Shown here piece by piece: positions 1 to 64,000 of a stretch of DNA of 64,000 nucleotides. Each line of letters begins with the position of its first letter. Position 1 is the first letter of the stretch. A model generated the notes under the pieces. That model had not been told where the DNA came from. It worked only from the letters and a program-made list of their open reading frames with translations, and did not search any database. Location of the stretch: contig NZ_MWQN01000001.1 in the NCBI RefSeq assembly GCF_002024165.1, positions 6,634,001 through 6,698,000 of the forward strand. Reading direction: 5' to 3'. The DNA comes from Embleya scabrispora. GTDB lineage: Bacteria > Actinomycetota > Actinomycetes > Streptomycetales > Streptomycetaceae. Both the position numbers and the translations under genes were made by a program.

Positions 1-33
1 GGTGTGGCTGACGGGGCGTCAGTTGACGATGTG

Positions 34-54
34 TCATAGCTATCATGGCTATGA
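34..54. promoter_or_regulatory. Inverted repeat, candidate operator upstream of the aldo/keto reductase gene
   Basis: TCATAGC at 34-40 and GCTATGA at 48-54 are exact inverted arms around a 7-base spacer. A TTGACG (23-28) lies just upstream as a possible -35. The GTG start of the reductase follows 28 bases later. The regulator encoded by the second gene of the operon (GntR/FadR family) is the natural candidate to bind here, but its specificity cannot be read from this sequence. Confidence 0.4.
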
Positions 55-82
55 TGGGCGAACAAGACGACGGGAGCAGAGC

Positions 83-1018
83 GTGCGATACGCCACGGTG
101 GGCAGGTCGGGCCTGAAGGTCTCCGCGATCGGCCTGGGCTGCAACAACTTCGGTATGCGCATCGATCAGGACGACGCCGACAAGGTGGTGGGCGCCGCGA
201 TCGAGGCGGGCGTGACCCTGTTCGACACTGCCGACAGCTACGGCGGAGGGCAGTCGGAGGTGCTGCTCGGCAAGGCGCTGGGCAGCCGTCGCGAGGACGT
301 GGTGGTGGCCACCAAGTTCGGCGCCAAGGTGGCCGAGGGGCCGTACGGCCGCGGCTCCTCGCGCCGGCACGTGGTGCGCAGTTGCGAGGCGAGCCTGCGG
401 CGCCTGGGCACCGACCACATCGACCTGTACTACCAGCACTACGCCGACCCCGACACCCCGATCGAGGAGACGCTGGGCGCGCTCGACGACCTGGTCCGGG
501 CGGGCAAGGTGCGCTACGCGGCCACGTCCAACCTGGCCGCGTGGCAACTCGCCGACGCGGCGCACCTGGCCGGCGGTACCCGGTTCGTCGCCGCGCAGTT
601 GCAATGGAGCCTGCTCGACCGCACCATCGAGCGCGAACTGGTGCCCGCCGCCCGGCACTTCGGCGTCGGGATCATCCCCTACTTCCCGCTCGCCTCCGGT
701 CTGCTGACCGGCAAGTACCGGCGCGGCGAGGCGTTTGCCGCGGACACCCGGCTCGGCGCCATCCCGCGCTTCGCGCAGGCGGTGGCCACGGACGAGAACT
801 TCGCCATCGTGGAACGGCTCACCGACTACGCCGAGGGGCAGGGGCTGACCCTGCTCGAACTCGCCCTGTCCTGGCTCGCCGCGCAGCCCGAGGTGGCCTC
901 GGTCCTGGTCGGCGCGACCCGCCCCGAACAGATCGCGGCCAACACGGCGGCGATCCGCGAGCTGACCCCGACCCAGGTCGCGGAGGCGGCCGCACTGGCC
1001 GCGGCGGTACCGGCGTGA
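83..1018 (+). CDS. Aldo/keto reductase family oxidoreductase
   Basis: Predicted cytosolic NAD(P)H-dependent reductase of 311 residues, the usual length for a single AKR (TIM) barrel. The tetrad is visible: Asp48 and Tyr53 in FDTADSY, Lys78 in ATKFG and His119 in YYQHY. The N-terminus (YATVGRSGLKVSAIGLG) is typical of the AKR11/12-like branch, and the C-terminal cofactor region GATRPEQIAAN is present. The GTG at 83 is chosen because GGGAG lies 7 bases upstream and homology starts there; an upstream in-frame start at 2 would add about 27 unconserved residues. The stop overlaps the start of the GntR gene (GTGA), so the two are co-translated. The substrate is unknown. Confidence 0.9.
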   Translation: MRYATVGRSGLKVSAIGLGCNNFGMRIDQDDADKVVGAAIEAGVTLFDTADSYGGGQSEVLLGKALGSRREDVVVATKFGAKVAEGPYGRGSSRRHVVRSCEASLRRLGTDHIDLYYQHYADPDTPIEETLGALDDLVRAGKVRYAATSNLAAWQLADAAHLAGGTRFVAAQLQWSLLDRTIERELVPAARHFGVGIIPYFPLASGLLTGKYRRGEAFAADTRLGAIPRFAQAVATDENFAIVERLTDYAEGQGLTLLELALSWLAAQPEVASVLVGATRPEQIAANTAAIRELTPTQVAEAAALAAAVPA

Positions 1019-1791
1019 ACCCCGCGGCGCAGCCGGTCCGCGCCGGCACCGAGCGGTCCCTGCACAACGCCGGCATCGCGGACGAACTGGCCCGCCGGCT
1101 GCGCCGCCGGATCCTGGACGGCCCGCTCCGGGACGGCGACATGCTGCCCAAACAGGACGACCTGATCGCCGAGTTCGGCGTCGGGCGCACCACGCTGCGT
1201 CAGGCGTTCCGGATCCTGGAGACCGAGGGCCTGATCACCGTCAAGCGCGGCAACACCGGCGGCGCGGTGGTGCACGTCCCGCAACCGGCCGACGCGGCGC
1301 ACATGTTCGGCATGGTCATGCACGCGCGCCAGGTCCGGCTGGACGACCTGGCACAGGCGCTTCGGCGGCTGGAACCGGTGTGCGCGGCATTGTGCGCGGC
1401 GCGGCCGGATCGGGCCACCGAGGTGGTGCCGTGGCTGCGCGAGGTGCACACGCGGATGGAGCGGGCGCTGGCGGACGGGCCGGCGTTCATTCGGGCGGCG
1501 CGCGACTTCCACGAGGCGCTGGTCCTGCTGTGCGGGAACGAGACGATGAAGATCCTGCTGGGCGCGGTCGAGGTGTTGTGGGCGCAGCAGGAGCAGGAGT
1601 GGGCGCGGGACGCGTTGGCCGACACGGGTGAGCGGGTGCGCCGCGCGGGACTTCGCGAACACGAGCACCTGATCGCGCTGATCGAGGCCGGCGACGAAAC
1701 CGAGGTCTACCGCGAATCCGTCCGCCACCTGGAAGCCGCCCAGGACTACCCCCTCAAGTCCCACTCCGCGACCCCGATCACGTCCCCGTGA
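1015..1791 (+). CDS. GntR-family transcriptional regulator, FadR/FCD subfamily
   Basis: A 258-residue DNA-binding repressor or activator. Residues about 20-90 form the winged helix (ELARRLRRRILDG, then LPKQDDLIAEFGVGRTTLRQAFRILETEGL), followed by the wing (ITVKRGNTGG). Residues about 110-245 form the helical FCD ligand-binding domain, whose metal-binding pattern is partly visible (FHEAL and later His residues in REHEHL). The GTG start overlaps the stop of the reductase gene by 4 bases, so it is probably translated by coupling and may control its own operon in response to the reductase substrate or product. It is followed by a strong hairpin. Confidence 0.88.
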   Translation: MNPAAQPVRAGTERSLHNAGIADELARRLRRRILDGPLRDGDMLPKQDDLIAEFGVGRTTLRQAFRILETEGLITVKRGNTGGAVVHVPQPADAAHMFGMVMHARQVRLDDLAQALRRLEPVCAALCAARPDRATEVVPWLREVHTRMERALADGPAFIRAARDFHEALVLLCGNETMKILLGAVEVLWAQQEQEWARDALADTGERVRRAGLREHEHLIALIEAGDETEVYRESVRHLEAAQDYPLKSHSATPITSP

Positions 1792-1792
1792 C

Positions 1793-1829
1793 CGGCCCGG
1801 CCGACAGGTGAGGTCACCCGGCCGGGCCG
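1793..1829. terminator. Hairpin terminator between convergent GntR and sdhB genes
   Basis: Eleven-base-pair arms at 1793-1803 and 1819-1829, nearly all G and C, with a 15-base loop. It starts one base after the GntR stop and lies 40 bases before the sdhB stop on the other strand, so it can serve both genes. There is no U-tract, which is usual in actinomycetes. Confidence 0.6.
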
Positions 1830-1869
1830 ACGCGCGAGGCCCCGTGGCGCGGCCCGCCGGTGAGGTTGG

Positions 1870-2612
1870 TCACCGGCCGCGCCACGCGGCGCCGAGTACG
1901 TCGGCGTTGAAGCGGCCGATGACGCCCAGGGGGATGCCCTTCGGGCAGACCGCCGTGCATTCGCCCGTGTTCGTGCAGCCGCCGAAGTCCGCCTCGTCGT
2001 GGGCGTGGATCATCGCGTCGACCCGGGTGTCCTGTTCCACCTTGCCCTGGGGGAGCAGGCCCAGGTGGGTGGCCTTGGCGGCGGTGAACAACATCGCCGA
2101 GCCGTTCGGGCACGCCGCCACGCACGCCCCGCAGCCGATGCAGGTCGCGGCCTCGAACGCGGCGTCCGCGTCGGCCTTGGGGATCGGCGTGGCGTGCGCC
2201 TCGGGCGCCGCGCCGGTGGGCGCGGTGACGTAGCCGCCCGCCTCGATGATCCGGTCCAGGCCGGAGCGATCCACCACCAGGTCCTTGACCACCGGGAAGG
2301 CCGCGGCGCGCCACGGTTCGACGTCGATGCTCTGTCCGTCGCGGAAGTGGCGCAGGTGCAACTGGCAGGTCGTGGTGGCCTTCTGCGGCCCGTGCGGCAC
2401 CCCGTCGATGACCAGGCTGCACGCCCCGCAGATGCCCTCGCGGCAGTCGTGGTCGAACGCCACCGGCTCCTCGCCCGACGCGGTGAGCCGTTCGTTGAGC
2501 ACGTCGAGCAGTTCCAGGAACGACATGTCGGCGGACGCGTCGGGCACGTCGTAGGCGACCATGCCGCCCCGGTCCTCGGGACCCTTCTGGCGCCAGATGC
2601 GCAGGGTGAGCT

Positions 2613-2616
<4 letters not shown>
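1870..2616 (-). CDS. sdhB: Succinate dehydrogenase/fumarate reductase iron-sulfur subunit
   Basis: A 248-residue electron-transfer subunit at the inner face of the membrane. It carries electrons from the flavoprotein to the cytochrome b subunit. The N-terminal plant-type ferredoxin domain has the [2Fe-2S] cysteines in [10 protein letters not shown] and a fourth Cys in TTTCQLH. The C-terminal domain has [14 protein letters not shown] and, further on, [16 protein letters not shown] for the [4Fe-4S] and [3Fe-4S] centres. It is the last gene of the sdhC-sdhA-sdhB operon, and its ATG overlaps the sdhA stop by 4 bases. Length and organisation match the type with a single diheme cytochrome b subunit. 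Confidence 0.95.
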
Positions 2617-4598
<1,982 letters not shown>

Positions 4599-4603
4599 CT
4601 CGT

Positions 4604-5317
4604 TCACCCCACGATTCCGACGGTCACGGCGAACGGCACGGACAGGAATCCGGCCGTCATCAACACGGCGTAGCCGGTCGCGACGCGACCCATCAGCCGC
4701 TCGGTGCCCGGTCGTTGCCGGCCCAGGGTGCGGGTCATGCTCCACACGCCGTGGCGCAGGTGGAACCCGACCGCCACCACGGCGACCGTGTAGATCGCGG
4801 TGATGTACCAGTGCTCGAAGTCGGCGGTGACGTTGGTGTACGGCTTGCCGGCGGCGCCGGTCGGGTTGGCCACCCCGACGGTCAGGTCGAGCAGGTGGTA
4901 GACCACGAACAGGGCGATGATCACCCCGCCCCAGCGCATCGTGCGGGCCGCGTAGGAGCCCTGCACGGGCGGGCGGTGTACGTACTTGACCGGCCGGGCC
5001 CGCCTGGCCCGCCGGGTGAGCAGGATCGCCATCGCCATGTGCACGACCACGCTCACGGTCAACCCGACACGGATGATCCACAGGGTGCCCTCGTGCGGCA
5101 CCAGCGGCTCGCCGATGGTGCGCAGCCAGTGCGCGTAGTGGTCGAAGCTCGACTCGCCGAAGAAGATCTTCAGATTGCCCAGCATGTGGGCGGTCAGGTA
5201 GGCAAGGAGCACGGCACCGCTGAGCGCCATCGCGATCTTCATCATCACGGTGGAGCGGTGCGACGCTCCCTGCCTGCGCCGTCCGGCGGAGCCGGGAGCG
5301 CGGGTCAGGGTCGCCAT
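4604..5317 (-). CDS. sdhC: Succinate dehydrogenase cytochrome b subunit
   Basis: A 237-residue integral membrane subunit that anchors SdhAB and passes electrons to menaquinone. About five membrane segments can be seen, starting at [21 protein letters not shown], with His residues placed for heme ligation (TAHMLGN, VVHMAMA, VYHLLDL, FHLRHG). The ATG at 5317 gives the normal family length; longer forms add unconserved residues. It is first in the operon, with 5 bases to the sdhA ATG. It diverges from a LysR gene, and the region between carries a LysR-type dyad, so repression or activation by that regulator is likely. A second sdh operon may exist elsewhere in the genome. Confidence 0.9.
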
Positions 5318-5365
5318 GTCGTCGACGGTAGGCCGACCGAGGTCATGCCGTCCAAGATCGGAAAT

Positions 5366-5398
5366 GCCTTGTTTCGATAGCCACAGGCTATGCAAGGC
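5366..5398. promoter_or_regulatory. Nested dyad with a LysR-type T-N11-A box
   Basis: ATAGCC at 5377-5382 and GGCTAT at 5386-5391 form a perfect dyad with the T-N11-A spacing known for LysR proteins. Outside it GCCTTG (5366-5371) and CAAGGC (5393-5398) form a second dyad. The site lies 8 bases upstream of the LysR start and about 50 bases upstream of sdhC, so it fits an autoregulated divergent control region. Confidence 0.6.
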
Positions 5399-5405
5399 TT
5401 GATCC

Positions 5406-6332
5406 ATGCAGTTCCAGCAGCTCGTCTACTTCGTCGCGGTCGCCGAGACCCGGCACTTCACCCGCGCGGCGGCGCGCACGCACGTCGCGCAGCCGTCGTT
5501 GTCCAAGCAGATCCGGGCCCTGGAGCACGAGTTGGGGGCCGAGCTGTTCACGCGGGTGCGCGGCAACATCGCGCTCACCCCGGCGGGGGAGCGGCTGCTG
5601 CCGATCGCGCGGCGGATCCTGGCGGACGTGGACGTGGCCCACCTGGAGGTGGCCGAGCTGGTCGGGCTGCGCTCGGGGCGGGTCCGGATCGGAGCCACAC
5701 CGTCGTTGTCGGCGAGTCTGCTGGCCGAGGTGCTGCGCGGTTTCCAGGACCGCTACGCCGGGATCCGGCTGCTGGTCGACGAGAACGGCTCGCGCGATCT
5801 GGTGCGCGCGCTGCTGCGCGGCGATCTGGACCTGGCGCTGATCGTGGTGCCGCCGCAGGGGGTCGGCGCGGCGCTGACCACCGAGCCGCTGCTGCGCGAG
5901 GACCTGGTGCTCGCGGGCCGCCCGCCGGTGGCCGGCCCGGCCGTGCCGATCGCGGCGCTGCGGGGGGTGCGGCTGGTGATGTTCCGGGACGGCTACGACC
6001 TGCGCGAGGCGACCCTGACGGCATGTCACGAGGCGGGGTTCGAACCGGAGTTCGCGATCGAGGGCGGCGAGATGGACGCGGTCCTGCGGTTCGTCGAGGT
6101 GGGGTTGGGGCCGGCCATCGTGCCGAGCATGGTGCTGGCCGGGCGACCCGGCCTGACCGCGACGCCGCTGGCGCCGCCGGGCCTGTCCCGCACCATCGCG
6201 CTCGCGCACCGCAGCGACGCCGCGCTCACCCACGCGGCGCGGGCGTTCCGGGAGGAGCTGGTGGCGTTCCTGACCCCCGAGCGACTGCCGGCGGGCGTCG
6301 AGCGGATCGGGCGGGCGACCCCGGGCGGGTGA
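5406..6332 (+). CDS. LysR-family transcriptional regulator
   Basis: A 308-residue regulator with the N-terminal winged helix at residues 1-60 (MQFQQLVYFVAVAETRHFTR, then AQPSLSKQIRALEHELGAELF). It is followed by a linker helix and the two-lobed effector domain (VRIGATPSLSASLLAEVL onward). It is divergent from sdhCAB with a dyad in the 88-base gap, which suggests that it controls the operon. The same arrangement, a LysR gene beside an sdh operon, is known in Streptomyces, from memory. The effector is unknown. Confidence 0.88.
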   Translation: MQFQQLVYFVAVAETRHFTRAAARTHVAQPSLSKQIRALEHELGAELFTRVRGNIALTPAGERLLPIARRILADVDVAHLEVAELVGLRSGRVRIGATPSLSASLLAEVLRGFQDRYAGIRLLVDENGSRDLVRALLRGDLDLALIVVPPQGVGAALTTEPLLREDLVLAGRPPVAGPAVPIAALRGVRLVMFRDGYDLREATLTACHEAGFEPEFAIEGGEMDAVLRFVEVGLGPAIVPSMVLAGRPGLTATPLAPPGLSRTIALAHRSDAALTHAARAFREELVAFLTPERLPAGVERIGRATPGG

Positions 6333-6350
6333 CGCCCGCCGCGGGCGGTC

Positions 6351-6800
6351 TCAGCCGAGCGCCATGACCAGGCACGTCGTGGTCGCCGTCGCGAGCAGCC
6401 GGCCCCGGTCGTCGGTGAGTTCGGCCTCGGCGGTGCGGATGGTGCGGCCCCGGTGTACGACCCGGCCCTCGGCGCGCAGCGTGCTGCCGTCCAGCGGACC
6501 CGGGCGCAGGTAGCGCACGGAGATGTCGAGTGAGGTGTAGCCGGTCGCGGGCGGCAGCGTGGTGTGCACCGCGCAGGCCATCGCCGAGTCGAGCAGCGTG
6601 GCGGCGATGCCGCCGTGCATGGTGCCGATGGGGTTGGCGAACTCGGGTCGCGCGTTCGCGCTGAAGACGACCCGGCCGTCCTCGACCTCCTCGGGCGCCA
6701 TCCCGATGAACGGGCCGATCCCCGTGGGCATGCCGTGGTCCCGCAGGGCCAGCAGCTGTTCCAGACCGGTCGGTCCCGTGGTCGACGACATAGTGCTCAT
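6351..6800 (-). CDS. PaaI-family hotdog-fold thioesterase
   Basis: A 149-residue hotdog protein predicted to hydrolyse acyl- or aryl-CoA thioesters in the cytosol. Signature regions are PIGTMHGGIAATLLDSAMACAVHT (catalytic HGG with the following Asp) and TSLDISVRYLRPG. The length fits a single-domain PaaI/YdiI member, with about 25 extra N-terminal residues. It diverges from a TetR gene, and a perfect 33-bp palindrome sits in the 69 bases between the start codons, so the gene is very likely controlled by that TetR. Confidence 0.85.
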   Translation of the reverse strand: MSTMSSTTGPTGLEQLLALRDHGMPTGIGPFIGMAPEEVEDGRVVFSANARPEFANPIGTMHGGIAATLLDSAMACAVHTTLPPATGYTSLDISVRYLRPGPLDGSTLRAEGRVVHRGRTIRTAEAELTDDRGRLLATATTTCLVMALG

Positions 6801-6816
6801 CCCGAACCCCTCATCT

Positions 6817-6849
6817 GAGTTGACGTTGTCAAGTTGACAACGTCAACTC
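6817..6849. promoter_or_regulatory. Perfect 33-bp palindromic operator between thioesterase and TetR genes
   Basis: GAGTTGACGTTGTCAA (6817-6832) and its exact reverse complement (6834-6849) flank one central G. The site begins 17 bases upstream of the thioesterase ATG and ends 20 bases upstream of the likely TetR start. Its size and symmetry fit binding by a TetR dimer pair. It contains a TTGACA element (6834-6839) that could be a -35 box. Confidence 0.75.
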
Positions 6850-6869
6850 GCCGGCTGTCAACTGGGGAC

Positions 6870-7600
6870 GTGCCCGACACCCGTCGATCTCGCGCCCGCG
6901 CCCGACCCGGCGACGGGGCGCTGCTGCGCGGCGAGATCCTGGCCGCCGCCACCGCCCTGCTCGACGAGGCCGGCGACGAGTCCGCGCTGACGCTGCGCGC
7001 GGTGGCGGCCCGCGCGGGGGTGACCACGCCCTCGGTATACCTGCACTTCGCGAACAAGCGGGAGTTGGTCGACGCGGTGTGCCTGGCGGTGTGGGAGGAC
7101 CTGGGGCGGCGGATGCGCGACGCGGGGCGGGGGTGGAGGATCCCTATCAGGCGATGCGTCGACACGGCGCCGCGTTCGTCCGCTTCGGGCTCGAACACCC
7201 GGTGCAGTACCGCCTGTTGATGATGCGTCCGCGCTCGGGCGAGGAGGCCGAGTGGAGCGCGGCCGACGCGTGCCTGGACTGGGTCGGCGAGGCGATCCGG
7301 CCGTGCCTGGAGGCGGGCGTCCTGGTCGGCGACCCGACCCGGCTGGCGCTGCAGATGCTGGCCGCGCTGCACGGCCTGGTGGCGCTGTACCTGGCCCGGC
7401 CGGACTACCCGTGGCCGGACGACGTGGAGACCATGGCCGACGAGGTGACCCGGATGGCGGGGCTCGGCTCGGCGCTGGCCGGGCGGCTGCGCGGGCCCGG
7501 TCCGGCGCCCACCACCGGCGCGTTCACGGCGGCGTTCGACGCGCTCGCCGACCGGCTGCGGCGGCCGGATCCGGCCGCCGGGCCCGACGCGCGAGGGTGA
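6870..7600 (+). pseudogene. TetR-family regulator, split by a one-base frameshift
   Basis: The N-terminal helix-turn-helix is clear (LTLRAVAARAGVTTPSVYLHF, then ANKRELVDAV) and reads from the GTG at 6870 to about 7130. The C-terminal TetR_C-like domain (DPYQAMRRHGAAFVRFGLEH onward, ending 7600) lies in a different frame. A single extra G in the five-G run at 7129-7133 would join them as MRDAGRGVEDPYQAM. The gene is therefore either inactivated or the assembly lacks one G here. A TTG at 6834 is an in-frame alternative start but lies within the operator. The likely target is the divergent thioesterase gene through the 33-bp palindrome. Confidence 0.75.
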
Positions 7601-7661
7601 GGGCGGCGGGCCGCTCCCGAGGGGCAGGAGGGGAGACGGCCCCGCGTGCGACGGTCGAGGG

Positions 7662-7781
7662 TCAGCGACCCTTGCGCTTGTCCGCCTGCTTCTTCACCTT
7701 GTCGACGATCGACTTGACCTTGTCCGGGTTCTGCTTGGCGTAGTCGGTCGCCTTCTTGATCAGTTTGTCGAAACCGGCCAT
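7662..7781 (-). CDS. Small basic helical protein, MT0933-like antitoxin family
   Basis: A 39-residue protein starting MAGFDKLIKKATDYAKQNPD and ending in a Lys/Arg-rich tail (KKQADKRKGR). An excellent AAGGAG lies 8 bases upstream of the ATG. Length, charge pattern and the repeated amphipathic K-K-A-x-x-x-A-K design resemble the small Rv0909/MT0933-type antitoxins common in actinomycetes. No partner toxin gene is adjacent. In many Streptomyces such a lone gene is present, so its role as a real antitoxin is uncertain. This gene is easily missed because of its size. Confidence 0.7.
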   Translation of the reverse strand: MAGFDKLIKKATDYAKQNPDKVKSIVDKVKKQADKRKGR

Positions 7782-7910
7782 GACGCCCACTCCTTGTTTG
7801 CCGCGGGGCGATCGGGTCGCCACCGCCGTGGTTCGGTGTTGCTCTGGTTCAGGATCAACCGCGGACCGGGGCGAATCGTTCCCCGGAGCCGATTCGTCCC
7901 CCGAGCCCGC

Positions 7911-7944
7911 GGCAGGGCCGCACCGAAAACGGTGCGACCCTGCC
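7911..7944 (-). terminator. Hairpin terminator downstream of terD
   Basis: GGCAGGG-CC-GCACCG, an AAAA loop, then CGGTGC-GA-CCCTGCC form a long stem with one internal mismatch pair. It lies 54 bases beyond the terD stop and upstream of the small antitoxin-like gene, which points to separate transcription units. Confidence 0.6.
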
Positions 7945-7997
7945 GCGCGGCGTGTCCGCGGGCCGTGCCCGAGCGGATCCCCGGACGGGGAGCCGGC

Positions 7998-8573
7998 TCA
8001 GACGTTGACGCCGAAGTCCTTCGCGATGCCCGCGAGGCCGGAGGCGTAACCCTGGCCGACGGCGCGGAACTTCCACTCGTTGCCGTTGCGGTACAGCTCA
8101 CCGAAGACCATCGCGGTCTCGGTGGACGCGTCCTCGGTGAGGTCGTAGCGCGCCAGTTCGTTGTTGTCGGCGCGGTTGACCACGCGGATGTACGCGTTGC
8201 GGACCTGGCCGAACGACTGGTCCCGGGCCACCGCGTCGTGGATGGAGACCGGGAAGACGACCCGCTGCACGTCGGCCGGCACCGAGGCCAGGTCGACGTT
8301 GACGGTCTCGTCGTCGCCTTCGCCCTCACCGGTGAGGTTGTCACCGGTGTGCTGGACCGAGCCGTCGGGGCTGGTCAGGTTGTTGTAGAAGACGAAGTGC
8401 AGATCGGACAGCACCCGACCGTCGTTGCCGAGCAGCAGCGCGCTCGCGTCGAGGTCGAAGTCCGCACCGGTCGTGCTGCGCGCATCCCATCCGAGACCCA
8501 CCGCGACGGCGGTGAGGCCGGGCGCGGCCTTGGACAGGGATACGTTGCCGCCCTTGGCGAGACTGACTCCCAT
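7998..8573 (-). CDS. terD: TerD-family protein (tellurite/stress response)
   Basis: A 191-residue TerD domain protein. The N-terminus [20 protein letters not shown] and the core [20 protein letters not shown] are highly typical. Acidic residues in DFDLDAS and the EGEGDDE loop are the known calcium-binding positions of the family. TerD proteins act in the cytosol and at the membrane in responses to tellurite, oxidative and envelope stress, and in Streptomyces they affect differentiation. GGAAGG sits 9 bases upstream of the ATG. The gene stands alone here, without the other ter genes. Confidence 0.93.
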
Positions 8574-8653
8574 GGCAGTGCTTCCTTCCCTCGTGCATAT
8601 TCGGGGTACGGGCGGATCGGGTGATCACCACGACGGCCGCCCACCGGGGTGAA

Positions 8654-8669
8654 TCTACAGGAATGTAGA
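8654..8669. promoter_or_regulatory. Palindrome upstream of terD
   Basis: TCTACAGGAATGTAGA is a 6-bp inverted repeat around a 4-base centre, about 80 bases upstream of terD in the 266-base gap below the histidine kinase gene. It could be a regulator site for terD. No other gene is seen in the gap. Confidence 0.4.
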
Positions 8670-8839
8670 AGTCCGATGTGCGCCGCCGTGACACGCGCGG
8701 GACGCGCGTCGTGCGATCGCCCATGCAGTGATACCCCATCCCACCACGGGTGGACGACAACGGGCTGCCGAACCGTGGGCGCGGTTTCGTCGATTCCGCC
8801 ACATCCTCCGCCGTCGTGGGGGCTCGGGACGCCCGCGGA

Positions 8840-10800
8840 TCACCCGAGCACGGGCTCCGTCGGCTCGTCGCCGGGTACGCGCCCGGGGGTCCGGCCCGGT
8901 ATTCGGGCGGCCAGTCGAAAGCCCCCGTCGACCACCCCGGCGGACAACGTGCCCCCTCGGCCGCCAGTCTGCGTCCGAGCGAGCCCAGGCCCATGCCCGC
9001 CGCGGTCGGCGCCGGACCCACCGGGGCGCGGACCCCGTCGTTGGTCAGCACCAACACCACCTCGCCGCACGGGTCCACCGCCGCGGTGATCGCACACCGC
9101 CTCGCGTCGCTGTGCCGCAGCACGTTGGTGGTGCCCTCGCGCAACACGGTGGCCAGCGCGGTGTCCACGCCGACCGGCAGCGCGCCGACCTCGACCGAGA
9201 CCTCCACCACCATCCCGGCCGCCGCCAGCACGTCGCGGGCGGAGCGCGCCTCCACGGCCAGCGACATCCCGCGATACCCGCCCGCGACCGTGCCCACGTC
9301 GGCCAGCGCCTGGCGGGCCATGGTCAGCCCCTGGGCGACCCGCTCCGCCGCCGCCTCCGGGTCCCGATCGGCCAGCCGCAGCGCCAACTGACTCTCCAAC
9401 ACCAGCGCGGACAGGCTGAATCCGAGCAGGTCGTGCAGATCGTGCCCGAACCGCAGCCGCTCCCGGGCCACCCGCACGGCCGCCAACTCGGCGCGCGCCG
9501 CGTTCAGCGCCCGCGCCACGTCCGCCATCCGCACCAGCCCGTACACCAGCGCGGCCCGCTCCAGGATCCACACCACGTGGTAGACGTGGTCGAGCGCGGT
9601 CGGACTCCACGTCCCGAAGTACAGGTCGTGGCAGGCGAACCCGATCACCGCGAGCACCCGCCACGGCCCGCGCAGCAGCACCAGCGCGACGCCGGCCAGG
9701 AACAACCCCAGCGACCACGTCTTCGCGTCGAACACCACCAGCGGGACGTACGCGAGCGCGACCTGCGCCGCGAACGTCCACCGCCATCCCCGGGGCCGAC
9801 CGGTCGAGGCCGGCGTGCAGTTGCGGATGTACAGCGCGACGAAGCCGGCGAGCAGCACCAGGAACAGCGCCTGCCGCGCGGGGGAGTAGTGGCTCGCCGC
9901 CAGCACCCGCACCGGCAGCGGCACCACGATCAGCACCAGGATCACCACGCGCAGCACCGACACCGCCCGCGGGGTCGGCTCGACCGCGATGGCCGGCGGC
10001 GGCGTGCCCGCGACGCTCTTGTGCGCGTGCGCGTAGGCGCGTACCTCGGTCATCGCGCCCCGGGCCTCGGCCAGCGCCTCGGTCAGCGCCGCCCGGGCCC
10101 GCTGCGGACACTCGCGCAACTCGGCGACCAGCGCCTCACCGCGCTCGACGATGCGCGTCAGACTCGCCCCGACCCCGTCGGTCAGGTGCCGGGTGAAGCG
10201 CAGCCGCTCGCGGGCCACCTCGGCGTCCGCGAGCGCGGTACGCGTCGCGGCCAGCGCGGCCACCAGATCGGTGAGCCCGGCCAGCGCGTACACCGCGAGC
10301 CCGACCAGCGCGGCCTGGCCGAAGACCAGATACAGCGCCTCGACCACGGTGGGCCGCACCGCGAGACCCACCGGCACCTGTACGGCCACCACCGCCGCGA
10401 ACCCGGCCCAGCCCGCCCACGCGGGCCGCAGCAGCAGCAGCGCGGCGCCGGCCAGGAAGCCCGGATTGCCGTACCAGGTGTCGTGGAACCACCACATCGG
10501 CAGATAGGTGAGCACCGCCTGCGCGCCCAGCGTCCAGACCCAACCGCGCGGCCGGGAGCCGTCGGCCGGCCGTACGCAGTTGCGCATGTGCAGGGCGACC
10601 AGGGCGAGCAGCAAGGCCAGCGCGACGCCCTGGGCCGTCGTGGACAAGCGGGGCGACTGGACCAGGCCGACGAAGCCGCCGAAGAAGAAGCCGCAGGTCA
10701 CGGTCGCTACCACGACGCGTGCGAGCAGCGGCGCCCACGCGGCGTCGTCCCGGGGACCGGCGGCGATCCGCGGCACGCTGCGGCGACCCCTCGACGCCAT
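8840..10800 (-). pseudogene. Sensor histidine kinase with internal duplication, frameshifted near the C-terminus
   Basis: One reading frame from the ATG at 10800 encodes two similar halves. Each half has four or five membrane helices followed by a RERLRF helix. The second half has a true phosphoacceptor motif, HDLHDLLG, and an HATPase_c domain (REGTTNVLRHSDA and later MGLGSLGRRLAAEG). The first half has LTDGVG at the matching site, so Thr replaces His, and it has no ATPase domain. The family ending GGTLSAGVVDGGFRL is found only in another frame that stops at 8840. Adding one C to the five-C run at 8952-8956 (plus strand) joins them. No response regulator is adjacent. It is either a broken gene or a sequencing undercall. 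Confidence 0.75.
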
Positions 10801-11046
10801 GACTCTCCCGTGCTGATACCGGTGCGCTCGACGGACGCGATGTCGGGCCGCCCGTACACCCGGCCGCTCCCGCAACGGCAGGGCAAACCGTACCGACCGG
10901 ACATGCGACCGTCACCCCGGGGCCCGGTCACCGCACCGGTCACACGGCGTCACCCGCACGGATCACCCCGCCGGCGGGGCCGACCGGTCCGTTCGATGGT
11001 GACGAGAGGTGATCGGGATCCGGCACGAGCAGGAAGCGAGGCGCCC

Positions 11047-13182
11047 ATGTTCGCGGCCCTGGGCGGATTTGTCGTACGCAGGCCCTGGTGGGTCATCCTG
11101 GCCTGGGTCATCGCCGCCGGTGTGGTGATCGGCCTGGCGCCGAAGCTGACCTCCTCCACCGACGAGAAGAGCTTCCTCCCCTCGTCCTACGAGTCGGTCC
11201 GCGCGTCCGATCTGCGCGAGCGGGCGTTCCCGCAGCAGGAGAACGTGGGCGCGGTGATCGTCTTCCAGCGGGCCGACGGCAATCCGCTGACCCCGGCGGA
11301 CAGCGCCGCGGTGGCCCGGGTCGCCACGGCGGTGGAGGCGCGGAAGATCAAGGACGTGCTGGGGGTCACGCCCGGTCAGGTCTCCCCGAACGGGCTGGTG
11401 CAGACCGCGATGGTGGCCATGCCGGAGGTCAAGGACCCCAACGACGAGACCCCGCAGGACGCGGTCGAGACGATGCGCAAGGAGGTCAAGGCGCAGATCG
11501 CCGGGACCGACCTGACCGCCGGGATCACCGGCTCCGCCGCCCAGGCGCTGGACGAACGGGACTCGTCCGAGACCGCCGGCACCCTGGTCGCGGTGGGCAC
11601 GATCGTGATCATCGTGCTGTTGTTGCTGATCATCTTCCGCAGCCCGATCATCGCGCTGCTTCCGGTGGTGATCATCGGATTGATCTCGCCGATGGCCACC
11701 GGGCTGATCGCGTCGGCCAACAAGGTCTTCGACATGAAGGCCGACAGCTCGATCGAACAGCTGCTCACCGTGGTGCTGTTCGGCGTCGGCACCGACTACG
11801 TGCTGTTCCTGCTGTTCCGCTATCGCGAGGTGCTGCGCGAGGGGGTCGATCCGAAGAACGGCATGGTGCGCGCGGTCTCCCGGGTGGGCGAGGCGATCGC
11901 CTCCGCCGCGGCGGCGGTGATCGTCGCGTTCGCCGCGCTGACCCTGTCCACCCTGGGGATGTTGCGCTCGATGGGGCCGGCCCTGGCGATCGCGGTGTTC
12001 GTGACGTTGCTGGCCGGTCTGACGCTGGTGCCGGCCGTGGTCTCGCTGCTCGGTACGCGCGTGTTCTGGCCGTCCAAGTCCTGGCGGGCGGCCCCGCACG
12101 GCACCGGCTTCGCCCGACTCGGGCGCGGCATCGGCCGGCGGCCGGTGGTGTTCGCGGTGGCGTCCGCGCTGGTGATGGGGGTGCTCGCGATCGGCGCGCT
12201 GGGCTACAAGGCCAACTTCGACCTCGCCGGCTCCTCGCTGCCGTCGAACAAGGAGTCGGTCAAGGCGATGAAGAACCTGGAGAAGGGCTTCCCGCCGGGG
12301 ACCACCGACCCCACCGAGGTCTACCTCGAGTCCACCGCCGGCCGGCCGCTCACTCCGCAGGAGCGGGCCGCGTTCGAGGCGGAGCTGCGCGGGGTCGAGG
12401 GGGTCGGCTCGGTGGCCGAGCCGGTGCTCACCCCCGACCTGGCGACCGCGTTCTACTCGGTGGTGCTGTCCGACTCGCCGGCCACCGACACGGCGCTGTC
12501 CACCGTGAAGAACCGGCTGCGGCCGGCCATGCACCGGGCCGCGCCGGACGGCACCCGGGCGCTGGTGGGCGGGATCACCGCGGTCTACGTGGACATCAAC
12601 CGCGCGGTGGACCGGGACTACTCGGTGGTCTTCCCGGTCGCGGCGGTGTGCATCATGATCATCCTGGGACTGCTGCTGCGCAGCCTGGTCGCGCCGTGGT
12701 ACCTGATGGCCTCGGTGGCGCTCGGGTTCGGCGCCACCCTCGGGGCGACCTCGGTGTTGTTCCAAAAGATCGGGGACCAGCCCGGGCTGATGTTCATGCT
12801 GCCGGTGATCATGTATCTGTTCGTGGTCGCGCTGGGCACCGACTACAACATCCTGATGGTGTCCCGACTGCGCGAGGAGGCCCGCGAGGGGCACGACCCG
12901 CACGACGCGGCGGCCGTGGCGGTCAAGCACTCCGGGCCCACCATCGCCGCCGCCGGCGTGATCCTGGCGGGCACCTTCGCCACGCTGATGCTGGCGGGCA
13001 ACTCGACGCTGTCCCAGATGGGCTTCGCGCTCTCCAGCGGGATCGCGATCGCGGCCTTCATCATGGCGTTGATCTTCACGCCGAGCCTGACCGCGCTGAT
13101 CGGCCACACGGCGTGGTGGCCGGGGCACGGGGACACCAAGCCGGCGGGGGAGAAGGAGCGGGCGGGCACACCGGTGAGCTGA
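11047..13182 (+). CDS. MMPL/RND-family transporter
   Basis: A 711-residue membrane protein with two MMPL repeats. Each has one helix, a large extracytoplasmic loop and five helices. The start region MFAALGGFVVRRPWWVILAW and the GTDYVLFLLFRYRE and GTDYNILMVSRLREE motifs are the family's proton-relay helices, with Asp-Tyr in both. Such proteins export lipids, glycolipids or secondary metabolites by proton motive force. The ATG at 11047 has GGAAGCGAGG upstream. No regulator is adjacent, and it converges on the histidine kinase gene across a strong hairpin. The substrate cannot be inferred. Confidence 0.92.
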   Translation: MFAALGGFVVRRPWWVILAWVIAAGVVIGLAPKLTSSTDEKSFLPSSYESVRASDLRERAFPQQENVGAVIVFQRADGNPLTPADSAAVARVATAVEARKIKDVLGVTPGQVSPNGLVQTAMVAMPEVKDPNDETPQDAVETMRKEVKAQIAGTDLTAGITGSAAQALDERDSSETAGTLVAVGTIVIIVLLLLIIFRSPIIALLPVVIIGLISPMATGLIASANKVFDMKADSSIEQLLTVVLFGVGTDYVLFLLFRYREVLREGVDPKNGMVRAVSRVGEAIASAAAAVIVAFAALTLSTLGMLRSMGPALAIAVFVTLLAGLTLVPAVVSLLGTRVFWPSKSWRAAPHGTGFARLGRGIGRRPVVFAVASALVMGVLAIGALGYKANFDLAGSSLPSNKESVKAMKNLEKGFPPGTTDPTEVYLESTAGRPLTPQERAAFEAELRGVEGVGSVAEPVLTPDLATAFYSVVLSDSPATDTALSTVKNRLRPAMHRAAPDGTRALVGGITAVYVDINRAVDRDYSVVFPVAAVCIMIILGLLLRSLVAPWYLMASVALGFGATLGATSVLFQKIGDQPGLMFMLPVIMYLFVVALGTDYNILMVSRLREEAREGHDPHDAAAVAVKHSGPTIAAAGVILAGTFATLMLAGNSTLSQMGFALSSGIAIAAFIMALIFTPSLTALIGHTAWWPGHGDTKPAGEKERAGTPVS

Positions 13183-13204
13183 GGGGCGAGGTGGGCGGGG
13201 CGGT

Positions 13205-13231
13205 CGGGAGCGGGCGGCCCGCCCGCTCCCG
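13205..13231. terminator. Bidirectional hairpin terminator
   Basis: CGGGAGCGGGCG and CGCCCGCTCCCG are perfect 12-bp arms around a GCC loop. It lies between the convergent MMPL and histidine kinase genes, 22 bases after one stop and 3 bases from the other. Confidence 0.75.
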
Positions 13232-13233
13232 GG

Positions 13234-14694
13234 TCAGGGCAGCAGCACCCGGAACGCCGCGCCCTCGCCGGGGGCCGTGCGTACCTCCACCCGGCCGCCG
13301 TGTGCGTTGACCAGGGCGGCGACGATGGCCAGGCCGAGGCCGGAACCGCCGCCGGCGGCGCGGCTGCGCGAGGAGTCGACCCGGTAGAAACGCTCGAACA
13401 CGCGCTGGGCGTGGGCCGGGGTCAGGCCGGGGCCGGCGTCGGCGACCTCCAGGGCCGCGCACCGCTTTGGCGGCCCGGCCCGGCCCACCGCGATCCGGAT
13501 CGTGGTTCCGGCCGGGGTGTGGGTCAGCGCGTTGGAGACCAGATTGGCCACCACCTGGCGCAGCCGGGACTCGTCGCCCAACACCGTCACCGGATGCGCC
13601 GGGCCGCCGTCCAGGCCGGTCAGCGTCACCGCGCGGTCCGGGGCCAGGGTCTTGATGTCGTGCACCGCGTCGGCGGCCAGGATGCGCAGGTCCACCGGCT
13701 CGTTGCACAGCGGCCGCTGCTCGTCCAGGCGGGCCAGTTGCAGCAGGTCCTCGACCAGGCCGCCCATCCGGATCGCCTCGTCCTCGATGCGCCGCATCGT
13801 GCGGGCCACCTCGGCCGGATCGGTGAGCGCGCCCATCCGGTACAACTCGGCGAAGCCGCGCACGCTGGCCAGCGGGGTGCGCAGCTCGTGCCCGGCGTCG
13901 GCGACGAACCGGCGCATCCGGGTCTCCGACTCGGCGCGGGCCGCGAACGCGGTCTCGATCTGCGCCAGCATGCCGTTGATCGACGTGGACAACCGGCCGA
14001 TCTCGGTGCCGGGCGCGGGCACCGGGACCCGGTGGGACAGGTCGCCCGCCGCGATCGCCGCCGCCGTCTCCTCGATCCGGCGCAGCGGACGCAGCCCGCC
14101 GCGCAGCGCGAACCAGCCGGCCGCGGCCAGCACGGTCAGGCAGGTCAGGCCGATCAGCAGACACACCGTGCGCATCCGGTCGACCGCCGCCCGGACGTCG
14201 TTCAGCGGCTGGGCCAGCACCACGCTGCCCTCGCCGCCGGCGGTCGGCACCGCGAGCACCCGCCAGCGGGTGTCGCCGGACACCGAGTCGGTCTCGAACG
14301 GATGCCGGTCCAGCGCCGCCACGGTGAGCGCGTCCAGGCGGGGCAGCCGCGGGCCCAACTCCTCCTCGGCGCCCGGCGAGCGCACCCGCTGGCGGGTGGT
14401 GCCGTCGGGGTTCAGGTACTCGGCCACGATCCGGCTCGGCAACACGCCGAACGCCCGCCCGCGACCGCCGGGTGGCGGCCCGTTGCCGCGCGGCTCGCCG
14501 GGGGGCTCGGGCGGGCGGTACGCCATCCCCCGCGCCGCCTGGCCCAGTTGCCGGTCCACCTGGTCGGTGAGGTAGCCGCGCAGCGAGCCCACCACGACCG
14601 TCTGGCTGACCAGCAGGGCGACGGCGACCAGCGTCATCGTGATGATCAGTACGCGGATGCGCAGCGATGATCGGCTCGGGTGCGGGAGGCGCAT
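13234..14694 (-). CDS. Two-component sensor histidine kinase (HAMP-HisKA-HATPase)
   Basis: A 486-residue envelope sensor with two membrane helices (about 14-36 and 184-205) and an extracytoplasmic domain of about 145 residues containing a Pro/Gly-rich stretch. A HAMP domain follows (RRIEETAAAIAAGDLSHRVP), then the HisKA box FVADAGHELRTPLASVRGF. N, G1 and G2 boxes are LVSNALTHT, DAGPGLT and GSGLGLAIV. It follows the response regulator by 10 bases and is the last gene of an operon with an ABC exporter, so it probably senses envelope or antibiotic stress relevant to that exporter. Confidence 0.93.
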   Translation of the reverse strand: MRLPHPSRSSLRIRVLIITMTLVAVALLVSQTVVVGSLRGYLTDQVDRQLGQAARGMAYRPPEPPGEPRGNGPPPGGRGRAFGVLPSRIVAEYLNPDGTTRQRVRSPGAEEELGPRLPRLDALTVAALDRHPFETDSVSGDTRWRVLAVPTAGGEGSVVLAQPLNDVRAAVDRMRTVCLLIGLTCLTVLAAAGWFALRGGLRPLRRIEETAAAIAAGDLSHRVPVPAPGTEIGRLSTSINGMLAQIETAFAARAESETRMRRFVADAGHELRTPLASVRGFAELYRMGALTDPAEVARTMRRIEDEAIRMGGLVEDLLQLARLDEQRPLCNEPVDLRILAADAVHDIKTLAPDRAVTLTGLDGGPAHPVTVLGDESRLRQVVANLVSNALTHTPAGTTIRIAVGRAGPPKRCAALEVADAGPGLTPAHAQRVFERFYRVDSSRSRAAGGGSGLGLAIVAALVNAHGGRVEVRTAPGEGAAFRVLLP

Positions 14695-14704
14695 CCCGGC
14701 GCCG

Positions 14705-15433
14705 TCAGGCCGACGGCTGCGGGCGCCGCAGCACGTATCCGACCCCGCGCACGGTGTGGATCAACTTGCCGCCGTCGACGTCGAGTTCGATCTTGCGGCG
14801 CAGGTAGCTGATGTACGACTCGACGATGCTCAGATCGCCGCCGAAGTCGTACTGCCAGACGTGGTCCAGGATCTGCGTCTTGGACACCACCCGGCCGGTG
14901 TTGAGCATCAGGTAGCGCAGCAGTTTGAACTCGGTGGGCGACAGCGACACCGGTCGTTTGCCGCGCAGCACCTCGTGACCGTCGGGGTCGAGTTCGAGAT
15001 CGGCGACCACGATCCGGTTGGAGGAGGTCGGCGGTTCCTCGCCGCCGTGCACCCGGCGCAGCACCGCGTGGATCCGGGCGATCAACTCCTCGAGGCTGAA
15101 CGGCTTGGTGACGTAGTCGTCCCCGCCCAGGGTCAATCCGGTGATCTTGTCCTTCGTGGTGTCCTTCGCGGTCAGGAACAACACCGGCAACCGGGTGCCG
15201 TCCGCGCGCAGTCGGCGGACCACCTCGAAGCCGTCCAGGTCGGGGAGCATCACGTCGAGCACGACCAGGTCCGGCCGACACCGCGCGACGGCGGCCAGCG
15301 CGTCGGCGCCGTCGGCCGCCGAGTCGACCTCGAATCCGGCGAAGCGCAGACTGGCGGAGAGCAGTTCGCGGATGTTGGGCTCGTCGTCGACCACGAGCAG
15401 GCGGGTACGGGCGCCCTCGGCGGGCGTGGCCAC
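14705..15433 (-). CDS. OmpR/PhoB-family response regulator
   Basis: A 242-residue regulator. The receiver domain (residues about 11-125) has the acidic pair Asp16-Asp17, phosphoacceptor Asp60 in VVLDVMLPD, Thr in LTAKD and Lys in TKPF. The winged-helix domain (about 140-235) ends in VRGVGYVLR. The GTG start is directly adjacent to the TAG of the preceding gene, so it is translationally linked to the exporter genes. It resembles MprA/TcrA-type regulators. Likely targets are its own operon and the divergent lipoprotein gene. Confidence 0.93.
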
Positions 15434-16213
15434 CTAGCCCGCCCCGCCGGTCGCGCCGCCGGCGCCGCCCGCCGTGCCCGGGTTGCCGGTCGTGCCCGCG
15501 CCGCCGCGGCCGACGGGAGCGGTGCCCTGGGCGACGGAGGTCGCGGTCACCGCGCCGTCGGCGCCGGTCGCGCCGCGCACCACGACGGTGTCGCCCGGCT
15601 TCAGGTCGACGGTGCGCCCGTCACGGGTCACCTGGATCTTCGTTCCGGCGTCGGTCTTCACCTTCACGATGTTGCCGGCCGAATCTGAGACGTAGATGAA
15701 AGAGTCGTCCACGACCTTGACCGTCCCGGTGGTCAGGTCCGAGCCGGAGCCCGCGCCCGCGCCGGATGTGGCGCCGCCGGGCGCGGCGGCCGCGCGGCCG
15801 CCGCCCGGCTGGGAGCCGCCGGCGGTGCGGGCGGTGAACGGGTTCGCGCCCTGCTGCGCCGCGCCCTGCCCGGTGCCGCCGCCGGCATGGTCCTTCTGTA
15901 CCTCGACGCCGGCGAGGAAGCCCGCGGACAGGAGCACGCCCGCGCCCAGGGCCAGGGTCAGCGCGGGCAGTCGGCGGCGGGGCGGGGCGGCCAACTCGTC
16001 GGCGACGTCGCGGGCGGCGGGCGGTCGGGCGAGGATGTCCTCCGGCGACTCGTCCGGCGTGGCACCGGCGGCCGGTTCGGTGCGGAAACCGCCGACGAAG
16101 CCGGTCGGCTCGGGCGCGGTGGGCCGGGGCGCGTCAAAGTCGGGCGCCGGCTCGCCCGGGACGGGGTCGAGGGGGCGGGTGTCGTGCGGGTCGAGGCCGG
16201 GCTGCGGCGTCAT
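15434..16213 (-). CDS. Single-pass membrane protein with extracytoplasmic DUF5666-like domain
   Basis: A 259-residue protein of unknown function. Residues 1-90 are Pro/Asp/Glu-rich and presumably cytosolic. One membrane helix follows (LPALTLALGAGVLLSAGFLAG). The outer part has a Gly/Ala-rich linker, then a small beta domain (TGTVKVVDDSFIYVSDSAGN through DTVVVRGATGADGAVTA) that resembles DUF5666-type repeats, and a Gly-rich tail. GGAGGAG lies 9 bases upstream of the ATG. It sits between the exporter permease (39-base gap) and the response regulator (no gap), which suggests an accessory or sensing role for the exporter. Confidence 0.75.
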   Translation of the reverse strand: MTPQPGLDPHDTRPLDPVPGEPAPDFDAPRPTAPEPTGFVGGFRTEPAAGATPDESPEDILARPPAARDVADELAAPPRRRLPALTLALGAGVLLSAGFLAGVEVQKDHAGGGTGQGAAQQGANPFTARTAGGSQPGGGRAAAAPGGATSGAGAGSGSDLTTGTVKVVDDSFIYVSDSAGNIVKVKTDAGTKIQVTRDGRTVDLKPGDTVVVRGATGADGAVTATSVAQGTAPVGRGGAGTTGNPGTAGGAGGATGGAG

Positions 16214-16252
16214 GGTCGGGATTCTCCTCCGGAACGGCGGTGGGTGGTCGGG

Positions 16253-17473
16253 CTATTCGTGCCGCAGTGCTTCGATCGGCCGCAGCGCGGCGGCGCGCGC
16301 GGCCGGGTAGCCGCCGAAGAACAGGCCGATGGCGACCGATACGGCGAACGAGCCGACCACCGAACTCGGAACCACGACGGGCGTGATCCCGACCACCTCG
16401 AAGCGCGCCGCGAACAACCCCGCGGCCACCCCCAGTCCGCCGCCGACCACCGACAACAGCGTGGACTCGGCGAGGAATTGGCCCAGGATCGCCCCGCGCG
16501 GCGCGCCGATCGCCTTGCGGATGCCGATTTCGCGGGTGCGTTCGGCGACCGTCACCAGCATGATGTTGGTGATGCCGATCCCGCCGACCAGGAGCGAGAT
16601 CGCGGCCACCGCGGCGAGCAGCACGGTGAAGGTCTTGTTGGTCTCGTCGTTGGCGCTCAGCAGCGACTGCTGGTTGGTGATCCGGAAGTCGCTCTGCGCC
16701 GCATCGGCGATCCGGTGTCGGTTGTTCAGGATCGAGGTGACCTCGTCCTGGGCGAGCGCGGTGTCGTCGGAGGAGGTGGCCTGTACGGCGATCGCGGACA
16801 ACGAACCGTAGCCGGTCAGGCTGTCGCGCATGGTGGTCACCGGGAGCACGATGGTGTCGTCGGAGTCCGCCGCGCCGTTGCCGCCCTTGGTGCGCAGGAC
16901 GCCCGCGACGCGGAACGGCACGCCGCCGACCAGGATTTCCTTGTCGATCGGGTTCTCCGTGCCGAACACGTTCTCCACCGTGGTGCTGCCGAGGATCGCC
17001 ACCCTGCGCCGGGAGTTCACGTCGTCGGTGCCGAACAGCGCGCCCTGGCCCAGGTCGTGGTTGGTGGTGGCGAACCAGTCCGGCGTGGTGCCGACGATCT
17101 GGGACACGGTGACCGACTGGCCGGCGTAGGTGACGCTCTGGGACGTGGTCTGCACGGGGGCGGCCGACTTCACGTGCGGGGCCAGGGTCTTGTCGACCAG
17201 GGCCTGTGCGTCGTCGGGGGTGAGGTCCTTGAGCGTGCCGCCCTGTCCGGCGGCGCCGAATCGGCCGCCGCCCGCGGTGTGCGAGACGGTGAGCAGGTTG
17301 GTGCCGAGGCGCTGGATGGAGGCCTGTACCGACTTGGACGAGCCGTTTCCGACGGCCACCAGCAGGATCACCGCGCCGACCCCGATCAGTACGCCGAGCA
17401 TGGTCAGCGCGGTCCGGATCTTGTTCGCGGCCAGGCCCAGGACGGCGAACCGAAGCACTTCGACGGGGTTCAC
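16253..17473 (-). CDS. MacB/FtsX-family ABC transporter permease
   Basis: A 406-residue permease with the MacB_PCD periplasmic domain between helix 1 (about 20-45) and helices 2-4. The family C-terminal signature is visible: GGIGITNIMLVTVAERTREI, GIRKAIGAPRGAILGQF and the final YPAARAAALRPIEALRHE. The GTG start overlaps the ATPase stop (GTGA). Together with the adaptor and ATPase genes it forms a MacAB-type mechanotransmission exporter. No outer-membrane partner is expected in a Gram-positive host. Confidence 0.93.
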   Translation of the reverse strand: MNPVEVLRFAVLGLAANKIRTALTMLGVLIGVGAVILLVAVGNGSSKSVQASIQRLGTNLLTVSHTAGGGRFGAAGQGGTLKDLTPDDAQALVDKTLAPHVKSAAPVQTTSQSVTYAGQSVTVSQIVGTTPDWFATTNHDLGQGALFGTDDVNSRRRVAILGSTTVENVFGTENPIDKEILVGGVPFRVAGVLRTKGGNGAADSDDTIVLPVTTMRDSLTGYGSLSAIAVQATSSDDTALAQDEVTSILNNRHRIADAAQSDFRITNQQSLLSANDETNKTFTVLLAAVAAISLLVGGIGITNIMLVTVAERTREIGIRKAIGAPRGAILGQFLAESTLLSVVGGGLGVAAGLFAARFEVVGITPVVVPSSVVGSFAVSVAIGLFFGGYPAARAAALRPIEALRHE

Positions 17474-18246
17474 CGACGCGGCCCTTCCACGAGCGGGCCG
17501 GCCGCGACGGGTTCGGGGACGGTCGGCGCGGATGCGGGGGACCGCCGGCGGTCGGACACCACGAGGCCGTCGACCAGGCGCAGGACCCGTTCGGCGCGGG
17601 CGGCGACCTCGTCCTCGTGGGTGATGATCACGATCGTGCGGCCGGCCTCGTGCAGCCGGTCCAGGATGCCCAGCACCTCGCGGGTGCTGTGGCTGTCCAG
17701 GTTGCCGGTGGGCTCGTCGGCGAGCAGCAGGGCCGGGGCGGTGACCAGGGCCCGGGCCAGCGCGACCCGTTGCTGCTGGCCGCCGGAGAGTTCGTTGGGC
17801 GCGTGGTCGGCGCGGTCGGACAGGCCGACCAGATCGAGCGCGGCGCGGGCGCGGCGGCGGCGTTCCCGGGCGCGCACCCCCGCGTAGGAGAGCGGGAGTT
17901 CGACCTGGGCGAGTGCGGTGGTGCGCGGGATCAGGTTGAACGACTGGAAGACGAAGCCGATGCGGCGGTTGCGCACCAGGGCGAGTTGGTGCTCGTCGAG
18001 CCGGCCGACGTCGAGGCCGTCGAGGAGGTAGCGGCCCGAGGACGGGATGTCCAGGCAGCCCAGGACGTTCATGAGGGTGGATTTGCCCGAGCCCGAACTG
18101 CCCATGACGGCCACGTATTCGCCGACCTCGATGGTCAGGTCGACGCCGCGCAGCGCCTGTACGGCGGCGGGGCCGCGGCCGTACGACTTGGTCACCGCGC
18201 GGACGTCGATCACCGGCGCGGGGCGGCCCGCGTGCGGCCCGCTCAT
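17470..18246 (-). CDS. MacB/LolD-type ABC transporter ATP-binding protein
   Basis: A 258-residue ATPase. The Walker A is GSSGSGKST, the Q-loop is FQSFNLIPR, the signature is LSGGQQQRVALARAL, Walker B is LLLADEPTGNLD and the switch His is in IITHEDEVAA. It overlaps its neighbours on both sides by 4 bases (ATGA with the adaptor gene, GTGA with the permease). It energises the adjacent FtsX-type permease. Confidence 0.95.
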   Translation of the reverse strand: MSGPHAGRPAPVIDVRAVTKSYGRGPAAVQALRGVDLTIEVGEYVAVMGSSGSGKSTLMNVLGCLDIPSSGRYLLDGLDVGRLDEHQLALVRNRRIGFVFQSFNLIPRTTALAQVELPLSYAGVRARERRRRARAALDLVGLSDRADHAPNELSGGQQQRVALARALVTAPALLLADEPTGNLDSHSTREVLGILDRLHEAGRTIVIITHEDEVAARAERVLRLVDGLVVSDRRRSPASAPTVPEPVAAGPLVEGPRR

Positions 18247-19787
18247 CGTGAGCCGCCGCGCGGGAAGCCGCCACCGGTCGCGCCGCCGTTGCCGGCGCTG
18301 CCGCCGGGGAAGACCGCGCCGCCGCCCGGGATTCCGCCGCCACCGGTGCCGCCGCGGGTGGATGAGCCGGAGCGGCCCGACGTGGAGCCGGTGCCGCTGC
18401 CGGCGGCGACGGTGCCGATCACGATCTCGTCGCCCTCGGCCAGGCCGGAAAGGATCTGCGTGGTCTGGTCGCCCACCACGCCGAGGGTCACCGTGCGGCG
18501 CTGTTCGACGCCGTCGACGAGGACGCGTACGGAGGCGCCGGCGCCGGCGCCGCTCGTGCCGCCGCCGGTCACGGCCGCCGAGGGCACCTGGAGCGCGTTG
18601 TCCGCCTGGGCGACGACCACCGAGATGTTCGCGGTCTGACCGGTGCGCAGCGTGGACACGTCGCCCTGGAGTGCGATGGTGGCGCCGTACTTGACCGAAC
18701 CGGCCGATCCGCCGCTGTCCGGGAGCGGATTGACGCTCACCACCTTGGCGTTCAGCCGGATCGCGGAGTTCACGTTGAGGGTGACCGTGGCCGGCTGTCC
18801 CGCCTTCACCTTGGCCGCGTCGGCCTCCGAGAAGGACACCCGGCTCTCCATGCCGGTCGGATTCGCGAGCACCACGAACCCGCTCGCCGTGCTGTTCGAG
18901 GTCGCGGCCGAGCCGCCCTGGCCGCCGCCGGAACCGCCCGAGCCGGTGGTATTGCCGGTACCGCCCGAGCCGCCGGCGGTCACGCTGTCGCCGACCTTGC
19001 CCGACACCGAGGCCACCACGCCGTCGGAGGGGGCGATCAGCGTGCAGCCGTCCAGGGCCCGTTGTGCGTCGGCGACCTTGTTGTTCGCCGCGACCAGGGC
19101 CGATTCGGCCTGGGTGACCGCCGCGGCGTCCACCGTCGTGCTCGGCGACGGGGTGGCCGTCGCGGTTTTGGTGACGGTGACGGTGACGGTCGGGTGCGGC
19201 TGGGCGACAGGGGTGGACGCGGACCCGGGCGGCGCCGTCGTGGGCGTGGCGGCGGGCACATCGCGGGAGCCGGTGGCGCCGGTGCCGCCGCGTACGGCCG
19301 TGTCCTCGATGCCGGAATTCTGGTTGCCACTGCCCTGGTTGCCGCCGCCACCGCCGTTGCTGCCGCCTCCGTTGCCGCCCCCGCCCTGCTGGACCGGGGT
19401 GCCCGCGCGGGCCTTGGTCAGATTCGCCTGGGCCACGGTCACGGCCGACTTCGCCGCGTCCAGCGCCTCCTGGGCCTGGGCCGGATCGATCCGGGCCAAT
19501 ACCTGGCCGGCGGTGACCCGGTCGCCCACCTTGACCGCGACCGCGGTGACCTTGCCCGCGGCGGAAAAGGCCACCCCCGTATCGGAGGGCGAACTCAACG
19601 ACCCGGACGCGGACACCGTGGCCATCACCGTGCCCTTGGTGACCTTGCCGGTACGCACCCGGCCGGCGCGCGTCGATCCGCCCCCGTCGTCCACCGCCGC
19701 GTAGGCGAAGCCGGCGCCGGTGACCAACGCGGCGGCCAGGGTCAGGTTGAGCAGGACCGACTTGCGTCGTAGTCGTACACGCCTCAT
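18243..19787 (-). CDS. MacA/HlyD-type periplasmic adaptor protein
   Basis: A 514-residue adaptor, anchored by an N-terminal helix (SVLLNLTLAAALVTGAGFAYA). It has a split lipoyl/barrel-sandwich domain (GKVTAVAVKVGDRVTAGQVL and DGVVASVSGKVGDSVTAG), a short coiled-coil segment (DAAKSAVTVAQANLTKARA, later TQAESALVAANNKVADAQ) and a beta-barrel region. Between the hairpin arms is a long Gly/Asn/Ser low-complexity insert. The C-terminus is also Gly-rich. The ATG at 19787 begins a normal positively charged signal anchor. It is the first gene of the six-gene operon. Confidence 0.9.
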   Translation of the reverse strand: MRRVRLRRKSVLLNLTLAAALVTGAGFAYAAVDDGGGSTRAGRVRTGKVTKGTVMATVSASGSLSSPSDTGVAFSAAGKVTAVAVKVGDRVTAGQVLARIDPAQAQEALDAAKSAVTVAQANLTKARAGTPVQQGGGGNGGGSNGGGGGNQGSGNQNSGIEDTAVRGGTGATGSRDVPAATPTTAPPGSASTPVAQPHPTVTVTVTKTATATPSPSTTVDAAAVTQAESALVAANNKVADAQRALDGCTLIAPSDGVVASVSGKVGDSVTAGGSGGTGNTTGSGGSGGGQGGSAATSNSTASGFVVLANPTGMESRVSFSEADAAKVKAGQPATVTLNVNSAIRLNAKVVSVNPLPDSGGSAGSVKYGATIALQGDVSTLRTGQTANISVVVAQADNALQVPSAAVTGGGTSGAGAGASVRVLVDGVEQRRTVTLGVVGDQTTQILSGLAEGDEIVIGTVAAGSGTGSTSGRSGSSTRGGTGGGGIPGGGAVFPGGSAGNGGATGGGFPRGGSR

Positions 19788-20056
19788 GGCGGCCAAGACT
19801 GACCCGGACACGTACCGGAAGGCTGTCGGCGGCCTGGGAGTTGGCCGGCAACGCGACGGCTGATCGAGGCGGCGGACCGAACGTATACCGGATGAAATCC
19901 TGGTCATCGCGACAAGTCGTCCCCCCGATGCGGCCCGGGCTCCCAGCGAACTCCCAGGCGGCGCGCGGCCAACCACCATCCCGCCGTGCTTGAGTCCGGG
20001 GCGGATGGGCGGTGCGCCGTCCGGCGGCCGTTCCCGAGTCGCGTGGGAAGGACGTC

Positions 20057-20652
20057 ATGACGAGGTACCCGGGTCGACCGGCGTGGACCACGGCGGTGGT
20101 GCCGGTCGCCGCCTCGGCACTCGTGTTGCTGCTGGCCGGCTGTGGGGGAACGGCGGCAAGAGCACGGGCGTCGCGGGTCCGTCGAGCGCGCCGAGCGCCG
20201 GTGCCGACGCCGCGAAGGCGTACACCGACTGTCTGCGCGCGAACGGGGTCACGGTGCCGACCGGACGGCCGGGTGGGGGAGCCCGCCCGTCGGGTCGGCC
20301 CGATGGCACCGCCCGCCCCTCCGATCGCCCGAGCCGCCCGGCCGGCGAACACCCCTCGGGCTTCCCCGGCCGCCCCCGCGCAACCGATCCCGCCCTCCGC
20401 AAGGCCGAGGAGACCTGCGCGACGCTGCGCCCCTCACGCACACCGGGCAGCCGAGGCACAGCCGCCCCGAACGGCGGCCCGAACGACTCCGGCACCCGGG
20501 CATTCGCGAGTTGCCTCCACGACCACAAGGTCGAGGTGCCCCCGGGCGGCCCGTCTGCCCTCGACCGCACGGACCCCGCGACAGCCGAAGCCCTGAAGAT
20601 CTGCGAGGCACTCCTGCCGACACCACACCCGAGCCCGGCGGCTTCGTCGTAG
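20057..20652 (+). pseudogene. Lipoprotein with two Cys-containing repeats, frameshifted at a G-run
   Basis: The ATG at 20057 follows GGAAGGAC and begins a clear lipoprotein signal (TTAVVPVAASALVLLLAGCG). After the lipobox the frame degenerates, while the neighbouring frame carries the mature sequence to the stop at 20652. One more G in the five-G run at 20144-20148 joins them (LAGCGGNGGKSTG). The mature part has two related motifs, AYTDCLRANGVTVP and FASCLHDHKVEVP, separated by a Pro/Arg/Gly-rich linker; such motifs occur in actinobacterial proteins encoded beside MacAB exporters. It is divergent from the adaptor gene with a 269-base gap. Function unknown. Confidence 0.7.
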
Positions 20653-20700
20653 ACGACACCCGACGGGCGAGGCGAAGCCCGCGCCCGCACCGTCACACGG

Positions 20701-21846
20701 CTAGCGCAGCAGGCGGAAGAAGCGGCGGACCTCCGCCACGAACAGCTCCGGTTGTTCGAACGCGGCGAAGTGGCCGCCCCGGGGGAGTTCGTTCCAGTAG
20801 CGCAGATCGCGGAAGCGGTTGGCGGCCCAGCGGCGTGAGGCGCGGATGATCTCGTGCGGGAAGACCGAGCATCCGGTCGGCACGTCGACCTCGGCCAGGT
20901 CCGGGTCCCGATAGCTCTCCCAGTACAGGCGGGCCGAGGACGTGGCGGTGCCGGTCAGCCAGTACAGCATCACGTTGTCGAGCATGTGGTCGCGCGACAG
21001 CGCGTTCTCCGGGTGCCCGTCGCAGTCGGTCCACTGCCGGAACTTCTCCACGATCCAGGCGAGTTGTCCCACCGGGGAGTCGGTCAGGCCGTAGCCGAGG
21101 GTCTGCGGCCGGGTGGACTGGATCTTGCTGTAGCCCGAGTCCCATTCGGAGTGCGTGGCCAGGTCGGCCAGCGCTTGGCGCTCCTCGGGCGTCGGGTCCC
21201 GCATCGCCTCGGCGTCCGGCATCGCCACCGGCATGTTCAGGTGGATCCCGAGCACGTGCTCCGGGTCCTGGCGACCGATCGACGCGGTGACCATCGAGCC
21301 CCAGTCGCCGCCCTGCGCGCCGTAGCGTTCGTAGCCCAGGTCGGCCATCAGGCGCGCCCAGGTCCGGGCGATGCGGTCGACCCCCCACCCGGTTTCGGTC
21401 GGGCGATCGCTGAAGCCGTAGCCGGGCAGCGAGGGCAGCACCACGTGGAACGCGTCCGCCGCGTCCCCGCCGTGTGCGACGGGATCGGTCAACGGGCCGA
21501 TCACGTCCAGGAATTCGATGATCGAGCCGGGCCAGCCGTGGGTCAGGATCAGCGGCACCGCGTCCGCGTGCGGCGAGCGCACGTGCAGGAAGTGGATGCC
21601 CAAGCCGTCGAGTTCGGCCCTGAACTGCGGATGGGCGTTCAGCGCGGCCTCGGTCTCGCGCCAGTCGTAGGTGGTGCGCCAGTACTCGGCCAACTCCCGC
21701 GTGTACCCGAGCGGGACGCCCTGCGACCAGTCGGCCACGGGCTCCGCCTCGGGCCATCGGGTGCGCGCCAGGCGCTCCCGCAGATCGACCAGGTCGGCCT
21801 CGGGTATGTCGATCCGGAACGGCGTGAAATGCGACGGGGTGGACAT
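20701..21846 (-). CDS. Epoxide hydrolase family protein (EHN plus alpha/beta hydrolase)
   Basis: A 381-residue protein with the N-terminal EHN domain ([20 protein letters not shown], then the tryptophan-rich [10 protein letters not shown]) and an alpha/beta hydrolase core. The oxyanion region is HGWPGS, the nucleophile Asp is in GGDWGSM, and the catalytic His is near the end in [12 protein letters not shown]. This layout matches microsomal-type epoxide hydrolases found in many actinomycetes, sometimes in natural-product pathways. No pathway genes are adjacent. The substrate is unknown. Confidence 0.9.
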
Positions 21847-22127
21847 CGGCCGGCAACTCCATCCATGTGGACGTCAGGGCGAATCCCCGGGACGAACCCC
21901 CGGATCGGGTCTCCGGAGCGGGTCTCCAGGGCGGTACTCAACCCGAACACCCGAGCGCATACCAGAGCCGGCCGCCCCCGTTCGGCTCGAAACTCGAACA
22001 CCGCCGGCGGTGCGCCGCGCCGTGCTCCGTATGGGTGAAGTCCGGGTCCGACGTGCCCGATCGGCTTTCGTCGGGGTCGCCGAAGCCGCCACGTTGGTGA
22101 TTTCGTCCCGCTCCCGGAAGGCCCCTG

Positions 22128-22739
22128 ATGAACCGTCACCTCCGCGGCGGAGTCGGCGTCGTCGCCGCGCTCCTGTCCGCCTGCTCGCTCGCCGCCGGCG
22201 CCCCCGTGGCCGCCGACGCCCGGCCCCCGCTGCCGCAGCCGAAGGCGTCGACCAACGCCGAGTTGCCGCCCTGGCCGGTGCCCGCCGACAGCGCGCGGCG
22301 AGGGGCCGACGCGGGGCTGGCCCTGGACACGATGGAGGGCGCGAAACAGCACTTCCATGTGCATCTGGACATCTTCGTCGGCCTGGAGCGCGTCGAGGTC
22401 GCCCCCGATCTGGGCATCGACCACGGGTCCGGGCTGCTGGCCGACCTGCACACCCACGACAACAGCGGCGTACTGCACGTGGAGAGCCACGACGCGAACG
22501 CCCGCTTCGTCCTGGGGCAGTTGTTCGCGATGTGGAACGTCAGATTCGACGACACCCACCTGGGCGCGCTCACCCCCGACGCCACGCACACCTACCGCAC
22601 CTACCTCAACGGCGCGTTGGTGACCGGCGATCCGGCCCGGATCGAGCTGCGTCCGCACGACCAGATCTCGGTGATGTTCCAGGGCGATCAGGTGCGGATC
22701 AAGCCGCCGGCCTCGTACGACTTCCCGATGGGCCTTTAG
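22128..22739 (+). CDS. Exported His-rich protein of unknown function
   Basis: A 203-residue protein with a signal peptide; LSAC at about residues 17-20 could also be read as a lipobox. The mature domain has the conserved pattern HFHVHLDIFV, then DLHTHDNSGVLHVES, GQLFAMWNVRF and a final YLNGALVTGDPARIELRPHD. I recognise this pattern from exported actinobacterial proteins with unassigned function. The HxHxH and HTH histidines could bind metal, but this is inference. The next gene starts 68 bases downstream and may be separate. Confidence 0.75.
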   Translation: MNRHLRGGVGVVAALLSACSLAAGAPVAADARPPLPQPKASTNAELPPWPVPADSARRGADAGLALDTMEGAKQHFHVHLDIFVGLERVEVAPDLGIDHGSGLLADLHTHDNSGVLHVESHDANARFVLGQLFAMWNVRFDDTHLGALTPDATHTYRTYLNGALVTGDPARIELRPHDQISVMFQGDQVRIKPPASYDFPMGL

Positions 22740-22807
22740 GGTCGCGCTCGTTCACGACAGTATGGGGGTGGGTGTCGGACCGTCACGACGAGACAGGGGT
22801 TGCCGCC

Positions 22808-23323
22808 ATGACCGATCTGGAAACCGCGGCCCCGGCCTTCGTCGCCATGGCCCACTCGATCGTGTGGGCCTCCATCGCCACCGTGGACAGCGCCGGTCGC
22901 CCTCGCACCCGGATCCTGCACCCCTACTGGGTGTGGGAGCACGGCCGACTCACCGGTTGGGTCGCCACCGCGCCGACCGCGACCAAGCGCGCGCACATCG
23001 CCCGCAACCCGTTCGTGTCCTGCAACTACTGGTCGCCCACGCACGACACGTGCGCCGCCGAATGCCGCGCGGACCTGCTCTTCGACGAGGAGGTCCGCGA
23101 GCGGGTGTGGCACCTGTTCCGGGACACCCCGGAGCCGCTGGGCTACGACCCGGCCGGGGTGCCCGGGTGGGAGAAACCCTCCTCGCCCGACTTCGCGGTG
23201 ATGCGCCTGTCGCCGTGGCGACTGCGGGTGTTCCCCGGCGCCGGCCTCAAGGCCGGGCTCGGGAGCGCGGTGCTGACCTGGCAGGAGCCCCGCCCGGAGC
23301 TGACCCCCCAGGGCGCGGGCTGA
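22808..23323 (+). CDS. Pyridoxamine 5'-phosphate oxidase-like FMN-binding protein
   Basis: A 171-residue split-barrel protein. The N-terminal part (WASIATVDSAGRPRTRILHPYW) is the usual FMN-binding start, followed by TATKRAHIARNPFVSCNYW, typical of general stress/PNPOx-like proteins. It probably binds FMN or F420 and reduces or oxidises an unknown small molecule in the cytosol. The ATG at 22808 is the first start giving the normal length. No cofactor-pathway genes are adjacent. Confidence 0.82.
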   Translation: MTDLETAAPAFVAMAHSIVWASIATVDSAGRPRTRILHPYWVWEHGRLTGWVATAPTATKRAHIARNPFVSCNYWSPTHDTCAAECRADLLFDEEVRERVWHLFRDTPEPLGYDPAGVPGWEKPSSPDFAVMRLSPWRLRVFPGAGLKAGLGSAVLTWQEPRPELTPQGAG

Positions 23324-23385
23324 CCCGACGCCGCGGCGTGCCACCCGATGTCGCGGTGTGCCGACTGAGCCCGCTATGTAATCCC

Positions 23386-23416
23386 TGAGACAAAGCTGTC
23401 TCATCCGGGCTAGAAT
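23386..23416 (+). promoter_or_regulatory. TetR operator and promoter of a possible leaderless transcript
   Basis: TGAGACA (23386-23392) and TGTCTCA (23397-23403) are exact 7-bp arms. A -10-like TAGAAT lies at 23411-23416, only 6 bases before the ATG at 23423, so transcription would start at or very near the start codon. The dyad overlaps the expected -35 region, which fits autorepression by the downstream TetR. Confidence 0.65.
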
Positions 23417-23422
23417 CGATCC

Positions 23423-23980
23423 ATGCCCACCGACAACGAGCAGGTGCTGCGCGCCGCCGTCACCCTGCTGCTCCGGCGCCCCGCCTCGTCCATGGACGAG
23501 ATCGCCCGCGCCGCCGGGATCAGCCGGGCCACGCTGCACCGGATGTTCCCCGGCCGCCCGGCGCTGATCACCGCGCTCGGCGCGGAGGCCTCCGCCCGGA
23601 TCGGGCACGCGATCGACGCCGCCGACCTGAGCGCCGACGACGTCCCCCGGGCGCTGCGCGACCTGGTCGAGCAGTTGATGCCCTGCGCCGACTACCTGGC
23701 GTTCCTGTACGGCGAGAGCTCGCTGGTCGGCGACCCGGACCTGGAGCGGGCCTGGAGCGTGATGGACGAGCAGGTGGCCGCCGTGGTCCGGCGTGGCCAG
23801 GAGAACGGCTCGATGCGGGTCGACCTCACCGCCCAGTGGGTCACCGAGGCGCTGTTCGCGTTCGTCGCCGCCGCCGGCTGGGCCGTGCACGAGGGCCGAC
23901 TCGCCGGCCGCGACGCGGCCCGCTCGGTCACCGAACTCCTGCTCGGCGGCGCCCGGCGTACCCCGGGCAACCCCGACTGA
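23423..23980 (+). CDS. TetR-family transcriptional regulator
   Basis: A 185-residue regulator. The N-terminal HTH is at about residues 8-50 (MDEIARAAGISRATLHRMFPGRPALI). The C-terminal ligand-binding part is divergent. It sits 71 bases upstream of a DHA2-type multidrug efflux gene on the same strand, and a dyad overlaps its promoter, so it most likely represses itself and the pump until a drug-like ligand binds. There is no room for a Shine-Dalgarno site if the promoter assignment is right. Confidence 0.9.
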   Translation: MPTDNEQVLRAAVTLLLRRPASSMDEIARAAGISRATLHRMFPGRPALITALGAEASARIGHAIDAADLSADDVPRALRDLVEQLMPCADYLAFLYGESSLVGDPDLERAWSVMDEQVAAVVRRGQENGSMRVDLTAQWVTEALFAFVAAAGWAVHEGRLAGRDAARSVTELLLGGARRTPGNPD

Positions 23981-24051
23981 CCCCCCGGGGCGACGCGACA
24001 CCCGATGCGTCGCCCCACCCCTGGTTCCATCTCTTTTTTGGACTTTCGATC

Positions 24052-25617
24052 ATGGCCGCTCCCCCTTCCCCGACCCCCGCTCATACCGGCACCGGCAGCC
24101 CCGCCAAGGGCGCGCCGGGCCGCTGGATCGCGCTCGGCGTACTGACACTGTCGGTGCTGCTCGTGGCGATCGACGCCACCGTGCTCGGCCTGGCCATCCC
24201 GTTCCTCAGCGAGGACCTGGAGCCGACCGGCACCCAACTGTTGTGGATCGGCGACGTCTACTCCTTCGTCATCGCCGGTCTGCTGGTCACCGCCGGCACC
24301 CTCGGCGACCGGATCGGCCGCAAGAAGCTGCTGCTCTTCGGCTCGGCCGCGTTCGGCGCACTGTCCGTGGCCGCCGCCTACGCACCCAGCGCCGAGGCGC
24401 TGATCGCGGCCCGGGTCGCGATGGGCGTCGCCGGCGCGTCGCTGATGCCCTCCACGCTCGCCCTGGTCCGCAACATCTTCCCCGACGCGCGCGAACGCAG
24501 CTTCGCGATCGGCGTGTGGGGCGCGATGTCGATGGCCGGCGCCGCGTTCGGCCCGGTCGTCGGCGGCTTCCTGCTCGAACACTTCTGGTGGGGCTCGGTC
24601 TTCCTGATCAACCTGCCGGTGATGGCCGTACTGATCGCCGTCGGCATCAAGATGCTCCCCGAGTCGCGCAACCCCGATCCGGGCCCGTGGGACATGCTCA
24701 GTGCCGCGCTGTCCCTGGTCGGCATGATCGCGACCGTATACGCCGTCAAGGAGGCCGCGACCCACGGCCTGCTGCGCCCCGACGTGTGGGTGGCGGCGGC
24801 GATCGGGGTGAGCGCGCTGGTGTGGTTCGGTCGTCGGCAGTTGTCGCTGCCGGTGCCGCTGCTCGACATGCGCCTGTTCCGCAACCGGGCGTTCTCCGGA
24901 TCGGTACTGGCCGACCTGCTCACCGTGCTCGGCATGTCCGGGCTGATCTTCTTCCTGTCCCAGTTCCTCCAACTGGTCCAGGGGCGCAGCCCGTTGCAGG
25001 CGGGCCTGGCCGAGCTGCCGGCCACCGTCGGGGCGATCGTGTCGGGTCTGCTCGCGGGCGCGGCGGCGCGCCGGCTCACCCCGCGCGTGGTGGTGACGTC
25101 GGGCCTGACCGCGATCGGGCTGGCCCTGGGCGCGCTCACCGTGCTGGCCGAGGACACGCCGTACCTCTACCTGGGTGGCGTGCTGCTCCTGGTCGGTGTC
25201 GGCGCGGGCTTCTCGTTCACGGTCACCGCGGACCTGATCCTGGGCAGCGCGCCGAAGGAGAACGCGGGCGCGGCCTCGGCGGTCTCGGAGACCGCGTACG
25301 AACTGGGCGCGGCGCTGGGCATCGCGCTGCTCGGTTCGGTCGTCACCGGGATCTATCGGGGCCATCTGACCGTGCCGGAGGGGGTGTCCGGCTCGGCGGC
25401 CGACGGTGCGCGCGAGTCCCTCGCCGGCGCCGCCGAGGCGGCCGACACGGTGTCCGGACAGGTCGCCGCCGACCTCACCCACTCGGCGAACGACGCGTTT
25501 TTGGAGGGACTGCGGATCGCGGCCGGCGCGGGCGCGGTGGTGCTGCTCGCCGCCGCCGTCGCGGCCTGGTTCATGCTGCGCGGCGCGCAGACCGCAGGCT
25601 CCGACGTGGAGCACTGA
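24052..25617 (+). CDS. DHA2-family MFS multidrug efflux transporter (QacA/SmvA-like)
   Basis: A 521-residue carrier with about 14 membrane segments. Motif D1 is in LLVAIDATVLGLAIP, motif A in TLGDRIGRKKLLL, motif B/C regions in AARVAMGVAGASLMPS and AGAAFGPVVGGFLLE. The QacA/SmvA-type proton antiporters export cationic biocides. The C-terminal loop (VSGSAADGARESLAGAAEAA) precedes the last helix, as in this subfamily. It is co-transcribed with the upstream TetR gene and followed by a strong terminator. Confidence 0.93.
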   Translation: MAAPPSPTPAHTGTGSPAKGAPGRWIALGVLTLSVLLVAIDATVLGLAIPFLSEDLEPTGTQLLWIGDVYSFVIAGLLVTAGTLGDRIGRKKLLLFGSAAFGALSVAAAYAPSAEALIAARVAMGVAGASLMPSTLALVRNIFPDARERSFAIGVWGAMSMAGAAFGPVVGGFLLEHFWWGSVFLINLPVMAVLIAVGIKMLPESRNPDPGPWDMLSAALSLVGMIATVYAVKEAATHGLLRPDVWVAAAIGVSALVWFGRRQLSLPVPLLDMRLFRNRAFSGSVLADLLTVLGMSGLIFFLSQFLQLVQGRSPLQAGLAELPATVGAIVSGLLAGAAARRLTPRVVVTSGLTAIGLALGALTVLAEDTPYLYLGGVLLLVGVGAGFSFTVTADLILGSAPKENAGAASAVSETAYELGAALGIALLGSVVTGIYRGHLTVPEGVSGSAADGARESLAGAAEAADTVSGQVAADLTHSANDAFLEGLRIAAGAGAVVLLAAAVAAWFMLRGAQTAGSDVEH

Positions 25618-25620
25618 CGA

Positions 25621-25658
25621 CCGGGCCGCCGGCGGGGGTGACCCCGTCGGCGGCCCGG
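25621..25658 (+). terminator. Hairpin terminator after the MFS gene
   Basis: CCGGGCCGCCG (25621-25631) and CGGCGGCCCGG (25648-25658) are 11-bp arms around a 16-base loop, beginning 3 bases after the stop codon. Confidence 0.7.
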
Positions 25659-25738
25659 CTCGGCGCTCCCCCCGCCGACGAGCGCCGATCCTCGCCACCG
25701 GCCGCGACGACACCCCCGGAGGATCCTCGGGAACGCCC

Positions 25739-26215
25739 TCAGAGCGCCTTCGCGAAACACATGCTGCTCGGGTAGTCCCGGTAGTAGCCGAACCCGGGGA
25801 TGCGCTCGTATCCGGAGGACCGGTACAGCGCGACCGCCTCCGGCTGCTTGGCCCCGGTCTCCAGGACCACCCGCAGCCGACCCGCCGCGCGGGCGGTCTC
25901 CTCCAGGTGCGCGAGGATCACCCGGGACAGCCCGCGGCCGCGGGCGTGCGGCACCACGTACATCCGCTTGAGCTCGGCGTCGCCGTCGTTCAGGCTCGGG
26001 TCCTCCGGTGACGCGCGGCGGGCCCGCCAGCCCCCGCAGGCGATCGGGGCGCCGTTGTCGTACGCCACGCAGAACAGGCCCTCGGGCGGCAGGAATTCGG
26101 CCGGGTCGACCGCCGTCTCGTCGGGGCCGCCGTAGCGGTGCACGTATTCCTGCTGCACATCCGCCACCAGCTTGCGCACGTCGGGGTGGTCGTACCCCAG
26201 AGTCTTGATCTCCAC
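25739..26215 (-). CDS. GNAT-family N-acetyltransferase
   Basis: A 158-residue acetyl-CoA-dependent transferase. The acetyl-CoA loop is MYVVPHARGRGLSRVIL (Q/RxxGxG/A type), and beta-strand 4 is ELKRMYV. The C-terminal EAVALYRSSGYERIP is typical of the family. The acceptor is unknown. The ATG at 26215 is the first start. It lies downstream of, and on the same strand as, the VOC gene with an 89-base gap. Confidence 0.87.
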   Translation of the reverse strand: MEIKTLGYDHPDVRKLVADVQQEYVHRYGGPDETAVDPAEFLPPEGLFCVAYDNGAPIACGGWRARRASPEDPSLNDGDAELKRMYVVPHARGRGLSRVILAHLEETARAAGRLRVVLETGAKQPEAVALYRSSGYERIPGFGYYRDYPSSMCFAKAL

Positions 26216-26304
26216 GGGAGGACGCTACCCGTGTGAGTGACGCGATCATCGGCGGGCCCGATCCCCGGCCCGGGACCGCACCGGCCCGCCGACGCACGCG
26301 GGTC

Positions 26305-26712
26305 TCAGACCTTCGGGCGGTAGCCGCCGAAGCTCCAGAGGTTGCCCTCGGGGTCGCGGACGGTGTAGCCGCGACCGCCGTAGTCCTGGTCCTTCGGCTC
26401 CAGCACCACCGTCGCGCCCGCCGCCACCGCCCGCGCGCAGTGCGCGTCCACGTCGCCGTCGATCACGCCGTAGAGCGCGGAGCCGCCGACGGGCCACCGC
26501 AACCGGTCGCCACCCCCCTCCGGCAGGTTGCTGCCGAGCATCACCATGGCGTTGCCGAAGGTCAGCTCGGCGTGTGCGACGGTGTCGCCGTCGCCCGGGA
26601 CCACCATGACGGCGGTCATCCCGAACGCCTCCCGGAGAAAGGTGATCGCCGCCGTCGCGTCGTTGTAGCGCAGGGTCGGGACGAGGTCGGCGATCAGCGG
26701 GTTGTCGCTCAT
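26305..26712 (-). CDS. VOC/glyoxalase superfamily protein
   Basis: A 135-residue protein with two beta-alpha-beta-beta-beta units (LVPTLRYNDATAAITFLREAFG and GVIDGDVDAHCARAVAAGATV). The C-terminal metal-site region is GYTVRDPEGNLWSFGGY. This pattern matches the PhnB/glyoxalase-like branch, which includes small resistance or dioxygenase-like proteins. The ATG lies 6 bases after a purine-rich AAGGAGCGC stretch. The exact reaction is unknown. Confidence 0.85.
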   Translation of the reverse strand: MSDNPLIADLVPTLRYNDATAAITFLREAFGMTAVMVVPGDGDTVAHAELTFGNAMVMLGSNLPEGGGDRLRWPVGGSALYGVIDGDVDAHCARAVAAGATVVLEPKDQDYGGRGYTVRDPEGNLWSFGGYRPKV

Positions 26713-26848
26713 GGTGCGCTCCTTGCGGCCGGATGCGGCGGCCTGTTCCGGTGGGCCCGACGTGTGCCGGGTGGGTCGAGACCAGCTTCCGGCGGGTGAC
26801 CCCTCGCGGTATTGGATAAACGGGAACGAGCGCCGCCGGCCGTGCGGC

Positions 26849-27709
26849 TCAGCCCGCGAAGCCGCCGCCGGCGGGCAGCCGGGAGCGCACATGGGCACCG
26901 GGCGTGCAGCCCGCGAGCACCTTGAAATCCCGATTGAAGTGCGCCTGGTCGTAGTAGCCGGCCTCCGCCGCGACCTCCGCCCACGAGCGCGGCGAACCGT
27001 CGAGCAGCGTGATCGCGTGCCGGAAGCGCAACACCCGGGCCACCGTCTTGGGCGGCAGGCCGACGGTCTCCCGGAAGCGGGCGCCGAGGTGGCGCCGGCT
27101 CCATCCGGTCTCCCGGGCGAGCGCGGTGACGTCGATCCGGCCGGCGCTCGCCGTCAGCAGGTCCCAGGAGCGGATCACCTCGGGCCGCGGCTCGGGGCCG
27201 ATCGCCAGGCGGCGGAGCAGGATCTCGTCGAGGTGGGCGAAGCGGGTCGACCAGTCGGGCGCGGACACCAGCCGGTCGACCAGCGCGTCGCCGTCCCATC
27301 CGGGCAGGTCGTCGAGGTGCACCACCCGGTCGGCGATCTCGGCCAGGGGCAGGCCGAGCAGCGTGTAGGCGCCGAGCGGGGTCAGGTCGAGTTGCACGCC
27401 CGCCTGTCGGCCGTCGTGCTCGACGATCGCCGGCCCGTCGTGCAGCCCGGCCACGAACGAGCGGGTGCTGCCCGGCGTGTGCAGCCCCGCGTGCGGGGCG
27501 TGGACCCGGATCGGCACGAATCCGATGATCACGGTGATCGAGTCGGTGGCCACCTCACGGCGGCGCAGCGGCGCGTGGGTGTGCTCGTCGTAGCCGAGGT
27601 AGGAGGCGAGCAGGGGCGCGAGCGCGGGATGCGCGGATGCGGACACCATCTCCATGGACCCGAGCGCGGAGGTGTGTCGGGTCACGTGCAGAGTGTCCGT
27701 GGGGACCAT
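26849..27709 (-). CDS. AraC-family transcriptional regulator
   Basis: A 286-residue regulator. The N-terminal ~160 residues are a beta-rich sensor region. The C-terminal ~100 residues hold the double HTH (VTALARETGWSRRHLGARFR and AEVAAEAGYYDQAHFNRDFK). The ATG at 27709 is chosen because it gives the normal length, but upstream starts exist and MEMVSAS at 27655 is possible. It diverges from an RpiB-like gene, and the gap holds direct repeats in helical phase, a common AraC-site layout. Confidence 0.85.
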   Translation of the reverse strand: MVPTDTLHVTRHTSALGSMEMVSASAHPALAPLLASYLGYDEHTHAPLRRREVATDSITVIIGFVPIRVHAPHAGLHTPGSTRSFVAGLHDGPAIVEHDGRQAGVQLDLTPLGAYTLLGLPLAEIADRVVHLDDLPGWDGDALVDRLVSAPDWSTRFAHLDEILLRRLAIGPEPRPEVIRSWDLLTASAGRIDVTALARETGWSRRHLGARFRETVGLPPKTVARVLRFRHAITLLDGSPRSWAEVAAEAGYYDQAHFNRDFKVLAGCTPGAHVRSRLPAGGGFAG

Positions 27710-27728
27710 GCTGTCCAGTCTCACACCC

Positions 27729-27769
27729 GGTGCCGACAAGGTGCCGACCCGACCAGACGAAGTACCGAC
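27729..27769. promoter_or_regulatory. Phased direct repeats, candidate AraC sites
   Basis: GGTGCCGAC occurs at 27729-27737 and 27740-27748, and AGTACCGAC at 27761-27769. The start-to-start distances are 11 and 21 bases, so the copies lie on the same face of the helix. They lie between the divergent araC-type and rpiB-like genes. Confidence 0.5.
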
Positions 27770-27782
27770 CAGGGAGTATCCG

Positions 27783-28235
27783 ATGCGCATCGCGATCTCG
27801 GCCGACCAGATCAAGGGCTGCGGCCTGTACCTCGCCGACGAACTGCGCAAGCGCGGCCACGAAGTACTGCCGTACGGCGCCTTCGACCCGGCGCACACAC
27901 CCGAGTTCGCCGACGACTGGGCACCGGTGAGCGCCGCGGCCGCGCGCGAGGTGGCGGCGGGGCGGGCCGATCAGGCGATCGTGTGTTGCTGGACCGGTAC
28001 CGGTGCGTCGATCGCGGCGAACAAGGTGGACGGGATTCGGGCGGCGCTGTGCTCGGACGCGGAGACGGCGGCCGGCGCGCGGCGCTGGAACCACGCGAAC
28101 GTGCTGGCGCTGAGCATGCGGCTGACCTCGGGGCCGGTGCTGATGGAGATCCTGGACGCGTGGTTCGCGACCGCGCCGAGCCGCGAGGTCGCGGACGTAC
28201 TCAACGTGGAGCACGTGGCGGAGATCCGCCGCTGA
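27783..28235 (+). CDS. RpiB/LacA/LacB-family sugar-phosphate isomerase
   Basis: A 150-residue member of the ribose/galactose isomerase family. The N-terminal Rossmann strand MRIAISADQIKGCGLYLADE and the active-site segment IVCCWTGTGASIAANKV, with a Cys and the GTG loop, are the characteristic parts, as is RWNHANVLALSMR. It likely interconverts aldose and ketose phosphates in the cytosol. It diverges from an AraC regulator. Its 3' end overlaps the 3' end of the convergent HAD gene by 35 bases. Confidence 0.88.
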   Translation: MRIAISADQIKGCGLYLADELRKRGHEVLPYGAFDPAHTPEFADDWAPVSAAAAREVAAGRADQAIVCCWTGTGASIAANKVDGIRAALCSDAETAAGARRWNHANVLALSMRLTSGPVLMEILDAWFATAPSREVADVLNVEHVAEIRR

Positions 28236-28947
28236 GCGTCGGCCGGTCGGCGGCGGCGCGATCGAGGTGGTCGGGCAGATCGGCGAAGTGCCCGATCACC
28301 CCGATCGTGTCGGCCAGACCCCTCGGGCGCCCGGTCGGTGCGACCAGCACGGCGCGCATCCCGTACAGGTGCGGCGCGGTGGCGTCCTTGCTCGGGGTGT
28401 TGCCGACGAACACGATCTCCTCGCGCGGGACGCCGCAGGCGCGTTCGACCTCGGCGTAGAAGTCCGGGTGCGGTTTGCGCAGGCCGATCGCGCAGGAGAG
28501 CACGAGGGCGTCGAAGCAGTCCTCGATGCCCGCCTCGACCAGGGTGCGCCGGCGTACCGACTCGGGTCGCTGGGTGTCGCACGCGAGGACGCAGACCAGA
28601 TCGCCGCGAGCCCGGATGCGCAGCAGCGCCTCGGCGGCCCGGCGGATCACCCGGGAGTCCGGGACCCGCTCGAAAACCGGTTCGAGGGCCGCCTCGGGGT
28701 CCGGGATCCGCGCCCCGCACAACTGTGCGGCCCAGTGGATCTCGGTGGCGAAGGAGGTGTGCGTGTCCCGGACGCGGTCGCCCTCGCGGGTGATCCGGTG
28801 CACGTGGTCGTACGCGGCCACGAAGGTGTCCGGGACGTGCGTGCCCGGCAACTCGCGCAGCACCTCCAGGACGACGCGGCCGTCGGGATTGGGTCCGGGT
28901 ACCGCCAGGGTGTCCCCGAAGTCGACGGCCAGCGCGCGTACGTCCAT
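28201..28947 (-). CDS. HAD-superfamily hydrolase
   Basis: A 248-residue phosphatase-like protein. Motif I is AVDFGDTLAVP, with a Gly between the two aspartates as usual but Thr after the second. Motif III/IV is GLRKPHPDFY and EIVFVGNTPSKD, where Asn replaces the more usual Asp. The ATG at 28947 starts just before motif I. The last 35 bases overlap the convergent isomerase gene. The substrate is unknown; the neighbour suggests a sugar phosphate, but this is speculative. Confidence 0.82.
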   Translation of the reverse strand: MDVRALAVDFGDTLAVPGPNPDGRVVLEVLRELPGTHVPDTFVAAYDHVHRITREGDRVRDTHTSFATEIHWAAQLCGARIPDPEAALEPVFERVPDSRVIRRAAEALLRIRARGDLVCVLACDTQRPESVRRRTLVEAGIEDCFDALVLSCAIGLRKPHPDFYAEVERACGVPREEIVFVGNTPSKDATAPHLYGMRAVLVAPTGRPRGLADTIGVIGHFADLPDHLDRAAADRPTLSGGSPPRAPR

Positions 28948-29054
28948 GCCCGGCCGGTCCCCGGTCCGCGAGCCGCCTACACCGTCCCGCACACCGTCGC
29001 GGCCGGGTCGGTGCGGGCGGCGCCGTCGGCGGGCCTGCGATAACCTGCCGGGCG

Positions 29055-29816
29055 ATGCCGATCTCCCGCCAACCGCTCGCCGAGCCGCCCACCGGCTTGA
29101 GTACGAACACCCGTCACCTGCCCGCCGGGGGCGGGGTGACGGCGCACCGGCACGAGGTGCACCAGGTCGTCTACGCGGGTCGGGGCGTGTTGTCGGTGAG
29201 CACCGACGCCGGCACCTGGGTCGCGCCCGCCACCCGCGCGTTGTGGATCCCGGCCGGCACCCCGCACCGGCATCGCGCGCACGGGCGGACCGTGCTGCAC
29301 GCGGTGGGCATCCCCGCCGGCGCCGAACCGTTGGATCCGGCCCGCCCCGCGGTGCTCGCGGTCGGTCCGCTGCTGCGCGAGTTGATCATCGCCTACAGCC
29401 GCCCCGATTTCGTGGACGCCGACGAGCGGCAACGCCTCCTCGCGGTCCTGCTGGACCGGCTCCGGCACAGCCCCCGGCAGGCGCTGCACCTGCCCACCGG
29501 CCGGGATCCGCGCCTGGTGGCGGTCTGCGCGCTGCTGCGGGCCGATCCCGCCGACCAGCGCACCCTGGCCGCCCTGGGCGCGGCGGTGGGGGCGGGCGAG
29601 CGCACGCTGACCCGGCTGTTCGCGGCCGAGACGGGCATGACGTTCCCGCAGTGGCGCACCCAGGCCCGCCTGCACCACGCCCTGGTCCTGCTCGCCGAGG
29701 ACGTACCCGTGACCACGGTGGCGCACCGCTGCGGGTGGTCCTCGGCGAGCGCGTTCATCGACGTCTTCCGGCGCGCCTTCGGCCACACTCCGGGGGCGCA
29801 CCGCGCGTGGGGATGA
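29055..29816 (+). CDS. AraC-family regulator with cupin sensor (NimR-like)
   Basis: A 253-residue regulator. An N-terminal cupin (VTAHRHEVHQVVYAGRGVLS, then TRALWIPAGTPHRHRAHG) precedes the C-terminal double HTH (LAALGAAVGAGERTLTRLF and TTVAHRCGWSSASAFIDVFR). This domain order matches NimR/RipA-like repressors that control adjacent MFS genes, but no transporter is adjacent here. The cupin histidines HRHE and HRHRAH could bind metal. Confidence 0.88.
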   Translation: MPISRQPLAEPPTGLSTNTRHLPAGGGVTAHRHEVHQVVYAGRGVLSVSTDAGTWVAPATRALWIPAGTPHRHRAHGRTVLHAVGIPAGAEPLDPARPAVLAVGPLLRELIIAYSRPDFVDADERQRLLAVLLDRLRHSPRQALHLPTGRDPRLVAVCALLRADPADQRTLAALGAAVGAGERTLTRLFAAETGMTFPQWRTQARLHHALVLLAEDVPVTTVAHRCGWSSASAFIDVFRRAFGHTPGAHRAWG

Positions 29817-29834
29817 GCCGCCGGTCGCCGTCGT

Positions 29835-30521
29835 TCAGTTGCGTACGCCCGGCAGACCGGCGACGAACGACGCGAACGCGGACGGGTTGCGGGTCTGGGT
29901 GAGCACCCGGCCCGGCCCGGTGAAGTCGAAGACCAGACCCTCGCCGGAGGCGACCGAGGCGATCGTGCGCCCGCGCGCGGCCCGACGGGTGGTGAAGGTG
30001 ATGGTCGGCGCGTAGGCCACCACATGGCCCGTGTCGATCACGACCTGCTCGCCCGCCTCCAGATCCAGCACGTCCAGCGCGCCGTAGCAGCCCAGGATCA
30101 CCTCGCCCTGCCCGGACGCGTGCACGAGGAACCCGCCCTCGCCGCCGACCAGGTTGCGCAGCCCGCCCCACCGGGTGTCGATCTGCACCCCGGCCGAGTT
30201 GGCCAGCCAACTGGTGCGGGTGAGCAGGAACTCGGGCACCTCGGGGGTGAGCGTGACGTTGGCGATGTCGCCGGGCAGGGCGGTGGCCACGTCGACCCAC
30301 CCGCCCCGCGCGGGCGCGGTGAACGTGGTCTGGAAGAACGACTCCCCGCCCAGCACGCTGCGTTTGAGGCCGCGCATGAGGCCGCCCTCGACCTTGGCGG
30401 AGATCTCCACGCCCGCGCTGTGCGCCATCATCGCGCCGGATTCGGCCCGCATCGCCTCGCCCGGATCGAGCAGGCAGCGCGCGGCGGCGAAGGCGGGACC
30501 GTGTCTGACTTCGACTCTCAT
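29835..30521 (-). CDS. AIM24/TIGR00266-family protein
   Basis: A 228-residue all-beta protein of the TIGR00266 (AIM24) family: RCLLDPGEAMRAESGAMMAH, then GGESFFQTTFTA, and the ending RNPSAFASFVAGLPGVRN. Family members are found in bacteria and mitochondria and are linked to membrane organisation, with no enzymatic role established. The ATG at 30521 is the usual family start. It stands alone between an AraC gene and a CorC pair. Confidence 0.9.
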   Translation of the reverse strand: MRVEVRHGPAFAAARCLLDPGEAMRAESGAMMAHSAGVEISAKVEGGLMRGLKRSVLGGESFFQTTFTAPARGGWVDVATALPGDIANVTLTPEVPEFLLTRTSWLANSAGVQIDTRWGGLRNLVGGEGGFLVHASGQGEVILGCYGALDVLDLEAGEQVVIDTGHVVAYAPTITFTTRRAARGRTIASVASGEGLVFDFTGPGRVLTQTRNPSAFASFVAGLPGVRN

Positions 30522-30614
30522 GCGGCGAACGTGACACGCCCCGCCCCCGGCGCCCGACCAAAGCAACCCGACCGGCCGACCGGCATCACCCGATCGGGTC
30601 CGGCCGGGGCGCGC

Positions 30615-31682
30615 TCACGCGGCTCTGGCGCCCAGCACGCTGCCGAGGAGGTCGTCCAGGCCGACCAGGCCCAGGAGGGTGCCGTCGGCGGCGTGCACCA
30701 GGGCCAGCGACGCGCGGCGTTCCTGGAGGGCGGCCACGGCGCGCTGGATCGGGGTGTCCACGGTGAGGGTGAGCACCGCGGTGGCCAGTTCGCCGGCGGT
30801 GTTCCCGGACGCCTGGGTGCGCGAGGTGAGCACCTTGCGGATGTGCACCACCCCGAACAGCGTGCCGTCCCCGCTCCGCACGAGCAGCCGGTTGCGACCG
30901 TTGCGGCGGGAGACCGCGGCGATCTCCTCCGGCCCCGCGTCGGCCGGCACCGAGTCGATCTCGGCGGTCGGCACGATCAGCCGGGCCAGCGGCTCGGTGT
31001 GCGTGCGCAGCGTGCCCGAGAGCACGTCGTGCGAGGCGTTGTCGATCAGGCCGAGCCGGCGGGACTCGCCCACCAGGCGGCGCAGCCCCTCGGCGTCCTT
31101 GGGGTGCGACAACTCGTCCTTGGGGTCGATCCGGGCCAGCCGCAGGATCGCGTTGCTGACCCCGTTCATCGCGCGCAGCAGCGGCCGCACCACGCGCGTG
31201 TAGCCGCGGAAGGACGGGGCCAGGACCAGCGCCACCTTCTCGGGGCCGGCGATCGCCCACGACTTGGGCGCCATCTCGCCCAGCACCATGTGCAGGATCA
31301 CCACGACCACCAGCGCGATCGCGAACGCCACCGCGTGCCCCGCCGCGGCCGGCATGCCGACGGCGTCGAAGAGCGGGTCGAGCATGGTGGCGATGGCCGG
31401 CTCGGACACGATGCCCAGGCCCAGCGAACACATGGTGATGCCCAACTGGGCACCGGCCAGCATCAGGGACAACTCCCGTACGCCCGCCAGCGCCGACTTG
31501 GCGCCGCGCTTGCGCTCGGCGGCCAGCGCCTCCAGGCGGTGCCGCCGCGCGGCGACCATCGCGAACTCGGCGGCGACGAAGAAGGCGTTGCCCACGAGCA
31601 GCGCGACCGTGACGGCCAGGGCCGGCCACAGGCCCAGCTCCATCGAGCCCAGGCCGCCACCGGAGGCCAGGGACGGGGTCAT
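30615..31682 (-). CDS. CorC/HlyC-family CNNM-CBS membrane protein (second of a pair)
   Basis: A 355-residue protein with three or four helices of a CNNM/DUF21 domain (ALLVGNAFFVAAEFAMVAAR, MLAGAQLGITMCSLGLG, HMVLGEMAPKSWAI) and two CBS domains (from about residue 215). The C-terminal CorC_HlyC domain is missing, unlike in its partner. The family has been linked to Mg2+ or Co2+ efflux. Its ATG overlaps the stop of the upstream paralogue by 4 bases, so the two are likely made together and may form a heteromeric transporter. Confidence 0.9.
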   Translation of the reverse strand: MTPSLASGGGLGSMELGLWPALAVTVALLVGNAFFVAAEFAMVAARRHRLEALAAERKRGAKSALAGVRELSLMLAGAQLGITMCSLGLGIVSEPAIATMLDPLFDAVGMPAAAGHAVAFAIALVVVVILHMVLGEMAPKSWAIAGPEKVALVLAPSFRGYTRVVRPLLRAMNGVSNAILRLARIDPKDELSHPKDAEGLRRLVGESRRLGLIDNASHDVLSGTLRTHTEPLARLIVPTAEIDSVPADAGPEEIAAVSRRNGRNRLLVRSGDGTLFGVVHIRKVLTSRTQASGNTAGELATAVLTLTVDTPIQRAVAALQERRASLALVHAADGTLLGLVGLDDLLGSVLGARAA

Positions 31683-33115
31683 GCGGTCACCTCTGTGGTG
31701 CGTGTGTCGTGTCCGGAGCGCCGATCGGCGCTCCATTCGGGGATCTCGCGGGGGAACGCGGGCTCGGAGGTCAGCACTCGGAGCCGGACCAGGGCCGGCA
31801 CGTGCCGCTCGACCGCCAGCACCTCGATCTCGGTGTAGCGGATCGGCTCGTCGTCCTCCTCGGCCGAGCGCCCGGCGCGGACCTCGTCGGGGTCGGGGAC
31901 CCGGATCCGGTCGCCCACCTCGGGCAGCCGACCCAGGTGCGCGATGACCAGACCGCCGAGGGTGTCGTACGGCCCGTCGGGCAACTCGGCGCCGACGATC
32001 CGCTCGGTCTCGTCCACCCGCAGTCCGGCGTCCAGGCGCCACCAGCCGTCCTCCGGCTCGGTGTCGACGGGGTCCTCGTCGTCGCTCTCGTCGGCGATCT
32101 CGCCGACCAGTTCCTCGGCCACGTCCTCGTAGGTGACGATCCCGGCGAGTCCGCCGTGCTCGTCCAGGACGACCGCGAACTCCTCGTTGGCGGCCCGCAG
32201 TTGTTCGAGCAGCGAGGCCAGCCCGGCGGTGTCGGGGACGAGCAGCGCGGGTCGGGCGATGGATCCGGCGGTGACGTGCGCGGCGTCCTCGGGGGCCACC
32301 TCGAGCAGGCAGGCCACGCCGACCACGCCCAGAACGTCGTCGACCCGCTCGCCGACCACGGGGTAGTGCGAGTGGCCGCACTCGGCGACCAATTCGATCA
32401 GCTCGGCGGCGGTGGTCTCGGCGCGCACCCGGACCACGTCCGGTCGCGGCACCATCACCTGGTCCACGGTCAGGTCGCCGAACGCGATCGCGCGGCGCAG
32501 GATCCCGGACAGACCGGGGTCGAGGTCGCCGTCGCGGCCGGCCTCGTCGACGATGTGCGCCAATTCCTCGGTGGTGGCCCCGCCGTGCAACTCCTCGACC
32601 GGTTCGATGCCGATCGAGCGCACGATGCGGTTGGCCAGGGTGTCGAACAGCCGGATCAGCGGGCCGGCGACCTTCAGGTACACCAGGGTGGGCCGGCCCA
32701 GCAGGACGGCGACGCGCTCCGGTTCGGCGATGCCCCAGTTCTTCGGGACCAGCTCGCCCAGCACCATCTGGATGGCGGTGGCGACCGCGAAGCCGAGGAC
32801 GAGGGAGATCACCGGGACGGCGCCGTCGGGCACCGAGACCAGTTCGAGGAGGGGGGAGATCACGGCGGCCAGCGCGGGCTCGGCGATGAAACCGACCAGC
32901 AGGGCCGTCACGGTGATGCCCAGCTGGGCACCCGACAACATGAACGACAGTCGCCCCATCACGGTCATCGCCCGGGCCGCGGCCTTGTCACCGGCCTCCG
33001 CGCGACGGCGCAGCAGGCTCCGGTCGGCCGCCACGTAGGCGAATTCCTGGGCGACGAAGAAACCGGTACCGAGGGTCAGCACGACGATCGCGGCTATGCC
33101 CAGTGCCGCGGTCAT
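31679..33115 (-). CDS. CorC/HlyC-family CNNM-CBS protein with C-terminal CorC domain
   Basis: A 478-residue paralogue of the next gene. The CNNM part has FFVAQEFAYVAADRSLLRRR, MLSGAQLGITVTALLVG and MVLGELVPKNWGIAEPERVA. Two CBS domains follow (DQVMVPRPDVVRVR and EFAVVLDEHGGLAGIVTYED), then an acidic linker (ADESDDEDPVDTEPEDGW) and the CorC_HlyC domain (YDTLGGLVIAHLGRLPEVGD). GGGAGG lies 9 bases before the ATG. It is the first of a two-gene operon for divalent metal handling. CorA, a Mg2+ channel family, is encoded 4 kb away. Confidence 0.92.
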   Translation of the reverse strand: MTAALGIAAIVVLTLGTGFFVAQEFAYVAADRSLLRRRAEAGDKAAARAMTVMGRLSFMLSGAQLGITVTALLVGFIAEPALAAVISPLLELVSVPDGAVPVISLVLGFAVATAIQMVLGELVPKNWGIAEPERVAVLLGRPTLVYLKVAGPLIRLFDTLANRIVRSIGIEPVEELHGGATTEELAHIVDEAGRDGDLDPGLSGILRRAIAFGDLTVDQVMVPRPDVVRVRAETTAAELIELVAECGHSHYPVVGERVDDVLGVVGVACLLEVAPEDAAHVTAGSIARPALLVPDTAGLASLLEQLRAANEEFAVVLDEHGGLAGIVTYEDVAEELVGEIADESDDEDPVDTEPEDGWWRLDAGLRVDETERIVGAELPDGPYDTLGGLVIAHLGRLPEVGDRIRVPDPDEVRAGRSAEEDDEPIRYTEIEVLAVERHVPALVRLRVLTSEPAFPREIPEWSADRRSGHDTRTTEVTA

Positions 33116-33661
33116 GAGACCGCCTCCCGGACGTCGCGGCTTCGATCACAGTCTCGGGAGGGACCGGTACTAGGGGGGTCCGTCTCTTGGGCGGACACGC
33201 ACGCTCCTTGCTCAACGGGCAATTCGGGGTCAAACACTTACCACGCCGAACGTATCATCGCGCGCCCTTGTTCCCCTGGGGCGGGCGTTGATGCGGGCGG
33301 GAGGGGTCTGATTCGAACCAGTATCAAAAGATGCTTGGCTTTCCACCCCGCGTCATGACAATCTGTGCGTCCTCGAACACCGTGAGGTGATGAGGGCCCG
33401 TCCGGTGCGTGCGACGCACACACTGCGGCGGGGGAAGTAGCGAAAACCCGCGCCTCCTGCCACAGGCGTCGCGAAGTTCATCCGTACGGGGGAGCGACCC
33501 ACGCCCTCCCGTCCGGAAGATTGGTACCGGGAACCCGCACCGCCGCAATGACGTTGACAACATCAGACGGGGGCAGCGTGTACGACAGCAGCCCTGATCC
33601 GGCCGACGCCGGCTCGCCCGAGGCGCCCGGATCGGACCTCTCAGCGCGCGAGAAGGAGACC
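33116..33661. other. Intergenic region, 546 bases
   Basis: It separates the CorC pair (minus strand) from a small plus-strand gene. No convincing gene is seen. On the minus strand the 5' leader of the CorC operon contains a GGACC/GGTCC dyad near 33157-33180 and could fold, but no known riboswitch signature was recognised. The near-palindrome CTGATTCGAACCAG is at 33308-33321. A TTGACA lies at 33554-33559 inside an imperfect TGACGTTG/CAACATCA dyad. Confidence 0.5.
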
Positions 33662-33865
33662 ATGCCTCGCACACTCGACGACTACGCCGTGTCGCTCGCC
33701 GCGTTGAAGGCCTACGACATCACCGGCGTTCGTCCACGCGACCTCCGCCGATTCCGCGACTTCGGCGAGCTGCCGGAAGGGGTGCCCGAGGCCGTCGTCC
33801 TCCGGGCCCAACGCATCGTCGAGGAGGAGCGGGACCGCCTGCTGCGCCTGACCACCGGCTCGTGA
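33662..33865 (+). CDS. Small hypothetical protein
   Basis: A 67-residue protein of unknown function: MPRTLDDYAVSLAALKAYDI onward, then RRFRDFGELPEGVPEAVVLR and a charged helical end (RIVEEERDRLLR). An excellent AAGGAG lies 5 bases before the ATG at 33662. An in-frame upstream start at 33521 would add a low-complexity Ser/Pro/Asp stretch and is less likely. Third codon positions are strongly G/C. No recognisable domain. Confidence 0.65.
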   Translation: MPRTLDDYAVSLAALKAYDITGVRPRDLRRFRDFGELPEGVPEAVVLRAQRIVEEERDRLLRLTTGS

Positions 33866-34032
33866 CCATCGGCTCCCGACGCGCCGAGTGAGCCGGGACG
33901 AAGGCGCCGGCTCCCCGCCCGCACGGCTGGGGTGAGTCGCCCCTGCGCCGTCCGGGCCGAGCGGGTGCGACCACCGCGATGTGATCGCCCGCTCGTGATG
34001 TCCGGCCGGGTCCGCGGTCGGTGGCGGTTCGC

Positions 34033-34683
34033 CTAGTTGGTTCCGTTGAGGTAGGCCAGAACCGCCAGGACACGACGGTTCGTTTCGTCCGATGTGTCGA
34101 TCGACAGCTTGGCGAAGATGTTCGTGGTGTGCTTGCTCACCGCGCCCTCCGAGACGAACAGGCGGCCCGCGATGGCCGCGTTGGAGCATCCCTCCGCCAT
34201 CAGCTCCAGGACTTCGCGCTCGCGCGGCGTCAGCTGGGCCAGCGGTTTGTCCCGCACGTTGCGGGCGAGCAGCTTCGAGATCACTTCGGGGTCCATCGCG
34301 GTGCCTCCCGACGCGACCCGGCGGACCGCGTCCACGAACTCGTCGGTGTTGAACACGCGGTCCTTGAGCAGATATCCCACCGCGCCGGTGCCGTCCGCGA
34401 GCAACTCGCGGGCGTAGAGCTGTTCGACGTACTGCGACAACACCAGGATCGGCAGGCCCGGGACCTGGCGACGGGCCTCCAGGGCGGCCTGGAGGCCCTC
34501 GTCGGTGAAGGTCGGCGGGAGCCGGACGTCGACCACCGCGACGTCGGGCCTGTGCTGCACCAGGGCCCGGAGCAGTTCGGGCCCGTTGTCCACGGCCGCC
34601 ACGATCTCGAAGCCGTGCGCCTGGAGCAGGCGGACCAACCCGTCCCTCAAAAGGGCGAGGTCTTCCGCGAGGACAAGTCGCAC
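34033..34683 (-). CDS. NarL/LuxR-family response regulator
   Basis: A 216-residue regulator. The receiver domain has phosphoacceptor Asp52 (VAVVDVRLPP) and the switch residues in LSQY and LLKDRVF. The C-terminal LuxR HTH is LTPREREVLELMAEGCSNAA, then SEGAVSKHTTNIFAKL. The GTG start lies inside the 3' end of the kinase gene, a 37-base overlap, so the pair is translationally coupled. Probable DesR-like partner of the adjacent kinase. Confidence 0.93.
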   Translation of the reverse strand: MRLVLAEDLALLRDGLVRLLQAHGFEIVAAVDNGPELLRALVQHRPDVAVVDVRLPPTFTDEGLQAALEARRQVPGLPILVLSQYVEQLYARELLADGTGAVGYLLKDRVFNTDEFVDAVRRVASGGTAMDPEVISKLLARNVRDKPLAQLTPREREVLELMAEGCSNAAIAGRLFVSEGAVSKHTTNIFAKLSIDTSDETNRRVLAVLAYLNGTN

Positions 34684-35963
34684 GGCAGCTCCATGATCAC
34701 AGTCGTCGGGCCGCCCACCGGGGAGTGCAGGGCGAGCGTCCCGTCGAATGTATCGAGTCGGCGCTGGATGCCGCGCAGTCCCGTGCCCTTCATCAGATCG
34801 GCGCCGCCTTCGCCGTCGTCGGTGACCGTGATCCGCAACGTGCCGTCCGTGTACGTGAGATCGATCTCCACGTGCCGGCCGCCGGAGTGTTTGGCCGCGT
34901 TGGTCAGCACCTCGGTGACCGCGAAGTAGGCGGCGGACTCCAGCGGGAGTTCGGGCCGGCCCGGCAGCGAGACGTTGACGTTGACGTCGAGCGGACTCTC
35001 CAGGGCCACCGCGCGCACCGCGTCGGCCAGGCCCCGGTCGGACAACACCGGCGGGTGGATGCCCCGGACCAGGTCGCGCAGTTCGTGCAGTGCCTTCGCG
35101 GACGCCTCGCGGGTCTCGGCGAGCAACACGCGGGCCGCGTCGGGGTCGGTCTTCATCAGCGCCTCGGCGGCGCCCAGGTTCATCCCCATCGCGACCAGGC
35201 GGGCCTGTGCGCCGTCGTGCAGGTCACGCTCGATCCGACGCAGCTCGGCCGCCGAGGCGTCCACCGCGTCGGTCCGACTCTCGGTCAGGTGCTGGACCCG
35301 CAGCGCCAACTCGGCCTGCTTGGTGGGGGCGAGCAGGGACCGGTTCCACAGTCCGTTGACCCGGGCGAACCAGGGCGCGAGGGCGAGGCCGGCGGCCACC
35401 TGGACCAGGCCCCACGGCACCGCGAGGCCGGCCCGCTGCACGCTGTTCACCTTGATGAACGTGTACCACTGCGCGTCGTCGACGTGCCGGTAGGCCACCT
35501 CCCACAGGAACGGCATCAGCACGCCGTGCAGACCGTTGACGATCAGCAACATCGGGAAGCACGCGATCAGCAGGCTCGACGGCAGGTAGAGCAGCGCCCA
35601 CAGCAGGTCCCGCCAGGTGGCCGCCTCGGTGATCATGCGCTTGGTGCGTGCCCACAGCCCGGTCACGCCGCCGCCCGCGGGCAGTCGCCGGTAGGGGGTT
35701 CCGATCGGGACGTGCGCCCAGGAGGCCATGGCGCTTCGGGTCACGTTGGCGGTGGCGCGCAGCAGCAACATCAGGGGGAAGAAGAACAGCAGGCCGACGC
35801 CTATCGGCAGCAGCGCCATGAACACCACGCAGGTGATGAACAGCGCGAGGGCGGGGATCGAGAGGAAGACCAGAGCGAAGCCGCGCCAGGCGCACAGCAG
35901 CGCCCAGCCGAGCCGCCACCGGGTGGCCGGCGGGTCGGCTCTGTGTGGCGTGAGCGTGCTCAT
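34647..35963 (-). CDS. DesK/NarX-type sensor histidine kinase
   Basis: A 438-residue kinase. The N-terminal half has several membrane helices (ALVFLSIPALALFITCVVFM; GVGLLFFFPLMLLLRAT; DLLWALLYLPSSLLIACFPM; AGLAVPWGLVQVAAGLALA), consistent with a Sensor_2-like membrane domain. HisKA_3 follows (RRIERDLHDGAQARLVAMGM), then HATPase_c (VTEVLTNAAKHSGG and TGLRGIQRRLDTFDG). It overlaps the response regulator gene by 37 bases. The cue is probably membrane state, by analogy with DesK; this is inference. Confidence 0.93.
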   Translation of the reverse strand: MSTLTPHRADPPATRWRLGWALLCAWRGFALVFLSIPALALFITCVVFMALLPIGVGLLFFFPLMLLLRATANVTRSAMASWAHVPIGTPYRRLPAGGGVTGLWARTKRMITEAATWRDLLWALLYLPSSLLIACFPMLLIVNGLHGVLMPFLWEVAYRHVDDAQWYTFIKVNSVQRAGLAVPWGLVQVAAGLALAPWFARVNGLWNRSLLAPTKQAELALRVQHLTESRTDAVDASAAELRRIERDLHDGAQARLVAMGMNLGAAEALMKTDPDAARVLLAETREASAKALHELRDLVRGIHPPVLSDRGLADAVRAVALESPLDVNVNVSLPGRPELPLESAAYFAVTEVLTNAAKHSGGRHVEIDLTYTDGTLRITVTDDGEGGADLMKGTGLRGIQRRLDTFDGTLALHSPVGGPTTVIMELPCDLSSRKTSPF

Positions 35964-36091
35964 GGGGTCCTCCCGTGGATCTGCTGTGACCTTCGATGTT
36001 CTCTGCCATCAGTGTGTCGGGCGCCGACCGGGCAGGTCACGGGGGAGGCACCCCGAACCGGGGTGGGCCTGGGCCCACCCCGGAGCCGGGG

Positions 36092-36832
36092 TCAGCCGGC
36101 GATGTCCGACAACAATTCGGCGAGGTCCTTCGGGCGCGAGAACATCGGCCAGTGACCGGTCGGCAGGCCGTGCACCGTGCGCTGCTCGGCCGCGGCGAAC
36201 TCGGCCATGAACGGGTGCCCGGCGGCGATCATGGCCTCGACCTGCTCGGCCGGGAACAGGCAGGTGATCAGGTGGGCCGGCACCCGCAGCCGGGCCGGGT
36301 CGGCGACCTGCTGCGCGCTCGCGGCCACGGCGTACGGCTGGGGCATCGCACGGGCGCGCAGTTCGGCCAGGTCGGTGCCGGACAGTCCGTCGAGCATCGC
36401 CGGGTCGGCGGCCGGGTCCCAGGGGTAGACGTAGCGGCCGTCGCCGCGGGCGGCGACCTCCGCCTCGATCCGGGCCCGCTCCTCGGGCTCCTGGAGGTCG
36501 AGGAGCGAGATGCCGGCGGCCACCGGGCCGGCGTCCACGTAGACGATCCGGGCGATCCGCTCCGGGATCCGGTCCAGCGCCTCGTACGCGGCGAACGCGC
36601 CGCCGGAGTGGGCGGCCAGGACCACGTCGGTGAGGTCGCGCGTGGTGATCTCGTCGATCAGGGCCCGGGACTGCGCGGCCAGGTCGACGCCCGTCCCGTC
36701 GGTGCGGTCGGGCTCCAGGCCGGGCAGGGTGACCGCGACGACCTCGTGGCCGGCGGCCCGCAGCGATTCGGCGACCCGGTCCCAGGCCCACGCGCCGAGC
36801 CAGTAGCCGGGCACGAGAACGATGTTCGCCAT
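36092..36832 (-). CDS. Alpha/beta hydrolase
   Basis: A 246-residue alpha/beta fold hydrolase: VLVPGYWLGAWAWDRVA (oxyanion strand), nucleophile elbow AAHSGGAF with Ser, acid region in the second half, and His near the end in GLPTGHWPMFSRP. It resembles the small esterase/salicylate-binding-protein-2 type group in organisation. The substrate is unknown. No operon partner. Confidence 0.87.
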   Translation of the reverse strand: MANIVLVPGYWLGAWAWDRVAESLRAAGHEVVAVTLPGLEPDRTDGTGVDLAAQSRALIDEITTRDLTDVVLAAHSGGAFAAYEALDRIPERIARIVYVDAGPVAAGISLLDLQEPEERARIEAEVAARGDGRYVYPWDPAADPAMLDGLSGTDLAELRARAMPQPYAVAASAQQVADPARLRVPAHLITCLFPAEQVEAMIAAGHPFMAEFAAAEQRTVHGLPTGHWPMFSRPKDLAELLSDIAG

Positions 36833-36952
36833 GGTGATGCTCCTCGATCGTGGTTCGGTGTTCGTCCTGCGATCAAGATCCTTCCGGGTGTACCTGACAG
36901 ATCGCGACAGGTTTGATGCCGGGAACGGGACGCGTCGACGGTTCCCGGCGCC

Positions 36953-38083
36953 TCAGAGCCAGTTCCGGCGCTTGAAGACCAGGTAGAGGACGGCGCAGAC
37001 CACGAGCATCAGGCCGATCGCGTACGGGTAGCCGTACGCCCAGTGCAGTTCGGGCATGTGGTCGAAGTTCATCCCGTACACGGTGCCGATCAGGGTCGGC
37101 GCGAAGAGGATGGCCGCCCATGCGGAGATCTTCTTGACCTCCTCGTTCTGCGCGTTGCTGGCCGCGGTGAGCTGCTTCATCTCCTCGTTCTGGGCCTGGG
37201 TCACCACCACCGCGTTGACCCGCATGATGCCTTCGAGCAGTTGTCGGAAGCCGACCACGCGCTCCACCGCGATCGTCGCGTGGTCCTGGACGTCGCGCAG
37301 GTAGCGGCGCAGCTCCTCGTCCACGTGGTACTTGTCGAAGCCGGTCGACAGGTCGGCGAGCATGTGCAGCAGCGGGCGGGTCGCGCGCTGGAACTCGATC
37401 ACCTCACGGGAGAGTTCGTAGATGCGCCGGGAGACGTTCGGGGCGCCGAGGAAGGCCTCCGCCTCGATCTCGTCGAGGTCGTTCTGCAGCCCGCCGACGA
37501 CCGGGGCGTAGGCGTCCACGACGCTGTCCAGGATCGCGTAGAGCACCGCCTCCGGGCCCTGGCGCAGGAGTTCGGGCCGCTCCTCCGCCCAGCGGCGCAC
37601 GGCGGACAGGTCGGGGGACTCGGAGTGCCGGACGGTGACCACGAAGTTGCGGCCGAGGAAGACGTGCAACTCGCCGAAGTCGACCTCCTCGACGTCGTCG
37701 AGATAGCGGGCGGCCCGCAGGACGACGAACAGGGTCTCGCCGTAGCGTTCGAGCTTGGGGCGCTGGTGGGCCACGATCGCGTCCTCGACGGCCAGCGCGT
37801 GCAGGTCGAACTCCTGGGCGGCGGAGAGGAGTTGGCTTTCGGTGGGGCGGTACAGGCCGATCCAGGCCATGGCGCCCGGGCGGGCGTGCAGTTCGCGGTA
37901 GGTGTCGGCGAGGGTGGTCGGCGAGGCGACTCGTACCCCCTCGACGTAGATCGCCGTGTCGATCAGGCTGCGCTCGACGGGCGGGGGCTCGGGGGTGTCC
38001 GCCGCGCGGGGGTCCATCGAGCGTTCGGGCGGTTCGGGCGTGCCGTGCCTGCGGGCGCGGAAGGGCAGACGCCGATCGGACAT
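36953..38083 (-). CDS. corA: CorA-family magnesium/cobalt transporter
   Basis: A 376-residue cation channel. A large cytosolic N-terminal domain is followed by the long helix ending LIGTVYGMNFDHMPELHW, which contains the diagnostic GMN motif, and two C-terminal helices. The Tyr and Asn before and in YGMN form the selectivity filter in this family. It ends KRRNWL, as usual for CorA. The ATG at 38083 is chosen over an upstream start at 38128, which adds a Cys/Pro-rich stretch. GGAG is 7-8 bases upstream. Confidence 0.93.
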   Translation of the reverse strand: MSDRRLPFRARRHGTPEPPERSMDPRAADTPEPPPVERSLIDTAIYVEGVRVASPTTLADTYRELHARPGAMAWIGLYRPTESQLLSAAQEFDLHALAVEDAIVAHQRPKLERYGETLFVVLRAARYLDDVEEVDFGELHVFLGRNFVVTVRHSESPDLSAVRRWAEERPELLRQGPEAVLYAILDSVVDAYAPVVGGLQNDLDEIEAEAFLGAPNVSRRIYELSREVIEFQRATRPLLHMLADLSTGFDKYHVDEELRRYLRDVQDHATIAVERVVGFRQLLEGIMRVNAVVVTQAQNEEMKQLTAASNAQNEEVKKISAWAAILFAPTLIGTVYGMNFDHMPELHWAYGYPYAIGLMLVVCAVLYLVFKRRNWL

Positions 38084-38318
38084 GCGGGGCTCCGGGACAC
38101 TGGGCGGCGACGAGCACGGACACCACATCGGGCCGATCGCGCCGGGGGGCGCGGTCGGCCCACCTTCGTATTGTCCATATTTCCGCGCAGATATCGCGTA
38201 TGTATGCCATTCAGGGCATCGCCCGGCGCGGGCCCGTCGAGGTCCGCCGGATCGGGGCCCGGGTCGACCCCGGCCGGGTCGGGGCGGATCGAGGCGTCCC
38301 GATCCGGCCGGGGTCGGG

Positions 38319-39251
38319 CTACGGCAGGACGAACGGTCCCTTGCCCATCTGCTGCCGCACGGTGACCACCGGCGGGTTGACCAGGCCGCGGCGCTGCCAG
38401 TTGGCGCCGTCCACGACCAGGGTGTGCCCGGAGACGAAGCGGGCGTAGGGCGAGGCCAGGAACGTCGCGGCCCAGCCGAGTTCGCGCAGCCGGCCGACGC
38501 GCATGGCGGGTTGGCACGGGTCCTTGTCGTGGGTGCCGGCGAGGTTGCCCTTTATGTCGGCGGTCATGTCCTCGTGCGGGAACAGGCCCGGGACCAGGCC
38601 GTTGACCTGGATCCCGTACGGGCCCCACTCCACCGCCAGGGTCTCGACCATGTTCTTCACCCCCGCCTTGGCCGCCGCGCTGTGCGCGAAGCCGGGGCCA
38701 CCGGTCCAGGCGTAGGACGCGCCGATGTTGACGATCGAGCCGGGGGTGCCCGCCGCCAGGTGTCGGCGGGCGAATTCGCGCGCGCAGAAGTAGGTGCCGT
38801 TGAGGGTGATGTCCACGACCGTGCGCCAGGCGTTGGGCGACATCTCCTCGGCGGGCACGGGGAAGTTGGCCGCGGCGTTGTTGATCAGCACGTCGGGCGG
38901 CCCGAACGACTCGACCGCCGCGTCGAAGGCGGCGGTGATCTGCTCGGGCTCGCGGATGTCGCAGCTCACGGTGCGGACCTTCGCGCCGGTCTCGGCCAGC
39001 GTCTCGCGGGCCGCCGCCAGGTGTTCCTCCTTGCGACTGGCGACGACCAGGTTCGCGCCGAGGCGGGCGAACTCGAGGGCGATCGCCCGGCCCAGGCCGG
39101 TGCCGCCGCCGGTGACGAAGACCGTACGGCCCGCGTAGGTGCCCGCGGGCAGCGCGCTCGCGCCGAGGGCGGGTGGTTCGGGCAGGCCGATGATGCCGTC
39201 GGACGCCCCGCTCGTTTCGCTCGTCCCGCTCGTCCCGGTCGTCTCGGTCAT
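38319..39251 (-). CDS. Short-chain dehydrogenase, 2,4-dienoyl-CoA reductase-like
   Basis: A 310-residue SDR with cofactor motif TGGGTGLG and NNAA. The active-site stretch is GASYAWTGGPGFAHSAAAKAG: Ser is found where classical SDRs have the YxxxK tyrosine, leaving SxxxK, as known for the dienoyl-CoA reductase (DECR) branch. The N-terminus has a low-complexity Thr/Ser run (TGTSGTSETSGASDG) that may not be conserved. It is 3 bases downstream of an enoyl-CoA hydratase gene, which supports a role in beta-oxidation of unsaturated fatty acids. Confidence 0.88.
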   Translation of the reverse strand: MTETTGTSGTSETSGASDGIIGLPEPPALGASALPAGTYAGRTVFVTGGGTGLGRAIALEFARLGANLVVASRKEEHLAAARETLAETGAKVRTVSCDIREPEQITAAFDAAVESFGPPDVLINNAAANFPVPAEEMSPNAWRTVVDITLNGTYFCAREFARRHLAAGTPGSIVNIGASYAWTGGPGFAHSAAAKAGVKNMVETLAVEWGPYGIQVNGLVPGLFPHEDMTADIKGNLAGTHDKDPCQPAMRVGRLRELGWAATFLASPYARFVSGHTLVVDGANWQRRGLVNPPVVTVRQQMGKGPFVLP

Positions 39252-39254
39252 GGG

Positions 39255-40034
39255 TCAGCTCCCCGTGTAGTGGGCGGGCCGCCGTTCGGCGCGCGCGGCG
39301 CGGAACTCGGCGTAGTCGTCCGACTTGTTGACGAACGTCTGGGCGATCAACTCGTCCGCCATCGATGCGCGTACGGCGGGTTCGGCGAGCCGGCCGAGCA
39401 TTCGGCGGGCGGTCTTGATCGTCACGGCCGGCGCGGCGGCGATGCGCTCGGCCATCTCGCGCACGGTGGCGTCCAACGCGTCGGCGGGCACCACGCGCGA
39501 GACGATGCCGTGCGCGTACGCCTCGGCGGCGTCCATCGGCCGCCCGGTCAGCACCAGGTCGGCCGCGACCCCGTGGCCGCAGATCTGGAACAGGCGGGCC
39601 ACCCCGCCGGTGTCCGGGATCACCCCGTGGGTGGTCTCGGGGAGCATGAACCGGGCGCCCTCGGCGGCGACCCGGATGTCGCATAGCAGCGCACGCTGGA
39701 AGGACGCGCCGATCGACCAGCCCCGGCAGGCGACCAGTACCGGCGCGTCCAGGTCGAACAGCTGCTGGATGCCGCGATGGCCGCGCGTCATCAACTCGTG
39801 GTGCGTGTCCTCGACCCGGTGACCGCCGATCGAGGACACGTCGCGGCCGGAGGAGAAGGACTTGCCCTCCCCGCGCCAGATCACCGCCCGGATCTCGGGG
39901 CGTTGCCGCAGTTCGCCGAGGATGCGCCAGAGCAGCGCGTCCATCTCGTCGTCGAACGCGTTGTGCCGGTCCGGGTTGTTGTTGGTGATCGTCGCGATCG
40001 GACCGTCGTAGTCGAGGAGCAGCTTGTCCGCCAT
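39255..40034 (-). CDS. Enoyl-CoA hydratase/isomerase family protein
   Basis: A 259-residue crotonase-fold protein: VIWRGEGKSFSSGRDVSSIG forms the first oxyanion loop, and ACRGWSIGASFQRALLCDIR forms the second oxyanion helix. The Glu usually found in the hydratase pair is partly replaced: LPETTHGVIPDTGGVARLF retains one. The ATG at 40034 is the normal start. First of a two-gene unit with the DECR-like SDR, so it likely acts on enoyl-CoA esters. Confidence 0.9.
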   Translation of the reverse strand: MADKLLLDYDGPIATITNNNPDRHNAFDDEMDALLWRILGELRQRPEIRAVIWRGEGKSFSSGRDVSSIGGHRVEDTHHELMTRGHRGIQQLFDLDAPVLVACRGWSIGASFQRALLCDIRVAAEGARFMLPETTHGVIPDTGGVARLFQICGHGVAADLVLTGRPMDAAEAYAHGIVSRVVPADALDATVREMAERIAAAPAVTIKTARRMLGRLAEPAVRASMADELIAQTFVNKSDDYAEFRAARAERRPAHYTGS

Positions 40035-40202
40035 GACACCCTGGGATATCCCAACGGTGCACAGGAATCGAGAGGCGTGGGCCCGGGGGGCGCGCAAGCG
40101 GCCAAGATCACAGTCGGCCGCGCGCGGGGCGACCGGCCGTGGCCGGTCGCGGGGTCGGCCGTGTGCGGTTCGGCGCCGCGCCGGGTGGGCGGCGGGGCCC
40201 GG

Positions 40203-40589
40203 TCAGGGGTTGCGCTGGGTCAGGCCGTAGAAGTTGCCCTCGTTGTCGCGGAAGGTGGCCCACCACCCCCATTCCTGCTGTGCGGGCTTGTCCGGGAAGT
40301 CGATGCCCCTCGCGCTCAGCTCGGCGTAGGTGCGCTGCACGTCGTCGCAGGTGAACAGGACGTTGTTCAGGCTGCCGACCTTCTCCATGTCGAAGCGCTG
40401 ACTGAACAGGATCAGCGTGATGCCGTCGCCCGGAGCGCGGACCTCGATCCAGCGCGGGCTGCCGGCCTCGCCCATGGGGGTGTCCAGCACCTCCTCGAAG
40501 CCCATCTTCTCCACCCAGAAACGTTTGGCCGCGTCCTGGTCGCTGACGTTGAGCGAGACCTTGCCGACCTGCAATGCGACCTGCGACAT
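40203..40589 (-). CDS. VOC/glyoxalase superfamily protein
   Basis: A 128-residue protein. It begins with KVSLNVSDQDAAKRFWVEKM and ends with WWATFRDNEGNFYGLTQRNP, where the last Glu of the metal site is visible (DNEGN). GAGGGAG lies 7 bases before the ATG. It is related to, but clearly distinct from, the VOC protein at 26305. Function unknown; such proteins may be dioxygenases, isomerases or drug-binding proteins. Confidence 0.85.
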   Translation of the reverse strand: MSQVALQVGKVSLNVSDQDAAKRFWVEKMGFEEVLDTPMGEAGSPRWIEVRAPGDGITLILFSQRFDMEKVGSLNNVLFTCDDVQRTYAELSARGIDFPDKPAQQEWGWWATFRDNEGNFYGLTQRNP

Positions 40590-40631
40590 GCGAACTCCCT
40601 CGGCTGGGGCCACCGGCCGTCGGCGGCCCGG

Positions 40632-41594
40632 CTACCGGTGATCGACCGGCTCGCCGAACAGTGCCTCCTGACCGACCGTCGCAAACAGCCTTCCCGCCGC
40701 GTCGAACAGCCGGCCGTGCACGGTGCCGTGCGTGCCGTGCAGCGTGGTGCCCTCCTGGTCGAACAACCACCATCGGTCGGCGCGGAACGGGCGGTGGAAG
40801 CGGATCGTGTGGTCCAGGCTGGCCCGCGGCATCCAGCGCCCGGCCAGGGTGTCCGCGTGCGGCAGCACCAGCGTGTCGAGGAAGGTCAGGTCGGTCGCGT
40901 AGGCGACGGCGCACGCGTGCAGCAGCGGGTCGTCCGGGAGTTCGCCGTCGGTGCGGCACCACAGCGCGTTGTGCGGCGGGCGGGCGGTGAACGTCTCGTC
41001 CGCCCACGTCGGCGGGTCGACGAAGCGCATGTCGATCGGGTTGTACCGGACCAGGCCCGGTCGACGCAGCGGACCGCGCAGCGTGTCCAGGAGTTGCCCC
41101 AGGGTGGCCAGCGTGTCCGGGGCGGGTGCCGCGGGAGCGCTCGGCGCGTGGTCGAACGGGCTCTCGGGGCGGGTCACCCGGAAGGACGCGACCAGGTGCA
41201 CGACGATCCTGTCGCCCTGGAGCACGTCGACCCGGCGGTGGCTGAGCGTGCGTCCCTGGAGGGTCCGGGTGACCCGGTAGGTCAGCGGCAACGTCGCGTC
41301 GGCCGGCCGCAGGAACGAGGCGTGCAGCGAATGCGGTACCCGGTCCGCGTCGACCGTGGCCCCGGCGGCGGCCAGCGCCTGGGCCACGAGCCAACCGCCG
41401 AACACTCGGAAGGCGTCCGGATCGGGACTTTTCCCCTCGAAAAGATCGAACTTGAGTCCACTGGGCTCAAGTTTCTCGGGATTGAGTGTGGAAGGCTCAA
41501 CTTCGATGGCCCCCGGTCCACTACGCTCGACCTCCTCGGGCCTGAGTCTGGTGGGCTCAACTTCTGCGACGAATCGGTCGACGGCGCTGCTCAT
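40632..41594 (-). CDS. TesB-type acyl-CoA thioesterase with N-terminal repeat
   Basis: A 320-residue double-hotdog thioesterase. The first hotdog has RVFGGWLVAQALAAAGATV and LHASFLRPADATLPLTYRV; the second has MPRASLDHTIRFHRPFRADR, with the catalytic Asp/His pair in LDHT. It hydrolyses acyl-CoA. Upstream of the first conserved part (DLFEGKSPDPD) there are two 20-residue imperfect repeats, EVEPTRLRPEEVERSGPGAI and EVEPSTLNPEKLEPSGLKFD, from a 60-bp DNA duplication. An ATG at 41594 starts the gene. It diverges from an MFS gene. Confidence 0.88.
   Translation of the reverse strand: MSSAVDRFVAEVEPTRLRPEEVERSGPGAIEVEPSTLNPEKLEPSGLKFDLFEGKSPDPDAFRVFGGWLVAQALAAAGATVDADRVPHSLHASFLRPADATLPLTYRVTRTLQGRTLSHRRVDVLQGDRIVVHLVASFRVTRPESPFDHAPSAPAAPAPDTLATLGQLLDTLRGPLRRPGLVRYNPIDMRFVDPPTWADETFTARPPHNALWCRTDGELPDDPLLHACAVAYATDLTFLDTLVLPHADTLAGRWMPRASLDHTIRFHRPFRADRWWLFDQEGTTLHGTHGTVHGRLFDAAGRLFATVGQEALFGEPVDHR
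41445..41564 (-). repeat. Two-copy 60-bp tandem repeat inside the TesB gene
   Basis: The copies are 41445-41504 and 41505-41564. Matches are concentrated in the half ending GGCTCAACTTC on the + strand. The encoded 20-residue units share about 10 positions. The unit is a multiple of 3, so the reading frame is kept. Confidence 0.7.
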
Positions 41595-41651
41595 GGCTGC
41601 AAGTAGAGCAATGACGGGCGCGACACCGACGACGAGGGGCGTGGTGAAGGC

Positions 41652-42893
41652 GTGGCGTGGAGTGGGGTAGCGGTGTTCCGGGACCGCAACGCGGGCCTGT
41701 ACCTGAGCGGGGTGGTGATCTCCGGTTTCGGCAGCAGCGCGATGACCCTGGTCGCGGGGGTCTGGGCCAAGTCGCTCACCGGATCGGACAGCATCGCCGC
41801 ACTGATGGCACTCGGCGTGTTCGCGCCGACCCTGCTCGGCCCGCTGCTCGGCGCGTTCGCGGACCGATGGCCGGCCAAACGGCTGCTCGTGGCGGTCAAC
41901 ACGATGCTCGCCGTACTGCTCACCGCCACCCTCACCGTGCGGTCCGAGGCGCAGGTGTGGATCCTGTTCGCGGTGATGCTCGGCTACGGCTTCGGCTTCG
42001 TGCTGATCGACGCGGCGGAGTCGACCGCGCTTTCCGCGGCGGTCGCGCCGGGCATCCTCGGCGATCTGAACGGGCTGCGGCTCAGCGCCTCCGAGGGCAT
42101 GAAACTGATCGCCCCGCTCGCGGGCGCGGGCCTGTTCGCGTGGTCGGGCGGACACACCGTCGCACTGCTCGACGCCGGCACGTTCGTGCTCGCGGCAGGG
42201 GTGTTCACGCTGATGCGCTTCGAACAGCCCGTGCGGGAACGGACGGCGAACGGATGGGTCGCGGAGACCTCGGAAGGGGTGCGCCACCTGTGGGCGAACC
42301 GTCCGCTGCGCCGCCTGGTGGTCGCCGGCGGGCTGGCGATGGTGGTGTCGGGGATCAGTGGCGGGGCGATCTACGCCGTGGTCGACGAGGGGCTCGGCCG
42401 CTCGCCCGAGTTCGCCGGGGTCCTGTACATGGCCCAGGGCGCGGGCTCGGTGGCGGCGGGGTTGGCGGCCGGCGCGCTGATCCGACGGCTGGGCGCGAAG
42501 GGGTTCGCGGTGCTCGGCCTGGTGTTGTTCGCCATCGCGGTGGGGCTGCGGGCGCTGCCGTGGCTGCCCGCGGTGGTGACCGGCAGTGTGCTGAACGGGT
42601 TCGGGTTGCCGGCGGTGCACGTGGCGGCGATGACCGTGCTGCAGCGGGAGACGCCGGCACATCTGGTGGGCCGGGTCGCGGCGACGGCCGGGACGATCAT
42701 GTTCGCGCCCACCGCGTTCGCCGTGCTCGGCGTGGCGGGTCTGTTGATCGTGGTGGACTATCGGCTCATCCTGCTCGGGGCCGCGGCGCTGGGTGTGCTG
42801 GTCGCGCTGTACTGCGCGGCGGGACGCGGGGAGGCGGGGCCGGTGGAGGAGGCGACGCCGGCGACCGCGCCGGAGGATTCGCGGCATATGTGA
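41652..42893 (+). CDS. MFS transporter
   Basis: A 413-residue carrier with about 12 membrane segments, e.g. GVFAPTLLGPLLGAFADRWP (motif A region: FADRWPAKRLL), LGLVLFAIAVGLRALPWLPA and LVGRVAATAGTIMFAPTAFA. The arrangement matches the DHA3-type (MefA-like) efflux group in actinomycetes. The GTG at 41652 follows GGTGAAGG. It diverges from the TesB gene with a 57-base gap and has no adjacent regulator. The substrate is unknown. Confidence 0.88.
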   Translation: MAWSGVAVFRDRNAGLYLSGVVISGFGSSAMTLVAGVWAKSLTGSDSIAALMALGVFAPTLLGPLLGAFADRWPAKRLLVAVNTMLAVLLTATLTVRSEAQVWILFAVMLGYGFGFVLIDAAESTALSAAVAPGILGDLNGLRLSASEGMKLIAPLAGAGLFAWSGGHTVALLDAGTFVLAAGVFTLMRFEQPVRERTANGWVAETSEGVRHLWANRPLRRLVVAGGLAMVVSGISGGAIYAVVDEGLGRSPEFAGVLYMAQGAGSVAAGLAAGALIRRLGAKGFAVLGLVLFAIAVGLRALPWLPAVVTGSVLNGFGLPAVHVAAMTVLQRETPAHLVGRVAATAGTIMFAPTAFAVLGVAGLLIVVDYRLILLGAAALGVLVALYCAAGRGEAGPVEEATPATAPEDSRHM

Positions 42894-42942
42894 CGTACGC
42901 ATGTCCTAGGTGTCGGGCATTCCGCCACCTACGATGATCCGC

Positions 42943-43197
42943 ATGTATGAAGCGGCGGAAATCCCGGCGGAGCTGATTGCCCTTCAGCGGGACCGCGACC
43001 ACGCGGCCGAGGTGGTCACCACCTTCGCGCGCGAGAACCCGGGGCGGTTGGACGCCGAACTGACCCGGCAGTGGTCGGCGGCGGTGCGTGCGGAACGCAA
43101 CGCCATACACGCGCTGCACGCGCACCCGATGATGGTGCTGGGGCCGAACCGGTTCAAGGTCATGCGCGCGCTGCGGGCGGCGGCCCGGCTGTCCTGA
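42943..43197 (+). CDS. Small conserved-looking hypothetical protein
   Basis: An 84-residue, largely helical protein with no recognised domain. It begins MYEAAEIPAELIALQRDRDH and has the core RQWSAAVRAERNAIHALHAH. A -10-like TACGAT (42930-42935) ends 7 bases before the ATG, so the transcript may be leaderless. A longer form from 42910 is possible. Third positions are almost all G or C, which supports coding. Confidence 0.65.
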   Translation: MYEAAEIPAELIALQRDRDHAAEVVTTFARENPGRLDAELTRQWSAAVRAERNAIHALHAHPMMVLGPNRFKVMRALRAAARLS

Positions 43198-43246
43198 CGA
43201 CGGTCCGGGCCGGACAGGGGCAAGAGGGTGCCGGACCGGACCGTCG
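43198..43246. terminator. Hairpin terminator between convergent genes
   Basis: CGACGGTCCGG (43198-43208) and CCGGACCGTCG (43236-43246) are perfect 11-bp arms with a 27-base loop. The sequence begins right after the stop of the small gene and ends 12 bases before the GNAT stop. Confidence 0.65.
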
Positions 43247-43257
43247 AACCCCGAAGG

Positions 43258-43725
43258 CTACGCGCCCGGTCCGACATCCAGACTCCGCTCGAACCGCATC
43301 CGGTCCCGACCGGGGCCGTCCAGGTCCGTGACCGGGCCGTGCACGGTGAAGCCCATCGCCGTGTGGAAGCGGATCGAACCGGTGTTGCCCGGCCCGGTGA
43401 TCGCCCGCACCCGGACCCGCCCGGCCGCCCGCGCGAGCGCGAGGAAGCGCTCGTACAACGCGGCCGCCAGGCCCGATCGGCGCAGGTCCGGGCGGATGCC
43501 GACGAAGTGGATGTACGCCTCGTCGACGCGCGCGGGCGAGAGCAGGCCGATCAGGAAGCCGCCGAGCCCGTCGACGTCCTCGGCGAGCAGGCTCGTGGTG
43601 TGGAAGTGGTCCAGGAACAGGCGGGGCAGGGCGGCGGTCATCGGCCGGCCCCACCAGTCGTCGACGACCGCGACGATGGCGTCGTAGTCGTCGGCGCGGG
43701 CGCTGCGGATCGTCGGAGCGGTCAT
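43258..43725 (-). CDS. GNAT-family N-acetyltransferase
   Basis: A 155-residue acetyltransferase. The acetyl-CoA loop is GIRPDLRRSGLAAALYERFL, and the late motif is NTGSIRFHTAMGF. The substrate is unknown. Its ATG overlaps the stop of the upstream GlxA-type regulator gene by 4 bases, so the regulator may control it. Confidence 0.88.
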   Translation of the reverse strand: MTAPTIRSARADDYDAIVAVVDDWWGRPMTAALPRLFLDHFHTTSLLAEDVDGLGGFLIGLLSPARVDEAYIHFVGIRPDLRRSGLAAALYERFLALARAAGRVRVRAITGPGNTGSIRFHTAMGFTVHGPVTDLDGPGRDRMRFERSLDVGPGA

Positions 43726-44690
43726 GCGGTGGCGCTCCCGGGGCAGAAGGTCCGGCGATAGTTCTGCGGTGTGGTGCCGCGGCGGCGGAGGAAGTGGTGG
43801 CGCAGGGTCGCCGCGCTGCCGAAACCGGAGCGCTCCGCGACCGCGTCGATCGACAGTGCGGTCTCCTCCAGCAACTCCTGGGCGAGCAGCACCCGTTGCG
43901 CGATGAGCCAGTCGTAGGGCGTGGTGCCGGTCTCCTGCTGGAATCGGCGGGCGAAGGTGCGCGGGGACATCAGCGCGTGCTCGGCCATGCGCTCGACGGT
44001 CAGGTCCCGGGCCAGGCGCTCCGTCATCCAGGCGAGCGTGGCCTGCAGCGGGCTGGCGGTCGGCCCGGGCAGCGGGCGGGCGATGTATTGCGCCTGGCCG
44101 CCCTCGCGGTGCGGCGGTACGACCATGCGGCGGGCGATCGCGTTGGCGACCCGGCTGCCGTCCTCCAGGCGGACCAGGTGCAGGCAGGCGTCGATCCCGG
44201 CGGCGGTGCCGGCGCTGGTGATCACCCGGCGGTCCTCGACGTAGAGCACGTCGGGCTCGACGATGGCCCGGGGGAACAGCCGGGCCAGGCGGTCGGTGTA
44301 CTTCCAGTGCGAGGTGCAGCGGCGGCCGTCGAGCAGGCCCGCCCGGGCCAGGGTGAACGCGCCGGTGCACACGCTCATGATCCACGCGCCCCGGGCCTCG
44401 GCCGCCCGCAGCGTGTCCAGGAGCACCGGGTCGGAGGCCACCTGTTCGTCGTGCTCGACGCCGGCCGGGATGGCGATCAGGTCGGCGTCGGCGACCCGGT
44501 CGAGGCCGTGTTCGGCGTACAGGTCGTAGCCGGCCTTGGCGCGCACCCGGCCGGGGGTGGCCGCGCAGACCGCGAAGTCGTAGACCGGGCAGCCCTCCTC
44601 GCTTCGGTCGATGCCGAACACCTCGCACAGCACCCCGAGTTCGAAGGGTGCGACCCCGTCCTGGACGATCACGACCACGTTGCGCAGCAT
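43722..44690 (-). CDS. GlxA-type regulator (DJ-1/PfpI plus AraC HTH)
   Basis: A 322-residue protein. The N-terminal DJ-1/PfpI domain (NVVVIVQDGVAPFELGVLCE) has the nucleophile-elbow region MSVCTGAFTLARAGLLDGR, with Cys present. The C-terminal AraC double HTH is ERMAEHALMSPRTFARRFQ, then DAVAERSGFGSAATLRHHFL. This is the widespread GlxA/FtrA type of regulator. It is operonic with the GNAT gene. Confidence 0.92.
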   Translation of the reverse strand: MLRNVVVIVQDGVAPFELGVLCEVFGIDRSEEGCPVYDFAVCAATPGRVRAKAGYDLYAEHGLDRVADADLIAIPAGVEHDEQVASDPVLLDTLRAAEARGAWIMSVCTGAFTLARAGLLDGRRCTSHWKYTDRLARLFPRAIVEPDVLYVEDRRVITSAGTAAGIDACLHLVRLEDGSRVANAIARRMVVPPHREGGQAQYIARPLPGPTASPLQATLAWMTERLARDLTVERMAEHALMSPRTFARRFQQETGTTPYDWLIAQRVLLAQELLEETALSIDAVAERSGFGSAATLRHHFLRRRGTTPQNYRRTFCPGSATA

Positions 44691-44805
44691 GCGTCCAGGA
44701 TGCCGGCGCGATGATCGCGGGGACAGAGGGTCGATGGCAGGATGTTGCGGTAATCAGGCAGTCCGGCCACTCGATGCATGTGCAAGCAAATGGCATGCTC
44801 GGGGT

Positions 44806-44919
44806 ATGACAGTTCTGGCGATTTTCCTGGTGATCACGGTGATTCTCGGTGTGCTGTCCGCCCTGGGGCGGTCGGCCGATACGCGCGACGGGGGCAAGAC
44901 CCGGTCGTGGCACCACTGA
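44806..44919 (+). CDS. Very small predicted membrane protein
   Basis: A 37-residue ORF beginning with a single hydrophobic helix (VLAIFLVITVILGVLSALG) and ending in a polar tail (RSADTRDGGKTRSWHH). GGGG lies 3 bases before the ATG, so the ribosome site is weak. Presence of a hairpin after the stop and a clear helix-plus-charged-tail design support a real product, but its small size makes this uncertain. Confidence 0.45.
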   Translation: MTVLAIFLVITVILGVLSALGRSADTRDGGKTRSWHH

Positions 44920-44950
44920 TGCGGTCCGGCGCGGGGCCGGACATGCGAAA

Positions 44951-44986
44951 CGCGCGCCCGGACGGGGGGACCCGGCCGGGCGCGCG
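44951..44986. terminator. Strong bidirectional hairpin
   Basis: CGCGCGCCCGG (44951-44961) and CCGGGCGCGCG (44976-44986) form an 11-bp perfect stem with a 14-base loop. GCGAAA and TTTCGC extend it outside an asymmetric bulge. It lies between convergent small genes (44919 and 45006). Confidence 0.7.
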
Positions 44987-45005
44987 TGGTGTTTCGCGCG
45001 CTCGA

Positions 45006-45374
45006 TCAGCTGCGGCGCTTGAGGGCGCGCCAGACGAAGTAGAGGATGATCGCGAGCACGATGATGCCGATGATCGCGAAGATGAACTTCCCGGCCTTCT
45101 TGAAGAAGCCCTTCTTCTTTTTCTTGGTCTTCTTGGTCGGGTGCAGCTGCGGGACGGAGGCCGGCTGGGCGGCGGTTCGAGCGGAGGTGTCCGCGACCGT
45201 GTGCACACCGGTCGACACCCCGGTCGAGGCGAGCGAGGTCTGCGTCGAGGCGGACGAGACCTGACGCACCTGAGCCCGGTCGGGCGCGGCCTGTGCGGGC
45301 GCCGCGGTCAGGACCGCCGCGAACACGGCGAGCAGGATCGGACCGGCGAGACGCCGAAGAAAACGTTGAACCAT
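45006..45374 (-). CDS. Secreted-type small protein with Lys-rich stretch and C-terminal helix
   Basis: A 122-residue protein of unknown function. It has an N-terminal signal (RRLAGPILLAVFAAVLTAAPAQA), a Ser/Thr/Ala-rich middle, a lysine cluster (KKTKKKKKGFFKKAGKF) and a C-terminal membrane helix (IFAIIGIIVLAIILYFVWRAL). The design suggests a small surface-anchored protein, positive-inside at the C-terminal helix. Start choice: the ATG at 45374 places the signal near the N-terminus; upstream starts up to 45557 exist. Confidence 0.6.
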   Translation of the reverse strand: MVQRFLRRLAGPILLAVFAAVLTAAPAQAAPDRAQVRQVSSASTQTSLASTGVSTGVHTVADTSARTAAQPASVPQLHPTKKTKKKKKGFFKKAGKFIFAIIGIIVLAIILYFVWRALKRRS

Positions 45375-45796
45375 CTGACAAGCCCCCATTTCGAACCCCG
45401 CGGAACACGCGCCTCGCGGTGTCGCCCCGGCCCCGTGGTGGGCCGATGGCGGGACGAAGCTACCCGACGCGCCAATGTTCACGTACGAAAAAGGGTCAAG
45501 ATTTGGTTTGGGCGCCCCCCATGCGACACGTGTCAACGCGGCTTCCGCTACGCTCACGCCTCATCAGGTTGTGGTGGCCCGTTCGCCGGTGAGGGGTGAA
45601 CGGGCCTCCCAATTCCTCTGCCCGGGGCGACTTTTGCCTTGCCGGCGTTGTGCTCGTGGCGTTGATAAAGCCCCAGGTCGGGCCGGTGCCACCGAAGGAA
45701 TCCGCTGCCTGCACCCCACTCGTTGTGCGTCCGTGCGATGCCACCCGCCGGGTCCGACAGTGCGGCGGTGGGCGCGGCCGGCGATCGGGTGGCCTG
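45375..45796. other. Intergenic region, 422 bases, less GC-rich
   Basis: It lies upstream of the small secreted protein gene and downstream of the toxin-like gene. It holds a GACACGTGTC palindrome (45525-45534) and a TTGACC element on the minus strand (about 45491-45496) that may be the promoter of the small secreted protein. No gene is convincing; ORFs in this stretch have poor codon bias. Confidence 0.5.
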
Positions 45797-46045
45797 CTAC
45801 CAGGCGATGGCGCGGGTGACGGAGACGGCGAGGACCGATCCGCTGACGTCGTAACGGATCACGACGCCGGCGATGGTGGCGTCCCGGCGGTCGCGGTCGG
45901 AGCCGACCTGGGAGGAGCCGTGCCCGTAGGGATCGTTGCCGATGGTCGAGTCGACCGTCGATTTGAAGGCGCGGATCCGCGCGGCGGACAGGGGCTTGAG
46001 GCCGTCTTCCGCCTCGTCGGAGTACTGGACGTAGTATCGGCTCAT
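45797..46045 (-). CDS. RelE/ParE-like toxin of a type II toxin-antitoxin pair
   Basis: An 82-residue protein resembling small RelE/ParE folds: an N-terminal strand (YYVQYSDEAEDGLKPL), an amphipathic helix (AARIRAFKSTVDSTIG) and C-terminal strands (ATIAGVVIRYDVSGSVLAVSV, then TRAIAW). Its ATG overlaps the stop of the upstream small gene by 4 bases, the classical antitoxin-toxin arrangement. A key catalytic Arg or His of RelE is not obvious. Either an mRNA interferase or gyrase-directed toxin is possible. Confidence 0.65.
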   Translation of the reverse strand: MSRYYVQYSDEAEDGLKPLSAARIRAFKSTVDSTIGNDPYGHGSSQVGSDRDRRDATIAGVVIRYDVSGSVLAVSVTRAIAW

Positions 46046-46314
46046 CGGGGGACCGCGTTTCCGTCGCTGTCGGTCCACTGGGCGAAGCCGAAGTCACCGG
46101 CCTTGATGCGGCGGGACGCCTCGTCGTCGTCCTCGTGGGCTTCGGGCGGGAGGGCCCAGTCGATGAGCGCCCGGCGTTCGAGCTGGTCGAGGGGTGTTTC
46201 GTAGATGACCTTGTCGAACTCCGCGCGCCGTTCCTCGGGGAGTGCGGCCCGGATCTCGGCGAGTGTGTTCGGCAGTTCGATGCGCTCGCCGCGGACGACG
46301 GTGGTTCTGGGCAT
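46042..46314 (-). CDS. Antitoxin partner of the RelE/ParE-like toxin
   Basis: A 90-residue acidic protein: an N-terminal beta/helical stretch (TTVVRGERIELPNTLAEIRA) likely to bind DNA or dimerise, then a helical, acidic C-terminus (PPEAHEDDDEASRRIKAGDF) suited to wrap the basic toxin. It is upstream of the toxin with an ATGA overlap. I do not recognise a named antitoxin family with certainty. Confidence 0.6.
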   Translation of the reverse strand: MPRTTVVRGERIELPNTLAEIRAALPEERRAEFDKVIYETPLDQLERRALIDWALPPEAHEDDDEASRRIKAGDFGFAQWTDSDGNAVPR

Positions 46315-46415
46315 GGACGCCTCCTCGGGTGTCGGGGTTCCGAGGGTGGCATCGTTGCCCGCGTGATCGGTAGCCGGCGCACTCGGGTGGAGCACGCGCC
46401 GGGCGGGGATCTGCG

Positions 46416-46952
46416 TCAGAGCCCTCGGAGCCGGTGCAGCATCAGGAGCGCGGCTACCGCGTTCGCGGAGCGCACCTCCCCGCGAGCGACCAGGTCCGGC
46501 ACTTCCTTCAGTGGCACCCACTCGACCCGGGACGACTCGAACGCGTCCTCGGGCTCGCCGACGTGCTCGCCGCTGTCCGACCAGTAGACGTGGTGGACCG
46601 CGTCCGAGAGGCCGTTCGAGGGCTCGACGCTGAGCAGGTGCCGCAGCGGGCCCGGCCGCCAACCGGTCTCCTCCAGCATCTCCCGCGCCGCGGCGTCCTC
46701 GACCGTCTCACCCGCCTGTTCCTCGACGACACCGGCGGCAAGCTCCCAGCCCCACGTGTCGGTGATGAAGCGATGCCGCCACAGCAGGAGTACACGGTCC
46801 TGGTCGTCGACGATGGTCGCGAGGGCGACGGGCCTCTGCCGGATGAGGTAGTGGTCGAGGTGCCGCCCGTCGGGCAGCTCGACATCAGCGAGTCGGATGG
46901 TGAACCACTTGTTGCCGTAGACGTCGGTCTCGCTGTGCTTGATCCACTTGAT
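46416..46952 (-). CDS. NUDIX hydrolase with no standard start codon
   Basis: A 178-residue frame with a full NUDIX domain: WIKHSETDVYGNKWFTIRLA at the N-terminus, then RPVALATIVDDQDRVLLLWR and the NUDIX box (GVVEEQAGETVEDAAAREML, then EETGW). It hydrolyses nucleoside-diphosphate-linked substrates. There is no in-frame ATG, GTG or TTG before the domain. A strong AAGGAG is followed, 7 bases on, by ATC at 46952, which is placed exactly where a start is needed. ATC initiation, or a base error, is implied. A start at the internal ATG (46679) would cut the domain in half. Confidence 0.65.
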   Translation of the reverse strand: MKWIKHSETDVYGNKWFTIRLADVELPDGRHLDHYLIRQRPVALATIVDDQDRVLLLWRHRFITDTWGWELAAGVVEEQAGETVEDAAAREMLEETGWRPGPLRHLLSVEPSNGLSDAVHHVYWSDSGEHVGEPEDAFESSRVEWVPLKEVPDLVARGEVRSANAVAALLMLHRLRGL

Positions 46953-46984
46953 GCGTGGTCTCCTTGCGGGCGGGGTGCTGCTCG

Positions 46985-48314
46985 TCAGTAGGGCATCGCC
47001 AGGACAGTCTTGACCTTCTGGGTGACCTCGCGCACCGCCGGTACGCCCGTGTGGGGTGCGAGCTTGCGGTGCATACCGTGGAGGCGGTCCGTGAGGCGCC
47101 GGGATTCCATTCCCTGTGCGGCGTCCAGGGTGGCCGCTGCGGATACCGAGGCCCGGTCGAGGTCGCGGCAGGCTACCGCCACGGAGGTGAGGGTGGCGAG
47201 GCGGTGCACCCTGCCGCGGGCATGGGTCTGCGCGTCGACAGCCTCCTCGGCGTACCGCAGCGCAGGCCGATGATCGCCGAGGCTGAGCAGGGTCTTGGCG
47301 CCCTGCGCTTCCACCAGGCCAGGCTGGACGTAGCCGGTCTCCGGCGGCTCCTCCGCGCGTCGGAGCTTCCCGTATGCCTGCTCGGCGCGGTTGAGGCTGT
47401 CGCGAGCGGCGCTGGAGTGTCGCATGCGTGCGAACGCCTTGGCCTGCATGGCGTGCAGGTCGGCGGCCAAGCCCGGGGAGATATGGGGGCCGGCTGTGCG
47501 GAGCCCGGCTTCGGCGAACGCGGTGGCCTGTCGGTAGTCACGCAGGTAGATGGCCTGGTTGACGAGCAGGGCGATGACGTAGCCGCCGAACGCGTATTCG
47601 CCGCTGGCTTTGGCCATGCGCAACGCCTGGTGGAAATACCTCTGCGCGAGGCCCTGTTGGTCGGAGTCGTAGGAGCAGATACCCGCGACGGCCACCAAGC
47701 CGCCTGCCGCCCGGAACAGCTCGCGGCCGACGCGGTCGGGGTAGCTGCCGCGCATGGCCGGGGTTACCTGCTCGGCAAGGAACCGGATCCTCCGCGGCCG
47801 GGCCGCCGACCTGCTGGTACATGGGCACGTAGTGACTACGGGCGCCGCGCAGCATCTCCAGGTCCTCGGCTCCGACGCGGGCCGTCCCGCGATGGGAGGC
47901 GTCGGCGTCGTGGGGCGGGTTCTCCCACTCCCAGACCGGGGCGATCGCGGCCATGCCGGTGACGGCGGTCTCCTGTGCGGTGGGGGCATTGCGGTGGTCG
48001 GACGTCCACAGCGCGGGCGCGCGCTCGACGAACACCGGCAGGGTCGTGCCGGTGGGTCCGTCCACGGAGGTGTCGAGGTCGATGTCCTGGGGCGTGATTT
48101 CGCGGCCGAGCCGCTCGCCCAGGACAGTGCAAACCAGCTCGATCGAACGGCCCCGCGGGCGTTGCCCTTTCAGCCATCTACCGACGGAGGTGTGGTCGTA
48201 GCGAAGGCGGAGGCCTGATGCCGCGCCGAGGTCGTTGACACGTTGCGCGAGTCCGGCGCGGGACATCCCGGCGTCGTCGAGTGCGGCGGCGAGCAGGTGG
48301 TTCGTCGGGCTCAT
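46985..48314 (-). pseudogene. HTH-TPR transcriptional regulator, frameshifted
   Basis: The ATG at 48314 starts an XRE-like HTH (AALDDAGMSRAGLAQRVNDL, later TSVGRWLKGQRPRGRSIELV). The second half is a chain of TPR-like helices (LFRAAGGLVAVAGICSYDSD, then QGLAQRYFHQALRMAKASGE onward) reaching the stop at 46985 in another frame. The switch occurs near 47780-47795, where removing one base joins QVGGPAA with RIRFLAEQVTP. This is not a homopolymer, so it looks like a true inactivation, unlike the other three broken genes. Such proteins act as pleiotropic regulators in Streptomyces. Confidence 0.7.
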
Positions 48315-48370
48315 GAGTCCCCCGGGGTACGGCTTGTCAAGCCCTGGTCATCGAGCCTGACGACTCGGCG

Positions 48371-48386
48371 TTCACACCCGTGTGAA
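48371..48386. promoter_or_regulatory. Perfect dyad between divergent genes
   Basis: TTCACAC (48371-48377) and GTGTGAA (48380-48386) surround CC. The site lies in the 167-base gap between the HTH-TPR regulator and a small gene, so it may be the regulator's operator. Confidence 0.45.
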
Positions 48387-48481
48387 TCGTGCACTTGCGC
48401 GGCCGGTTCTCACACCTCCCGCAGTCGGTGGTGAACACGGGAGGCTGTCCATACAGCAGTCGACCAGGCGAGGAGATCTCG

Positions 48482-48694
48482 GTGACGTACAGGCCGCTCA
48501 TGGTCCAGGTGCTCGCGTCGGGTGATCCGGGGCGCCCTATTCGGGTCATGCTCGACGTCGGTGACGAGGGCGATGCCCAGGCCTACGACCTCGACCGCGA
48601 TCAAGCGCGCTTCCTCGTACACCAGTTGCAGGTCGAGCCGGCGGAGACGTCCCGGCTCCCTCCTGCCGGCCGGTTCTCGAACTCGGGCGGCTGA
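48482..48694 (+). CDS. Small hypothetical protein divergent from the HTH-TPR regulator
   Basis: A 70-residue protein: TYRPLMVQVLASGDPGRPIR, then DEGDAQAYDLDRDQARFLVH and a Ser/Gly-rich end. GAGGAG lies 7 bases before the GTG at 48482. Small genes paired with XRE-family regulators are common in Streptomyces (as in whiJ/DUF397 pairs), but no DUF397 motif is seen here. Function unknown. Confidence 0.55.
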   Translation: MTYRPLMVQVLASGDPGRPIRVMLDVGDEGDAQAYDLDRDQARFLVHQLQVEPAETSRLPPAGRFSNSGG

Positions 48695-48877
48695 CGAGCC
48701 GCCTTCCTGCCGCTGCGGCTCGGGACCGCACGCGGCCTCCGGCCCGGCCCGCGACTCCCACCGCGCCGCCGGGCCGGCTTCAGCGGGCCGACCGGCCGTA
48801 GCCAACCCCCCCCGACGGCGGCCGGGCGGGACACCTCATGCAGCACCGCGAGCCCCCAACCCATCGCCGGAGTCATC

Positions 48878-49210
48878 GTGACCGAGACGTTCGTGCGTCT
48901 CTCTGCGGCCGTTGCCGCGCACCGGCGCCTGCACGCGACGTGTCCGGACCCGACATCGGCTGTGCACACGCCTCGCGACCGCTGTCGTGCCGCCGCGGCG
49001 GAGGTGCGGATTGCCGTCGCCAACGCCGCCCGCGACCGTGTGCCGGTCCTCCTCGCTCGCGTCGATCAGAACCTGCGCGTTGACATCCTGCGGGACGAGG
49101 TGCGTAAGGACCGTGGCGTTCGCATCCGACGTGCCGAGGTCATGGGGCAGAGGCTCGACGCGAACCACCCGCTCACCGCGTCCATCCTCGCCATGGACGA
49201 TGGGGACTGA
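48878..49210 (+). CDS. Hypothetical protein
   Basis: A 110-residue frame starting with GTG: TETFVRLSAAVAAHRRLHAT, with a helical basic region (RCRAAAAEVRIAVANAARDR) and a charged C-terminal part. Third positions favour G/C but with more T than in neighbouring core genes. The overlapping minus-strand frame has a weaker bias. It is not recognised. The lack of a good ribosome site makes the start uncertain. Confidence 0.45.
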   Translation: MTETFVRLSAAVAAHRRLHATCPDPTSAVHTPRDRCRAAAAEVRIAVANAARDRVPVLLARVDQNLRVDILRDEVRKDRGVRIRRAEVMGQRLDANHPLTASILAMDDGD

Positions 49211-49294
49211 CGCCCCTTCGGGGAGCAGTCCTCCGACTGGGCCTTTGCGGGCTCGCACGCTTGCCGGTGAGGGGTGCCGGGTGTTGGTGGGGGG

Positions 49295-50299
49295 TCAGCC
49301 CGAGACCACCGCGCGCAGGCTTTCCTTGAGGGAGCCCATCGTGGCCAGGACGGCTGTGGGCTCGTAGCCGCAGTGCGCCATGCAGTTGTCGCAGCGCGGG
49401 TCCTTGCCCCGGCCGTAGTTCTCCCACTCGGTGTCGGTGAGCAGCTCCTTGTAGCTCTGCACGTAGCCGTCGCCCATCAGGTAGCACGGCTGTTGCCAGC
49501 CGAGCAGCGAGTAGGACGGGATCGCCCACGGCGTGCACTCGAAATCGCGCTTGCCTTCGAGGAAGTCGAGGAACAGCGCGGAGTGGTTGAGTCGCCACTT
49601 CTTGCGGTTGCCGCCGGAGAAGGCCGACTTGAACAGCGCGCGGGTCTGCTCGACGCCGAGGAAGCGGTTCTGCACCGGCGCCTTCTCGTAGGCGTATCCG
49701 GGGGAGATCTGGATCCGGTCGACCTTGAGGTCGTCGTTGAGGAAGTCCAGCACGTCGACGATGGTCTCGGGGGAGTCCGTGTTGAAGAACGTGCTGTTCG
49801 TGTAGACCTGGAATCCGGCCGCCTTGGCCATCCTGATCGCGGCCACGGCCTCGTCGAAGACGCCGTCCTTGGCCACCGCCTGGTCGTGCTTCTCGCGCAG
49901 GCCGTCGATGTGCACCATCCACGCGAAGTTCTTGTTCGGCTTGAACTTGTGCAGGTGCTTGGGCAGCAGTACCGCGTTGGTGCAGATGATCACGAACTTC
50001 TTGCGCTTGAGCAGTTCCTCGACGATCAGGTCGATCTGCTTGTGCATCAGGGGTTCGCCGCCGGCCAGGGAGACCATCGGGGCGCCGCACTCCTCGACCG
50101 CCGCCACCGCCTGCTCCACCGACATGCGCTTGCGCAGCACGTCGTGCGGCTGCTGGATCTTGCCGCATCCGCCGCACTTGAGGTTGCACGCGAAAAGCGG
50201 TTCGACCTCCACGATCATCGCGAACTTGTCCACGCGCTTGATCTTCTGCTTGACCAGATGCGTGCCGATTTTCACTGCCAGGTTCAGCGGCAGGCCCAT
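49295..50299 (-). CDS. hpnH: Adenosyl-hopene transferase (radical SAM)
   Basis: A 334-residue radical SAM enzyme that adds an adenosyl group to diploptene, giving the bacteriohopanepolyol side chain. The [4Fe-4S] cysteines Cys38, Cys42 and Cys45 are in CNLKCGGC, followed by GGEPLM (SAM-binding). HpnH-specific stretches include YAYEKAPVQNRFLGV, PSYSLLGWQQPCYLMGDGYV and a C-terminal MAHCGYEPTAVLATMGSLKE. GAGAGGTG lies before the ATG. It diverges from a TetR gene. No other hopanoid gene is adjacent, so it is a satellite of a pathway encoded elsewhere. Confidence 0.93.
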   Translation of the reverse strand: MGLPLNLAVKIGTHLVKQKIKRVDKFAMIVEVEPLFACNLKCGGCGKIQQPHDVLRKRMSVEQAVAAVEECGAPMVSLAGGEPLMHKQIDLIVEELLKRKKFVIICTNAVLLPKHLHKFKPNKNFAWMVHIDGLREKHDQAVAKDGVFDEAVAAIRMAKAAGFQVYTNSTFFNTDSPETIVDVLDFLNDDLKVDRIQISPGYAYEKAPVQNRFLGVEQTRALFKSAFSGGNRKKWRLNHSALFLDFLEGKRDFECTPWAIPSYSLLGWQQPCYLMGDGYVQSYKELLTDTEWENYGRGKDPRCDNCMAHCGYEPTAVLATMGSLKESLRAVVSG

Positions 50300-50409
50300 G
50301 ACCGTCGCACCTCTCTATCCCCGTACCCGGGGGCGTCGGCGTCCGCTGAAACCGTGCTCGGCGTGGCGTCGTTGCCCGGGGGCGCCCGATGATGACAACA
50401 TCTTCAACA

Positions 50410-50420
50410 TACAGGCTGTA
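50410..50420. promoter_or_regulatory. Palindrome between hpnH and TetR genes
   Basis: TACAGGCTGTA is a 5-bp dyad with a central G in the 138-base gap between the divergent genes, 18 bases before the TetR start. It extends as ACATACAGGCTGTACGT with near symmetry. It is a plausible TetR operator. Confidence 0.5.
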
Positions 50421-50437
50421 CGTCACGTGGGGGTTGT

Positions 50438-51046
50438 ATGGCGGTCACGCGTCGGGCACAACATGTCGCAGACACCCGTGCGGCCCTGCTGGCCGCCGCC
50501 CGCGAGCTGTTCGCGACCCGGGGCTACGCCCAGACCGGTACCGAGGAGATCGTGGCGCAGGCCCGGGTGACCCGGGGTGCGCTCTATCACCACTTCAAGG
50601 ACAAGGCCGACCTGTTCCGCGCCGTGATGGAGACCGTCGCGGCCGAGGCGGCCCAGGCTCTCGTGGCCCACGAGATGAGTCATGCCCAGGACCATCCGAG
50701 TGAACCTTGGGATCAGTTGCGACACGGATTCCAGTCGTTCCTGGATGTGTGTACGACCGGGGACTTCCAGCGGATCGTGCTGGTGGACGGCCCGGCGGTG
50801 CTGGGGCCCGGATCGTGGGACGCGCTGGTGGACGAGCACGGGCACGGGTTGCTGGCGGCGTGGTTGCGGCAGGCGATGGACAACGGCGAGATCGACGAGC
50901 TGCCGGTGCCGCCGCTGGCCCGGTTGCTGGCCTCGTTGATCTCGGAGGCGAGCCTGTACACCGCGCGCGCCGCCGATCCGGCGGTGGCGCGGCGCGAGGT
51001 GGGGGAGGTCGTCGATCGGGTGTTGGCGGGGTTGCGGAAGAGCTGA
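50438..51046 (+). CDS. TetR-family transcriptional regulator
   Basis: A 202-residue regulator. The N-terminal HTH is in LLAAARELFATRGYAQTGTE and ARVTRGALYHHFKDKADLFR. The C-terminal part resembles the common TetR_C fold (DGPAVLGPGSWDALVDEHGH). Divergent from hpnH with a palindrome between, it may control side-chain addition to hopanoids and itself. GGGGG is 4 bases before the ATG. Confidence 0.9.
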   Translation: MAVTRRAQHVADTRAALLAAARELFATRGYAQTGTEEIVAQARVTRGALYHHFKDKADLFRAVMETVAAEAAQALVAHEMSHAQDHPSEPWDQLRHGFQSFLDVCTTGDFQRIVLVDGPAVLGPGSWDALVDEHGHGLLAAWLRQAMDNGEIDELPVPPLARLLASLISEASLYTARAADPAVARREVGEVVDRVLAGLRKS

Positions 51047-51090
51047 GCGGGGGCGGGTCCGTCGCGGCCGGGGCACCTGGCGCGGCGCGG

Positions 51091-52560
51091 TCAGCGGGAC
51101 AGGGTGGCGGTCATGACCGCCTTGGCGATCGGGGCGGCGAGGCCGCCGCCGGTGATGTCGGCGCGGTCGGCCGCGCCGTCCTCCACGACGACCGCGACGG
51201 CGACGGTGGGCTTCGCGTCGGGGCTCGGCTTGGCGTACGCGATGAACCACGCGTAGGGGACGGCGCGGTTGTGCTCGCCGTGCTGGGCGGTGCCGGTCTT
51301 GCCGCCGACGATCGCGCCGTCGATCCGGGCGTTGCCGCCGGTGCCGGTGGTGACCACGTCCTGCATCATGCGCTGGAGTCGGCGGGCCACCGGCGCGGGG
51401 ACGGCGCGGGCCAGGGACTGCCGTTCGGTGCCGCGCACGGTGCTGCCGTCGTGGCGGGTGAGCCGTTCGACCAGGTACGGGCGCATCACCTCGCCGTCAT
51501 TGGCGATGCCGGCGGCGACCATCGCCATCTGGAGCGGGGTGGCGCGGGTGTCGAACTGGCCGATCGAGGACAGCGCGGTCTGCGGTCGGTCGGGGCTCTT
51601 GGGGAACACGCTGGGGGTGACCGCGACCGGGACGCGCAACTTCGGATCGTCGAAGCCGAACGCGGTGGCCTGGCGGCGCATCACCTCGGCGCCCATGTCC
51701 ACCCCGAGCTTGGCGAAGACCGTGTTGCAGGAGACGGTGAGCGCGTAGCGCAGCGAGGCGTTGCGGCAACCGTCGGCCTCGTTGCCGAGCAGGGTGTGGG
51801 TCTCCGGCAGCGGATAGGGGTCGGGGGTGGTGGTCGGCTGGTCGGGATCGGCGACCGTGCCGGAGGCGAGCGCGGCGGCGGCGGTGACCACCTTGAACGT
51901 GGACCCGGGCGGATAGGTCTCGCGCAGCGCGCGGTTGAGCATCGGCCGGTCGGGGTCGCCGTCGAGCGCGGCCCACGCGGCGCGGGCGCCCTTGTTCGCG
52001 CCGGCCACCGCGCCCGGATCGTAGGACGGCGTGCTGACCAGGGCCAGGATCGCGCCGGTGGTGGGGTCGAGGGCGACCACCGCGCCCTTGTTGCCGGTGC
52101 TCGCGAGGCCGTTGAACGCGGCCTGTTGGGCGGCGGGCAGGATGGTGGTGGCCACGTTGCCGGCGGCGGCGCGCCTGCGGGTGACGGCGGTGATCACCGG
52201 CCAGGCGCCCAGGCGCGGATCGGTGCCCGCCAGGATGTCGTCCTCGACGCCCTCCAAGAGGGAGGTGCCGTAGAGCTGGGATGCGTAGCCGGTGACCGGG
52301 GCGTAGAGCGGGCCGTCGGTGTAGCTGCGTCCGTAGGCCAGGTCGAAGGATTCGGCCGTATGGGGCGATCCGGTGATCGGCGCGTCGGCCACCAGGATGT
52401 CGCCGCGCGGTTGTTGGTAACGGACGATCTGCGGACGGCGGTTGCCGCTCATGTGGTCGTAGGTGTCGGCCCTGTAGGCCTGCACCCAGGTCGCGTTGCC
52501 GAGCAGCGCGAGGAGCAGCAGCAGGCAGAATCCGGCGGCGCGTCGGGCGGTGACGATCAC
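51091..52560 (-). CDS. Class B penicillin-binding protein (PbpA-like transpeptidase)
   Basis: A 489-residue peptidoglycan transpeptidase with an N-terminal anchor (AAGFCLLLLLALLGNATWVQ), a dimerisation domain, and the transpeptidase motifs SxxK in PPGSTFKVVT, SxN in SCNTVFAKLG and KTG in KTGTAQHG. The GTG at 52560 overlaps the stop of the FtsW/RodA-like gene by 4 bases, so the pair acts as a SEDS-PBP unit. Length matches the PbpA and Sfr-linked PBPs of Streptomyces. The usual fhaAB-pstP-pknB neighbours are missing here. Confidence 0.93.
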   Translation of the reverse strand: MIVTARRAAGFCLLLLLALLGNATWVQAYRADTYDHMSGNRRPQIVRYQQPRGDILVADAPITGSPHTAESFDLAYGRSYTDGPLYAPVTGYASQLYGTSLLEGVEDDILAGTDPRLGAWPVITAVTRRRAAAGNVATTILPAAQQAAFNGLASTGNKGAVVALDPTTGAILALVSTPSYDPGAVAGANKGARAAWAALDGDPDRPMLNRALRETYPPGSTFKVVTAAAALASGTVADPDQPTTTPDPYPLPETHTLLGNEADGCRNASLRYALTVSCNTVFAKLGVDMGAEVMRRQATAFGFDDPKLRVPVAVTPSVFPKSPDRPQTALSSIGQFDTRATPLQMAMVAAGIANDGEVMRPYLVERLTRHDGSTVRGTERQSLARAVPAPVARRLQRMMQDVVTTGTGGNARIDGAIVGGKTGTAQHGEHNRAVPYAWFIAYAKPSPDAKPTVAVAVVVEDGAADRADITGGGLAAPIAKAVMTATLSR

Positions 52561-53933
52561 GCGTGCACCTCCTCGGGCAGCGGGACGGGTTCCTCGATCG
52601 GCGCGAGGGGGCGGCGGCCCCGGTCGCTGATCTTCATCAGCAGGGCGATCAGGGCCCAGTTGGTGACCACGGAGGAGCCGCCCTGGGCGAGGAACGGCAT
52701 CGTCATGCCGGTCAGCGGGATCAGTGCGGTCACCCCGCCGGCGACCACGAACACCTGGATCGCCAGCACGGCGGACAGCCCGTAGGCCAGCAGCGAGCCG
52801 AACGTGTCCGGCGCGGTCAGCCCGGCCCGGAAGCCGCGGGCGACCAGGAGCGCGTAGAGCACCAACAGCGCGGCGATGCCGGTGAGTCCCAACTCCTCGC
52901 CGACGGTGGCGAGGATGAAGTCGCTCTTGGCGGCGAACCCGACCAGGATCGAGTGGCCCAGGCCGAGCCCGGCGCCGAGCAGGCCGCCGGCGGCGAAACA
53001 GAACAGCGACTGGGCGAGTTGCCCCGGGCCCAGGCCCGCGTGGATGCTCGCGAACGGGTCCAGCCAGTTCTGGACGCGGCTGTGCACGTGGGGTTCGGCG
53101 GAGCCGACCACGAACGCGCCCACGCTGATCAGGATCAGGCCGACCACGATCCAGCCGATCCGGGCGGTGGCCACGTAGAGCATCACCACGAACGCGCCGA
53201 AGTAGAGGAAGGACGTGCCCAGATCCCGTTCCAGGACCAGGATGCCGACCGAGGCCAACCACACGGCGAGCACCGGTCCCAGGTCGCGGCCGCGGGGCAG
53301 GTTCACACCGCAGAACCGGTGCCCGATCATCATCAGCGTCTCGCGAGTGCGGGCAAGGTAGGACGCGAAGAAGACGACCAGGATGATCTTGGCGAACTCG
53401 CCGGGCTGCAACGAGAACGCGCCCGCCCGGATCCACACCTTCGCGCCGTTGATGGCGGGGAAGAAGACGGGAACGATCATCAGGAACAGCGCGACGGCGG
53501 CGGCAAGATAGGCGTATTTGCCCACAGAGCGATGATCGCGCACGGCGATCATCACGGCCGCGAACAGGATCACCCCGATGGCCGACCACATCAGTTGCGA
53601 GGACGCGGCCTGCGCCTTCGGCGTCTCCAGGTCGAGCCGGTAGATCAGCACCAACCCCAGACCGTTCAGCAGGGCGGCGATCGGCAGCAGTACCGGATCG
53701 GCGTAGGGCGCGAAGAAGCGGACCAGGATGTGCGCGATCAGGACCAGCAGGCCCAGCCCCAGGCCGTATTTGGCGGTGTCCGGGGGGATCGAGCCGTGTC
53801 GGGCCAGGCCGACGTTCGCGTAGGCGAAGACCGGGACCAGGACCGCGAACACGAGCAGCAGGAATTCAGTGTTGCGCCGCGTCGGCGGCAGGGGCTCGCC
53901 TGCCGCCGTCGTGCGCCGCCGCCATCTGGACAT
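52557..53933 (-). CDS. FtsW/RodA/SpoVE-family SEDS peptidoglycan glycosyltransferase
   Basis: A 458-residue polymerase with 10 to 12 membrane segments. Signature regions are NGAKVWIRAGAFSLQPGEFA, KIILVVFFASYL, ERDLGTSFLYFGAFVVMLYV, KSDFILATVGEELGLTG (FtsW-specific) and GMTMPFLAQGGSSVVTNWAL. It polymerises lipid II at the membrane, partnered by the PBP encoded downstream. The ATG at 53933 is preferred, but a GTG at 53951 would add six residues. Confidence 0.92.
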   Translation of the reverse strand: MSRWRRRTTAAGEPLPPTRRNTEFLLLVFAVLVPVFAYANVGLARHGSIPPDTAKYGLGLGLLVLIAHILVRFFAPYADPVLLPIAALLNGLGLVLIYRLDLETPKAQAASSQLMWSAIGVILFAAVMIAVRDHRSVGKYAYLAAAVALFLMIVPVFFPAINGAKVWIRAGAFSLQPGEFAKIILVVFFASYLARTRETLMMIGHRFCGVNLPRGRDLGPVLAVWLASVGILVLERDLGTSFLYFGAFVVMLYVATARIGWIVVGLILISVGAFVVGSAEPHVHSRVQNWLDPFASIHAGLGPGQLAQSLFCFAAGGLLGAGLGLGHSILVGFAAKSDFILATVGEELGLTGIAALLVLYALLVARGFRAGLTAPDTFGSLLAYGLSAVLAIQVFVVAGGVTALIPLTGMTMPFLAQGGSSVVTNWALIALLMKISDRGRRPLAPIEEPVPLPEEVHA

Positions 53934-54035
53934 GCGCTCTGGAGTTCCCACAAGTGACCGTGGGTAACCGGAGTGTCGCGGTGCATACGGCGTCGTGGTG
54001 GTGACGGCGATGTGATGGCTACGGCGTTGCGTTGC

Positions 54036-54854
54036 TTACACGTCGCGCCGGCGGAACACCGCCACCGCCGCGACCACCGCGGCGATCGCCCACAGCGCCA
54101 TCACCGCGACGCCCGGCCACGGGGCGAGCTCGTAGGCGCTGAACTCGCGCAGCCGCATGACGCGTTGCCCGGCCTTGTCCGGCAGGAACCTGGCCACCTC
54201 GCGCACCCCGGGTATCGCGGTGAGCGCGGCCGTGCCGAGGAAGATCAGCGGGATCAGCAGGCCCATCGACGCCATCGGCGTGCGCAGTACGAAGGTGACA
54301 CCCGCGCAGATCACCGCGAGCAGCACCAGATAGACCACCTGACCGAATGCCGTACGCCAGGTGGCCGCGGCGGTCAACGAGATGTCGCCGGCGGGCAGCA
54401 GCAACCTGGCCGCCAGGGTGCAGGTCAGACTCGAGACGATCGCCGTGACCAGGGCCACGGCGGTGATCACGATCAGCTTGGCGGCGACGAAGAGCCGCCG
54501 GTCGGGCACCGCGGCCAGCGAGGCACGGATGGTGCCCGCGCCGTATTCGCCGGCCACCGCCAGCACCGCGAAGGCCACCAGGGCCAGTTGGCCGAAGTTG
54601 ACGCCGTAGTGCACGAGGGTGAACGCGTCGTATTCGGCACCGTCCTCGCGGCGTTGGCCCTCGGCGACGAACGCGTCGACCAGGGCGCTCACCCCGGCGA
54701 TCGAGAGCACCGTGGCCAGGGGCAGCCAGCGCGTCGACGGCACCGAGCGGAGCTTGATCCACTCGGCCTCCAGAGCCGCCGCGAAGCCGGTTTTGGGCAC
54801 CCGTGTCGCCCCGGTTTCCCGCGTGGTCGTGGTCTTTCGCATCGCCGTGGTCAT
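54036..54854 (-). CDS. ABC-2-type transporter permease
   Basis: A 272-residue membrane protein with about six helices (LPLATVLSIAGVSALVDAF; LALVAFAVLAVAGEYGAG; VVYLVLLAVICAGVTFVLR; LGLVLF-like end WALWAIAAVVAAVAVFRRRD). The GAGTIRASLAAVPDRR stretch is typical of the ABC2_membrane group. Its ATG overlaps the ATPase stop by 1 base (TGATG). It probably exports a lipid-like or peptide substrate. Confidence 0.88.
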   Translation of the reverse strand: MTTAMRKTTTTRETGATRVPKTGFAAALEAEWIKLRSVPSTRWLPLATVLSIAGVSALVDAFVAEGQRREDGAEYDAFTLVHYGVNFGQLALVAFAVLAVAGEYGAGTIRASLAAVPDRRLFVAAKLIVITAVALVTAIVSSLTCTLAARLLLPAGDISLTAAATWRTAFGQVVYLVLLAVICAGVTFVLRTPMASMGLLIPLIFLGTAALTAIPGVREVARFLPDKAGQRVMRLREFSAYELAPWPGVAVMALWAIAAVVAAVAVFRRRDV

Positions 54855-55576
54855 CACCGGCCACCTCCCGCGTATTGCTCGTGTCCGGCGGTCAGCCGGA
54901 GATAGACGTCTTCCAGGGACGGGCCGTCGCCGACGAAGTCGGTCAGCGTGGTGTCGGCCAGCAGGCGCCCGCCGGCGATCACCACCAGGTGGTCGGCGGT
55001 CAGTGCCATCTCGCTCATCAGATGGCTGGACACGAACACCGTGCGGCCCTCGGCGGCCAGCGAGCGGATCAGCTCGCGAATCCACCGGATGCCCTCCGGA
55101 TCCAGGCCGTTGACCGGCTCGTCGAAGATCAGCACGCCGGGGTCGCCGAGCAGCGCGGCGGCGATGCCCAGGCGCTGGCGCATCCCCAGCGAGTAGGTGC
55201 CGGCGCGGCGGTGGGCCGCGTCGGTCATCCCCACCTGCGCCAACACCTCCTCGACCCGCGACCTCGGTATGCGGTTGGACCGGGCCAGGAACAACAGGTG
55301 GTCGTAGCCGCGCCGGCGTCGGTGTACCGCCCCCGCGTCCAGCAGGGCGCCCACCTGGCGCAGTGGATCGGGCAGTTCGCCGTAGGCCCGGTCGTCGATG
55401 GTGATCCCGCCCGAGGTCGGGCGGTCCAGGCCCAGGGCGATCCGCATGGTGGTCGACTTGCCCGAGCCGTTGGGGCCGAGGAAGCCGGTCACGGTGCCGG
55501 GCGCGATCTCGACGTCGAGGTCGTCGACGGCCAGGACGTCGCCGTAGCGCTTCGTCAGATTTCGGATGCGGATCAT
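54854..55576 (-). CDS. ABC transporter ATP-binding protein
   Basis: A 240-residue ATPase. Walker A is GPNGSGKST, signature SLGMRQRLGIAAALLG, Walker B VLIFDEPVNGLDP, switch His in VFVSSHLMSE. The LSLGMRQR-type signature is common in drug-export ATPases with ABC2 permeases. It is the first gene of the pair and diverges from the NarL-type two-component system, which may control it. Confidence 0.93.
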   Translation of the reverse strand: MIRIRNLTKRYGDVLAVDDLDVEIAPGTVTGFLGPNGSGKSTTMRIALGLDRPTSGGITIDDRAYGELPDPLRQVGALLDAGAVHRRRRGYDHLLFLARSNRIPRSRVEEVLAQVGMTDAAHRRAGTYSLGMRQRLGIAAALLGDPGVLIFDEPVNGLDPEGIRWIRELIRSLAAEGRTVFVSSHLMSEMALTADHLVVIAGGRLLADTTLTDFVGDGPSLEDVYLRLTAGHEQYAGGGR

Positions 55577-55782
55577 CTGTGCTGCTCCCCGGGCCGGTTC
55601 GGCCGAGTCGATGCGGAGGGTGTCGGGCCCGAGGACCTCGTCGACACCCGGTGGTCGCCGCCCGGTTGCTGCGGTGCCTCAAGACTGCGATCCGAGGACC
55701 CCCGGCCGGATCCCCCAACCGTGGGGACGGTCTCCCCCGGGCGGGGGAGGTCGCCGGCGGCGCGACCATGCAGGATGGCGGG

Positions 55783-57048
55783 GTGTTCCGCATCGTTTCG
55801 TCCCGCAGTTCGCCGCGCGCCCGGCTCCGTCGCCTCGCCGGGCCCCTGGTCACGGCCGCCACCTACACGCGTGGCTTCCACCTGTTCACCGGCCTGCTCC
55901 TGGGCGTCGCGATCGCCATGGTCTATCCCGGCCTGGAGGGCGACGGCGGGCTCGGCTACCGCGTCGCGCTGCTGGCCGTGCCCGTCCCGATCCTGACCGC
56001 GTTCGGGCTGATCGCCGAGGCGCGCCGGTTCGAGGGCTTCCAGGCCCGGCTGCTGCTGCGCCCCGGCGACGAGAGCGACATCGCGGTCACCCGATCGCAG
56101 ACCTGGCCCGACCGCTGGCGCACGGCACTGTGGCTGGTGTTGCGGGTCGAACTGGGCTGGCTCGGGCTCGCGCCGGCGGCGTCCGCGATCTTCACCGCCG
56201 TGGCGATGATCGGGTCGCCCGCCACCGATGACGGTCTGGTGTTCGACGGGGCGAGCTTCCCGGGCGGCGCCGCGCACTGGTGGCTGGTCCCGCTGGGCCT
56301 GGCCGTCATCCTCGCGGCGTTGTCCTACCTGGTCGGCGCGGGTCTGCTGCTCACCGTGCTGGCCAAGCGGCTGCTCGGGCCGTCCGCGAGCGAGAAGCTG
56401 GCCGCCCTGGAACGGCGCACCGAGCAACTGCTCGAACACAACCGGCTCGCGCGCGAGTTGCACGACTCGATCGGCCACGCGCTGTCGGTGACCGTGCTCC
56501 AGGCGGGCGCGGCACGGCAACTGCTCGACACCGACCCGGCCTTCGCCGACCGCGCACTGGACGCGATCGAGGTGACCGGGCGGCAGGCCCTGGAGGACCT
56601 GGAGCGCATGCTGCTGCTGTTGCGCGACGCGCCGGAGCCGGCCGCGCCCCGACCGGGGCTGGCCGAGCTGAAGGTGCTCGCCGACACCACGCGTGGCGCG
56701 GGTGCCTCGGTCGAGGTGCGCGTGCTGGGCTCGCTCGACGCGGTGCCGGCGGTGATCTCGCGCGAGGGCTACCGGATCGTGCAGGAATCGCTGACCAACG
56801 TGCTGCGGCACGCGGGTCCGGTGCCGGTCGAGGTCACCGTCGCGGTGCACGACCACGAGGTCGAGCTGACCGTGCGCAACGACACATCCTCGGCGGAGGC
56901 GGGGCGGAGGGGGACCGGCGGGGGCAGCGGCAGCGGGCTGCGGGGCATACGGGAGCGGGCCGCGCTGCTCGGCGGCGAGGCCACCGCGGGGCCGCACGAC
57001 GGCTACTGGCGGGTGCATGCCCGGCTGCCCCTACGGTGGGCGTCGTGA
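55783..57048 (+). CDS. NarL-type sensor histidine kinase (HisKA_3)
   Basis: A 421-residue kinase with four membrane segments in its first half. The HisKA_3 motif is ARELHDSIGHALSVTVLQAG, and HATPase_c contains VQESLTNVLRHAG and SGSGLRGIRERAALLGG. The GTG at 55783 has AGGA 7 bases upstream; an ATG at 55768 is the alternative. Its stop overlaps the GTG of the response regulator (GTGA). It is divergent from an ABC exporter, a known arrangement of antibiotic-sensing systems. Confidence 0.92.
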   Translation: MFRIVSSRSSPRARLRRLAGPLVTAATYTRGFHLFTGLLLGVAIAMVYPGLEGDGGLGYRVALLAVPVPILTAFGLIAEARRFEGFQARLLLRPGDESDIAVTRSQTWPDRWRTALWLVLRVELGWLGLAPAASAIFTAVAMIGSPATDDGLVFDGASFPGGAAHWWLVPLGLAVILAALSYLVGAGLLLTVLAKRLLGPSASEKLAALERRTEQLLEHNRLARELHDSIGHALSVTVLQAGAARQLLDTDPAFADRALDAIEVTGRQALEDLERMLLLLRDAPEPAAPRPGLAELKVLADTTRGAGASVEVRVLGSLDAVPAVISREGYRIVQESLTNVLRHAGPVPVEVTVAVHDHEVELTVRNDTSSAEAGRRGTGGGSGSGLRGIRERAALLGGEATAGPHDGYWRVHARLPLRWAS

Positions 57049-57695
57049 CGATCCGGATCCTGCTGGTGGACGACAACGAATTGGTGCGGGCCGGCCTGCG
57101 GGCCGTTTTGGACGCGCAGCCCGACTTCGAGGTGGTGGGCGAGGCGGACGACGGCGCGGGGGTGCTCGCGCTGGTCCGGTCGCTGCGCCCGGACGTGGTC
57201 GCGATGGACGTACGGATGCCCCGGGTGGACGGCATCCAGGCCACCCGCGACCTCCTCGCGCACCTCGATCAGCCGCCCAAAATCCTGATCGTCACCACGT
57301 TCGAGAACGACGAATACGTCTACGAGGCGCTTCGGGTCGGCGCGCACGGCTTCCTGCTCAAGCGGGCCCGACCGGCGGAGATCACCGACGCGGTGCGGAC
57401 GCTGGCGACGGGGGATTCGCTGCTGTTCCCGGCGAAGCTGCGCGCGCTGGCCGAGCGTTTCGGGAAGACCGCGCGCAGCGACGCGGTGGCCCGGGCCAAG
57501 CTGACCGATCGTGAGGCCGACGTGTTGCGGGCGATGGCGCGCGGATTGAACAACGCCGAGATCGCGGCGGAGTTGTACCTGGGCACCGAGACGGTCAAGA
57601 GCCATGTGAGCGCGCTGCTGGCCAAGTTGAGCGCGCGTGACCGCACCCAGGCGGTGATCGCGGCCTACGAGTCGGGATTCGTCGCGCCGGGCTGA
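57045..57695 (+). CDS. NarL/LuxR-family response regulator
   Basis: A 216-residue regulator. The receiver has Asp9-Asp10 and phosphoacceptor Asp55 (VVAMDVRMPRV), with Thr in VTTF and Lys in LLKRARP. The LuxR-type HTH is LTDREADVLRAMARGLNNAE, then GTETVKSHVSALLAKL. It is co-translated with the kinase. The likely target is the divergent ABC-2 exporter. Confidence 0.93.
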   Translation: MTIRILLVDDNELVRAGLRAVLDAQPDFEVVGEADDGAGVLALVRSLRPDVVAMDVRMPRVDGIQATRDLLAHLDQPPKILIVTTFENDEYVYEALRVGAHGFLLKRARPAEITDAVRTLATGDSLLFPAKLRALAERFGKTARSDAVARAKLTDREADVLRAMARGLNNAEIAAELYLGTETVKSHVSALLAKLSARDRTQAVIAAYESGFVAPG

Positions 57696-57897
57696 CCCCG
57701 GGAGGCGCCGGCGGGCGACGGGTCGGGCAGTTGCCGATCGCCGCGCGGGAGGCGGGCGAGCCGATCGATCGCGTTACACAAGAGAGATTTTCGTACCATG
57801 TGTGACCCCTTCGGACGGCGCTCGTTGGCCATCGTGCGCACGGCCCCGCACCCAGTCGCGGGTGCCGACCACGGCGCGGCGAGAGGGGACCCATCAC

Positions 57898-59931
57898 ATG
57901 CCAAGCGGCGGTCACGAGAGCGCGTCCGAACCGGCGGCCGAGCCCGTCCGGGACCTCGGGAGCGACCCGGGCATCGGGGGCCGGGCGCGACGAGCCCGAG
58001 CGGGCCTGGCCGACCTGTGTCGACGGCGGCTCGACGGGCGCGCGGTGCGCCGTACCGAGGCCTTGGTGGTCGGCCGATACCCCGAACTGGTACGGCTCGC
58101 CTACCTGATCCTGCCGCCCGGCCTGGAGCGGCATCGCCGGGTGCTCACGGCCCACGCCCTGGTCCAGGGCGCGTTGCCCGGTCGCCGGCGCGACCTGGGG
58201 CGTCGACCGGGCGCGGCGGGCATGGACGACGCGGAACTCGTCCGGCTGCGGATCGTGCGCGGCGCGCTGCTGCGATGTCGGTCCACCGGGCGGTGGGCGA
58301 CCCGACCGGCGGTGTTGCCGCAGGTCTGGGGGCTGCGCCTGTTCCCGCCGACCGGCGGCGTCGACGAGCCGGCGATCGAGCAGGCGCTGGGCCGACTGTC
58401 CGGGCCGGGGCGGGCCGCCTACGTGTTGCGAGTGCTCGAACGCCTCGATCCGGTCGGGGTGGCCGAACTGCTGCTGATCGCCGGCGTCGAGGACATCGCG
58501 AGCGCCGAGGCCGAGGCCGACGCGCTCGCGGCCGACCCGGTGGGGCTCGCCGACGGGCCCGGATCGGCGGCGGGCCGACTGCTGCACGCCGCCCACTTCG
58601 ACCCGTGCACGCTCCGGGCCACCCCGTCGGACCTGCTGCGCCGACGGCGCCGCAGGCGTACCGCGCTGGTGGCGGTCGCGGTCGCGGCGGTGCTGGCCGC
58701 CCTCGTCCCCTATGCCGGCGACGCGACCGAGTCCGGCGCCCCCGCCGCACCCGCCGCCCGGGCCGTGGTCGAGCCGCCCCGGGTGGTCCCGGCCGACGCC
58801 TGGACCACCACCACCCGGCTGGACTTCGACGTCTGGTCCACCCGGGGGGCGCGGGCCGGCGACCAGGCGCTGACCCGGCGCGCGGTCCGGGCCTGGGTCG
58901 AGCCCGAGCCCGGCACCACCGTCGCGCTCGGCCCGGGCGCCGCCGCCGGCCCACCGGTCGGCCTGCCGCGCCTGCTGTACGCGGGCGACGTCGCGGGGGC
59001 CGCGGTGGTCCTGCTCACCGACGGCACGCGCCTGGCCCGCTACACCGAGGAGCAGGGCGGCCGCCGTCTCGACGTGGCCGCGGCCGACGACTCGGACGCC
59101 CGCTCCGCCTCGGCCGTGGTGCTGCACCGGGGCGTGGCGGGTGTGCGGATGTTGCTCGCGCCGTGGGTGGACGAGGCGGCGACGCGGGATCTGCGCCGGC
59201 CCGACGACAAGAGCAGGCCGCTGCCGGTCACCGACGGAACGACCGCGCCGATGCCGGATCCGGGCACGGTGGCCAAGGGCTGCGCGACGGTACCGGTGCT
59301 CGAACTGGTGTCCAGGCGCGCCGCCGACGGTCACCCGTACCTGCTCGCGGACCTGGGCGAGGTGTCCGCGACCCACCTCACCTACATGCCGCCGCCGGAG
59401 TTCGCGCACACCGGCCGGCCGGCGGAGGCGGCCTCGACCGAGCGCGCGCTGACCGTCTGGTCGCGCACGGCCTGTGTGCTGGAGACGCTGCGCGGTCGGG
59501 GGCTGCGACTGGTGGACAACTGGGAGTTCGCGCACTTCGACCTGCCGGAGGCGGCCGGGGAGGGCATGTGGTCGTGCGTGCACGCGTTCGACCGCCGGGG
59601 TGGCGGTGACGTCGTGGTCCAGTTCCTGCCGCCCGGGGCCAACGCGACCGGGGCGCAGACCGTCGAGCGGCTGGCCGATTCGCCCGCGTGCAGCCGTTCG
59701 GCCAACGACATCGTCACCGCCACGTGGTGGCGCGCCCGATCCGGCGCCTGGTATCTGGTCGCGGCCGGTAGCCGGGACGTGGTCAGGCTGACCACCTCCG
59801 CCCCCGTGACCGGCTCGGCGGACGCCCGCCAACTGATCCTCAAGTCCCCCGGCACCACCCCGAACACCACGGCCCGCCCCCAGTTGGTGGCCACCCTCAA
59901 GTCCGGCAGCACCATCAAACCCCTCACCTGA
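57898..59931 (+). CDS. Large single-pass membrane protein with sigma-like N-terminal part
   Basis: A 677-residue protein of unknown function. Residues about 45-215 are helical and resemble degenerate ECF sigma regions (ALVVGRYPELVRLAYLILPP; RAAYVLRVLERLDPVGVAEL, then SAEAEADALAADPVG as a region-4-like HTH). A basic stretch (RRRRRRR) precedes a membrane helix (TALVAVAVAAVLAALVPYAG). The outer ~400 residues are beta-rich with four cysteines. GAGGGG lies before the ATG at 57898. I recall similar proteins in Streptomyces, without assigned function. It could link an envelope signal to transcription, but that is speculation. Confidence 0.75.
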   Translation: MPSGGHESASEPAAEPVRDLGSDPGIGGRARRARAGLADLCRRRLDGRAVRRTEALVVGRYPELVRLAYLILPPGLERHRRVLTAHALVQGALPGRRRDLGRRPGAAGMDDAELVRLRIVRGALLRCRSTGRWATRPAVLPQVWGLRLFPPTGGVDEPAIEQALGRLSGPGRAAYVLRVLERLDPVGVAELLLIAGVEDIASAEAEADALAADPVGLADGPGSAAGRLLHAAHFDPCTLRATPSDLLRRRRRRRTALVAVAVAAVLAALVPYAGDATESGAPAAPAARAVVEPPRVVPADAWTTTTRLDFDVWSTRGARAGDQALTRRAVRAWVEPEPGTTVALGPGAAAGPPVGLPRLLYAGDVAGAAVVLLTDGTRLARYTEEQGGRRLDVAAADDSDARSASAVVLHRGVAGVRMLLAPWVDEAATRDLRRPDDKSRPLPVTDGTTAPMPDPGTVAKGCATVPVLELVSRRAADGHPYLLADLGEVSATHLTYMPPPEFAHTGRPAEAASTERALTVWSRTACVLETLRGRGLRLVDNWEFAHFDLPEAAGEGMWSCVHAFDRRGGGDVVVQFLPPGANATGAQTVERLADSPACSRSANDIVTATWWRARSGAWYLVAAGSRDVVRLTTSAPVTGSADARQLILKSPGTTPNTTARPQLVATLKSGSTIKPLT

Positions 59932-60106
59932 CCGGAAGGCGGCACCCCCGACACCCAACCGCCGGTCGCTGCCGGGCCGCCGCGCACAAGGGCCGCGCGG
60001 CGGCGGCCGAGTGCCGAGCGGGCGCGGTGCGGTGTGGCCGTGGGCCGCCACCGAGGAGGACGCCACAGTCGCGCGCTCGGCCCAGGCCCTGTCCGGCGGA
60101 CCCTGG

Positions 60107-61228
60107 CGGCCTCGCGCCGCCCGGTTTCGCGCCGCGAGGTATGGCGCTGCCCGGTTTCGCGTCGCCCGGCGCGGTGCTGCCGGTTTCGCGCCGTGCGGCA
60201 CCGCGTTGCCCGGTATCGCGTCGCCCGGTTTTGCGCCGCGAGGTATGGCGCTGCCGGGTATCGCGTCGCCCGGCACTGTGTTGCCAGGTTTCGCGTCGTG
60301 CGGCATCGTGCCGCCCGGTTTCGCGTCGTCGGGTTTCGTGCCGCGAGGTGTTGCGCCGCCCGGTTTCGCGTCGTGCGGCGCCGTGCCGCCCGGTTTCGCG
60401 CCGCGCGGTGTCGCGTCGCCCGGTCTCGCGTCGCGAGGTGTTGCGTCGCCCGGTCTCGTGCCGCACGGTGTCGCCCTCGGGCATCGCGTCGTGCGGCACC
60501 GCGTTGCATCGCGTTGTCCGGTACGCGCCGCCCAGCACCGCGCCGCGACGTATGGCGCTGCCGGGTATCGCGTCGCCCGGCACCGTGCTGCCAGGTTTCG
60601 CGTCGTGCGGCGCCGTGCCGCCCGGTATCGCGTCGTGCGGCGCCGTGCCGCCCGGTATCGCGTCGCCGGTGTTGCGTCGCCTGGTCTCGTGCCGCGCGGT
60701 GTTGCGTCGCCTGGTCTCGTGCCGCGCGGTGTTGCGTCGCCTGGTCTCGTGCCGCGCGGTGTTGCGTCGCCTGGTCTCGTGCCGCGCGGTGTTGCGTCGC
60801 CTGGTCTCGTGCCGCGCGGTGTCGCGCCGCGCGGTGTTGCGTCGTCCGGTCTCGTGCCGCGCGGTGTTGCGCCGCGCGGTCTCGTGCCGCGCGGTGTCGT
60901 GCCGCGCGGTCTCGTGCCGCGCGGTGTTGCGTCGCGCGGTGTCGCGCTCTCGGGCATCGCGTCGTGCGGCACCGCGTTGCATCGCGTTGTCCGGTACGCG
61001 CCGCCCGGTTTCGCGCCGCGAGGTATGGCGCTGCCCGGTATCGCGTCGTGCGGCACCGTGCTGCCAGGTTTCGCGTCGTGCGGCGCCGCGTTGCCCGGTA
61101 TTGCGCCGTTCGGTTTCGCGCCGCGAGGTATCGCGTTGCGCGGAGCCGCGTTGCCCGGAATCGCATCGCGTTGTGCGGCACCGCGTTGCCCGGTATCGCG
61201 CCGCCCGGCAGCGCGTCGTGCGGTACCG
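60107..61228. repeat. 1.1-kb array of degenerate 15-bp tandem repeats
   Basis: The basic unit is about SGGTNTYGYGYCGYS on the + strand, near 70 copies with a few phase breaks. A 30-bp dimer (GTTGCGTCGCCTGGTCTCGT plus GCCGCGCGGT) is repeated perfectly four times at 60691-60810, with a 23-base partial copy before it. The stretch 60658-60955 has no A on the + strand. With no A on one strand, no stop codon can occur in any frame, so the long ORFs here are not evidence for genes. In one + frame it reads as 5-residue x-G-hydrophobic-A/V-S/P repeats. A coding role is not supported; it lies between two + genes. Confidence 0.85.
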
Positions 61229-61517
61229 GAGAAGCGGCCGGAGGGGACCCCTTTGCGGTTGTTTTTCCGGTGCGCCGCGGCACGGCACTGGACGGCGCGG
61301 CCCGATCCACCGGGGGCCGCCGGACGGGGTCTGGGTCGCAGTCGACCCCCGGGCCACGCTCCCGTCTTCCGCGTGTCCGGCCCGTTCAGGGGGATGCCCG
61401 CCGGCGGCGGGGGCCCGCCGACCGGGGGGCGGCTCGCGGGTGTGGCTCCGGGGGTGTTCGCGCGTGCGTGTCGTCCGTCGGTGTTCTCGGCCGGGTCGGG
61501 CGTTTGGGGGTTGCGGA

Positions 61518-61533
61518 AAAGTGATATCACTTT
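61518..61533. promoter_or_regulatory. Perfect 16-bp palindrome at the SPFH promoter
   Basis: AAAGTGAT and ATCACTTT form an uninterrupted palindrome, 44 bases upstream of the SPFH GTG. TTGCGG (61511-61516) and TATGGT (61536-61541) flank it as possible -35 and -10 boxes, so a bound regulator would block the promoter. The small RHH protein of the same operon is one candidate. Confidence 0.65.
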
Positions 61534-61576
61534 GCTATGGTGTTGATGCCAGGTTGGTCGAGTGAGGAGTGGCGTT

Positions 61577-62500
61577 GTGAGTGATTTCGGGTCCGCGGCC
61601 GTTGTGGAGATGCCGGCGCCGCAGGTGCGGGAGCGAGTGGTGACGGGGGCGGCCGGGCTGCCTGCGTTGGTCGTGGGGGTGGCTTTGGTTGCCGGGGGAA
61701 TCGTGTTGACCGTGGTCGGCTCGCTCCTGGACGACGGGCAGAAGGTGGCCGCCATCGCGAGTGGGATCGTGATCATCGTCCTGGCGCTGTTCGGGCTGTG
61801 CGGGCTGACCACCGTCGCGCCCGGCGAGGCGCGGGTGCTCCAGCTGTTCGGGCACTACAAGGGCACGTTGCGCAAGGACGGGCTGCGGTGGGTGAACCCG
61901 TTCACCGACCGCACCAAGGTCTCCACCCGGATCCGCAACCACGAGACGCAGACCGCCAAGGTCAACGACAACGACGGCAATCCGATCGAGATCGCCGCGG
62001 TCGTGGTCTGGCAGGTCGAGGACACCGCGCAGGCCAAGTTCGAGGTGGACGACTTCGAGGAGTTCGTCGCCATCCAGACCGAGACCGCCGTGCGGCACAT
62101 CGCCAACAGCTACCCGTACGACGACCACGGCCAGGGCGGCATGTCCCTGCGCGACAACGCCGACGAGATCACCGGCAAGTTGTCCGCCGAGATCGGTGCC
62201 CGGGTCGCCTCGGCCGGGGTCAGCGTGGTCGAATCGCGGATCACCCGGCTCGCCTATGCGCCGGAGATCGCCCAGGCGATGTTGCGTCGCCAGCAGGCGG
62301 GTGCGGTGGTCGCGGCCCGGCAGCGGATCGTCGAGGGCGCGGTGGGCATGGTCGAACTGGCGCTGAACCGGCTGGAGGAAGGCGACCTGGTGGAACTCGA
62401 CGACGACCGCCGGGCGGCCATGGTGAGCAACCTGCTCGTCGTCCTGTGCAGCGAACAGGCCACGCAGCCCGTGGTCAACACGGGCTCCCTCTACGCATAG
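61577..62500 (+). CDS. SPFH/Band 7 (stomatin-like) membrane protein
   Basis: A 307-residue scaffold protein. Two N-terminal helices ([38 protein letters not shown]) are followed by the SPFH domain ([20 protein letters not shown] through [20 protein letters not shown]) and a C-terminal helical region ([20 protein letters not shown] onward). GAGGAG lies 7 bases before the GTG. SPFH proteins organise membrane microdomains. It starts a likely three-gene unit. Confidence 0.92.
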
Positions 62501-62509
62501 TCGGTCCCC

Positions 62510-62863
62510 GTGACCGAACGGAAGAAGATCCTGCTCCGACTGGATCCGGCCGTGCACGACGCGATCGCCAAGTGGGCGGCCGACGAACTGCGCAGCACCA
62601 ACGCCCAGATCGAGTTCCTGCTGCGCCGTGCGCTCGGCGACGCCGGTCGGATGCCGGGCAATGCCGGGCGACCGGCCCGACGGGGCCGACCGCCCAAGCC
62701 GACTCCGACGGCGGGCCCGGCTCTCGATCCCGACAACGGCCCCGAGACCGATTCCGATGCCGAGCCCGGGGGAGGCGCCGGTGGCGATCGAGGCGACCCT
62801 GGCGGTTCTGGTCGGCGTCGTCGCGACCGTGGCGACGGTGGCGACCTCGAGGCCGCGCCGTGA
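62510..62863 (+). CDS. Arc/ribbon-helix-helix protein with AT-hook-like tail
   Basis: A 117-residue protein. Residues 1-45 form an RHH motif (RKKILLRLDPAVHDAIAKWA, then STNAQIEFLLRRAL). The tail is Pro/Gly/Arg/Asp-rich and contains ARRGRPPKP, similar to an AT-hook core. Its GTG lies 9 bases after the SPFH stop. Such small RHH genes follow SPFH genes in several Streptomyces, from memory. It may regulate the operon through the upstream palindrome. Confidence 0.82.
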   Translation: MTERKKILLRLDPAVHDAIAKWAADELRSTNAQIEFLLRRALGDAGRMPGNAGRPARRGRPPKPTPTAGPALDPDNGPETDSDAEPGGGAGGDRGDPGGSGRRRRDRGDGGDLEAAP

Positions 62864-62910
62864 CGACAAACCCGAAGACGACGTGACGCCCTGGCGCCGA
62901 GGAGGTCGAC

Positions 62911-63558
62911 GTGAACCCGTCCCTACCCCAACGATTGTTCCTGCTCGCCTACAGTCCCGAGCGGCAGCGCCTGGTCAGCCGGACCCACCTGGGCGCGACG
63001 CTCCAGGCGGCGGCGCTGTACGAGCTCCGCGAACAGGGCCTGATCCACGACGAGGGCGGCAAGGTCCGGGTGACCGCGACCCGCAGGGGCGGCCCGCACC
63101 CCGGCGCGACTCCCCGGTGTGAGCTGGCCGCCGACCTGCTGGCCAGGATCGGCGAGACCGAACGGGCGCGCCGCTGGCGCCACTGGGTCAACAAGCGCGA
63201 CCGGCAGGCCGTCGACCGGGTCGGCGCGGCGTTGGAGCGGGCGCGGGTGATCCGGTACGAGCAGCACCGGGTCCTCGGCCTGCTCCCGCTCCGACGGATC
63301 GTGCTGCGGCAGACGTCGCTGCGCGGCGCGGCAACGAAGGCGATGTGGGGCGCGCTCAAGGACCGGGCGGCCGAGGTGCCCGACCAGGACGCGGCGCTGG
63401 CCGTACTCGCCTACCACGGCGAACTGCGCGGAGTGCTCGGAGGGCGGGAACGCCGGGCGGCGAAGGGCCGGATCGACGATTTGTCGACCCGTCTCGGCCC
63501 GGTCCCGGGCGCGCTGCGCGAGGCGGTACGAAACGCCAAATCCTCAGCTGCCGGCTGA
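62911..63558 (+). CDS. GPP34 (GOLPH3-like) protein
   Basis: A 215-residue alpha-helical protein of the GPP34 family: LPQRLFLLAYSPERQRLVSR, then LGATLQAAALYELREQGLIH and the C-terminal EVPDQDAALAVLAYHGELRG. In eukaryotes GPP34 (GOLPH3) binds phosphoinositides and membrane proteins; in actinomycetes the role is unknown. GAGGAGG lies 6 bases before the GTG. It is 47 bases after the RHH gene and may belong to the same operon. Confidence 0.88.
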   Translation: MNPSLPQRLFLLAYSPERQRLVSRTHLGATLQAAALYELREQGLIHDEGGKVRVTATRRGGPHPGATPRCELAADLLARIGETERARRWRHWVNKRDRQAVDRVGAALERARVIRYEQHRVLGLLPLRRIVLRQTSLRGAATKAMWGALKDRAAEVPDQDAALAVLAYHGELRGVLGGRERRAAKGRIDDLSTRLGPVPGALREAVRNAKSSAAG

Positions 63559-63588
63559 CCGGCTTGACGATGTCCGTAGTGTCGGGGA

Positions 63589-64000
63589 ATGACCTCCCGC
63601 ACCACCACCGACGCGCCCGCGCGCGCACCGCACGCCCTCGCCGACCGGTTGTTGCCGGGACCGCGCGGGCGTGCGGTGTTGTTGGTGTTGGCGAGCGCGT
63701 GTTCGATCCAGTTCGGCGCCGCGTTCGCGGCCCGGCTCTTCCCCCAGGTGGGGCCGGCGGGGGCGGTCACGCTGCGCCTGGTGATCGCCGCCGCGCTGCT
63801 GCTTGCCTTCTCCCGGCCCCGGGTGCGCGGGCGTTCGCGGGGCGACTGGCTGGTGGTGGGCGGCCTGGGCGTGATGTTCGCGGGCATGAACATGTGCTTC
63901 TACGAGGCCATCGACCGGCTCCCGCTGGGACCCGCGGTCACGCTGGAGTTCCTGGGCCCGCTCGGCCTGGCGGTGGTGTTGTCCCGTCGACTGCGCGACA
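63589..64000 (+). CDS. EamA/RhtA-family drug/metabolite exporter, truncated by window end
   Basis: The first 137 residues of a membrane transporter, cut by the window edge. At least four helices are seen (GRAVLLVLASACSIQFGAAF; GAVTLRLVIAAALLLAFS; WLVVGGLGVMFAGMNMCFYE; GPAVTLEFLGPLGLAVVLS). FYEAIDRLPLGPAVTLEFLG is the EamA/RhtA signature. The ATG at 63589 is 30 bases after the GPP34 stop; its ribosome site is poor. Confidence 0.85.
   Translation, partial: MTSRTTTDAPARAPHALADRLLPGPRGRAVLLVLASACSIQFGAAFAARLFPQVGPAGAVTLRLVIAAALLLAFSRPRVRGRSRGDWLVVGGLGVMFAGMNMCFYEAIDRLPLGPAVTLEFLGPLGLAVVLSRRLRD

Follow-up and report, generated by a model that had tools for sequence, protein, structure and literature searches.

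A 15-bp minisatellite that probably arose inside a MITE-like foldback element of Embleya scabrispora

Introduction

Bacterial MITEs such as ERIC, the Coxiella QMITEs and Chunjie are elements of about 150-240 bp that fold back, carry terminal inverted repeats and insertion-sequence-like ends, and are dispersed and mostly intergenic, as portrayed in a review whose main text never uses the words Streptomyces or Actino... (PMC10969869). The element described below is like them in each of these respects and differs in that one copy contains a 1.1-kb internal tandem expansion. Prokaryotic satellites and minisatellites form a second relevant class, with 10-200-bp tandem units that are partly intergenic, and the published satellite list includes S. 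coelicolor and other actinobacteria (PMC6749651). The array studied here resembles these as well, the difference being that its birthplace (the arm of an element) and its strand-biased decay can still be read.

A third line of work concerns strand-biased replication errors. In the counts reported for S. ambofaciens delta-nucS, the leading strand of the right replichore has more C>T than G>A (715 versus 274) and more A>G than T>C (1150 versus 412), while nucS loss has little effect on indels and the bias is invisible in the wild type, in which mutations are too few (PMC11109965). The array shows the same preference for C>T over G>A and A>G over T>C, which is about 2.6-2.8 fold in these mutants; the published figures, however, are a mutator-line measurement, whereas here a similar bias is found in a genome with a nucS gene. 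In M. smegmatis, NucS was reported to suppress recombination between non-identical, but not identical, sequences (PMC5290159). Each of the three ingredients (foldback MITE-like elements, minisatellites, strand-biased errors) has been described before; their combination, with the parent element and the seed still readable, did not come up in searches of open-licence papers.

Here we analyse a tandem array of E. scabrispora that is probably a non-coding, functionless minisatellite within one MITE-like foldback element, a seed in that element having been copied to about 70 units that have since decayed with a replication bias. The evidence for the strand mechanism is weaker than that for the origin of the array in the element.

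The locus and the array

The window, i.e. the whole stretch of DNA that was analysed, spans 64,000 bp (C1:6634001-6698000). Two + strand genes frame the array: upstream, a gene encoding 709 aa (57802..59931), which is 89% identical in Embleya hyalina NBRC 13850, the nearest named relative, and downstream a gene for an SPFH/Band 7 protein (61562..62500), which is 98% identical in that species. A previous sequence-only reading of the window had labelled the upstream gene 'sigma-like', which was not confirmed, Pfam giving no family match. The gap between the two genes is 1630 bp here versus about 173 bp in E. hyalina, where the array is absent. In G002, the 709-aa gene is just a fragment beside the SPFH gene. 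Upstream of the SPFH gene, a perfect palindrome (AAAGTGATATCACTTT, 61518-61533) lies next to a TATGGT-like -10 and is kept in E. hyalina and G002, while a short protein (62510-62863) is ribbon-helix-helix-like from its sequence, although it has no Pfam match; this putative regulator may bind the palindrome.

The minisatellite itself (60107-61226, + strand) consists of ~70 degenerate 15-bp units with the consensus CGYGYYGYSCGGYNY, and its extent was set by segmentation, TRF and the seed overlap of blast halves described below. Segmentation with a cyclic profile yielded 68 full 15-bp units plus partial units in 60107-61228, and TRF scored 375 at period 15 and 457 at period 60, which bears out the ordered array that the sequence-only reading had proposed. 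At lags 15 and 30 the autocorrelation is 0.61 and 0.68, respectively, with a mean of 0.32 over lags 1-69. An exact 30-bp dimer is present in five copies at 60669-60818 (+ strand), as established by exact pattern search, and has no further match in the 10.96-Mb genome; such dimers had been noticed before, although their number and extent (four, at 60691-60810) had to be corrected. This is the most homogeneous part of the array, identity to the copy at +30 being 0.81-0.89 in windows covering 60647-60827, versus 0.59-0.72 in the outermost two windows on either side; at inner breaks it drops twice, to 0.37 near 60467 and to 0.42 near 60917.

The base composition is equally distinctive. A is absent from the + (leading) strand across 60658-60955, a run of 298 bases by base count that agrees to the nucleotide with the earlier description, as does the extreme T-over-A skew, and the next longest such run in the window is 95 bases. 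On the + strand, G fills 372 of the 374 cells of five array columns, whereas T replaces C in 18-49% of units in five C columns; over the whole array T/(C+T) is 0.37, A/(A+G) 0.10 and GC 0.748. One-base deletions are found in two units, at 60510 and 60983.

With 15-bp units the array falls within the ~10-100-bp tandem units of minisatellites. It is the longest among 51 non-coding arrays (TRF score >=100) in the 2.06 Mb of its own genome that were sampled; beyond that sample lies a 1159-bp tandem array, L014 (C1:3.626 Mb), taken irrespective of coding status. In 41 genomes the array finds only short matches elsewhere (best E 3.4e-12 for L014 in its own genome and 7.9e-11 in G003), for which reason a mobile array copied to other places was rejected, and a search of plasmids returned a single matching record, over the right part alone. 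A variable-number repeat, one of several options initially offered, is the right kind of object, the array being absent from the E. hyalina site in this between-species comparison with one genome per species. The view that it corresponds to no known feature type was half right: the array is a minisatellite, but one that apparently lies within a MITE-like foldback element. Since the host element has its two ends beyond those of the array, the feature is larger than the array and spans about 60082-61334.

The host element and the origin of the array

A DNA search showed that relatives of the right flank are dispersed in three of four genomes. The six relatives that were read are copies of a ~172-bp element, the best-kept ones with terminal inverted repeats (GGCCCTGTCCGGCGGATC) and the others decayed. 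A 172-bp consensus was built from eight copies of this foldback (palindromic) element, which is dispersed and mostly intergenic and has IS5-type ends (CTAGGCCCTGTCCGGCGGATC) at both termini. In the window, blastn to an E. hyalina copy delimits the left end (60082..60126, + strand), made of the terminal inverted repeat CCAGGCCCTGTCCGGCGGA and the start of the left arm, and the right part (61196..61334, + strand), made of the last two units, the hairpin, the right arm and a terminal inverted repeat at ~61313-61334. The left terminal repeat was also located by pattern search, at C1:6694087 with one mismatch.

The alignment to the E. hyalina copy is the key to the origin of the array. That copy matches a left piece (60080-60124) with 84% identity over 45 bp (E 8e-7) and a right piece (61196-61335) with 79% identity over 140 bp (E 1.5e-28), and within the copy the two pieces overlap at a 15-bp seed. 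This seed consists of two imperfect 15-bp repeats in the left arm of other copies, which read CGCGCCGCCCGGCAC/CGCACCTCGGCGCGC in the letters of the E. hyalina copy. Because the pieces flank the array and overlap at the seed, the array appears to be the left arm of the element, amplified. The halves of the element are 1103 bp apart in the window copy versus 8-33 bp in six others with abutting halves in the blast table, and a gap of ~1.1 kb is found in the window copy alone among 13 distinct copies, these being the ones with both halves visible in one strand-specific search (L280/L275 counted once). None of the other 12 has a tandem array with a TRF score >=80 inside the element. Below that score (at 64), the left arm of the own-genome copy L274 (L274:1409-1454, C1:1.524 Mb) contains 2.3 copies of a 20-bp repeat, perhaps an incipient array and the first step of the same kind.

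At E<=0.001 the family is found in 28 of 61 genomes and 16 of 30 genera, with many weak matches, and is strongest in Embleya. There are 17 matches in the own genome (G000), 16 in G001, 23 in G002 and none in G003, numbers that may double-count since a palindromic copy can match on both strands. Eleven plasmid records, all from Streptomycetaceae, match the element, and a single NBC_00888 replicon has 24 element places. The copies that were read sit between called genes, which they overlap by a few bases at most, while some weaker plasmid matches overlap annotated genes. Self-complementarity extends over nearly the whole length, at 73-86%, in nine full-length copies drawn from eight genomes.

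The element is short, has no transposase gene and occurs as dispersed copies with terminal inverted repeats, as MITEs do, and ends in common with a putative autonomous transposon are provided by Streptomyces sp. NBC_01218, in which an annotated IS5-family transposase, split over two ORFs matching DUF4096 'IS4/5 family' and DDE_Tnp_1, is bracketed by the element-like ends GGCACTGTCCTGCGGATC and GATCCGCCGGACAGCGCC. There, an 18-base left end (two substitutions) lies at L301:3102 and a right end (one substitution) at 4035, with a second possible left end at 2506. Compared with Streptomyces IS5-family elements of this DUF4096 + DDE_Tnp_1 type, the ends are similar and the transposase is missing. 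A search with the end sequence matched 19 plasmid records, and a transposase is annotated within 2.5 kb at just one of six loci inspected, which include the NBC_00888 stretch without annotated genes. The 16-base end (<=1 mismatch) occurs 12 times in the own genome, never with a second one facing it within 2 kb, and a full-length partner was thus not seen there. From its sequence features, the element is therefore described here as MITE-like with IS5-type ends. The terminal repeat strings have no match in the text of the open-licence papers searched.

The element is also absent at the E. hyalina site, together with about 275 bp around it (~115 bp on the left and ~160 bp on the right that do not align), and the site is for this reason not a clean insertion. 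No target duplication was identified at the ends of the element, where CTAG is suggestive only.

Strand bias at the array and across the genome

A 7.1-Mb linear chromosome, as given for one Embleya species in PMC13152386, fits C1 (7.005 Mb). The positions of dnaA (C1:3332795) and of six parS sites (3.278-3.349 Mb) place oriC at 3.28-3.35 Mb, left of the window, which makes the + strand the leading strand. A consensus was made from eight element copies in four further genomes of the genus, and the parts beside the array depart from it by 18 transitions of leading type (C>T or A>G) and 1 opposite. In the right part, which includes the last two units, the changes are 10 C>T and 6 A>G, with neither G>A nor T>C; in the left part they are 2 C>T and 1 T>C. 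Against a six-copy reference that includes L274 from the own genome, the right part has C>T 6, A>G 4 and G>A 1. Within the array, a minimum spanning tree of the distinct units gives CT 31 and AG 6 (one-sided p 5.7e-4 after base-content correction). The eight other copies of the own genome together show 46 leading-type versus 34 opposite changes, which is not significant, and the L014 array has CT 6 and AG 8, from 8 full units.

A similar asymmetry was seen in non-coding arrays sampled across the genome (TRF >=100). T exceeds A on the leading strand in 21 of 26 arrays of a first sample (864 kb in 41 stretches, including the window) and in 18 of 25 of a second (p 0.043), which comprised 60 further stretches fetched once the hypothesis had been noted, in two steps, the first 20 stretches giving 5/7. 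For both samples the figure is 39 of 51 (p 2e-4), rising to 25 of 28 for arrays >=200 bp (p 2.7e-5). The skew grows with array length (rho 0.40, p 0.004) but not significantly towards loci farther from the origin (rho 0.23, p 0.23), and in 19 of 28 arrays the internal transitions lean towards CT on the leading strand (p 0.087). One repeat family accounts for part of the 25 of 28. All 12 arrays of >=200 bp that hold a CTCAARC-type motif are T-rich on the leading strand, as are 13 of the remaining 16; without arrays of this type the count is 25 of 36 (p 0.029). The strand rule is not universal. At TRF >=60, leading-strand T-richness was found in 44 of 61 arrays in the first sample and 35 of 64 in the second, so that the rule is missing in shorter second-sample arrays, as it is in the other copies of the element, and it was not shown in comparison genomes of two other genera (G020, 4/6; G011, 4/9). 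Array density in these is 30 and 45 per Mb, versus 30 per Mb in the own genome, in which arrays are longer. Other non-coding DNA has a T-A skew of just 0.01-0.04, and strand bias alone consequently leaves the difference of the arrays unexplained.

An expectation for DNA without repair can be derived from the counts of both replichores in PMC11109965, with GC assumed to be 72%: the predicted leading-strand equilibrium is T/(C+T) 0.41, A/(A+G) 0.08 and GC 0.756. The two ratios, given above for the array, are 0.33 and 0.16 in pooled arrays >=200 bp and 0.31 and 0.29 in other non-coding DNA. The own genome has NucS, and MutS_V found no match in it (control positive in 11 of 14). On this calculation, the missing A and the strand bias of the array would fit the published bias of Streptomyces without NucS repair. 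The reported action of NucS on non-identical sequences (PMC5290159) would in addition favour turnover of the homogeneous centre of the array.

Replication is not the only process that could leave such a trace. Both flanking genes lie on the + strand, so that transcription and replication are indistinguishable at this locus, and read-through could expose a single-stranded + strand (R-loop or non-template) to deamination of C and A, a process that also yields C>T with A>G on one strand. That 18 of 19 transitions beside the array are leading-type, which exceeds the 2.6-2.8 fold replication bias of PMC11109965, speaks for this possibility. Among arrays between co-directional genes, however, the coding strand is T-rich in 13 of 31, which shows no link to gene direction, versus the leading strand in 39 of 51. 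Skew set by the direction of transcription was on this count rejected as a general rule, and transcription seems an unlikely cause of the decay.

Hairpins and RNA structure

The parent element is a 64-pair hairpin in which 90.9% of cells are paired in an alignment of nine copies. Two-sided changes were counted in 37 of 64 pairs, whereas column shuffles give 16.3 and slid controls 6-15; the structure had been derived from the very alignment used for this count. These changes could come either from selection on the hairpin or from template-switch correction between the arms, the latter needing no function, and the hairpin itself may act as a structured RNA or a bidirectional terminator, or have been produced by arm-to-arm correction. 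In the window, the central hairpin (CCGGAGAAGCGGCCG...CGGTTGTTTTTCCGG; 61223..61273, + strand), defined by fold and alignment, is still foldable, its right arm bearing several C>T changes (G-T wobble).

It might accordingly be asked if the array is a functional structured RNA or an array of single-strand hairpins, with tolerance of G-U pairs accounting for C->T variation while G stays fixed. The hairpin nature of the parent element and its two-sided changes are in keeping with this, and a 291-base part of the array has a good fold as + RNA (z -5.7) and a poorer one as - RNA (z -2.2), with z -5.4 (+) and -2.7 (-) for the same part as DNA. Over the whole array, however, the + RNA reaches -673.5 versus -666.5 +/- 8.6 kcal/mol in 30 column-shuffled arrays, i.e. 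it folds no better than they do, with z of about -0.8 for the + and about -3.0 for the - strand, opposite to the prediction. Selection on RNA structure in the array thus finds no support in column shuffles. Neither array nor element matches Rfam at gathering score, the only hits being chance-level miRNA matches far below it, and the array is absent from the sister species. The structural RNA that the sequence-only reading had listed among its options is for these reasons very improbable. Orientation-dependent hairpin stability as a driver likewise finds no support: with every array cut to 400 bases, the more stable fold is on the leading strand in 32 of 51 (p 0.10). As DNA, the + strand of the whole array has a slightly weaker fold than the - strand (-354.7 versus -365.9).

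Independent origin and coding potential

That the array arose independently of an element that merely flanks it is a reading in whose favour one may cite that non-coding arrays are common in the own genome (about 20-30 per Mb) and that the element was checked for at only a handful of loci. Against it, the units match the element's own left arm and the blast halves overlap at the seed. T-richness might alternatively be a founder property of the first unit, and a T-rich founder would indeed be copied unchanged; the differences among distinct units are nevertheless mostly C/T, and the parts beside the array are equally biased. We give either version of this explanation very little credence.

All six frames of 60107-61228 are stop-free, and ORFs of up to 1405 aa run over the region, as had been foreseen together with the spurious long genes that would result. 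These very long ORFs exist because A is missing. A practical warning is in order that they are false. On a codon model trained on long ORFs of the own genome, the six array frames score between -0.12 and -0.64 bits/codon, while the minimum of the called genes of the window is +0.26. Third-position GC is 0.72-0.80 in the array frames, 0.88 in the lowest-scoring window gene and 0.94 for the window-gene median. Coding was rejected in every frame, all being negative on the codon model, and the array has neither the codon usage nor the fixed frame of a protein-coding repeat gene. Mycobacterial MPTR repeats, which lie in PPE genes, have a 15-bp periodicity and a similar CGGTGTTG core; they are coding, in contrast to the array. 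A repetitive protein of pentapeptide units akin to these, which had been one of the initial suggestions, is barely conceivable, for although 15 bp makes five codons and all six frames are open, the frame scores are negative, third-position GC is below that of window genes and the units at 60510 and 60983 are each short of one base.

Proposed history and significance

A minisatellite grown from the arm of a foldback element would be accounted for by the following scenario. A MITE-like element with IS5-type ends sits between the 709-aa gene and the SPFH gene, and its seed would have been amplified to ~70 copies by replication slippage or template switching at the hairpin, followed by unequal exchange between units. 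This mode of amplification is suggested by the dimeric organization, by a centre more homogeneous than the ends and by the lack of an array at the sister site. As the array codes for nothing, base changes would be retained, and leading-strand replication errors favouring C>T and A>G would have let C decay to T and removed A, a proposal prompted by the match with the published S. ambofaciens spectrum. The array itself is most likely functionless and would at most be a spacer between the upstream gene and the SPFH promoter.

If so, the case would show the birth of a bacterial minisatellite, with parent element, two-unit seed and array-free sister site all visible. Should the strand rule hold, long non-coding arrays in high-GC actinomycetes would report the direction of replication and uncorrected errors without mutation-accumulation lines. 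A bolder and rather doubtful idea is that foldback elements are minisatellite nurseries in Streptomycetaceae, whose arrays escape NucS and settle at the raw strand-specific error equilibrium of the fork, in which case each array would record the uncorrected error spectrum of the polymerase and the replication direction of its locus.

Other repeats

A second case of the same type is a separate 15-bp array in E. hyalina (TCGCGTCCCCGGGCT, L017:6527-6748), which has 4 A and 49 T on one strand and varies mainly between C and T (CT 11, AG 1). Non-coding tandem arrays (TRF >=100; density as above) make up ~5% of the non-coding DNA in the first sample of the own genome, and 2-3% in small samples of G020 and G011.

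For a GC-rich 12-mer, CTCAARCGCCGG, no relevant literature on such a polar repeat was found among open-licence papers. It has 8 copies without clear polarity in G011 and none in G020. The CTCAARCGCCGGMCGGGCTG left-arm loci, counted by eye among the matches listed, which reach to 3.62 Mb, are 20 reverse, 3 forward and 3 mixed. In 2.06 Mb of the own genome, CTCAARCGCCGG was counted 4 times forward and 32 times reverse left of oriC, and 47 times forward and once reverse to the right of it, with examples on C1 at L072:15702-16407, L247, L252 and L254. Collapsed to loci, 14 of 16 are in leading orientation, the repeat being strongly polar with respect to replication.
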